From the IMG/VR virus record IMGVR_UViG_3300020436_000036, positions 1-34,889 of that record: 34,889 nucleotides of DNA. One strand, written 5' to 3'. The position numbers and the translations under genes were made by a program. Of the stretch, positions 1-34,889 are shown in pieces; within the stretch, counting starts at the first letter, position 1; each line of letters begins with the position of its first letter. The DNA is from a virus. The notes beneath the pieces were generated by a model. That model was not told the origin of the DNA. It did no database searches and saw nothing but the letters and a program-made list of their open reading frames with translations.

Positions 1-270
1 AAGCGTGGAGAAGTAGAGGATTCTACGACTGCTGGCGGGATTATCTTGCCCGACACCTCGCGGAGACTTGATAATAGTGGCGAGGTTATTGCTTTAGGAG
101 AGCAAAGTAGAATTACGAAAAAAGGGTATAAAGTTCCTTATGAAGTAAAAGTTGGAGACTATGTTTATTTTGAATGGCATAGTGCAACTCGAAAACTGAA
201 AGTAAAAGATGAATTTTATATATTATTAACAGAACAAGAAATACTACTCGTAGAGGAAGAAGATGGTTGA
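1..270 (+). CDS. groES: GroES-like co-chaperonin, 5' end outside the window
   Basis: This is the C-terminal 89 residues of a Cpn10/GroES-type co-chaperonin; the frame is open from base 1, so the gene starts upstream. GroES caps the GroEL ring and supports folding of client proteins, which in phages often include capsid proteins. Visible family features are the mobile-loop segment STTAGGIILPD near the beginning, then GEVIALG, the strand pair VKVGDYVYFEW, and the C-terminal ILLTEQEILLVEE, which match the order and spacing in GroES. A TTG at 46 could be taken as a start but lies inside the conserved mobile loop, so it is not the real one. The last eight bases overlap the next gene. Phage-encoded GroES relatives include T4 gp31. 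Family identity is strong; whether it replaces or modifies the host GroES is inference. Confidence 0.85.
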   Translation, partial: KRGEVEDSTTAGGIILPDTSRRLDNSGEVIALGEQSRITKKGYKVPYEVKVGDYVYFEWHSATRKLKVKDEFYILLTEQEILLVEEEDG

Positions 271-706
271 CCCAAGAGCAAAAGGAGCTGAAGGAGAAAG
301 GCAAGTAAGAGATTTACTGAGAAAACATACAGAACTAGAGTTTCAAAGAGTACCAATGTCAGGTGCACTTGATTTTATGAAAGGAGATATATTCTTACCG
401 AATATGCACAATAATTATTGTATCGAAGTTAAATTCTATAAAGATAGTCATTTTAGCGATAAGGTACTTACAGCAAAGAAATCAAATGTATTTATACAAT
501 GGTGGAATCAAACAATAGAACAAGCAAAGAAAGCAGGAGCAAAACCTGCATTATTCTTTAAATATAATCGTTCTAAGATATTTGTAGCACAGAAAGATAA
601 ACCAGAGAATGGACTTGATTATATGTATGTCAGCTTCTTAGGTTGTTACGTTAGCCTTGCACAAGATTGGTTAATTCTTGAAAAACCGAGTTTTACAAAT
701 GGCTAA
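263..706 (+). CDS. Holliday-junction-resolvase-like nuclease
   Basis: A 147-residue protein with the layout of small restriction-endonuclease-fold resolvases. An N-terminal KGAEGERQVRDLL helix with acidic residues is followed by SGALDFMKGDIF (D42) and YCIEVKFYK, giving the D...ExK catalytic signature (D42, E55, K57). Such enzymes cut four-way or branched DNA during recombination and before packaging. The ATG at 263 overlaps the GroES stop region by eight bases, and the purine-rich GAGGAAGAAG just upstream, within the GroES codons, serves as ribosome binding site. It sits directly before a 5'-3' exonuclease, which supports a role in DNA processing. A different endonuclease activity of the same fold cannot be excluded. 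Confidence 0.7.
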   Translation: MVDPRAKGAEGERQVRDLLRKHTELEFQRVPMSGALDFMKGDIFLPNMHNNYCIEVKFYKDSHFSDKVLTAKKSNVFIQWWNQTIEQAKKAGAKPALFFKYNRSKIFVAQKDKPENGLDYMYVSFLGCYVSLAQDWLILEKPSFTNG

Positions 707-1541
707 GAATTTTATGGAAATGGGGAGTGAGGCTCCTCGTAATAGAACACTAATAATTGATGCATTAAATCTAGGATTTAGATGGAAGCATCAAGGCAGA
801 ACGGATTTTGCTGAGGATTACATGAAAACTGTAGAGTCCTTAGCAAACTCATATAACTGTGGCAGTATAGTTATTGCTGCAGATAAAGGAAGTAGTTCTT
901 ATAGAAAAGGTATCTATCCAGACTACAAAGCTGATAGAGAAGAAAGATATAAGGATCAAACAGAGGCAGAAAGACTTGCTTTTGAAAACTTCATAAAAGA
1001 AATGGAACGCACAATGGATTTAATGGATAAAAAGTGGTGTGTTCTAAGATTTGACCGTGTAGAAGCTGATGATATAGCAGCTTACATAGTACAAAATCGA
1101 GAACAGTACAATATTGACCATATTTGGTTGATAAGTACAGATAGAGATTGGGATTTATTAATTAGTCCCAATGTTTCTAGATTTTCATACATAAATAGAA
1201 AAGAAACAACATATGAAAACTGGAAGACTACACATAATTACAGTATAGAAGACTATATCACAATAAAGTGTCTAATGGGAGACTCTGGAGATAACATTCC
1301 AGGTATACCTCAGATTGGGCCAAAGAGAGCGGAAGGATTAGTTAAGGAGTTTGGTAGTGCATTCGATATTTATGATGCAGCACCATTTAGTAGTAAATAT
1401 AAATATATACAGTCCTTAAACGAACATATTGATAGATTACTAATAAATTATGAACTCATGGACTTACTAGCATATTGCGAAGAAGCCATTGGAGGAGATA
1501 ATACAGTACAAATCGACAGTACAATGTCGACATATATATAA
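699..1541 (+). CDS. FEN-type 5'-3' exonuclease
   Basis: A 280-residue protein of the 5' nuclease family (T4 RNase H, T5 D15, the N-terminal domain of DNA polymerase I), which removes RNA primers and degrades DNA from 5' ends. The metal-binding motifs appear in order: LIIDALN (D21), IVIAADKG (D62) followed by YRKGIYPDYKADR, VEADD (122-125), ISTDRDWD (D148, D150), and the helix-3-turn-helix signature GDSGDNIPGIPQIGPKRA (194-211). I chose the ATG at 699, which overlaps the upstream stop by eight bases. A TTG at 678 would add seven residues, but the ATG fits the spacing of the gene pair better. All main acidic ligands are present, so the enzyme should be active. Confidence 0.9.
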   Translation: MAKNFMEMGSEAPRNRTLIIDALNLGFRWKHQGRTDFAEDYMKTVESLANSYNCGSIVIAADKGSSSYRKGIYPDYKADREERYKDQTEAERLAFENFIKEMERTMDLMDKKWCVLRFDRVEADDIAAYIVQNREQYNIDHIWLISTDRDWDLLISPNVSRFSYINRKETTYENWKTTHNYSIEDYITIKCLMGDSGDNIPGIPQIGPKRAEGLVKEFGSAFDIYDAAPFSSKYKYIQSLNEHIDRLLINYELMDLLAYCEEAIGGDNTVQIDSTMSTYI

Positions 1542-1549
1542 GGAAAAGA

Positions 1550-3319
1550 ATGGCATTACAAATAGATTATAGCAGGGATAGTTTACTTCCCGACTTCAGT
1601 ATAAAAACGCTGGAGGATAGATATATGATAGAAGGAGAAAAGTCACCTCAAGACGCATTTGCTCGAGCAGCACTAACGTTTTCAGATGATGAAGCTATGG
1701 CACAGAGAATCTATGATTACGCAAGTAATCTATGGTTTATGTTTGCTACTCCTGTTCTATCAAATGGTGGAACAACTAGAGGATTACCTATTAGTTGTTT
1801 CTTAAATTATATACCCGATAGTCGTGGTGGAATTACTGACCACTACACAGAAAATGCTTGGTTATCCTCTGCAGGAGGAGGAATCGGAGGCTATTGGGGA
1901 GCATTAAGAAGTGTTGGTTCTAAGACATCTCATGGAAGTGAGAGTACAGGAGTGATACCTTTTATGAAAGTAGTAGACGCTGAGATGTTAGCATTTAGTC
2001 AAGGCGTTACAAGGAGAGGCAGTTATGCTGCATATTTGGACATTAGTCACCCAGAGATTGAGGAGTTTCTTGATGTGCGTAAGCCTACAGGCGGTGACAT
2101 TAACAGAAAATCTATTAATTTGCATCATGCTATTATTATACCTGACGCTTTCATGGAGCTTATAGACAAAGCTACTAGAGAAGAAGGATTTAATGATGAT
2201 TGGGATTTAATAGACCCTCATAGTGGAGAAGTGAAGAAAACAGTCTCTGCAAAAACATTATGGGTTAAGTTAATTCAAAATAGAGTAGAAACAGGAGAAC
2301 CTTACATTATGTTTGGTGATGCTGTAAATAGAAAGTTACCAGAGTTTCAAAAACAGTTGGGATTAAAGGTAAATCAAAGTAATCTTTGTTCTGAAATAAC
2401 TTTACCTACTAATGACGATAGAACAGCAGTATGTTGTCTATCAAGTGTAAACCTAGAAAAGTTTGATGAGTGGGAAAACGATGAAAATTTTATTGCTGAT
2501 TTAGTAAGATTTTTAGATAATGTATTACAGCATTTTATAGATAATGCGCCTGATTCATTAGCTAAAGCTAAATATAGTGCTACACAAGAGCGCAGTATTG
2601 GATTAGGAGCAATGGGATTTCATGCTTACTTACAGAAGAAAAATCTACCATTTGAATCGCCTATGGCAAAAGGGTTTAACCTTCGTGCTTTTAATAATAT
2701 TAAAAGTAAAGCATTTAAGGCTACCCAACAGTTGGCGGAAGAAAGGGGCGAGTGCCCTGATGGAAAAGGATTCGGAGTTCGTAATGCTCACTTATTAGCT
2801 GTGGCTCCTAATGCTAGTAGTGGTATTATTTGTGGTAATACAAGTCCTAGTATTGAGCCATATAGAGCTAATGCTTTTACTCAAAAAACTAAAACAGGTA
2901 GTTCACTACTTAAAAATAAATTTCTAGAAGAGAAGCTAGAAGAATATGGTGAAAACACCGAAGAGGTGTGGAAAAGTATTATAACTAAAAATGGAAGTGT
3001 ACAACATTTAGACTTCCTTACTGATTGGGAGAAAAATGTATTTAAAACTGCAGTAGAACTTGATCAGAGATGGGTAATAGACCATGCGGCTGATAGACAG
3101 GAGCATATATGTCAGGCCCAAAGTTGTAACTTATTCTTCCCTTCAAATGTTTCGAAACAAGAATTACACAATGTACATATGCGTGCATGGAAAAATGGTG
3201 TAAAAACACTTTATTATTTAAGAAGTGAAGCAATAAAAAGAGCGGATGTAGTCTCGGATAAAGTGCTCAGAGAATACATCTTTGATTATGAAGATGAGTG
3301 CTTGGCGTGTGAGGGATAA
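1550..3319 (+). CDS. nrdA: Ribonucleoside-diphosphate reductase class I, alpha subunit (short form)
   Basis: The large catalytic subunit, which reduces ribonucleoside diphosphates to deoxyribonucleotides for phage DNA synthesis. At 589 residues it is much shorter than E. coli NrdA (761). It starts close to the catalytic barrel (LEDRYMIEG at 21), so the N-terminal ATP-cone that senses dATP is absent. The catalytic residues are all present: C83 in PISCFLN, SNLCSE (C280 with its N and E partners), and C295 in AVCCLSSVNL. The radical-transfer tyrosines are Y555-Y556 in KTLYYLRSEA, and a redox-active C-terminal pair is C584 and C587 in DECLACEG. An AAGGAAAA site precedes the ATG. It is followed one base later by nrdB. 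Loss of the cone predicts that the enzyme is not shut off by dATP. Confidence 0.95.
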   Translation: MALQIDYSRDSLLPDFSIKTLEDRYMIEGEKSPQDAFARAALTFSDDEAMAQRIYDYASNLWFMFATPVLSNGGTTRGLPISCFLNYIPDSRGGITDHYTENAWLSSAGGGIGGYWGALRSVGSKTSHGSESTGVIPFMKVVDAEMLAFSQGVTRRGSYAAYLDISHPEIEEFLDVRKPTGGDINRKSINLHHAIIIPDAFMELIDKATREEGFNDDWDLIDPHSGEVKKTVSAKTLWVKLIQNRVETGEPYIMFGDAVNRKLPEFQKQLGLKVNQSNLCSEITLPTNDDRTAVCCLSSVNLEKFDEWENDENFIADLVRFLDNVLQHFIDNAPDSLAKAKYSATQERSIGLGAMGFHAYLQKKNLPFESPMAKGFNLRAFNNIKSKAFKATQQLAEERGECPDGKGFGVRNAHLLAVAPNASSGIICGNTSPSIEPYRANAFTQKTKTGSSLLKNKFLEEKLEEYGENTEEVWKSIITKNGSVQHLDFLTDWEKNVFKTAVELDQRWVIDHAADRQEHICQAQSCNLFFPSNVSKQELHNVHMRAWKNGVKTLYYLRSEAIKRADVVSDKVLREYIFDYEDECLACEG

Positions 3320-3320
3320 A

Positions 3321-4283
3321 ATGAGTTTATTACTACAAGAAAGAGAATTTTATAAGCCATTCAATTATGCTTGGGCTTATGAAGCATATAAAACACAGAA
3401 TCAAATGCATTGGATTCCAGATGAAGTGAATCTTGCTGATGATTTGAAAGATTTTCGTGAGAATCTAAGTGAGGATAATAGATTACTATTAACTAATATC
3501 TTTAGATTTTTTACGCAAGCAGATGTTGATGTCGCAGGTGGTTATGCAAATCACTATCTACCGACATTCAAGCAACCTGAAGTAAGAATGATGTTATCAT
3601 CATTTGCAAATATGGAAGCTGTACATCAAGACGCATACTCTTTGTTACTTGAAACACTAGGGTACTCTGATGAGGAGTATCAGTTATTTCATGAAATACA
3701 AGCTATGCAAGAAAAACATGAGTATCTAAGTAACTTTAATGTAGATACTCCACATGATATGGCAAAAACAATGGCTGTGTATAGTGCCTTTACAGAAGGT
3801 GTTCAGTTATTTAGTAGTTTTGCTATACTACTAAACTATCCAAGACATAACTTGATGAAAGGTATGGGACAGATAGTTACGTGGAGTGTGCGAGATGAAA
3901 CACTTCATGTAGAAAGTATGTGTAGACTTTTTAAAGAGTTTATACGAGAAAATCCAGAACTATGGACAGATGAATTAAAGTATGATATCTACTGTGCTGC
4001 AGAAAAAGTAGTAGAGTTAGAAGATGCTTTTATTGATACTTGTTTTGCAAATGCAAAAATACCTGACTTAACATCAAGTGATGTAAAAGAATATATTAGG
4101 TATATTGCAGATAGAAGATTACTAAGTATTGGTATGAAGTCTATATTTCATGCAAGAACTAATCCTTTGCCTTGGCTGGATTATATTTTAAATGGTGTTG
4201 AGCATACCAACTTTTTTGAGAATCGTGCTACTGAGTATGCTAAAGCTAGTACGACTGGAAATTGGCAGGATATATTTAAATGA
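3321..4283 (+). CDS. nrdB: Ribonucleoside-diphosphate reductase class I, beta subunit
   Basis: The 320-residue di-iron/tyrosyl-radical partner of NrdA. By comparison with E. coli NrdB the iron ligands are D70 (ADVDVAGG), E99 and H102 (MEAVH), E159 (TEGVQLF), and E193 and H196 (RDETLH). The radical tyrosine is Y106 in HQDAYSLLLE. This makes it a tyrosyl-radical class Ia/Ib-type subunit rather than a tyrosine-less class Ic. The frame is open back to 3282, but the conserved protein begins at the ATG at 3321. The GAGGGA ribosome binding site in front of it is formed by the last codons of nrdA (CEG, stop), so the two subunits are translationally linked. Its stop overlaps the next ATG (ATGA). Confidence 0.95.
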   Translation: MSLLLQEREFYKPFNYAWAYEAYKTQNQMHWIPDEVNLADDLKDFRENLSEDNRLLLTNIFRFFTQADVDVAGGYANHYLPTFKQPEVRMMLSSFANMEAVHQDAYSLLLETLGYSDEEYQLFHEIQAMQEKHEYLSNFNVDTPHDMAKTMAVYSAFTEGVQLFSSFAILLNYPRHNLMKGMGQIVTWSVRDETLHVESMCRLFKEFIRENPELWTDELKYDIYCAAEKVVELEDAFIDTCFANAKIPDLTSSDVKEYIRYIADRRLLSIGMKSIFHARTNPLPWLDYILNGVEHTNFFENRATEYAKASTTGNWQDIFK

Positions 4284-4534
4284 CACAAATATCACAGCAA
4301 CCAGCAACTCTTACCTTTAATGGAAAAGATTATATAATTCAAGAGCTACCACCTGAAGCACAATCCTGTTTAGTTTATATGCAAGAAATAGATGAAGAAG
4401 TAAAGCAACTAAACAGACAGTTGCTAAAACAACAACTTGCTAGACAGGGATTTGAAGGGCTTTTAGGAGAATATATTAAAGCTCAGGAAGATGCCGTTAA
4501 AGAACAAGAGGACAACAAAAAACCCGCTAATTAG
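4280..4534 (+). CDS. Small phage protein, DUF6447-like
   Basis: An 84-residue acidic protein. It begins with a beta-type segment (TLTFNGKDYIIQELPPEAQ) and continues as a predicted helix with a heptad-like pattern (YMQEIDEEVKQLNRQLLKQQ), ending in a charged tail. This matches my recollection of small cyanophage and marine phage proteins of the DUF6447 type, of unknown function, often found beside nucleotide-metabolism genes. It overlaps nrdB by four bases (ATGA), so it is co-translated with the reductase. Its TAG stop lies inside the terminator hairpin. No catalytic motif is visible. The family assignment is from memory and moderate. Confidence 0.6.
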   Translation: MTQISQQPATLTFNGKDYIIQELPPEAQSCLVYMQEIDEEVKQLNRQLLKQQLARQGFEGLLGEYIKAQEDAVKEQEDNKKPAN

Positions 4535-4544
4535 CGGGTTTTTT
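4517..4544. terminator. Bidirectional intrinsic terminator between convergent operons
   Basis: A perfect 28-base palindrome: six A, then CCCGCTAA, then TTAGCGGG, then six T. It forms a GC-containing stem with an A tract on one side and a T tract on the other, so it can end transcription in both directions. It sits between the plus-strand replication operon and the minus-strand fibre operon, whose last gene ends at 4565. The stop codon of the plus-strand gene is part of the stem. Confidence 0.92.
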
Positions 4545-4564
4545 CTAATTTATATTATTTACAT

Positions 4565-4801
4565 CTAAGTCAGTTTTGTTACTAGGTTAAGATCATAAGC
4601 TTGTTGGACTTGTGCATCTTCCCCTGTAGCAAGCGTTATACCATTTGCATTACAATGCTTCATATTTATAGCAAGTATATCTTCTTTAGCTATTCTTGCT
4701 CTATTCGTTGCTGCATTTGTAATCCAATCATCAATATCAACCATAACAGTCTCTAAAGATTTTACTTGAGTATCTGTTAGTGTAACTGTATAATCTGCCA
4801 T
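4565..4801 (-). CDS. Small conserved phage protein at the end of the fibre operon
   Basis: A 78-residue protein beginning MADYTVTLTDTQVKSLETV, followed by a mostly helical stretch (DDWITNAATNRARIAKEDIL). Very similar openings (MADYTVT.TD.Q.K.L) are found, as I recall, in small proteins beside tail genes of cyanophages and other marine phages. Function is unknown to me. A strong AAGGAG site lies seven bases before the ATG. It is the last gene of the minus-strand operon, directly before the shared terminator. It may be a fibre-associated factor by position only. Confidence 0.7.
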   Translation of the reverse strand: MADYTVTLTDTQVKSLETVMVDIDDWITNAATNRARIAKEDILAINMKHCNANGITLATGEDAQVQQAYDLNLVTKLT

Positions 4802-4813
4802 AATTTTCTCCTT

Positions 4814-6256
4814 TTATCCTATTAAAAATCCACCAAAGTGGTTTTGTATTGCTTGGGAGCCTGCCCAACCTGAACTTGTGTTTGAGTCATTTACAAATAA
4901 TGTTACAAAGTCATTTGCCGCCAAAGTAATTATCAATGAACCGTCTACCCTATGATGTACTGCATTTATTTTATGTGATATAAAATCTTTTACTGATGAA
5001 TTATTTTTTCTAAAAGACCAGCTCACTTGAGCGATGTTATTACTCGAGTCATGTGTCATAACACTTCCTGTGAAAAAGTATACACCCGCTACTGGAGCTG
5101 TAAACTTACCATTTGAAGTATCATAGTGACTTCCTACATTTGTATCAGCATGATCACAAACCCACACTTGGTCATCTGAAAGATATCCTGCATTACGAGC
5201 AACTCCAAACTTGGGCTGTTGCGGAGTTGTTAGACGCCCACCAGTATCAATATTTAGAGCGTCACTTGAACTTGCTCTGAGAGAAAGAGCATTATAAGCA
5301 CTTGCTGTATCACTATATCCTATGATGTCTGCACGACCATCTGTATTATTTACAATAACCAAACCTTCGCCATTGCTACCCTCAAACGAACCAATGTTTG
5401 TGCCTGCTGATTTGACATGAAGTGGTCTTGCAGGACTTGTAGTTCCTATGCCTACGCTGCCACCCTCGGACATATCAATAGTCATGGCAGTTATTCCAGA
5501 ACCACCGTCATTACCCTTAAAAACTAGGTCTTTATCTTGTACTTTTGCTTCTATTGCAAAGTTTGAACTAGAGTTTTCAAATACTCCAATTTCTGTAGAA
5601 CCATCTTCAAAAGCTATTTGACCACCATCTGCGTTTAGTTTAATACTTGCAGGTGAATCTAGTGTTATGTTTCCTGAAGAAGTGCCTATTGTTACTGCCG
5701 CATCACCAGTAGAAATATCATCTGCTGCTGAGCCACCACTTGATGCAGCCCATGATATATCTGTTCCATCTGAAGTTAGTACAGTACCGTTTGATCCTAA
5801 AGCCAAGGCTGCAGGATTACCTGAAGCATCACCATATATTATTTTACCTCTTGCTAAACCTGCCATTTTAGCCAAAGTAACTTGGTCATCTGCAATATGT
5901 GCTGTATCTATACTTCCATCTGCGTAATGTTCGGAGTCTATTGCATCATCTGCAATTTTTGCACCTGTAATCGCATCATTTGCTATCTTTGCTGTTGTTA
6001 CATTTAAATCTGCAATATGCTCTGTATCTATTGATTCACTTGCATAATGCTCAGAGTTGATTGTATCATCAGCAATCTTGGCACCAGTAATTGCATCTGC
6101 AGCTATCTTTGCTGTCGTTACATTAAGATCAACTATAGAAGCTGTTACTACTGCACTTGAAGCTAATTGATCTGCTCCTACTGCATCATCAGCTATTTTT
6201 GCTTGTGTTACAGCATCATCTGCTATTACGTTACTTGTTACCTTAGTTGTTGACAT
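4814..6256 (-). CDS. Tail fibre protein with C1q-like globular head
   Basis: A 480-residue repeat-rich virion protein, likely a receptor-binding fibre. Residues 1-130 are degenerate repeats of the type AKIADDAI and SIDTEHIA, including a 40-residue tandem duplication (43-82 and 83-122). The middle has the module GNDGGSGITAMTIDMSE followed by VGIGTTSPARPLHV, also found in the two fibres upstream. The last ~133 residues look like a C1q/TNF-type jelly roll: an FTAPVAGVYFFTG strand, a central SFRKNNSSV segment, ITLAANDFVTLFV, and the ending HFGGFLIG. C1q domains trimerise and bind ligands, so this is probably the adhesive tip. Unlike its two neighbours it has no S74 chaperone domain. An AAGGA site, formed by the last codons of the previous gene, precedes the ATG. 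Virion location is inference. Confidence 0.75.
   Translation of the reverse strand: MSTTKVTSNVIADDAVTQAKIADDAVGADQLASSAVVTASIVDLNVTTAKIAADAITGAKIADDTINSEHYASESIDTEHIADLNVTTAKIANDAITGAKIADDAIDSEHYADGSIDTAHIADDQVTLAKMAGLARGKIIYGDASGNPAALALGSNGTVLTSDGTDISWAASSGGSAADDISTGDAAVTIGTSSGNITLDSPASIKLNADGGQIAFEDGSTEIGVFENSSSNFAIEAKVQDKDLVFKGNDGGSGITAMTIDMSEGGSVGIGTTSPARPLHVKSAGTNIGSFEGSNGEGLVIVNNTDGRADIIGYSDTASAYNALSLRASSSDALNIDTGGRLTTPQQPKFGVARNAGYLSDDQVWVCDHADTNVGSHYDTSNGKFTAPVAGVYFFTGSVMTHDSSNNIAQVSWSFRKNNSSVKDFISHKINAVHHRVDGSLIITLAANDFVTLFVNDSNTSSGWAGSQAIQNHFGGFLIG
5891..6130 (-). repeat. 120-bp tandem duplication inside a fibre gene
   Basis: Two adjacent 120-bp units encode 40-residue copies that differ at only a few positions. 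Both contain DLNVTTAKIA, DAITGAKIADD, SEHYA and SIDT. The first copy runs 6130-6011 and the second 6010-5891 on the minus strand. The DNA copies have diverged at many third positions, so the duplication is not recent. Confidence 0.8.
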
Positions 6257-6260
6257 ATCT

Positions 6261-7685
6261 TTATCCTTCTAACGTTGCTATTCTTGCCTCTAGTTCTTGT
6301 ATTGTCTTGACCATTAATGGAACTAATTTACTATGATCTATACCTTGATACTCAGGTGCTGCTGCTTTTTTTACATCCCCGACACTTTTACCTTCGGGTA
6401 TTTCATCACCGTGCTCGTATAAAAGAGCCTCACCCATTGCATCTTTCTCACCTGATACAGCTTCAGGTACTATACTTGAAACTTCGTGTGCTAAGAAACC
6501 TTCTAATAATGTATTTGTATCATCTGCTATCCAATTAAATCTAGCAGGTTTTAGTTGTTTAAGTCTAGTAGTGGCGTCCCATGAATAATCTATATTTTCT
6601 TTTAATCTGTAATCTGATGAAGTGTTATAAGTTGTTGAACTAGCATTAGCAACGATTGTACCAACTTCTCCACCACCAACTGTTCTTTCAAAAGCTAAAG
6701 CTTTATAACTAGATCCGACTTCTCCAACAAAAGTAGCATGAGCATTAATTGAACCACTACCATTATATGCTTGTCTTCCATTGGCATCTATTTTCAATCT
6801 TACTACATTATTAACTAAGAATTCAAAAAAGTTTGTTGATTGTTGATAGCTTATTCTTCCTTTAGCAGTAGTACCACCATCATTAAAAGCTATATTACCT
6901 TGATGAGTTGTTCCTGATTGAATTGTAATGCCGTCATTGTCGTTAGCATCACCTACTATTAATTTTTCTGCAAATGTATACGCTGATGTGGATGTTCCTA
7001 TTCTTACGTCGCCATTGTTCTTCAAAGTCATTACTGCATCAGCATCAGTAGCACTAGTTTGATCGGCAGCACTATTTAAACAGAAAAGCATATCTCCTCT
7101 TGCATAGCTTACTGCTATGTCTTTGAATAGAATTGCCGCCTTAGTATTTGATGACTCTCCTGCTAGTCCTATACCATGATAATTTGCAGAATTATTAGTA
7201 GCACCTTCAATCCTCAAAGAGTAAGCATCATCAGTTGATGTTTTTATATGCAGGGGAGCAGTTGGACCTGCAGTTCCGATTCCAACTTTTTCATTAAAAA
7301 TTGCCGCACCTGCATCTGACATATCAAGTGTAAGCGCAGTTATAGTGCTACCTCCATCATTGCCTTGAAAAACAATATCCTCATCTTGAGCAGTAGTGCT
7401 TATATTTAGATCGTTATTTGCACTTGAAAAATTACCAAAGACTGTGCCTCCATCTTTCAAATTTATATCACCGCCATCTGCATCAAGAATAATATCTCCT
7501 GCTACATCTAAAGTTAAATCTCCACTAGATAAATCAATTTCTGTACCACTTATAGTTAAATTGCCTTTTACTATATTTCCTGCAAACGTAGAGTTTTCAG
7601 AACTATCAATAGTTATAGCAGTTGCATTCGAGCTATCTACAATTCCCGGAGTGCTTGAGAGTTCTACTGGTATTTTTGTTGTCAT
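6261..7685 (-). CDS. Tail fibre protein with C-terminal S74 chaperone domain (second copy)
   Basis: A 474-residue fibre protein. The body is glycine/serine/aspartate-rich beta repeat (DIILDADGGDINLKDGG, GNDGGSTITALTLD). The last ~120 residues are a peptidase S74 intramolecular chaperone, with the autocleavage motif SSDYRLKENI (catalytic Ser and the following Lys), LKPARFNWI, and GFLAHEVSSIVPEAVSG. A C-terminal coiled helix LVPLMVKTIQELEARIATLEG closes the domain. These domains trimerise the fibre, then cut themselves off. Compared with the upstream paralogue it has an insert (YEHGDEIPEGKSVGDVKKAAA) before the final helix. The last codons, GAA GGA TAA, provide the ribosome binding site of the next gene. 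Family assignment of the C-terminus is strong; fibre function is inferred from it. Confidence 0.88.
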   Translation of the reverse strand: MTTKIPVELSSTPGIVDSSNATAITIDSSENSTFAGNIVKGNLTISGTEIDLSSGDLTLDVAGDIILDADGGDINLKDGGTVFGNFSSANNDLNISTTAQDEDIVFQGNDGGSTITALTLDMSDAGAAIFNEKVGIGTAGPTAPLHIKTSTDDAYSLRIEGATNNSANYHGIGLAGESSNTKAAILFKDIAVSYARGDMLFCLNSAADQTSATDADAVMTLKNNGDVRIGTSTSAYTFAEKLIVGDANDNDGITIQSGTTHQGNIAFNDGGTTAKGRISYQQSTNFFEFLVNNVVRLKIDANGRQAYNGSGSINAHATFVGEVGSSYKALAFERTVGGGEVGTIVANASSTTYNTSSDYRLKENIDYSWDATTRLKQLKPARFNWIADDTNTLLEGFLAHEVSSIVPEAVSGEKDAMGEALLYEHGDEIPEGKSVGDVKKAAAPEYQGIDHSKLVPLMVKTIQELEARIATLEG

Positions 7686-7688
7686 ATC

Positions 7689-10487
7689 TTATCCTTCTAG
7701 CGTTGCTATTCTTTCTTCGAGTTCTTGAATTGTTTTCACAAGTAATGGTATTAGTTTACTTTGGTCTATGCCCTGCATTTCGTCTCCATCTTTTTCGCCT
7801 GTAATTGCTTCAGGTACAACACTTTGTACTTCATGTGCCAAGAACCCATCTACTAATGTATTTGTTTCGTCTACTATCCAATTAAATCTTTTTGGTTTGA
7901 GTTGTTTAAGTCTTGTAGTCGCATTTGTCATATCAGTTACATTTTCTTTTAGACGATAATCTGAATTATGAGTAAAACCTGTTGTTGAACTAGTAATTGT
8001 TATAGTTCCAACTCTTGTTCCACTTGAATTTAAAAAAGCTATACCTTGTCTTTGAGAACTACTGGAGGCATCTGTATTTTTAATAATCATGTTGGCTTCA
8101 CCGCCCTCTAGATATAAATTTTTTGTCGTACTAGCATCACCATTTTCGGGTGAACTATCTCCAATAGCGAGAACGCCATCATACATAAGACGCGCTTTTT
8201 CAGCCAGGGTGCCGTTGTTGCTTGTATGGAAAATCATATCTCCATAGGCATTAGCACCACCTGCAATCTGACGACCTTCTAATTTTGTTAATTTACCTTG
8301 TCCTGATTCAAAAAACAGATTTACTCTTGAAGGGTTATTGTCAACTGAACTTTTTAAAGTTAAATGCTCATATGTATCTGAGTTTGTATCTCCTGTTATG
8401 AAAGAACTTCCGTTAGAATTGAAAGCTATCTTGGCAACTCCTCCATTTTCAATTTGGAAATATCCAGTATCTACACCTGTGCCACTACTGGCAGCGGCAC
8501 CCATAAATATCAGTCTTTCATCATTACTATGTATTGCTACACCATTTGTAGAGCCTTCTGTGTAAAACGTAAAATCTCGAGCTTGAGTTCCTACTGCTCC
8601 TACACCACCTGCTGCCCACGATGCTTTTCCTCCATTACTAATACGGTGTCTCTCTGTAGGACTATTGGCACCATCAGCAGTTGTTTTAAATACTAAAGCA
8701 CCAGGAGTATCATCAGTTCCGGGAGTTCCGTCTATTTCTGCATGTATTGTTGCTGCGTAATTACTAGTATCTGTGCCATCATCTGCAAACCAATTAATTG
8801 TACCAATAACATCATTGTCTGAAACAGAAGCTGCTGTACCTATTGAACCCCCTCTTGATTTTGAAAGTGATATTGTAGGTCCAGAAGCATCATTACTGTA
8901 CTTAAACATTTCCATGCCGGAAGTATCTGGTGTAGTTCCTGTCACCTGAAATACTCGGTGTTGTCCTAAACTAGCGTTGTGTCCAACGACAACAGCACCT
9001 TCACCACTATTAGAACCTCCATCAACAAAAAATCTATTAGCGTTCCCATTAGATTCAATTCTAAAATCTCTGTCATTACTTCCATCATTGATAACGATAC
9101 CTGTAGCATCCATTACCAGTTCTTCTGTTCCTGCTATATCAAAACGTATCTTATCTTCGTCAGAACTTTCTTCTACCTGAATGAGTGTATCCCCATCAGC
9201 ATCAATTAATTGATTAGCTGTAGTGCTTGTTGTGTTTGTTGCCGTTATGGCTTCTACAGCTACACCATTTGCAGGTGCTGTAGAGAATGTAAGTGTTGTA
9301 CCAGATATACTGTAGTTTGCTTTGCTTTGATAAACACCATCAAAGAATACTGATACGTTGTTCTCATGTACTGGTGCAACTGATAAAGTTAATGTAGTAT
9401 CAGAGCCATCTCCAGTCATTGTAGCTATTGAATTATTAGATCCACCTACAGTTGTCGTTGAATGATAGACAGTAATAACTCTACCATCAGCAGGAGCAGT
9501 CGCAAAGGTTAATGTAGTTCCTGAAACAGAATAAACATTCTGCGCTTGAAACACACCATCAACAAATACCATCAAATTATTTTCTGTATCTGGAGCTGTG
9601 CTCAATGTAAAGGTTGTATCACTTCCATCTCCTGTAAAGATGTTGGTGTCCATATTTGTACCTGAACCACCACCGATACTACCCCAAGAATCTGTATAAC
9701 CTTCAAACTTACCTGTTGTAGAATTATATCTAAAATAACCTGCCGCAGGGCTTCCGGGTCTTTGTGCTGTTGTACCTACTGGTACATGTATTGAATCTGT
9801 GTTTGCACCTAAGTCTAATGAAACATCGGGCGAAGTTTGATTTATACCAACTCTATTCGCACTTACATCTGCAAATAGAACACCACTATCTACATTAACA
9901 TCTCCTGAGAATGTCGCTGCTGCAAAGGTTGTAGGTGTAATGTTGGCTGAACCATCAAAGCTTACTCCTCCAATAGTTCTTGCATTTGCTAAAGCTGTAG
10001 CAGTAGAAGCAAGAGTAACTGTAGTCCCTGCAATAACTGAACTTAAAGCTGTGCCATTAACTGTAACTGCATCTGCTTCTAAAGTTCCATCAATATCTAC
10101 ATCACCTGATATGTCTAGTTCTGTAGCGACTATTTTATCATTAAAAGTAGCTGCACCTGCTGCACTACCATCAAGTGTTAAGAATGTGGTATCAGAACCA
10201 CCATCTGTTCCTTTGAAGATAATGTCTGAATCATTTGCTTGTGCATCTATTGTAATATTACCTGATGTGGTTGCAATAGTAACTGCTGCATCACCAGTAG
10301 AGATATCATCTGCTGCTGAGCTGCTAGCAGTTGAATCAGTAAACTCCAATATTGAGTCATCTGATTTTCTAATATACAATTTCCCAGCAACAGCTCCTAT
10401 AGCCAGTTCACCGACTGCTATATCGCTTGTTCCTGGGGCATTTGTATTAGTTGTATTACGTTTTAGTTTTATTACTTGATCAACCAC
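7689..10487 (-). CDS. Large tail fibre protein with C-terminal S74 chaperone domain (first copy)
   Basis: A 932-residue fibre. It starts with GTG, seven bases after a strong AAGGAG. The N-terminus IKLKRNTTNTNAPG...VGELAIG...KLYIR resembles that of the next protein upstream and is probably the attachment domain. The long body holds repeated beta modules, including two tandem copies of a segment MTGDGSDTTLTLSVAP / FTGDGSDTTFTLSTAP with VFVDGVFQ or VFFDGVYQ. The C-terminus is an S74 chaperone: NSDYRLKENVTD, LKPKRFNWIVDETNTLVDGF, LAHEVQSVVPEAITGEKDG and a final coiled helix. The S74 region is closely similar to that of the downstream gene, so the two arose by duplication or exchange of the chaperone. 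It is probably a receptor-binding fibre. Confidence 0.88.
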   Translation of the reverse strand: MVDQVIKLKRNTTNTNAPGTSDIAVGELAIGAVAGKLYIRKSDDSILEFTDSTASSSAADDISTGDAAVTIATTSGNITIDAQANDSDIIFKGTDGGSDTTFLTLDGSAAGAATFNDKIVATELDISGDVDIDGTLEADAVTVNGTALSSVIAGTTVTLASTATALANARTIGGVSFDGSANITPTTFAAATFSGDVNVDSGVLFADVSANRVGINQTSPDVSLDLGANTDSIHVPVGTTAQRPGSPAAGYFRYNSTTGKFEGYTDSWGSIGGGSGTNMDTNIFTGDGSDTTFTLSTAPDTENNLMVFVDGVFQAQNVYSVSGTTLTFATAPADGRVITVYHSTTTVGGSNNSIATMTGDGSDTTLTLSVAPVHENNVSVFFDGVYQSKANYSISGTTLTFSTAPANGVAVEAITATNTTSTTANQLIDADGDTLIQVEESSDEDKIRFDIAGTEELVMDATGIVINDGSNDRDFRIESNGNANRFFVDGGSNSGEGAVVVGHNASLGQHRVFQVTGTTPDTSGMEMFKYSNDASGPTISLSKSRGGSIGTAASVSDNDVIGTINWFADDGTDTSNYAATIHAEIDGTPGTDDTPGALVFKTTADGANSPTERHRISNGGKASWAAGGVGAVGTQARDFTFYTEGSTNGVAIHSNDERLIFMGAAASSGTGVDTGYFQIENGGVAKIAFNSNGSSFITGDTNSDTYEHLTLKSSVDNNPSRVNLFFESGQGKLTKLEGRQIAGGANAYGDMIFHTSNNGTLAEKARLMYDGVLAIGDSSPENGDASTTKNLYLEGGEANMIIKNTDASSSSQRQGIAFLNSSGTRVGTITITSSTTGFTHNSDYRLKENVTDMTNATTRLKQLKPKRFNWIVDETNTLVDGFLAHEVQSVVPEAITGEKDGDEMQGIDQSKLIPLLVKTIQELEERIATLEG

Positions 10488-10498
10488 GAGTTAACTCC

Positions 10499-12136
10499 TT
10501 ATGAGAAGGTTCCTCCATCTATGGATTGCATTACAAAACCTGAACCATTTGAAGTCATTACAAAACCTGATGTACTTGCTGACGTAAGGCCTGTTCCACC
10601 ACTACCTACTGCTATTGTTGTAGCATTCCAAGTACCAGTAGTTAACGTTCCTACAGCTGTTAGGTTTGTTAAACTATCAATTGCTGCTTCAAACGTATTC
10701 TCTGTAGTAGCATCTATCGCATCAACATTTTGAAGTGTTAAAGTTCCAGAGCTGTCTGAGAAAGGTGTTGAATCACCTACTGTAACACCAGTATTTCCAG
10801 TTTCAATATTCGCTTTCAAAGTACCAATAGTACCTGTGAATACACTTGAAGTATCAGTAGCATCTGGTATCATTACGAATTTTCCATCGGAATCATCAAA
10901 TCCCATGAAAGCAATTTTTGCCCCAGAGCTATTATATTTTAGTTTTAAACCTCTGTCAAGGTTATCATCAGAAGAAGAAGACCCTAATTCAAATATTGGG
11001 TCTGCAACACTTACTGTAGTTGAGTTTACAGTAGTAGTTGTACCACTAACTGTTAAGTTACCTGTAACTGTTAAATTATCTCCAACGGTTACTTCTGAAG
11101 TACTGTGACCAAGTGTTATTGCAATGCCACTTGTTTCAGTAGCAATTTTTAACCCACCTGTTGAGTTTTCAATGAAAGAATCAGTTCCATCATGATATAG
11201 TTGTAAATCGTCGCCAGTTCCTAATTTAACTTTAGCGTCATCTGGCATATCAACATGAGTAGTTGGACTAAGAACTCCAGTTACTCCTAACGTACCAGCT
11301 ATTGTAGCGTTACCAGCTATTGCAGTTGTTGAACTAGCAACTGTTGCATGCGGTGTTAATGTTATTTGTGCTACTGCGGAGCCAGAAATATCATTATTAA
11401 TTGTTAGTGTATTTCCTGTTGCATTTACAAAACTCCAATCATCACCATTATCATCAGACTCATCTGCTGATAATAGTAGTGTAGCTGATTCACCTTCTGT
11501 TGCTGTTATAGATAAAGTATCTGCTGTTACTGCAACATCTCCAGTACCGTTTGGTGCTAAAATTAGATTTCCATTTGAATTTGTAGTAGATATAGTATTA
11601 GTATTAATTGTAACATTATCTACTGCTAATTCAGTTAAAGTGCCCACTGAAGTTACATTTGATAAAGTATCAAGTGCTGACTCAAAATATGTTTCAAAGT
11701 CAGTTAATGCAACTTGTTTCATAGTTCCATTATCATTTACAACAACTCTATCTGCATCTGCTAATGTAGTAGATGTAGCTGAAGTGCCACCATCCATTAT
11801 GTTAAGCTCAGCTCCAGTTGCTGTTACTTGAGTATCAGAACCTGACGTACCTAAGTGTAAGGCTGCTGTTCTTATCTCTGAAGTTGATTTATTTGCATCT
11901 ACAATTAGTGCCGAACTTGCTGTAGTTGTACCATGAGCATGATCCATTAGATTAGTAAAGTAATTACCGCCAATTACTGTTACTGCATTTGAGTTTGCTG
12001 GGTCTCCAATAAATAGACGTTGTCCATTATTACCTTGAGTTCCAGCTCCACCTGTAAATGCTAGTTCTCCAGCATTTAACGAACCGGGTGCGGCTGTCCC
12101 AGTACTTCTTTTAATTTTAATTATATTTGTAGCCAT
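10499..12136 (-). CDS. Repeat-rich tail fibre-like structural protein
   Basis: A 545-residue protein whose N-terminus (IIKIKRSTGTAAPGSLNAGELAF...QRLFIG) matches the opening of the 932-residue fibre, suggesting a shared attachment domain. The body consists of Thr/Ser/Asn-rich beta repeats typical of marine phage fibres (NGNLILAPNGTGDV, LTVTGNLTVSGTTTTVNSTT, DDLQLYHDGTDSFIENSTGG). It has no S74 or C1q domain; it ends SGFVMQSIDGGTFS, similar to the end of the small protein just upstream. The ribosome binding site GGAGG lies in the last codons of that upstream gene, and the two genes touch without a gap. A fibre shaft or connector is the most likely role; the receptor-binding part may be carried by the next two genes. 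Confidence 0.75.
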   Translation of the reverse strand: MATNIIKIKRSTGTAAPGSLNAGELAFTGGAGTQGNNGQRLFIGDPANSNAVTVIGGNYFTNLMDHAHGTTTASSALIVDANKSTSEIRTAALHLGTSGSDTQVTATGAELNIMDGGTSATSTTLADADRVVVNDNGTMKQVALTDFETYFESALDTLSNVTSVGTLTELAVDNVTINTNTISTTNSNGNLILAPNGTGDVAVTADTLSITATEGESATLLLSADESDDNGDDWSFVNATGNTLTINNDISGSAVAQITLTPHATVASSTTAIAGNATIAGTLGVTGVLSPTTHVDMPDDAKVKLGTGDDLQLYHDGTDSFIENSTGGLKIATETSGIAITLGHSTSEVTVGDNLTVTGNLTVSGTTTTVNSTTVSVADPIFELGSSSSDDNLDRGLKLKYNSSGAKIAFMGFDDSDGKFVMIPDATDTSSVFTGTIGTLKANIETGNTGVTVGDSTPFSDSSGTLTLQNVDAIDATTENTFEAAIDSLTNLTAVGTLTTGTWNATTIAVGSGGTGLTSASTSGFVMTSNGSGFVMQSIDGGTFS

Positions 12137-12490
12137 TTAGAATGAACCTCCGTCCATTGTGAGCATCGTTTCAGTCGTGCCCCCTGCTGCGGCAATAGTT
12201 TGCCAGTTTGAATCTCTATATACTTTTAGTTCATGGTCATCTGTATCATACCATAAATCACCATTATCAACCTGCGATCCTGAAGGTGTACCTGTTGATC
12301 TAAAATCGTCTCCTGCTAGTTCATCGATAGCGTCTTGCATATTTGTAGACGACATCTTTCCAGTAGGACTATAAACAATATCAGTAGCTACCGCTGCTGA
12401 TAATGCTGTATTTATTGTTAGTGTTGTTGAGGTACCTGTTGCTGTTAAATTAGTACCAGTACCATCTGTTATTGTTAATGTAGTTGCCAT
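12137..12490 (-). CDS. Small fibre-module protein
   Basis: A 117-residue protein. The first half is Thr-rich beta sequence (TLTITDGTGTNLTATGTSTT). The second half contains SSTNMQDAIDEL and the motif NGDLWYDTDDHELKVYRDSNW, which is common in phage fibre and neck-appendage proteins. It ends TMLTMDGGSF, similar to the end of the following fibre. It starts in a TAATG overlap with the gene upstream, and its last codons supply the GGAGG of the gene downstream. Virion-associated by context; no specific role can be named. Confidence 0.7.
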   Translation of the reverse strand: MATTLTITDGTGTNLTATGTSTTLTINTALSAAVATDIVYSPTGKMSSTNMQDAIDELAGDDFRSTGTPSGSQVDNGDLWYDTDDHELKVYRDSNWQTIAAAGGTTETMLTMDGGSF

Positions 12491-12828
12491 TATCTAGTAA
12501 CCTCTCTGCTAATAGTAGCTTTACCACCCATTAGTCTTGATACGACTGCATCTCCAGAAGTAAATACCTCTAAATCATACACATACTCTCCTGCCGTAAC
12601 ACTACTTGAAGTTGCTGCGGGAAGTTTCATTAAGATTTTTCCATTTGTTGGTGTAGGAATCGTACAAGTGAAACTAAATGCTGCACTTGAGTCTTCAATA
12701 TCTGCTCTAGCTTGCGCTCGAGCCGAGTAAGTAGTTAAGTCTTTGACAGAACCATCTTCTTTTACTTCTATAGTAATGTTATAGTCTGATCCTTGGTCAA
12801 TCTCAATATTGTAGTGTGCTGCTGCCAT
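12490..12828 (-). CDS. Baseplate/fibre-associated beta-sandwich protein
   Basis: A 112-residue protein predicted to be all beta: YNIEIDQGSDYNITIEVKED, a DLTTYSARAQAR segment, GKILMKLPAATSSSVTAGEYVYDLEVF, and a terminal GGKATISREVTR. This layout, with the YVYDLE strand and final ...VTR, is typical of small phage proteins related to the N-terminal domain of BppU-type baseplate proteins and to the LtfC/Gp6 beta-sandwich families; I place it there by pattern only. It is the first gene after the cassette promoter. The AAGGAG upstream lies about 14 bases from the ATG, a longer gap than usual, so initiation may be weak. Confidence 0.65.
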   Translation of the reverse strand: MAAAHYNIEIDQGSDYNITIEVKEDGSVKDLTTYSARAQARADIEDSSAAFSFTCTIPTPTNGKILMKLPAATSSSVTAGEYVYDLEVFTSGDAVVSRLMGGKATISREVTR

Positions 12829-12855
12829 GTTCTTTTATTTTTCTCCTTACCCTAA

Positions 12856-12884
12856 ATTATACTAAAATTAGGAAGCAATGTCAA
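12856..12884 (-). promoter_or_regulatory. Consensus sigma70 promoter of the fibre cassette
   Basis: On the minus strand, TTGACA (12884-12879) and TATAAT (12861-12856) are separated by exactly 17 bases. Both hexamers are perfect consensus. An A-rich stretch lies just upstream of the -35 and could act as an UP element. The site follows the terminator at 12961-12983 and precedes the first fibre-cassette gene at 12828, so it defines a new transcription unit. The intergenic stretch 12829-12989 holds this promoter, a leader of about 20 bases and that terminator, and nothing else that I can see. Confidence 0.9.
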
Positions 12885-12960
12885 GATAAATTTTTTGACA
12901 CCTCCTCTAAAATTGAGAGTTATTTTGCGTTGATAGGGTTAAACTTTTGACTTATGTCAT

Positions 12961-12983
12961 AAAATCGTGGCAGATAGCCACGA
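12961..12983 (-). terminator. Intrinsic terminator ending the tail-assembly operon
   Basis: On the minus strand a 7-bp stem TCGTGGC / GCCACGA with a five-base loop is followed by TTTTAT. It begins seven bases after the stop codon of the 62-residue gene (12990-13178), so it ends the long head/tail assembly transcript before the fibre promoter. Confidence 0.82.
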
Positions 12984-12989
12984 CCATTA

Positions 12990-13178
12990 TTAAGGTTTTA
13001 CAAACTTGTCTTTTACAGCTTTTCTACCTAAGTAAAAATTCGATGTTTTTGCATCTTCACCAAGTTTTCCTGCTGCAATATCATGGTATAACAAGTCTAA
13101 TTGTTCTGATAGGAGCGCATAGTAGCTACTACGTTTAGTTGCATAAGTTGCCCCTGATTTTGTTAAATTTACATTCAT
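12990..13178 (-). CDS. Small phage protein with QLDxLYHDI motif
   Basis: A 62-residue protein. The central SEQLDLLYHDIAAGKLG followed by FYLGRKAVKDKFVKP matches a widespread small phage protein type (often written as ...DQLDxLWH... with a ...VKxxxPKP end) found beside tail and fibre genes. Function is not known to me; a role in fibre assembly or attachment is inferred from its usual position. Its start overlaps the preceding stop by four bases (ATGA). It is the last gene before the terminator. Confidence 0.7.
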   Translation of the reverse strand: MNVNLTKSGATYATKRSSYYALLSEQLDLLYHDIAAGKLGEDAKTSNFYLGRKAVKDKFVKP

Positions 13179-13603
13179 TCTCCATACCTCTTAACTGTTA
13201 TAACTTGTGTATAATCATAGTAGTACTGTTTCTTTAATTCTACTGTAAAAGCCCCTGCTTCTTGTGCTGTTAGTGTTAATGTTGTATCAGACATAGTTCC
13301 TGCAGAAGCACCATCTAAAAAGACTTCTGTGCCTGCAGGTACGCCTGTTACATTCACAACAGCATCAAGTGCTGGTGTTGTAGTACTAAAAGTTGGAGTA
13401 AATGTACTCTTTTCTACAACTCCAGTTGCATCACTATTTATATAGTATTTTTCTCCTATCGGAGTTTCTGATAAAGTTAAAGAAACGTAATCATAATTAT
13501 TATTTGATTTTTGTCCCGTTATAATAGTGCTGTCAACTCCTGCAGTTGCTGACCACATAATCTCTTTATCGCTGTTATAAAATATATGATAAGTTGCACT
13601 CAT
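13175..13603 (-). CDS. Tail-associated protein with Ig/PEGA-like C-terminal domain
   Basis: A 142-residue protein. The first ~75 residues (TYHIFYNSDKEIMWSATAG, then SNNNYDYVSLTLSETPIGEKYYIN) contain nothing I can name. The last ~60 residues form a small beta-sandwich pattern: VVNVTGVPAGTEVFLDGASAG, TTLTLTAQEAGAFTVELKK, ending VITVKR, as in PEGA or Ig-like surface domains that bind carbohydrate. Its ATG overlaps the preceding stop by four bases, and its own stop overlaps the next start. It probably sits at the tail tip with the three MANR paralogues upstream. Confidence 0.65.
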   Translation of the reverse strand: MSATYHIFYNSDKEIMWSATAGVDSTIITGQKSNNNYDYVSLTLSETPIGEKYYINSDATGVVEKSTFTPTFSTTTPALDAVVNVTGVPAGTEVFLDGASAGTMSDTTLTLTAQEAGAFTVELKKQYYYDYTQVITVKRYGE

Positions 13604-14094
13604 ATGCCTCTTCCTCCTGTAAAGTCTGGTTGGTAAAAAATAATATAGGCAATGTAAAGATCATCACCAGTGCTTGTTGTTACTCCATTTGTTATTGTTC
13701 CAGACTTATTTTTAATTATTATAGAATTAGTATTAACATGAGACCAAGTAAGTCCTGAACCTCTTTCTGTTACTGTTGCTTGACCACTCGACTCTCTTTC
13801 TCTTTCGAAGAAAGATTCACAAGGATTAAAAACAGTTGTAGCTACACCTCCTGTAATAGATGTTGACCATCTTATAGCAACTAAAGGATTATACCCTAAA
13901 TTATGTGTCTTTGTGACATCAGCACCTCCTGCAGAAATTATAAACTGTCCATAATCTTTAACTGCCCAGCCTGATCCTGTTCGTGAGTCAAAAGCCATAG
14001 GATTCGTAGTAGTTAAAACATCATCACCTGTTTTACTAACATAAAGTCCATAACCTCCTGTTGCTCTATTTCCCATTAATACTCTATTAGCCAT
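13600..14094 (-). CDS. MANR-family tail-tip protein, paralogue 3
   Basis: A 164-residue protein that begins MANRVLMGNRATGGYGLYVS and is the third of three tandem genes with this opening. The shared N-terminus is about 30 residues. The rest is unique: FIISAGGADVTKTHNLGYNPLVAIRW resembles segments of phage distal tail proteins that place a loop before GYNPL, and the end is YIAYIIFYQPDF. All three probably use the N-terminus to bind the same tail partner and carry different outer domains. Translation starts in a TAATG overlap with paralogue 2. The role is inferred from its position just after the J homologue. Confidence 0.72.
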   Translation of the reverse strand: MANRVLMGNRATGGYGLYVSKTGDDVLTTTNPMAFDSRTGSGWAVKDYGQFIISAGGADVTKTHNLGYNPLVAIRWSTSITGGVATTVFNPCESFFERERESSGQATVTERGSGLTWSHVNTNSIIIKNKSGTITNGVTTSTGDDLYIAYIIFYQPDFTGGRGI

Positions 14095-14540
14095 TAGTAA
14101 TCTGTCGCTCCTCCTCCAAGTGTTTTAAATACTGATATAGTAAATGTTGACCCTATGCCGGGCGCACTAGCTGTTGCTCCAGTTGCGCTAATACTTGAAA
14201 AATTAACAAACTCAACATTATTATTTGAAGCACTAGTCCCCAGTGCAAAACCTCCAAGTAAAAAGGGATCTGCCCCTAAATTAGTATAAGTAAGACTTGC
14301 TGTTGATCCCGCAGATATAGACACACTATTACTTACTACTGGAGCAGTGCTTCCTGTGCCGCCACTCCAAGGGACTGTTTGATGTATACCTTTTGAAACA
14401 AAGTTAGCACCTGTTTCTCCTGAGTCTGTCCAAAAAGTTAAATCATCATGGGCAGCAGTTAATACATCTGCTCCTGGTTCGGATACATATAATCCATATC
14501 CACCAGTTGCTCTATTTCCTATTAATATTCTATTTGCCAT
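14094..14540 (-). CDS. MANR-family tail-tip protein, paralogue 2
   Basis: A 148-residue protein starting MANRILIGNRATGGYGLYVS at 14540. The frame is open 14 codons further upstream, but those residues (MCIWLYDKHLLYII) lie within the end of the previous gene and precede the conserved opening, so I reject that start. The variable part is Ser/Thr/Gly-rich beta sequence (SNSVSISAGSTASLTYTNLG) ending FTISVFKTLGGGATDY. Two bases separate it from the preceding stop, and no clear Shine-Dalgarno site is seen, so it depends on translational coupling. Confidence 0.75.
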   Translation of the reverse strand: MANRILIGNRATGGYGLYVSEPGADVLTAAHDDLTFWTDSGETGANFVSKGIHQTVPWSGGTGSTAPVVSNSVSISAGSTASLTYTNLGADPFLLGGFALGTSASNNNVEFVNFSSISATGATASAPGIGSTFTISVFKTLGGGATDY

Positions 14541-14542
14541 AA

Positions 14543-15067
14543 TTATGTAAAGTAAGTGCTTGTCATATAGCCATATGCACAAGGTATTTTTAATACCACA
14601 AAGTTAATATTCGTACAAGCGTGTGCGCCCCCTGAGCCGCCCAGTGAGTTTGCTTCACCTGCTGTTCTTCTCCCTGTTGTAGGGTTATTTCCACTAGCCA
14701 TTTGATGAGGCTGTATTGTTGTAAGTGTAGTACCTAATAAATCTACTCTACTTTGGAACTCATCATCTACACTTGTAAAGGCTGCTAAAAACCCATTCCA
14801 ACTGCCTGAGTAGTCTTCCGAATGAATAACTAAAGGAATATATCCTAAACTTGGTTTTGTGCTACCTGTTGCAGTTACAAAGTTATGAGCAGAAGATAAT
14901 GAAGATTTAAAACCTCCTGCATATACTTGTCCTGTTCCTCCTGTTTTTTGAGTAGAATCAAATAGTAAATCTTTTTTATCACAGGTTAGTACATTACTAT
15001 TTGCTTTGGAGACATATAATCCATAGCCTCCATCTGATCTGTCACCTGCTAGTACTCTATTTGCCAT
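14543..15067 (-). CDS. MANR-family tail-tip protein, paralogue 1
   Basis: A 174-residue protein starting MANRVLAGDRSDGGYGLYVS, the first of the three paralogues. After the shared N-terminus come YAGGFKSSLSSAHNFVTATG, LGYIPLVIHSEDYSGSWNGF, and a Gly/Asn-rich segment (TTGRRTAGEANSLGGSGG), then a hydrophobic end NINFVVLKIPCAYGYM. LGYIPLV corresponds in position to LGYNPLV in paralogue 3, so similarity extends past the N-terminus in this pair. It begins one base after the stop of the J homologue with no obvious ribosome binding site, so the two are translationally coupled. Confidence 0.75.
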   Translation of the reverse strand: MANRVLAGDRSDGGYGLYVSKANSNVLTCDKKDLLFDSTQKTGGTGQVYAGGFKSSLSSAHNFVTATGSTKPSLGYIPLVIHSEDYSGSWNGFLAAFTSVDDEFQSRVDLLGTTLTTIQPHQMASGNNPTTGRRTAGEANSLGGSGGAHACTNINFVVLKIPCAYGYMTSTYFT

Positions 15068-15068
15068 A

Positions 15069-18000
15069 TTAGTCTGATATTACAATTCTTGTGTTTGCGT
15101 TGTCAAGTGTTATATTTCCTGAAGTTATTGTAGTGCTGCTTAACGACCAGCCTCCTACACTTCCGCCTGTTCTTGTAGCTGTATTGCCTTGAAAGCCACT
15201 ATCATTACTTAAGTCAGATATATTTTTACCTGAAATACTTATTCTTCCCGCTGCAACTGTTCCTGTTGTTATTCTTCCACCATCTATTGTTGTTGAACCA
15301 CTTGCCCCAACATCTGCTGCTTGTAGTGGTGAAACAGTTGTACTTCCGTCTGAGAAAGTACTTCCACTTGTAAAAGTTATAAGTCCACTAAATCCTATAC
15401 CCTGTTGTGAGGCTTGGAAAGTAAGGTTACTGCCACCAGAAGCTGTTCCACCTCCTGCTGTATTTTCTTCTGCTCTAAAGTATGAATACCAGTATTTATT
15501 TGAATTACCTGCTGCAAATGTTGGTGGAGTTGTTGCCCACCCACTTGTTAAATTTGTAAAAGTATTATTTGTAAGGTTATAACTGTCTGCAGAAGGAGTA
15601 CTTGGTTGACTTGATGAAGATGCTTGATGATAGACAAAGCTTACGACAGTTTGTGGTCCAGCTGACCCTGCGTTGCCTGTTGCTCCCTGTGCTCCATCAG
15701 CTCCTGCTAGTCCCGGTATGCTACCAAAGTGTTCTAGTAAATATGCACTACTTGCTGTTCTTGTAATTTTTGATACTATCGTGTCTCTTGCAAAATCAGG
15801 TTTAAAACTTTGTTTATAAGCAAACTTGCTACTAAAATCTTTTGTCACAACACCTTTTACTAATAAAGAAGTATTACTTACAACTTTATCAACATATCCA
15901 TACCATGCTGAACTATTTTCTGCATAGTCATTTGTACTACCAAGTCTAATCATATCCCCTACACCAAAGTCTGAAGTAAAGGTTGTACTAGAGCCTGTTA
16001 CAGTACTACTATTTGCTTCTGCTGTTATTGTACCAGTAACTAAACTTAATCCAAGATTACTTGCCCCTACTTCTTTCCACCATGTAAAGCTACCTGCAGT
16101 AGTTCCAGCTCCCGCATGAAATGTAGTATCTGTTTTTTGATCCAAAGCTTTCCAAGGGTCAGAAGCAGATGCACTACAATCAAAGACTGCAAATCCCACA
16201 CCATTAGAAGCACTTAGTCCAGAAAAGGATTGGGTTCTTTGAGCATGAGTTGCATCAGTCTGAGTAATATTATACTCTTGTCCCGCTGCATCTGTAAATG
16301 TATACGTAGAGTTTGCTATATTATAGGCTCCTGCACTAGTAATACTTATAGGAGAGGTCATAGTACCTCCTACTGATAAATTACCTCTTGAGGTTGCTTT
16401 GACTAATCCCGGAGCTCTAACTGTATTTTCAAAACTTGTCCATTGTGAGGTAGCTCCTGCATTATTAACAGTTCTTACTCTTACATTGTGTGTACCACCA
16501 AGTACATTCGCAACTTCAAAACTTGTTTGGCTGCCGGGAACCTCTACAGTAATAAATCTTTCAGTACGTTGATTTGCTCCAAAGGTATGCTCAAGTTCAA
16601 AATATGCTAAGTTTGGATATGGAGTAACAAAGCTAGATACTTCTGTAAAACTAACACCTGTAGCATGAGTTTTAGCTGTAGTGCCTAATGAACCTCTAAC
16701 AGCAGTTATATTATTACCACTTTTTGCAGTCCAATAGACTACTTCTTCATTTGATGTACCTTTTTCTATAATACCATAGCCTTTATCTGTTGTTGCTGCT
16801 GCCCCAAGTGTAATTGTAGTTTCTGTTTTGTCTAAGGGCTCATTTACAAAACTATTAGCTAGTACATTACTTGCTAGTCTTATTGTTCCTGGCATTTCCC
16901 ATTCGATTACAGCTTTTAGTGTTCCTGTTAAAGTTTCCCCATCATTTGTACCGTCTGTATCTGTATCTGCTGAAACTTGTTGAAGGCTAAATGTTATACT
17001 ATCAGGGCCTGGAACTGGATTTTTAATAGCTTGAGAGGTTGCTCGAGTATGATCAAATAAGACACGCTCTGTTTGAGTTGCAGGTGTTACTTTATAATCT
17101 TTTTCTACGAGGTCATACTTTTTATCATTATAAAGACCTGCAGCAATACTAAAAGTGCCTGCTTCATTTTCATCTATTCCTAATACTCTATATTGTTTTG
17201 CACTTCCTGTTACCTCTGTATCATTCTTTTGTGCTGTTAATGCCCAAATAACTTCTGCATTAGGAACTGCAGTAAACGCACTACTAACTGTTATATTACT
17301 TCCTGCTGCTATAGTGCCTGCTGAAGTACTTATTGTTTGTTTTTCTACTCGAGAATGTTCAGACCATGCAAGTATTACTTCATTATTACTATCATCTTTT
17401 ACATTAGAGGCTTTGGCATGTGTGTCTATTGCTGCACCATCTTCATCAAGCAGTACTAAGTCTCCTCTTGTATAATTAGTGCTGTTTATTGTTGCTGAAT
17501 CTTGTTCTAAATATGCTCCACCAGCAGGGTATACTAAATGTAAAGTATACGTTGTATTTGATGCAAGAGTTACTGCTCTATCCAAAGTCACTACTGTTGT
17601 GCTTACTCCTGCTTTTATTCTACCACTAAATTGAACTGAGTCAAGATAATGGTCTTGTATATTAATAATATCACCAGGCCTTATGAAGCCTGCATTCACT
17701 GAAGTAGAAAAAGAACAAACTTCTGTTTCTATTTTATCAGTTAAAAGTCTCCATTTACCAAGTCTATGCGCTTGCCCTTCACTTGTACAACCAAAAGCGG
17801 ACATTTGAGTAGAGTTTATTCTTCCTGTATCTATTATATTATCCACATCATCTACAATATGAGATTTTGCTCTAAATTGGTCTTGTGGGTCATTCCATTT
17901 TACAACTATTTGATTTGGACGAATACGCTCTGAAGTGCTTTCATAGGCAAACTCTCCATCAATAACATTACCTTGAGTAAAATTATAAATAGGCTCTTTT

Positions 18001-19922
18001 GGTCTATCTTGAACAGCAACAAGTTCGCCGTCCATCCAATATACCATGCCTCTGAATACTCCTGCTAAGTCTTTTAATACTTTGAAAGCTTCAGTTGCTT
18101 TATTAATATAAGCATTACAAGTAAAACGAGGCTCTTGTCCTCCCTTTCCATCATCAACTAATTCATCACAATATCTTGCAATCTGATACAAAGCATATTT
18201 ATCTACAAAGTTTTCAGCAACTAATTCACCAAGTCCATATCTATGGTCAGTAATAATATCATAAAATATCCATGCTGGATTATTAGTATAAACTTTATTG
18301 TGATTAACGTGTCCAACAGCAAATGTAGATTCATCTCCTCTAAAATTACCATCCCAGTCTTGGTAGGTACTTTCGGTAGAGCCATCTGATACATTTCTTT
18401 TGTATGAAGCACTTATATCATCTGTTTCATCTCTTGTAAGATAATTAGTAGGAACTTGAACTTTTTTACCTTTTATATGATAACTTCTTTTTGGTTGACC
18501 AGAAAAATCTTTAGCGTTAAAACTTACTGCTCCAATAGCAGTAAAAGGATAAGAAAACTTATCAGTAATTCTTGCTTCAACAAACTTTATAAAAGACTCA
18601 TTGAGATTATCATGATGCTCTTGTGGTTTATTAGGTTCATTGACTCTTTGAAACCTTAGCCTCCATGTATCAAAAGGTTTAAACTCCTCTACATTAAATA
18701 AATATGGCTCTTGAAAAGCTTTTTTAGTTTTATTTATAATATATCCATCGTGTAAAGAAAGAGTAGACCTGTCATTAAAAAATTCAAAACCATCTGTTCT
18801 ATTTATAATCTCATTATCTGTTGGTCCGACAAGTCTATTAGAAAAGTAACTTGAGCCGCCGTCTCGGGAATACTCAAAGTCACAGGTAAATTCTACCCAC
18901 GAATTATATTCTGTTCCTGATTTTGTACTGATGGCAAATAACTGAGGCATCTCTATTACAAAAAATATTTCATCAGTTTCGGCTGGATTTGGTATTCCAA
19001 CCTCTGAAGAAGTAACAAGATGATCACTTACACCATTGGTGCTATCAAAAGTTGCATTTTGATCCATTCGTATATTTGGAGCGTGTACAAAACTTGCAGT
19101 AGGGTTGCCACCATTTCGCATCTGTATTGGACGCTGATGCCTTGTTCCTGACCTAAAAGAGTATTGTAGGTCATTATAATTTGTTGGAGGACTTGAATTT
19201 GCGTAAGTTGTGTGATCTGTTTGAGGAGCAGTTAAAGTTGCAGCTACTCCTGAAACTGTTGTTGTTGCTGCGGTTGTTATTGTAACTTGATTACTGCCAA
19301 CATTATAAGCAGTAATTACACTTACTAAATCTATTGCCCCTGATACTCCACTTACTGTTGTTGCAATAGGTGGAGATACTTGAGCTGATGTGCCACTTGT
19401 GTATGCTGTAATATACCCCACATAAGGTCTTCCATCTTCCCCTGCTCCTTCAATTTGTATACGAGCAGCACCTTCAGCATGCATACTTGCTGATGCCATT
19501 CCTGAAGTAAACCAGCTACTTGAAGCTGTTAATGTAGTTGTCCCTGCAGTTGCACTAAAGATACTTGATCCCTGTTTTCCTGCACCTTTTATTAAAATTT
19601 TTCTAGTTCCACCGTCTACATCTGCAAAGTCTAATGCTCCTGTAGCTACCGTTACTGTTGTGCTTCCTGCACTTACAGAAGCTGTAGTATTTATTGCATT
19701 AGTCTGTTTATAAATATCTGTATCTACAAGAGGTACATCATCAAGAAAAATACTAGCTGCTCCATTTACTAGTCCCTCTATAGGGCCTTCTGTTAATGCA
19801 TCATATACTAAAGCTCGTTGTCTAGTTTCTCCGCTCATTGATCGATGAGCTGTTCCCAGTTCTGCTGCTAATTTACGTTCTGCCTCTTGTCTAGCTTTTG
19901 CCAACGCTTGTTGTGCACTCAT
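15069..19922 (-). CDS. Central tail tip protein, lambda gpJ-like (host specificity)
   Basis: A 1617-residue tail tip protein, longer than lambda J (about 1130). It forms the tip of the tail and usually determines host range. The N-terminus ALVYDALTEGPIEGLVNG and the core segments FSGQPKRSYHIKGKKVQVP (about 475-495) and NPAWIFYDIITDHRYGLGEL (about 547-567) are hallmarks of the family. They are followed by fibronectin-like regions (YPNLAYFELEHTF... HNVRVRTVNNAGATSQW). Near 1403-1420 is a short collagen-like stretch GADGAQGATGNAGSAGP. The C-terminus DGGRITTGTVAAGRISISG resembles the end of lambdoid central fibres. Large Ser/Thr-rich insertions explain the extra length. Its start overlaps the I homologue stop (TAATG). 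Assignment is strong. Confidence 0.92.
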   Translation of the reverse strand: MSAQQALAKARQEAERKLAAELGTAHRSMSGETRQRALVYDALTEGPIEGLVNGAASIFLDDVPLVDTDIYKQTNAINTTASVSAGSTTVTVATGALDFADVDGGTRKILIKGAGKQGSSIFSATAGTTTLTASSSWFTSGMASASMHAEGAARIQIEGAGEDGRPYVGYITAYTSGTSAQVSPPIATTVSGVSGAIDLVSVITAYNVGSNQVTITTAATTTVSGVAATLTAPQTDHTTYANSSPPTNYNDLQYSFRSGTRHQRPIQMRNGGNPTASFVHAPNIRMDQNATFDSTNGVSDHLVTSSEVGIPNPAETDEIFFVIEMPQLFAISTKSGTEYNSWVEFTCDFEYSRDGGSSYFSNRLVGPTDNEIINRTDGFEFFNDRSTLSLHDGYIINKTKKAFQEPYLFNVEEFKPFDTWRLRFQRVNEPNKPQEHHDNLNESFIKFVEARITDKFSYPFTAIGAVSFNAKDFSGQPKRSYHIKGKKVQVPTNYLTRDETDDISASYKRNVSDGSTESTYQDWDGNFRGDESTFAVGHVNHNKVYTNNPAWIFYDIITDHRYGLGELVAENFVDKYALYQIARYCDELVDDGKGGQEPRFTCNAYINKATEAFKVLKDLAGVFRGMVYWMDGELVAVQDRPKEPIYNFTQGNVIDGEFAYESTSERIRPNQIVVKWNDPQDQFRAKSHIVDDVDNIIDTGRINSTQMSAFGCTSEGQAHRLGKWRLLTDKIETEVCSFSTSVNAGFIRPGDIINIQDHYLDSVQFSGRIKAGVSTTVVTLDRAVTLASNTTYTLHLVYPAGGAYLEQDSATINSTNYTRGDLVLLDEDGAAIDTHAKASNVKDDSNNEVILAWSEHSRVEKQTISTSAGTIAAGSNITVSSAFTAVPNAEVIWALTAQKNDTEVTGSAKQYRVLGIDENEAGTFSIAAGLYNDKKYDLVEKDYKVTPATQTERVLFDHTRATSQAIKNPVPGPDSITFSLQQVSADTDTDGTNDGETLTGTLKAVIEWEMPGTIRLASNVLANSFVNEPLDKTETTITLGAAATTDKGYGIIEKGTSNEEVVYWTAKSGNNITAVRGSLGTTAKTHATGVSFTEVSSFVTPYPNLAYFELEHTFGANQRTERFITVEVPGSQTSFEVANVLGGTHNVRVRTVNNAGATSQWTSFENTVRAPGLVKATSRGNLSVGGTMTSPISITSAGAYNIANSTYTFTDAAGQEYNITQTDATHAQRTQSFSGLSASNGVGFAVFDCSASASDPWKALDQKTDTTFHAGAGTTAGSFTWWKEVGASNLGLSLVTGTITAEANSSTVTGSSTTFTSDFGVGDMIRLGSTNDYAENSSAWYGYVDKVVSNTSLLVKGVVTKDFSSKFAYKQSFKPDFARDTIVSKITRTASSAYLLEHFGSIPGLAGADGAQGATGNAGSAGPQTVVSFVYHQASSSSQPSTPSADSYNLTNNTFTNLTSGWATTPPTFAAGNSNKYWYSYFRAEENTAGGGTASGGSNLTFQASQQGIGFSGLITFTSGSTFSDGSTTVSPLQAADVGASGSTTIDGGRITTGTVAAGRISISGKNISDLSNDSGFQGNTATRTGGSVGGWSLSSTTITSGNITLDNANTRIVISD

Positions 19923-20608
19923 TATAATTCCTCCACATCTACGTGACCATCGTCCTCACCTAGAGGAGCGTTTCTATTCCAACCTGGCCCCCACTCAGTA
20001 GCCATAAAAGAACTATAACTTGCATTAATTAAGTGTCCACCTACTTGCATCTCTCCATATAATATAGGAACAGCGCCACCTTGAACAGTAGTGTTCATTG
20101 GTCCGCTAAATAAGTGTGAGTCGTCTTCTCCTTCTGCAGCATCAGGCGCCATTATTTCTGCAAGAGTTCTTAATCCTAAAGATGTTCCGAGTGCCATAAG
20201 TGTATATCCTGCTATTTTTGCTCCCGTACTTGCTGCTGTATATGTAGCCACAGCAGTTTGACCCGCCTCAAATGAAACCATCTTTGGTCCCATCATGTAA
20301 TATCCACTTACTATTAAAGCTGCTGCTAGTATAAATTTTCCTACTTTACCTTTTGAACCTGCAGGAATAGGAGTTACAATTATATCCTCTTCTCCTAACG
20401 ATAATAATAATTCTGTTTCATCTATAAACTCTTCTCCTCTTTGTATCGTAAAGTTAATATCATTCTCTATACAGTTTTGCATATAAGACCTAAAACCTTG
20501 TCGTTGACATTCTATAAGACGAAAAATATCTTGAACTTTATTTACGTTCATAGACCATTTTTCGCCAAAGCGCTCTCCGAGTTCTCCTTTTAAATGTACT
20601 GTTTGCAT
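19922..20608 (-). CDS. Tail assembly protein, lambda gpI-like
   Basis: A 228-residue homologue of lambda gpI, needed to assemble the tail tip with K and J. The start chosen is ATG 20608 (MQTVHLKGELGERFGEKW), which matches the typical opening of the family; the frame is open to 20647 but those 13 residues are not family-like. An N-terminal ubiquitin-like part runs to about residue 90. Two hydrophobic helices follow (GKFILAAALIVSGYYMM and AGYTLMALGTSLGL). The C-terminus has the family signature GGAVPILYGEMQVGGHLINAS. It overlaps the end of the K homologue by 19 bases and hands over to J in a TAATG overlap. Confidence 0.85.
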   Translation of the reverse strand: MQTVHLKGELGERFGEKWSMNVNKVQDIFRLIECQRQGFRSYMQNCIENDINFTIQRGEEFIDETELLLSLGEEDIIVTPIPAGSKGKVGKFILAAALIVSGYYMMGPKMVSFEAGQTAVATYTAASTGAKIAGYTLMALGTSLGLRTLAEIMAPDAAEGEDDSHLFSGPMNTTVQGGAVPILYGEMQVGGHLINASYSSFMATEWGPGWNRNAPLGEDDGHVDVEEL

Positions 20609-21309
20609 TTTTCGTTTCTCAATATTTTTGTTTTGTACTTTCCCCAAAAAGGGTATAATAATTCTCTACATGATAGTCTATTGTAAGCATGATGTAAAAG
20701 TAAATCATCACCTAAATAGACTCCACAGTGATTTGGTACACTTGACTCTACATTAAAATATAATAAATCATTTTTAAGCAAACTTCCATCAGTTGCTTCG
20801 CTCCACCCTTCATAATTTTGCCAGAGATCGCCAAAGTAATCAAGTCCCTTATCGTACCAGTTATCTTCAAACGCATATCTTGGCATTTGAATTTCGAATT
20901 TTTGATAGTATGATTGTACTAATGAAAAACAATCATTAACACCAAATTCATATTCTCTTCCAATTAAAGGACGGTCTACTCGGTTTGGTTTTAAATGTTC
21001 AAGTTGTATTTCAGGAATACTAATTATATAGTAATCAAGATTTAATCCATTACACTGCTTCACATCTGTTTCACTTGGTTCTGGACTTGCATCAGGGTGA
21101 CTATGCACGACTGCTACTATATCTCCTTGATAACTTGCTTTTATATAATCTCTTGAATCAATTATAAAATCATCATCATTTTCTGCTACATTTTTACAAG
21201 GAAACCATTTAGATTTACCTTTTACTATTGCTATGACACCACAACCTTCTCTAGGATATTCAGCATCAAAGTGTTCTATTATTTTTTCAAAGTGTGGTTC
21301 TATTATCAT
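20590..21309 (-). CDS. Tail tip assembly protein, lambda gpK-like, JAMM plus NlpC/P60 peptidase
   Basis: A 239-residue two-domain protein. The N-terminal half is a JAB1/MPN metalloprotease domain with E21 and a perfect HxH-x7-S-x2-D zinc motif (H69, H71, S79, D82, in VVHSHPDASPEPSETD). The C-terminal half is an NlpC/P60 cysteine peptidase with C127 (GVNDCFSLVQ) and H194 (PNHCGVYLG). In lambda-like phages this protein is required for tail tip assembly, and its P60 domain may cut peptidoglycan during DNA entry. Both active sites look intact. Four-base overlap with the L homologue upstream; gene order L-K-I-J is the lambda order. Confidence 0.92.
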   Translation of the reverse strand: MIIEPHFEKIIEHFDAEYPREGCGVIAIVKGKSKWFPCKNVAENDDDFIIDSRDYIKASYQGDIVAVVHSHPDASPEPSETDVKQCNGLNLDYYIISIPEIQLEHLKPNRVDRPLIGREYEFGVNDCFSLVQSYYQKFEIQMPRYAFEDNWYDKGLDYFGDLWQNYEGWSEATDGSLLKNDLLYFNVESSVPNHCGVYLGDDLLLHHAYNRLSCRELLYPFWGKYKTKILRNEKCKQYI

Positions 21310-22508
21310 GAACGAGTTTTAGTTCCTGGGAACCCTCCAAATGGTAACATTTCATCTTTTTCTGTAATAGTTTTACGAACACTACCATCTATTGTTGCAA
21401 AACTACTTCTAAATCTTTTTGCACACCCACTTACATTTTTTGAACATTGGTCACCTAACTGCCAATGGTCTCCAAAATCAGGAGTGCTTTTATGGGCACT
21501 ACCAGTTTGTGTACTACCTTTTATCTGCCAAAGTCTAACAAAGTCATCATCTGATCCTCTATCATAAGTCACATACTCATTATAGTTAGGATCAGTATAC
21601 GCCTTATAAGTTGTACTCGCTGAATAAGTACCATACACTCTAATTCTTCTAAAATTTGCATTTGTATCTGAAGGAGTGCCAGGATTACTTGTAGTTACTG
21701 TAGCTTGCCAATAATCATACGCAGTTTGTCCTGTATTTAAACTTCCATCAGTATTAATTTGAGTAAGTCCTGTTTTATCTGTTCTATAATAAAATCCTAA
21801 TGTTATACTTGAAACTGTTGTATTAAAAGTAGCACTTGATGTTACTACTTCTTCGTCTTTTTTATTACAGTATATAACTCGAACAGTACCATCAGTATCT
21901 GTGATTCGACCATATGTATTCCAGTTACACCCACCTCTTTTATTAGCAAGTGAAAGTTCTGGGCTTGCTCCTTGATACTTCCATGCACACGCATTTCCTG
22001 TTATTCTTCGTCTTGGAAGTTGAACACCAGCTAAATCAAAAGGAGAAGCTAGTTCAAAAGTTATGTGTGTTGGCGTCTTTTCTGCAATTCTATCAATAAA
22101 CCACATTTGTTGTGGAAACTCAACTGGTGGGTTTGCATCTCCTGATTGTCCTACACAATATTTATATAAAGTAGTTCTTCTATAAAGTTTTTTACCCAGT
22201 AAGTCTTCATTTGTAAGACCTCCTAGAGCATCACCAAAAGTTGAAAGAATGTTTGCTACTCGTACTGTAGGTCTTGCAGTAGCTCCTGCTGATTGCAAGT
22301 TTACTCCATCAATCTCAATAGGAAGAGCAGTATAAGTACGAATTGTACTGGGACTTGTTCTATCTCTAAATTGAATTGTGGACAGATCAGCTTCTAATCC
22401 TGAATGAAAATATGCTGAACTTGAACTTGAAAGAGCAAGTTCAAAAAGTTGAATATACGCTGATCCTGGATCTTGTTTTTGTACATCTTGTATTGCAGTA
22501 TTGGTCAT
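21306..22508 (-). CDS. Minor tail protein, lambda gpL-like, probable Fe-S protein
   Basis: A 400-residue homologue of lambda gpL, a tail tip component. The C-terminal domain holds cysteines C174 (GNACAW), C194 (RGGCNW), C355 and C362 (QCSKNVSGCAKRF), the four positions expected to hold the iron-sulphur cluster reported for lambda gpL. The ending MLPFGGFPGTK is also typical. It is longer than lambda gpL (232) because of an insertion between C194 and C355, a Thr/Ser-rich stretch of about 150 residues that may be an extra domain facing outward. Its start overlaps the M homologue stop by four bases. Confidence 0.85.
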   Translation of the reverse strand: MTNTAIQDVQKQDPGSAYIQLFELALSSSSSAYFHSGLEADLSTIQFRDRTSPSTIRTYTALPIEIDGVNLQSAGATARPTVRVANILSTFGDALGGLTNEDLLGKKLYRRTTLYKYCVGQSGDANPPVEFPQQMWFIDRIAEKTPTHITFELASPFDLAGVQLPRRRITGNACAWKYQGASPELSLANKRGGCNWNTYGRITDTDGTVRVIYCNKKDEEVVTSSATFNTTVSSITLGFYYRTDKTGLTQINTDGSLNTGQTAYDYWQATVTTSNPGTPSDTNANFRRIRVYGTYSASTTYKAYTDPNYNEYVTYDRGSDDDFVRLWQIKGSTQTGSAHKSTPDFGDHWQLGDQCSKNVSGCAKRFRSSFATIDGSVRKTITEKDEMLPFGGFPGTKTRS

Positions 22509-22876
22509 GACTCATAAACTCTTCTAAATTTTGCTGAACACCCATAAAAGTCTCCATATTTATAAGCTTGAGACCATGATGGGCATATTACTTTAATAGT
22601 AGTTTCTCCACTATTATTTGAATCTGGTATTGTAAAGTCAAATTTTGTAACTCCACCTTTATCTGTAAAAAATGCAGTGATATCATCTATTTCTTCTTTT
22701 GTTCTATTATCAAATGAAACTGAGTATTCTTGCGTAAGATTATTTATACCTGCTGCGAGTCTTTGCTCATATCCGTCACCAAATTTTGCCAATAAAACAT
22801 TTGGTGTAGATGATGAAGTCATCATCTTATCTGGCCTTCTAACTGTGCTTGTTAAATCTGTAAATCCTAGTGCCAT
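22505..22876 (-). CDS. Minor tail protein, lambda gpM-like (distal tail)
   Basis: A 123-residue protein with the family pattern LLAKFGDGYEQRLAAGINN, followed by VSFDNRTKEEIDDITAFF, KFDFTIP and a Cys/Trp strand VICPSWSQAY. In lambda, M joins the tail tube to the tip, and related proteins form the distal tail ring. It follows the tape measure in a TAATG overlap and precedes L, the standard order. Assignment is strong. Confidence 0.87.
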   Translation of the reverse strand: MALGFTDLTSTVRRPDKMMTSSSTPNVLLAKFGDGYEQRLAAGINNLTQEYSVSFDNRTKEEIDDITAFFTDKGGVTKFDFTIPDSNNSGETTIKVICPSWSQAYKYGDFYGCSAKFRRVYES

Positions 22877-25800
22877 TATGAAACTCCAAATGGGCTCAAC
22901 ATTCCGCCCGGCCTTTGCTGTTTATGTAATTCTTCTTGAACTGCTACAGATATAGCTCTACCTAATTGTGCGGCTCTATCTCCGCCATTTGCTTCTAGAG
23001 ATGAAGTTGCTGATCCGTCTGCTGATATATTTACTGTAACATTCGCAGTTCCACTTCCACCTTTCATTTGTACAGGTATACTTCTTCCATCAGGTAAAGG
23101 TACTACTGCTTCGTTATATTTTCCTTCTCCAACCATATAAGTTGGTTCAGTTACAATTCCACCACTTCTATATCCTGGAACTTTACGCTGTCCTGCTCCT
23201 TGCATATATCCACCACCTGCTAAAAAGGAAGCGAAGTCGGTGCCTGGAAACATAAAACTTAATATTTTTAAAGCCGCCATTTTAGCTAATATTTGTGCTA
23301 TTGCTTGTAAAACTGATTGTGCCATATTTGCAAAAGCTTCTTTAACAGTAACAGTACCTTGTATTAATCCATTGATTGCTGTTGTTAATCCTGTAGCAAA
23401 TGTATCTAAAACACCTTGTTGTAATTGTGTTAATAGACTTGCCTCATCTTCTGCAACTTGAAGTTGTGCCCTTAGTACTCTTAGCTTTGCATTTTCTTGT
23501 TGTATTGCTACATCGTCATCGGTAAGACCTTTCTTTTTCAACTCATCTCTTAATGTTTCTATAGAAAAGATCTGTGCTTCGATATCATTTACTTTTCCCA
23601 TTTTGTTAACTTGATCTGCAAGTATCTTAGGCATTCCTCGAGTTGTTTCAATTAAATTGGCTTGCAGATTTGTTCTCTTTGTCATCATCTCAACTTCAAG
23701 TTTGTGCATTCTTTCAGCTTCTGTTGTTAAAGCTGCTCCGATTTGTTTCAACTGCTCATCTGTTACAGTTGTTGCAGTTGCACTACCTAAAATTTCTGCA
23801 ACTTTCTCTTCCCCTAGCATAGCTGTTGCTGCATCTTTGTAGCTGCCAAATTCAGTTCCAAACTTCTCTCTATTTAGTTCTCCACTCAGTAAAAGTGCTG
23901 CTGATTCTGTAAGTGCTTCTCCTGTATCTTTTATTGATTTAGTTATTGTTGATAATCCTGTACTACCTTGTTTAAGTCTATTGAGTGCTAGATTCATTTC
24001 ACTAAAAGAGTTTGTTATTATTTGAGTAGTTTTTGCAAAAGGTTGAAGCTTTCTTGTTGCTTCTGTACCGTTCTCTTGTAAATCAAGAAGTATGTCATCT
24101 AAAACTTTGAATGTTGATTTAGTAGCAGTTTTTGCATCTGCATCGTCTATAGCCTTCGTTAATTCTGCTATTGTTTTATTGACTCCTTTTGCTAACTCTC
24201 CTTTGGGATTTAATAACTTCAGTTGGTTTTGTAAACCTTCAAGAACGCCTTCAGCAATCTCTCTTTGATTGTCTGTAAGTCCTGTATAATCTCTTGCTAT
24301 ACTTCCTGCTTCACGTCTACCTGCCGACATTTGTTTCTCTCCTAGAGTACCACCAAATTTACCAAAGTTATCAGCCACTCCTGCAAATGAAAAGTTTGAG
24401 AAAAAGCCTCCTGCTTGATTAATTGAATCTAAAAGATTTTTTCTTTTCTTCATTTTTCCAATTAGTCTATCTGTTTCTACTATTTGTTCTCGTAATTGTT
24501 TTATTATTGTTTCTTGTTCTTCTATAAATTTTGCCTGTGCGGGATCATCGACAGTATCAAAATACGACTTAATTAAAGATATGACAGTTACAAATAAACT
24601 GATATATCCTACAGCAGATACTACTTTTAAAAGACCTGCCTGTAAAAATTTCATTGTTCCTATAAACTTTCCATATTCTGCTTGCATTAGTGCTAAATTT
24701 GCTCTAAAAGTTAGTGCCATTGAGCTAAAAGCTCCTGCACTATCTGCTCGTAGTTGAAGATTATGCGCTTTTAAAATATTTAAACTTTTCAGTGATTCAG
24801 TTCTTCTAAAATTTTCATAGTTGATAACTGTAGATTTTTTTGCATTAATTGATCTTTCTAATGATTTGAAGTCTGCTGATGTTGCTGTTCCTGCAGCAAA
24901 TCTAGGTGCTGCTTTTCCTGTATAAAATCCTGCAATCTGACCCTGTGCCGCTCTACCTGCTTCTCTTACATCTATTGCTGGAAGTTGAGGTGTTAGCGAT
25001 TTTAATATACTACTACCAAGTAGTATAAAAGCTCCTGAAAGTGCTACTACGTTTTTTGATAGTCCTGTTGCTATTGGTTCAAGTCCTTTTGCAAGAGTTA
25101 TTTTAATTGTGTTTAATAAATCATCAAAAGACTTTAACATCTTTCCAAATTGATTTACCTCTGTTTCTAAATCTGCAAACTTAGACTCACCTTGGGCAAG
25201 TACTTCATTTGTTATTGCCTGACTTTTTTCAAATATATTTAATTGATTTGCAGCCTTTCCTATTTGTGCACCATATTTTTGTGCAGCAGTTTCTAGTCTA
25301 AGTATAATACCTAATTCGTCTAAAAGTTCTGGTTCACCTTTTGTGGCACCTCTTATTAAACGATTCAAAGAGTCTGTCAAGTCTCTTCCTAAAGCTATAG
25401 AAGCGTTTCTTGCTAGTTCTCCTAGCCTTCCAATTTGATCGGCTGTAAGACCCGCAGCTCTAGCAATCGCTACGGATTGTGATGCTTCTGCAAATGCAAG
25501 TTGTCCATCAGTAGCATCTTGTAATCTTGTGGTTAGTAATTTTAAGGATTCGCCTGTTATAGTTGCATATTCTTGTTGTCCTTCAATTAGTATTCTATAA
25601 TCGGCTGCTTGTGCTAAGAATCTAAAAGCGGCTCCTACTGCAAATATATTAGCAGCTAATACAGCATAGGCAGGCACAAGCCCCCCAGTTAATCCTTGAG
25701 ACATTTTTGAAAAGTTTTTAGTAGAGTTGCTAGATTGAGCAGATAAGCCTTTCATGGCTCTATCAGCACCTGCTGCATTAGCCCCTACATCACCTAAGCC

Positions 25801-25893
25801 TTTACTGGCTTTTCGTGCTTTTTTATCCGTTTCTTTTAGCGACCCGTCATCTGTGACTTTGACGCCAACTTTTACTTCATTATCCTTTGCCAT
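22876..25893 (-). CDS. Tail tape measure protein
   Basis: A 1005-residue protein, the largest in the tail after J. It spans the tail tube and sets its length; at about 1.5 angstroms per residue this gives a tail near 150 nm (inference). It has long helical regions, hydrophobic segments around 71-95 (GGLVPAYAVLAANIFAVGAA), about 285-300 and 415-440 (VVSAVGYISLFVTVISLI), as expected for a protein that enters the host membrane. A C-terminal motif EPTYMVGEGKYNEAVVPLPD with GRSIPV is typical of lambda-like tape measures. No transglycosylase or peptidase motif is seen in it. It starts in a TAATG overlap with the chaperone T frame. Confidence 0.92.
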   Translation of the reverse strand: MAKDNEVKVGVKVTDDGSLKETDKKARKASKGLGDVGANAAGADRAMKGLSAQSSNSTKNFSKMSQGLTGGLVPAYAVLAANIFAVGAAFRFLAQAADYRILIEGQQEYATITGESLKLLTTRLQDATDGQLAFAEASQSVAIARAAGLTADQIGRLGELARNASIALGRDLTDSLNRLIRGATKGEPELLDELGIILRLETAAQKYGAQIGKAANQLNIFEKSQAITNEVLAQGESKFADLETEVNQFGKMLKSFDDLLNTIKITLAKGLEPIATGLSKNVVALSGAFILLGSSILKSLTPQLPAIDVREAGRAAQGQIAGFYTGKAAPRFAAGTATSADFKSLERSINAKKSTVINYENFRRTESLKSLNILKAHNLQLRADSAGAFSSMALTFRANLALMQAEYGKFIGTMKFLQAGLLKVVSAVGYISLFVTVISLIKSYFDTVDDPAQAKFIEEQETIIKQLREQIVETDRLIGKMKKRKNLLDSINQAGGFFSNFSFAGVADNFGKFGGTLGEKQMSAGRREAGSIARDYTGLTDNQREIAEGVLEGLQNQLKLLNPKGELAKGVNKTIAELTKAIDDADAKTATKSTFKVLDDILLDLQENGTEATRKLQPFAKTTQIITNSFSEMNLALNRLKQGSTGLSTITKSIKDTGEALTESAALLLSGELNREKFGTEFGSYKDAATAMLGEEKVAEILGSATATTVTDEQLKQIGAALTTEAERMHKLEVEMMTKRTNLQANLIETTRGMPKILADQVNKMGKVNDIEAQIFSIETLRDELKKKGLTDDDVAIQQENAKLRVLRAQLQVAEDEASLLTQLQQGVLDTFATGLTTAINGLIQGTVTVKEAFANMAQSVLQAIAQILAKMAALKILSFMFPGTDFASFLAGGGYMQGAGQRKVPGYRSGGIVTEPTYMVGEGKYNEAVVPLPDGRSIPVQMKGGSGTANVTVNISADGSATSSLEANGGDRAAQLGRAISVAVQEELHKQQRPGGMLSPFGVS

Positions 25894-26731
25894 TATCCTT
25901 TAATCATCTTTGTGCCTGGTGCTTGTGAAGATCTTTCACGTGCTTTCCTTTGTTTTTCGCCTTCTGCATTAATCTTTTTAGAATTAAAATGTTCTATATA
26001 CTTGAGAAAAGTTGCTACCTCTCTTTTATGTTCTACATTAAAAATATCTAACATTGTACTAAGAGCTGACCAATCTTTGCCCATATATGTTCCACTCATT
26101 CCGTCCCAACGGTCAGGAAGCATTGCATGTATTGCAAAAGCCTCCTGTACTTCCAACGGAAAGTGATATACTTCTAAAGGCGCTTTGGAGGGATCAGGTT
26201 CTCGCCCTAATCTTTCCATTACTACTACATATTCTTCGTAGCTTTTAAATTGTGAATTTACATTATAATATTGTTCAAGTAATTCACCTACGTAAGTTAC
26301 TTGATCATAGTAAAATTTTCAAGATCACCTACTGTTTCTGTTACCCATGTATCAAAGTCTCCTGAATTTTTCATTAAGATTTCGGCATTTTCTTTTGAAA
26401 AGGGAAGTTCATCTTCTAAGTTTAAGTTCTCTGTTTCTATTAAAATTAGTTGTCTTAAGTAGTCATACTTTAAACCTGTCCAATTTTTTATAACTGAAGA
26501 AACATACTCTACTAAGAAAGTGTCTTCATCTAGTTGTTCTTCAAATGCTCGAGTTTTCTTATTAAATTTTTGCTTAAGACACTTACTTCTAAGTTTTAAT
26601 AATTCTTCTCTTGCTAAATAACAAAGATCAACATTGAAATCCTGCATACCTGGAAATTCTATAGTGACTGTTTTACTTGAAGTCATTAAAGAAGATAACG
26701 ATACGGGTCCTGTTTTTGTTTGTTCTGTCAT
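25893..26731 (-). CDS. Tail assembly chaperone G-T, product of -1 frameshift
   Basis: Predicted 279-residue fusion made when ribosomes slip one base back at A AAT TTT (26318-26312) near the end of the G gene. The first 140 residues are G up to ENF. Reading then continues Y-Y-D-Q-V-T-Y-V-G-E-L-L-E-Q through a frame that is open from 26318 to the stop at 25893. The T part includes EVYHFPLEVQEAFAIHAML and a basic tail. As in lambda, where gpGT is the long chaperone, the protein should bind tape measure and major tail protein and be absent from the virion. The T frame has an ATG at 26219, but without a convincing ribosome binding site, which supports frameshift expression. The total length is close to that of lambda gpGT. 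Confidence 0.85.
26297..26731 (-). CDS. Tail assembly chaperone G
   Basis: A 144-residue protein in the position of lambda G, between major tail protein and tape measure. It starts after AGGAACCAGC, a good ribosome binding site. It is mostly charged helix (LAREELLKLRSKCLKQKF, EDTFLVEYVSSVIKNW) after a beta-type start TVTIEFPGMQDFNVDL. It acts in tail assembly with the less abundant G-T form. Its stop, TAA at 26299-26297, lies 12 bases after the slippery heptamer. Sequence similarity to lambda G itself is low by eye; the call rests on position, length and the frameshift. Confidence 0.83.
   Translation of the reverse strand: MTEQTKTGPVSLSSLMTSSKTVTIEFPGMQDFNVDLCYLAREELLKLRSKCLKQKFNKKTRAFEEQLDEDTFLVEYVSSVIKNWTGLKYDYLRQLILIETENLNLEDELPFSKENAEILMKNSGDFDTWVTETVGDLENFTMIK
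26312..26318 (-). promoter_or_regulatory. Programmed -1 ribosomal frameshift site
   Basis: The minus-strand heptamer A AAT TTT fits X XXY YYZ in the G reading frame (GAA AAT TTT). After a one-base backward slip the codons read AAA and TTT, so the A-site tRNA keeps full pairing and the P-site tRNA keeps two pairs. The -1 frame is closed by a TGA immediately before the heptamer and open after it to 25893, which limits the shift to this short stretch. Confidence 0.82.
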
Positions 26732-26756
26732 GCTGGTTCCTATTTTAAGGGTTAAT

Positions 26757-26791
26757 AAAAGTATCAGGGCGGCGGGTAACCGCCCAGATAC
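26757..26791 (-). terminator. Hairpin with T tract after the major tail protein gene
   Basis: On the minus strand, GTATC-T-GGGCGG pairs with CCGCCC-T-GATAC across a seven-base loop, with a single T/T mismatch, and is followed by TTTTATT. It lies between the major tail gene stop (26798) and the chaperone G start (26731). A leaky terminator or 3' stabiliser here would make major tail transcript more abundant than downstream genes. Confidence 0.85.
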
Positions 26792-26797
26792 ACTAGT

Positions 26798-27973
26798 TTA
26801 CGCGTTAACGTCTTTACCTACAAATTGAAATACTGAGATTTCGTCTGTTGAGTCAAAGTCGCTCGGTAACGCATGGAAATTAGTTTCCAAAGAAATTACT
26901 TCATCAATTGAATGAGTTGGTACTTCTAAGTGACAAGTTGGCATTGTAATAATACAATGCGGAGTGCCACTTCCACCAATATCAAAACTTAAACTAAATG
27001 AGTTTTGAATATCAGAAGTTGCCTCTACGATATCCTCGTAGAACTCTGCGCTTGAGGTACCACTTGCATTATCTAGGTAACAAGTAAAGTTACCATTAAT
27101 AGATTTAGTACCTGTAACGTGACCTAAAGGTTGATTTACTACGCCAAGAGTCTCAGGTGTTAAGTAAGTAAGATTATTACTCCATGATATATTTCCACCT
27201 GTAAGAGTAGAAGTATATGTTACTGAACTTCCTGAAGCGTCTCCACTCATTGTTAAATCAGATATTCTGTTACGAATAAATCCTGTAGTGTTTGACACGC
27301 CTTCATTAATAAATGCAGATGATGATGATAAATTAAGAGTTGCTTCCTCTGTAATTAGTTTTCCGTTTCCAGACCAATTTACAGTAGCAATTCCATCTAA
27401 ATCAAAGTCAAATGAAGCTTCTCCAATTGAACAATCTGTTAGCTTATATATCATCTGGTTTGCAGTTGCGGCCCCAGTTGTATAATTATAAGCTGTAGCA
27501 GCTTGAGAGGCTCCCATTATGAAGAATAAATCAAAAACACCTACGGTAGCTTTATTTGCTGTGCTTTGAGTTATATCTAGATTTGTAGTATCTGAAGTGA
27601 TACCTGCATTTCCAGTTTGTCCAAAGAACATTGCCCATAGTGCTTCTGTTACTTCACAATGTGCTCCATCTGTAGCACTTGCTTTTCCTGAAGTACCTTT
27701 TGTACCTCCAGCAGAAGTAAAAGGCATCATATAAGTGGAAAAACTCCACTCAACTGGTGCATATGAGTCGTTAAACATTGCACGACCTCTTCTACTAACG
27801 CCTGATGTACTTTGTGCTTCATTCAAAGTAATTTCACTAGTATTTGTTGCTTGAGAAAACGAATAACCATCTAGTACAGGTATATCATAGTACATACTTT
27901 TAGTTCCTGCAGATGACTGCGGTATATGTGCTATGACTTTCGTATCTCGAGAAAAATACAATTTAGTTGCCAT
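26798..27973 (-). CDS. Major tail protein (tube)
   Basis: A 391-residue protein, beta-rich and compositionally simple (Ser, Thr, Gly), in the place of the tail tube protein between the tail terminator and chaperone G. Features are LDGYSFSQATNTSEITLNEA, the EASFDFDLDGIATVNWSGNG segment and repeated Thr/Ser strands. A strong AGGAG site precedes the ATG, and a stable hairpin follows the stop, both fitting high expression. It is longer than lambda V (246), suggesting an extra domain on the tube surface. Assignment is from gene order and composition more than from a motif. Confidence 0.8.
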   Translation of the reverse strand: MATKLYFSRDTKVIAHIPQSSAGTKSMYYDIPVLDGYSFSQATNTSEITLNEAQSTSGVSRRGRAMFNDSYAPVEWSFSTYMMPFTSAGGTKGTSGKASATDGAHCEVTEALWAMFFGQTGNAGITSDTTNLDITQSTANKATVGVFDLFFIMGASQAATAYNYTTGAATANQMIYKLTDCSIGEASFDFDLDGIATVNWSGNGKLITEEATLNLSSSSAFINEGVSNTTGFIRNRISDLTMSGDASGSSVTYTSTLTGGNISWSNNLTYLTPETLGVVNQPLGHVTGTKSINGNFTCYLDNASGTSSAEFYEDIVEATSDIQNSFSLSFDIGGSGTPHCIITMPTCHLEVPTHSIDEVISLETNFHALPSDFDSTDEISVFQFVGKDVNA

Positions 27974-28034
27974 TATAGTCTCCTATTTGGCTTGAAAAGC
28001 GAATACGTTTGCTTTTGCTAAAATACTCGGTTTT

Positions 28035-28481
28035 CTAATATCGCACCTCTATTATCATTTCGCCGATGCCGAGAGGTGCAAGCACTCCTTCGTCAGTATC
28101 TATTGATATTACTGAAATTTGTGCAACACCGGCGGTTCCATATGAGTCTAGATAAGTAAATTGAGGATTCTCATCTAGTACATATTCTACATCTTCGAGA
28201 AGTAAGCAAAGACCCTCTATGGGATCTTCTTGATTTACATAGCCTCGAATTGTAACTGTTAAAAATCTCCATTTTTGTCCACCTCCATAATACTCTCTGG
28301 TTTCTGTACCAGCAGATAAATGTACAGCTGGAAAAGTATCAATTTCATCCCAAAACTTCATAGTGGGAAAGACTTGCTTAGCTAAATTAGTTCTGTAGTC
28401 TCCTGACCCATCAATATCTTTTAGTTTATCTACTAAAGCATTTAATATTTGTGATCGTCTTGTTGATATACTTCTTGACAT
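28035..28481 (-). CDS. Tail terminator protein, lambda gpU-like
   Basis: A 148-residue protein with the usual layout: an N-terminal helix (RSQILNALVDKLKDID), a strand with FPAVHLSAGTETREYY, then KWRFLTVTIRGYV, and a helix LCLLLEDVEYVLDENPQF. It ends with a strand pair GIGEMIIEVRY. Such proteins cap the tail tube and stop its growth. It starts in a TAATG-type overlap with the neck protein stop and is followed by a 61-base gap to the major tail gene that contains only that gene's ribosome binding site. Confidence 0.78.
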   Translation of the reverse strand: MSRSISTRRSQILNALVDKLKDIDGSGDYRTNLAKQVFPTMKFWDEIDTFPAVHLSAGTETREYYGGGQKWRFLTVTIRGYVNQEDPIEGLCLLLEDVEYVLDENPQFTYLDSYGTAGVAQISVISIDTDEGVLAPLGIGEMIIEVRY

Positions 28482-30034
28482 TATACTCTCTTAGTTCTTA
28501 CCAGGCCATATTTTGTGCCCATTATTTCTTGAGCTATTTCTCTTATTGTTCTTCCTATTATTCTTTTTGGGTCTCTACCATGAGAAGCTAAAGGATTGCC
28601 ATTCTCAGGCTCAAATACTGCATAAGGATCTTTTTGATAGGTATATTGAATTTCTACAGAATTTGGCATTGGGGACACATTTGTTACTTCAGCACTATTT
28701 GCAAATCTACCTGTTCTATTTTCTAAAACTCGTGGATATGGCCCCATATTTTTTATAAGTTCTGTTGCTAAAGATTTATTAAGTAAAGCTACTAATCCTA
28801 CGGGGCTTGAAGCTGCTGCAGAAGTTCTTTTACCTTTTCCTGTTTTTGTTCCTGTTATCTTGACTGGTGCTCTCGAGCCCATTTTACGTCTAACTATATT
28901 TTTACGACCTTTTTTGGCTTTACTTGTTGCTTGAGTTTTGCTTTTAGCTCTTTTAACTACTTGGCTTTTACCTTTAGCTATTTTTTTCTTTTTATTTGCA
29001 CCTTGTACAAGCCTTTTAACTACTTGTTCACCTGCTAACTTTTTTGCACGAGTTATTGAATTTTCTGATCCTTCAAAAAATGCAAAATCGTCTGCATCTC
29101 TTTTTAACTGCTTAAGAATATCTGCTTCCAAATCGTCTCGAATATCTTGTAATAGTCTATCAAGCACATGAGTTAGATACGTCCAGCCCTGACCTGATCT
29201 ATCATAACCTGTCATAGCATCAAGCTTTCTATGTCCAAGAACGACACGAATAACATTTTGATCGTTCATCTCTGCAGGCCGACTCTCAGTAGGTCTTCTG
29301 GCATGTTTTTTTGCGTCCCAATATCCTTTTGCCTCTAGTTTATCTCCGAGTCTTTTAAAAAATATATCAGAATAGGTAGTAAGCTTATCGTTATCATCTA
29401 TTCTTTCCCCGAATGTAACATCATCTTCATCAATTTTTTTATATTTGTCAGATGCGTCTCCAAGTCCTGTAAGTCCATAAGTAGTTTTTGGATCAGCTCC
29501 AGTAACTCCTCCATGATGTCCAAAAATATTAGAGTTTACGCCTCCTGCTCCTCCTCTTAACTGCTTTTTCTTTGTCTTCGCTAGTTCTTCATTTACGGCG
29601 TCGAGTCCCATTCTTTTCGCTTCGGTTAAAGCGTTTGTAAATTTATTAGTTTGCCAATTAAACTCATGTTGATTGAGCATATAAATAACTATACCTTTAT
29701 CGTCGTCGAACTTTCGAATTTGTAGTACATCGTCAGGGTATGTTGTTACTCCATCTGACTTTCTCATACCTCCAATTTTGTCGTATAATCTATCTACAAT
29801 TACTTTGCCGCCTTCCTTAAATGCTTTTTTTAACTCCCTTCCTTCTGAAGTACGTCTATCTATTTTTTTATCTAATCCGTGCTGCGCTTGATACTCTATA
29901 AATAAGGCATCTATATAGTCGTCCACGTGAACAATAATTTCTTGTTGATAAGTTTTTGCTAACTCTTCTCTACCCTTAGTAGCTGAAATTTCTAAGTATC
30001 TTTCAAGTTCTTTTTGTAAGCTTTCTCGAGCCAT
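28481..30034 (-). CDS. Large neck/head-closure-like protein
   Basis: A 517-residue protein in the position normally held by a short HK97 gp10-like neck protein (about 110-150 residues). The last ~100 residues have the expected character: LLNKSLATELIKNM, NRTGRFANSAEVTNV, VEIQYTYQKDPYAVFEPENG. In front of this are an unassigned N-terminal region (ELAKTYQQEIIVHVDDYIDALF), a helical middle with AEMNDQNVIRVVLGHRKLD, and a very basic segment around 340-405 with many Lys/Arg (KKKKIAKGKSQVVKRAKSK). The basic stretch could contact the packaged DNA end. I do not recognise the N-terminal domain. The role is inferred from gene order plus the C-terminus. Confidence 0.65.
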   Translation of the reverse strand: MARESLQKELERYLEISATKGREELAKTYQQEIIVHVDDYIDALFIEYQAQHGLDKKIDRRTSEGRELKKAFKEGGKVIVDRLYDKIGGMRKSDGVTTYPDDVLQIRKFDDDKGIVIYMLNQHEFNWQTNKFTNALTEAKRMGLDAVNEELAKTKKKQLRGGAGGVNSNIFGHHGGVTGADPKTTYGLTGLGDASDKYKKIDEDDVTFGERIDDNDKLTTYSDIFFKRLGDKLEAKGYWDAKKHARRPTESRPAEMNDQNVIRVVLGHRKLDAMTGYDRSGQGWTYLTHVLDRLLQDIRDDLEADILKQLKRDADDFAFFEGSENSITRAKKLAGEQVVKRLVQGANKKKKIAKGKSQVVKRAKSKTQATSKAKKGRKNIVRRKMGSRAPVKITGTKTGKGKRTSAAASSPVGLVALLNKSLATELIKNMGPYPRVLENRTGRFANSAEVTNVSPMPNSVEIQYTYQKDPYAVFEPENGNPLASHGRDPKRIIGRTIREIAQEIMGTKYGLVRTKRV

Positions 30035-30633
30035 TATACTAAATCTATAATTTTATAAAGGTCTAGTACTCGTTTTATGTGGTCTGGAAATCCAACATCA
30101 CCTTTTATCGAGGTAGTACCTTCATTTCGTAGGGTGGTTCCAGCAATTGATCTTTGCGTTTTCCGTTCATCTTTTAGGTAATACGTTATCAAGTCAAAAA
30201 CTGCCAACTTTAAATCAGTTGGAACAGATTCATAACCTGCAGTATATACTACTTTTACGGCAGCGAACCCTTTTTTAAAATATTTTACACTTTTTTCACC
30301 ATCTATCCTGTAAATGCGATCATGTTCAGTATCTACGTAATAATCTTCATTTGCGGTTAGAGTTGTGTAACTATCTGCTATTGAGTCTCGTTCCGATAAG
30401 GCAGAAACAGCATTTAATGGAGATTCTGTAACAAAAATCTCCGAAGTGAGTGTGTCAGGAATATCAAAGTACTCTGTTTTTGATGACGAGTAGAAATCTA
30501 TGATAGAACTGCCACAGTAGGTTTTAACAAGCTGGCTAATAGAAGTTACAAGGGTATCGATTTTAGCATCGTCCTTGTTGTGTTCTATTTTCATATAGTC
30601 TTTATAATTTTTAGTAGTAATTAAATTAGCCAT
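30034..30633 (-). CDS. Head-tail adaptor, HK97 gp6-like
   Basis: A 199-residue protein with the gp6/adaptor pattern: an N-terminal helix pair (DDAKIDTLVTSISQLVKTYCG), SIIDFYSSSKTEYFD, a beta section (ESPLNAVSALSERDS...DEDYYVD-like), and VKVVYTAGYESVPTDLKLAVFDLITYY. It forms the ring under the portal. The 113-base gap upstream separates it from the capsid gene and holds two hairpins; a moderate ribosome binding site (AAGGAATAAA) lies before the ATG. The next gene starts in overlap with its stop. Confidence 0.85.
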   Translation of the reverse strand: MANLITTKNYKDYMKIEHNKDDAKIDTLVTSISQLVKTYCGSSIIDFYSSSKTEYFDIPDTLTSEIFVTESPLNAVSALSERDSIADSYTTLTANEDYYVDTEHDRIYRIDGEKSVKYFKKGFAAVKVVYTAGYESVPTDLKLAVFDLITYYLKDERKTQRSIAGTTLRNEGTTSIKGDVGFPDHIKRVLDLYKIIDLV

Positions 30634-30746
30634 TTTATTCCTTGTTATGGATAAACTCGGGAGGGCAATTACCCTCCCAAGTCACCCAGCATATTTCAAC
30701 ATATCCACTTGCGTGGTATAATTTGTTAAAAAACTTAAAGTTATCT
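30634..30746 (-). promoter_or_regulatory. Intergenic hairpins after the capsid gene
   Basis: The 113-base gap between the capsid gene and the adaptor holds two stem-loops. On the minus strand the first is CCAC-GCAA-GTGG (30716-30705), with a GNRA-type tetraloop. The second is GGGAGGG-TAATTG-CCCTCCC (30678-30659). Neither has a long T tract, so they look like mRNA 3'-end stabilisers or processing barriers rather than strong terminators. Confidence 0.6.
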
Positions 30747-32765
30747 TTAAGAAGCTTTATACATAAGTCCCCACTTAGAAGTAGCTCCATCAATTAAGTC
30801 TTGGAAGCCAATTCTTTGTGAAGCAACTAGTACTCTTCTTTGGTTAACTACTTCGTAGTCTGACTCTACAGTTATACCTCTTAATCTAGGTACAACGAAG
30901 TTTCTTGGGTAGACTGCGATTGCGTGGAATTTACTCACTGCAGGACTTGCGAATTCATCACAGACTAGTACTCTTGAACCGAATACTTGCCCGATTTCTC
31001 CGCTTAGCTTAGAAGCCATGTCGCCAACTAAGTTCACATCTTGGAACTCAGCATCTTCTAGCAGTTGGTAGTAACCTGTTTGAGATACAATGTAAATCAC
31101 TTCAGATGGATCAACACCATATTTACCCATGTTCTTTCTAGCAGCAAGCAATTGTAGTGCTGTTAGAGAGTCAGAAGCAAATGCAGTTGTTGATTGAGTG
31201 TAATCTGAATCATTTCTTGCTAAGTGTAGAAGTCCTTCATAAGAAGCTCCACTAGTACCGAAGGCGCCATCAGCGTCATCACCAGCTAGTATTGAGTTTT
31301 CTACTGCTCTTGCATGAGATCTTACCATTGATTCTCTAATTAAAGGTAGTACTGGAAGTATTGCATCTTCTTCAGTTTCATTACCTAAGTATGAAGTTGA
31401 AATCAGTTTCTTAGTTGAAAGAGTTCTTTCAGTCAAGTCAATACCACCGTAAGGAGATCCATAAGTATCACCTCTTTGTGCTAAATTACCATGTGGGCTA
31501 GAGCCTGTAGCGGCTTGGTTAGAGGTAAACTCTGCGTAGCCACTATCTGGTAAGATAGGTAGTATTTGAGTTGCACTTGTCATAGCGATTTCTCTAAATA
31601 GAGGAGCCAAAACTAGAGCGTTTTGGATATCTCTTTCTATGTTAGTGCTGACTGTTTGCTCGAAATCTGCAGAAGATACTGCAACACCAGAGTGAGCGTT
31701 TTGTTTTTCAATTACGCTTTTACCATATCTAGTGTCTTCGATGCTTCTTGCTCCGACTGCTTTTGACAGTAACCATGCATCTTCGTAATCTTTAGCGAAA
31801 GCTTCAGTAACGTTGTTACTTTGTCTATCACCAAATATTCTTTTAGATTCACGGATTTTCATGATTTCTTCAGACTTCTCTTGCAATTCTGCTTTCAAGC
31901 TATCAACAACTTCTTCAACATTGCTCATGTTTTCGTCAACACGTTTTTCTAGGTCAGAAACTAGTTCTTCTGCTCCAGACGTACCGGCTTCAACAATCGC
32001 TTTAACTTCAGCTTTTTTCTGTTCGAGTTCTGCTTCTTGTGTAGCTTGCTCTTCTGCGGCTTTCTCTGCTTCAGCTGCTTCAGCGGCTTTTTGTTCCGCT
32101 TGCTGCATTGCAATTTTCGCTGCTGTTTCACTTGCAACTTTCTTTGCGAACTCCTCAAGATTAAAGTTTTCTTTATTATCAGTTTCTTTTGACATTTTGT
32201 TTTCCTTTCTTGAAGACAGACTTTCGTCTGCGTCTTGAGACTCTTTGGTCTCGGTTATTTTGACAAATTGCTTTTTCCACTCATCATATTCTGATTGAGT
32301 ATCAAAAGACTTTGCCACAGAGAAGGTGGCTGCTTGGTTAGCGGGTACGGATACCACGCTTATTTCAAACAACTCCGCATCAGAGATTTTTAGTCCATCA
32401 GTTTCCTCGATGTAATCTGCGTTTCGAACGCGGAAACCTACACTAAAAGCTCTTAGAATACCTTCTTTGACTAAATTTGTAACATCACCAGCACTTTTTG
32501 ATATATTTGCGGTAAGTTTTAGTCCCCTATCGTCGGTCTCTAGACCTGTGGCTCGACCGATAGGTCTATTATAATCATGGTTAAAAAGTATGATTGGATT
32601 ATTCGAAAAATTATCCAGTCCTCCTTTTTCCCATGCTTCTTTATCTATAACATCTCCCGCCCTATCTGTATCATTAGTGCTGGCATATCCTTTGATATTT
32701 ACGCTTCCATCTTCAGCTGCTTCAACTGATTTGAAAGTAGATGTTAAGTTAAAAATCTTTTGCAT
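30747..32765 (-). CDS. Fused HK97-type prohead protease and major capsid protein
   Basis: A 672-residue fusion. Residues 1-150 are a U35-type prohead protease with likely catalytic H63 (NHDYNRPIGRA), S108 (ILRAFSVGFR) and E134 (ELFEISVVSVPA). Residues about 190-310 are an Ala/Glu/Lys-rich coiled coil, the delta (scaffolding) domain. From about 330 comes an HK97-fold capsid protein (ILPILPDSGYAEF, AVENSILAGD, MGKYGVDPSEVIYIVS, GSRVLVCDEF, QRIGFQDLIDG). Protease and capsid are separate genes in HK97. An in-frame ATG at 32195 (residue 191) after AAAGGAAAACAAA would make capsid plus delta without protease. A GAGGAATAATT site precedes the main ATG. Cleavage sites cannot be placed by eye. Confidence 0.92.
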   Translation of the reverse strand: MQKIFNLTSTFKSVEAAEDGSVNIKGYASTNDTDRAGDVIDKEAWEKGGLDNFSNNPIILFNHDYNRPIGRATGLETDDRGLKLTANISKSAGDVTNLVKEGILRAFSVGFRVRNADYIEETDGLKISDAELFEISVVSVPANQAATFSVAKSFDTQSEYDEWKKQFVKITETKESQDADESLSSRKENKMSKETDNKENFNLEEFAKKVASETAAKIAMQQAEQKAAEAAEAEKAAEEQATQEAELEQKKAEVKAIVEAGTSGAEELVSDLEKRVDENMSNVEEVVDSLKAELQEKSEEIMKIRESKRIFGDRQSNNVTEAFAKDYEDAWLLSKAVGARSIEDTRYGKSVIEKQNAHSGVAVSSADFEQTVSTNIERDIQNALVLAPLFREIAMTSATQILPILPDSGYAEFTSNQAATGSSPHGNLAQRGDTYGSPYGGIDLTERTLSTKKLISTSYLGNETEEDAILPVLPLIRESMVRSHARAVENSILAGDDADGAFGTSGASYEGLLHLARNDSDYTQSTTAFASDSLTALQLLAARKNMGKYGVDPSEVIYIVSQTGYYQLLEDAEFQDVNLVGDMASKLSGEIGQVFGSRVLVCDEFASPAVSKFHAIAVYPRNFVVPRLRGITVESDYEVVNQRRVLVASQRIGFQDLIDGATSKWGLMYKAS
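32193..32209 (-). promoter_or_regulatory. Possible internal translation start for the capsid part
   Basis: Within the protease-capsid gene the minus strand reads AAGGAAAACAAAATG, with the ATG at 32195 opening MSKETDNKENFN. This is exactly at the boundary between the protease and the coiled-coil delta domain. A start here would give a 482-residue delta-capsid protein and explain how far more capsid than protease can be made. Confidence 0.6.
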
Positions 32766-32767
32766 AA

Positions 32768-33049
32768 TTATTCCTCTTTAGCCTTTGCTGCCTTAGGTGC
32801 TGCCTTTTTAGGTGCTGCCTTAGGAGCAGGTGTTGGCGCTGGAGCAGGGGATTGTGTCTTTTCCCATTGCTCAGGAAAGTTTATCTTTAACATAGATTGC
32901 ATGCGTGACCAAGACCCGAACGGTCTTTTAGCGACCATATATCTCATAGGTCTGTCGTCTGCTGCTTTATATTCAGTAACAGATAAAACTTTACCTTTTT
33001 CAGCAAAATAATCAGCAAGTTCTTGTAATATAGCTTTTTTATTCGCCAT
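32768..33049 (-). CDS. Small head-region protein with Pro/Ala/Lys tail
   Basis: A 93-residue protein between portal and protease-capsid. The first ~65 residues are a compact globular region (ELADYFAEKGKVLSVTEYKA...YMVAKRPFGSWSRMQSMLKINFPEQW). The last ~28 are a low-complexity basic tail of alternating Pro, Ala and Lys (PAPAPTPAPKAAPKKAAPKA), resembling histone-like or DNA-binding tails. The start overlaps the portal stop by 11 bases. I do not recognise the family. A role in head assembly or in contact with DNA is inference from position and charge. Confidence 0.65.
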   Translation of the reverse strand: MANKKAILQELADYFAEKGKVLSVTEYKAADDRPMRYMVAKRPFGSWSRMQSMLKINFPEQWEKTQSPAPAPTPAPKAAPKKAAPKAAKAKEE

Positions 33050-34268
33050 CGTTTTCTTCCTCTTCTTCGGGTCTTCCGCCTTCCGACGGATTGGCCGCTG
33101 AGCCTGCTATGTTAGCAGGCACTCTTAAATCATCATGTCCTTCTAACGGCTCCATTCGTAAATGCTCTCTGGCTTCGTTTGGCGATATAATACCTGTATT
33201 TACTAAAGTACTATAGTACGCTGCTTGATCTTTTAGTTCAGGTTGCATAGCAGGAACCCCGCTCATGTCCTCAACTAAATCGAATCCAAAGAACCTTTCA
33301 AATGCAAAATTTACTTTCCTGACTATAGGTAGTACTGTTTCTAAATAGTACAATCTATGGTTAGGTCTAATATTTGCATTGTTCCCACTATCCAATAGCA
33401 ATGGCGGTACGCCTATTGCTTGTAGTATAATTCGTTCATTTGCCTCAATAGCTGCTTGGAAGTCTAAATCCTTAAAGTTAACCTCCGTTAAGTTATCAAT
33501 CTCTAGACCACCATCTAAGATGAGAGGTCGTCTCCCTCCTGTGCTCGGGTTGTAACGGGCTCTCCAAGCAGCTAACATTCGTTCTTTGATTTTTTCAGAA
33601 AGAGTGTTAGGACTTTTTAGTACCAATCCTGGCACTGCTCCATTTTTAAAGAAGTTATCTTGAAAGTTTCTCATAGAAATCATTAGTAACATGGTTCTAT
33701 AAGCCGGTTTCAATCTAGGAACTCCTCTATAAATAGAGTTAAATGAATTCTCTTTGACGTGTATTATCTCTTCTGGGGCATAATCCACAACGCCGTCATA
33801 AGTATATTTTCTAACGTAAGTTTTATCGTCTGTTTCTATTTCTACGTTTTCTGCTGGTAAATGATAGAGTGCACTATTTGCACCATCATAGTATATAAAG
33901 ATATTTCCATCAATCAATAAATCAGTTATCAGATTTCTTTTAAAAGTATTTATATCTTGAAAAGGATTTGGCTCTACATTTAGAAGTCTCGTTACAGTTG
34001 CCTTTCTAACATTTTTATAAACAGGATTCATTCCGTTTATTTTACCACCAACATCTATTGGAATCTCAGAAACATCATCAACAACCATGTTTACCGCTCT
34101 GTTGACAACCTCTAGTTTTTCATAAGCATCTCTATAATTAGTAACAACTTCTCTAGATGTTATATTAAGGCCTTCCTCTCTGCCAATTAAAAATTGCGAG
34201 GGGTTAGCTTTTTCTTCGTCTGGTTCAAAGGAAGTGTTTCTTCCTAGTATTCGGTCATACCATGCCAT
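33039..34268 (-). CDS. Portal protein, HK97 family
   Basis: A 409-residue portal, the dodecameric ring at the capsid vertex through which DNA is pumped. Family signatures include AVNMVVDDVSEIPIDV near the start, LITDLLIDGNIFIYY, HLPAENVEIE, EEIIHVKENS, RGVPRLKPA, NFFKNGAVPGLVL, and the C-terminal part LQAIGVPPLLLDSGN, RLYYLETVLP and NTGIISPNEAREHL. Its acidic tail (RPEEEEENDGE) overlaps the next gene. It starts 14 bases before the HNH stop. The order HNH, portal, protease, capsid is that of HK97-like phages. Confidence 0.94.
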   Translation of the reverse strand: MAWYDRILGRNTSFEPDEEKANPSQFLIGREEGLNITSREVVTNYRDAYEKLEVVNRAVNMVVDDVSEIPIDVGGKINGMNPVYKNVRKATVTRLLNVEPNPFQDINTFKRNLITDLLIDGNIFIYYDGANSALYHLPAENVEIETDDKTYVRKYTYDGVVDYAPEEIIHVKENSFNSIYRGVPRLKPAYRTMLLMISMRNFQDNFFKNGAVPGLVLKSPNTLSEKIKERMLAAWRARYNPSTGGRRPLILDGGLEIDNLTEVNFKDLDFQAAIEANERIILQAIGVPPLLLDSGNNANIRPNHRLYYLETVLPIVRKVNFAFERFFGFDLVEDMSGVPAMQPELKDQAAYYSTLVNTGIISPNEAREHLRMEPLEGHDDLRVPANIAGSAANPSEGGRPEEEEENDGE

Positions 34269-34626
34269 ATTTTTCTCTTTGTCTCTCTACCCAACGTGCT
34301 TGTTTAGGTGCGGTAAATAATTTAGGTCTCTTTCCATAAATGGAGTGTAGTCTTAAATGGTGATCGTGACAAAGTGTTACAGCGTCGTCGTACAACTCTT
34401 TTTTATGCTCCAAAATGAAGACATCTCTTACCTCCATAATTTCTTCAGCAGTCTGAATCACTAGCTTCTGTTCTCTTAGCCACTTCTCTAACAGCTCCGT
34501 CAATCCGTAGAAGTGATGGAAGTCGAGGTTTTCCTTACTTCCACAAATACGACATTCCGTTCCCTTATCGTATTTTGACTTTGCTTTGTCTCTAACGTAT
34601 TTGACTAAGTCTCTCTTTAAATCCAT
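34255..34626 (-). CDS. HNH endonuclease beside the terminase
   Basis: A 123-residue protein with a zinc-type HNH arrangement: C25-x2-C28 (ECRICGS), the FHH pair (H37-H38), and C86-x2-H89 with H90 and H94 (LCHDHHLRLH). HNH proteins next to terminase and portal genes, such as HK97 gp74, assist terminase cutting at cos ends. It is the first gene after the promoter at 34647-34675, with a leader of roughly 15 bases and an AAGAG site. A homing endonuclease is the alternative, but its place inside a tightly packed, overlapping operon argues against that. Confidence 0.82.
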   Translation of the reverse strand: MDLKRDLVKYVRDKAKSKYDKGTECRICGSKENLDFHHFYGLTELLEKWLREQKLVIQTAEEIMEVRDVFILEHKKELYDDAVTLCHDHHLRLHSIYGKRPKLFTAPKQARWVERQREKYGMV

Positions 34627-34646
34627 TAAATTTTCTCTTACTTTGT

Positions 34647-34675
34647 ATTATACTAAATTACCACGCTCATGTCAA
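34647..34675 (-). promoter_or_regulatory. Consensus sigma70 promoter of the head/tail operon
   Basis: Minus-strand TTGACA (34675-34670) and TATAAT (34652-34647) with a 17-base spacer, both perfect. The bases around it (TTCTTGACAT and AATTTAGTATAAT) closely match the fibre-cassette promoter. It lies between the terminase stop (34702) and the HNH start (34626), so transcripts can begin after terminase. The 75-base gap holds only this promoter and a leader. Confidence 0.9.
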
Positions 34676-34701
34676 GAATAATTTTTTTGTAGGTCTGCTA
34701 A

Positions 34702-34889
34702 TTAAAAAGTAGTCGAAGATGTCTCAAATGTATACAGTCCATATCTAAGCGCATCTGCCATATGTGAGAATCTATCATGCTTTGGCTTTTCTTTCATAAG
34801 ATTTGGGTTTGGGTCCCACTGATATTGGTCTAAACACTCTAAAGTATGATGACATCTTTGGTCTACAATTAATTTATCATTATCAACTA
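34702..34889 (-). CDS. terL: Terminase large subunit, C-terminal end only
   Basis: The last 61 full codons of a gene whose remainder lies beyond the window edge. The sequence DQRCHHTLECLDQYQWDPNP, then PKHDRFSHMADALRYGLYTFE, is the end of a TerL nuclease domain; the D of HMADALRYG is the third metal ligand of the RNase H-like nuclease that cuts concatemeric DNA. It is too short for the ORF search because no start codon is inside the window. Its placement just upstream of HNH and portal fits HK97-type gene order. Confidence 0.88.
   Translation of the reverse strand, partial: VDNDKLIVDQRCHHTLECLDQYQWDPNPNLMKEKPKHDRFSHMADALRYGLYTFETSSTTF

Follow-up and report, generated by a model that had tools for sequence, protein, structure and literature searches.

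The DNA studied here carries three fibre genes in a row, and the row raises two questions. Two of the proteins end in a self-cleaving chaperone domain and the third in a C1q head: what assists the third fibre, and why should one phage hold all three? The original prediction was that the three are co-expressed, as alternative or hetero-assembled receptor-binding proteins. The stretch analysed, hereafter the window, is a 34.9-kb viral contig from IMG/VR (34,889 nucleotides), and its phage is a marine siphovirus.

The tape measure, tail and capsid genes of the window lie on the - strand and nrdA and nrdB on the + strand; a lambda-J-like hub gene (J) spans 15069-19922. Behind J, genes of 164, 162 and 174 aa (13600-15067, -) have their N-terminal 28-80 residues in common and look, from these sequences, like a small family of tandem paralogues. 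Relatives, given below by locus number, were collected with J, the fibre-like protein F545, each of the three fibres and the small gene o78 as queries. The S74 model also matches a J-like hub protein in L321 (1407-7901), which is 2164 aa long. No close isolate relative by DNA was found for window positions 1-24900; the isolate matches to this part were confined to the S74 stretch and came from four Pelagibacter phages, at 81%. A search of bacterial and archaeal genomes gave three matches, all in metagenome-assembled contigs that are probably phage, and no structured RNA was found in an Rfam scan of the window.

Two fibres end in S74 domains and one in a C1q head

All three reading frames lie on the - strand at the predicted lengths. 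The 932-aa fibre (7689..10487) consists of a docking-type N-terminus, a shaft and a C-terminal S74 self-cleaving chaperone; the 474-aa fibre (6261..7685) likewise ends in S74, and the 480-aa fibre (C1q480, 4814..6256) ends in a C1q head. Pfam assigned Peptidase_S74 (PF13884) to residues 842-895 of the first fibre (41.6 bits) and residues 357-410 of the second (31.3 bits), and C1q (PF00386) to residues 361-479 of the third (56.5 bits), bearing out the expected domains against curated cut-offs of 22 bits for Peptidase_S74 and 23.7 bits for C1q. The head of the third fibre also matched solved C1q domains in PDB, with a best E of 1.1e-17.

S74 domains are cis-acting chaperones that trimerise the fibre and then cleave themselves off, as in T5 pb1 and K1F. 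The SDYRLK motifs of both window fibres hold an intact Ser-Lys dyad (S842/K847 in the 932-aa protein, S357/K362 in the 474-aa protein) with the same S+5=K spacing as the dyads of T5 pb1 (S1264/K1269) and K1F (S911/K916) (PMC4690869, PMC8326128). Because T5 pb1 is cut at Thr1263-Ser1264 (PMC4690869, PMC8326128), the cut site anticipated before SDYRLKEN appears right by analogy, and self-cleavage is predicted at 841/842 in the 932-aa fibre and at 356/357 in the 474-aa fibre. A supposed loss of the catalytic arginine from the S74 domain of the 474-aa fibre was dropped as a candidate, because that position varies among relatives.

The docking-type N-terminus was found only in F545 and the 932-aa protein, which have the motif (I/L)K(I/L)KR...GELA in common; an attempt to sort fibres by the kind of N-terminus, using regular expressions, failed to classify most of them. 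In cousins, the docking-type segment of the 932-aa fibre also occurs as a stand-alone gene of 69-71 aa (L008:14211-14426, L016:14870-15079, L319:9875-10090), followed by a 111-aa gene and then by a very long fibre. The 932-aa and C1q fibres, first and last in the row, carry copies of an 87-nt shaft repeat, D6 (10235..10321 and 5647..5733, both -), which are 80% identical in DNA and are a possible recombination site for fusing the first fibre with the last.

The two S74 ends had been described as closely related, and an alignment of their DNA had been proposed as a way of detecting recent exchange. They align at 76% over 209 nt and at 82% over 87 nt, and beyond the S74 ends the two genes have little DNA likeness outside short shaft segments. 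Over alignable codons, nucleotide identity is 78%, with dN of 0.14 and dS of about 1.0; in a tree of 195 S74 domains, the two are each other's 24th and 34th nearest, and each has nearer relatives. The description as closely related is therefore only moderately true. With dS at about 1 and neither end the other's nearest neighbour, a duplication or exchange of recent date is ruled out. Both look as if they were drawn from a common marine pool of S74 domains.

The fibre genes belong to a larger operon

Perfect TTGACA-17-TATAAT sites number three in the window, against 0.05 expected. The putative promoter of the fibre operon (12856..12884, -) stands upstream of a 112-aa gene; a second site (10931..10959, -) lies inside F545, upstream of the 932-aa fibre, and the third (34647-34675, -) lies upstream of the head genes. 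The site upstream of the 112-aa gene is kept upstream of the homologous gene at 12/12 positions in L016, L020, L322 and L323 and at 11/12 in L008, L015 and L017, while the site inside F545 is conserved in the closest relatives L003 and L018 only. An extended sequence, AATTT(T)AGTATAAT, is common to the sites at 34647-34675 and 12856-12884 and is perhaps the phage's own late-promoter pattern.

The 112-aa gene (o112, 12490..12828, -) encodes a probable p132-like fibre-docking or collar protein, an identity that rests on its match to phrog_3304, 'L-shaped tail fiber protein assembly' (E 1.1e-17), the match to T5 p132 itself in a PDB search being weak (E 0.66). Between this gene and the fibres lies that of a small structural protein of 117 aa (12137..12490, -), which has weak matches to PHROG tail-fibre families and is 60-98% conserved in relatives. 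F545, a conserved fibre-like protein of 545 aa (10499..12136, -), is 99% identical in L003 and L018 and 85-87% identical in L008 and L017, and marks the upstream constant boundary of the cassette. The 932-, 474- and 480-aa genes and o78 are separated by gaps of 3, 4 and 12 nt, and each of the 474- and 480-aa genes draws its strong Shine-Dalgarno site, AGAAGGATAA, from the final codons and the stop codon of the S74 gene in front of it. The last gene, o78 (4565..4801, -), encodes a 78-aa helical companion of the C1q fibre. Behind it stands a terminator-like hairpin (4517..4544) with a symmetric 12-pair stem, AAAAAACCCGCTAATTAGCGGGTTTTTT, which is predicted to close the fibre operon as well as the nrd operon that converges on it.

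From promoter and terminator, the unit therefore comprises the p132-like collar gene, the 117-aa gene, F545, the 932-, 474- and 480-aa fibres and o78. The short gaps, the Shine-Dalgarno sites, one conserved promoter and one strong terminator support co-expression of the three fibres. They do form part of one operon, as had been proposed, but that operon is larger than the three fibres and also takes in the 112-aa gene, the 117-aa gene, F545 and o78.

Fibres are swapped between near-identical phages

A sister phage (L018) is 96.3% identical to the window over 17408-10033 and 97.0% over 5461-1323. Between these collinear flanks, the 4.6-kb receptor-binding block (10033-5461) is replaced, as in a host-recognition island, and a single 632-aa fibre stands in place of three; this fibre is the start of the 932-aa fibre joined to a C1q head. 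From this pair one can see directly how a phage lineage changes between a set of three fibres and a single one. A second relative (L165), 98-100% identical to the window on the nrd side, has different fibres: its S74 fibre has another tail, its C1q head is a different one and its o78 has diverged. The stop codon of o78 is the point at which identity drops, from 93-100% to 66-88%. At the same site, a cousin (L319; J 68%, F545 87%) carries three S74 fibres. The C1q head is thus hypervariable between near-identical phages, with 79% identity in L018 and 50% in L165 between flanks of 96-100%.

The C1q head or fibre recurs in otherwise unrelated phages. In L163, the only match to the window is the C1q head with o78 (5455-4563, 89%), and in L243, likewise unrelated, the protein of the C1q fibre is 97% identical. 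The proposed comparison of related phages for loss or swap of fibres gave one fibre in place of three in L018 and different sets in L165 and L319. It supports the idea of 'alternative' fibres at the level of the population, in which relatives swap fibres at the window site. In abundant marine phages, few receptor-binding candidates vary as much as C1q-type heads.

Writing S for S74, C for C1q and o for o78 type, we counted the arrays S>S 26 times, S>S>S 6 times, S>C>o 7 times and C>o>S 9 times in marine phages. Tandem S74 rows and mixed S74/C1q rows are therefore common, and a three-fibre row is ordinary. Two or three consecutive short C1q-headed genes occur in L310, L561, L295, L475 and L492, and in some of these rows a single companion gene stands within the row or closes it.

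A small helical gene follows C1q-headed genes

No match to o78 was found in Pfam, PHROGs, NCBIfam or PDB sequences, and none to its fold in PDB or BFVD, so that its membership of a known family in these collections is ruled out. These searches gave it no likeness in sequence or fold to a known chaperone of the downstream kind, a class that includes T4 gp38, Mu Tfa and V22 gp27. AlphaFold2, run with 57 relatives, gave a confident three-helix protein (pLDDT 96.7). The family has members of 78-105 aa, two branches and a three-helix core: the second branch, p91, matched o78 in a profile comparison (probability 84.8, E 6.5e-6) and has, in its predicted structure, the helix order of o78 plus one extra helix. 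A 194-aa companion at L218:11538-12122, directly behind a C1q gene, contains two copies of the o78/p91 domain. We found no description of the family in open-access papers, and this C1q companion family seems undescribed.

Among 156 distinct family members with an upstream gene, 148 stand directly behind a C1q-headed gene, with a median gap of 18 nt and all gaps within 63 nt; the same was true of only 20/360 other small genes in these loci. None of the 156 stands directly behind an S74 gene. In independent samples, one per kind of query, a C1q gene was directly upstream in 53/59 cases for o78, 12/13 for the homologue from Limnohabitans DC33, 64/64 for p91 and 11/12 for unrelated queries, and Pfam confirmed C1q in 110/119 sampled upstream C-termini. 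In six of the eight exceptions, a single gene of about 128 aa intervenes, assigned to Phage_tail_APC in the one case scanned with Pfam, and it is itself preceded by a C1q gene in 5/6 of these loci; in another exception, L476, the upstream gene is C1q-like by eye.

Loci collected with queries not of the o78 type give the linkage from the other side: 9/21 C1q genes and 0/140 S74 genes were followed by a family member (Fisher p 1.8e-9). About half of the C1q genes in these loci had no adjoining o78, which is therefore not a requirement for every C1q head; some adjoined Phage_tail_APC or XkdW-like genes instead, and several types of partner may therefore exist. Only two of 50,697 isolate records, Synechococcus phage S-SRM01 and Limnohabitans phage DC33, contain a relative of o78, in both cases behind C1q genes; p91 was found in none of these records.

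Companions vary less than heads. The C1q heads form 49 clusters at 40% identity and the companions 10 clusters at 60%, as expected of a general partner. In L163, L164 and L166, o78 travels with the C1q head. Strict co-inheritance of o78 with its own head is nevertheless ruled out, as the two change separately in L018 (o78 97%, head 79%) and L243 (o78 85%, head 94%); the pairing is therefore not head-specific.

A probable assembly partner for C1q-headed fibres

The best overall explanation of the locus, and one that we hold to be reasonably probable, is a swappable fibre operon in which S74 domains serve as cis chaperones and o78 as partner of the C1q fibre. Positions 12884-4517 (-) would form one late transcription unit for the exchangeable host-recognition part of a lambda-J-type siphovirus tail, encoding in order a collar or docking protein, a conserved fibre and the exchangeable receptor-binding fibres. 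In the 932- and 474-aa proteins, the C-terminal S74 domain would assist trimerisation and afterwards remove itself by a cut before SDYRLK. An S74 end is absent from the C1q fibre, whose head would be a permanent tip, last strand ...GGFLIG included; o78 would aid folding or trimerisation of this fibre in trans, serving many different heads. Fibre choice would change by recombination in common shaft segments and around the C1q-o78 pair.

The protein o78 and its relatives are probably a dedicated family of assembly partners for C1q-headed phage fibres, the trans-acting counterpart of the cis-acting S74 domain. As part of the same reading, we lean towards a family that is widespread in marine phages and moves with C1q heads between unrelated phages. 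If o78 did in trans what S74 does in cis, it would be expected to follow C1q genes and never S74 genes, and one conserved companion could go with heads of 49 clusters. A separate chaperone gene behind a receptor-binding fibre is an established design (V22 gp27, PMC7289586), and o78 has the corresponding position, 12 nt behind the 480-aa gene on the same strand. We infer the function of o78; its place behind a C1q gene would suit a chaperone, a component of the tip or some small protein of the virion equally well.

The main rival to the chaperone reading is a structural partner that, unlike a transient chaperone, remains attached to the virion, perhaps as a cap or adaptor on the C1q tip. Mu Tfa and S16 gp38 are examples of such proteins at a fibre tip. 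A bound cap would have the same position behind the fibre gene and could be just as small, conserved and helical, and the joint travel of o78 and head in L163, L164 and L166 also agrees with it. We nonetheless think it unlikely, because a tip that bears specificity would hardly be a single family for 49 clusters of heads, or change more slowly than the head, as o78 does in L018.

A different rival concerns the row itself: the three proteins could be segments of one composite fibre running from proximal to distal, as in T4 gp34-gp37, with the C1q head last. The restriction of the docking-type N-terminus to F545 and the 932-aa protein, the fusion of a C1q head straight to such an N-terminus in L018 and the single operon all agree with this arrangement. 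In many unrelated phages, however, fibres commonly begin with N-termini of the 474- and 480-aa types, S74 domains usually mark the distal end of a fibre, and the three S74 fibres or C1q arrays of cousins, in many orders, suit independent fibres; we find the composite doubtful. It is improbable that the row merely stores recombining receptor-binding genes, with the products of only one or two entering the particle and the 474-aa gene as a passenger: content at the fibre site does turn over rapidly, but all three genes are intact and have good ribosome sites, and both S74 dyads are intact. That o78 merely hitch-hikes and does something else at a common insertion point, as its place at the operon end might suggest, is very improbable, given the same neighbour in 148/156 members across varied backgrounds and two branches, against 20/360 for other small genes, and its absence behind S74 genes.

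If o78 is the partner of C1q-headed fibres, it offers a short marker gene for finding C1q receptor-binding proteins in metagenomes, and its co-expression may be needed to obtain soluble heads and so to identify receptors.

Comparison with known systems

T5 pb1 offers the closest parallel for the S74 fibres, being a siphovirus fibre with a C-terminal S74 domain and the same Ser/Lys dyad and, by analogy, cut position, and the window also has a p132-like gene upstream. Unlike T5, which has one such fibre, the window has two S74 fibres, a C1q fibre and a companion gene. Runs of at least two S74-ended fibres occur, as in the window, in Prochlorococcus phage P-TIM68 and many marine IMG/VR contigs, although the P-TIM68 stretch compared contains no C1q fibre or o78.

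The metaviromic islands of pelagiphages are hypervariable host-recognition regions in which a C1q-headed protein stands beside tail fibres and these proteins vary most (PMC3909814). The window resembles them in this, but its C1q gene stands behind S74 fibres and is linked to o78, whereas the passages compared mention no companion gene. In Alteromonas phage V22, gp26 and gp27, with their homologues in A5, likewise form a module of fibre and separate downstream chaperone found across distant phages (PMC7289586, PMC10579305). V22 gp27, however, is a 21.8 kDa DUF4376 protein, whereas o78 has 78 aa, is all-helical and lacks a Pfam match, and the two papers do not mention C1q for V22 gp26, whereas the window fibre is C1q-headed.

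Two isolates come nearest to the C1q-o78 arrangement. The 'putative endosialidase' gp008 of L473 (NC_070963.1) carries C1q and has no S74 match in Pfam. The record of Limnohabitans phage DC33 (L472, PQ492659.1) is classed as Inoviridae, yet has 39 kb, long tail-fibre-like genes and an endolysin, and the label looks wrong. S-SRM01 and DC33 are phages of different types from that of the window, and their genes are annotated as hypothetical or 'endosialidase'; like the window, both S-SRM01 (gp008-gp010) and DC33 (19.3-22.2 kb of the record) have one or more C1q-headed genes directly followed by a homologue of o78, here in isolated phages.
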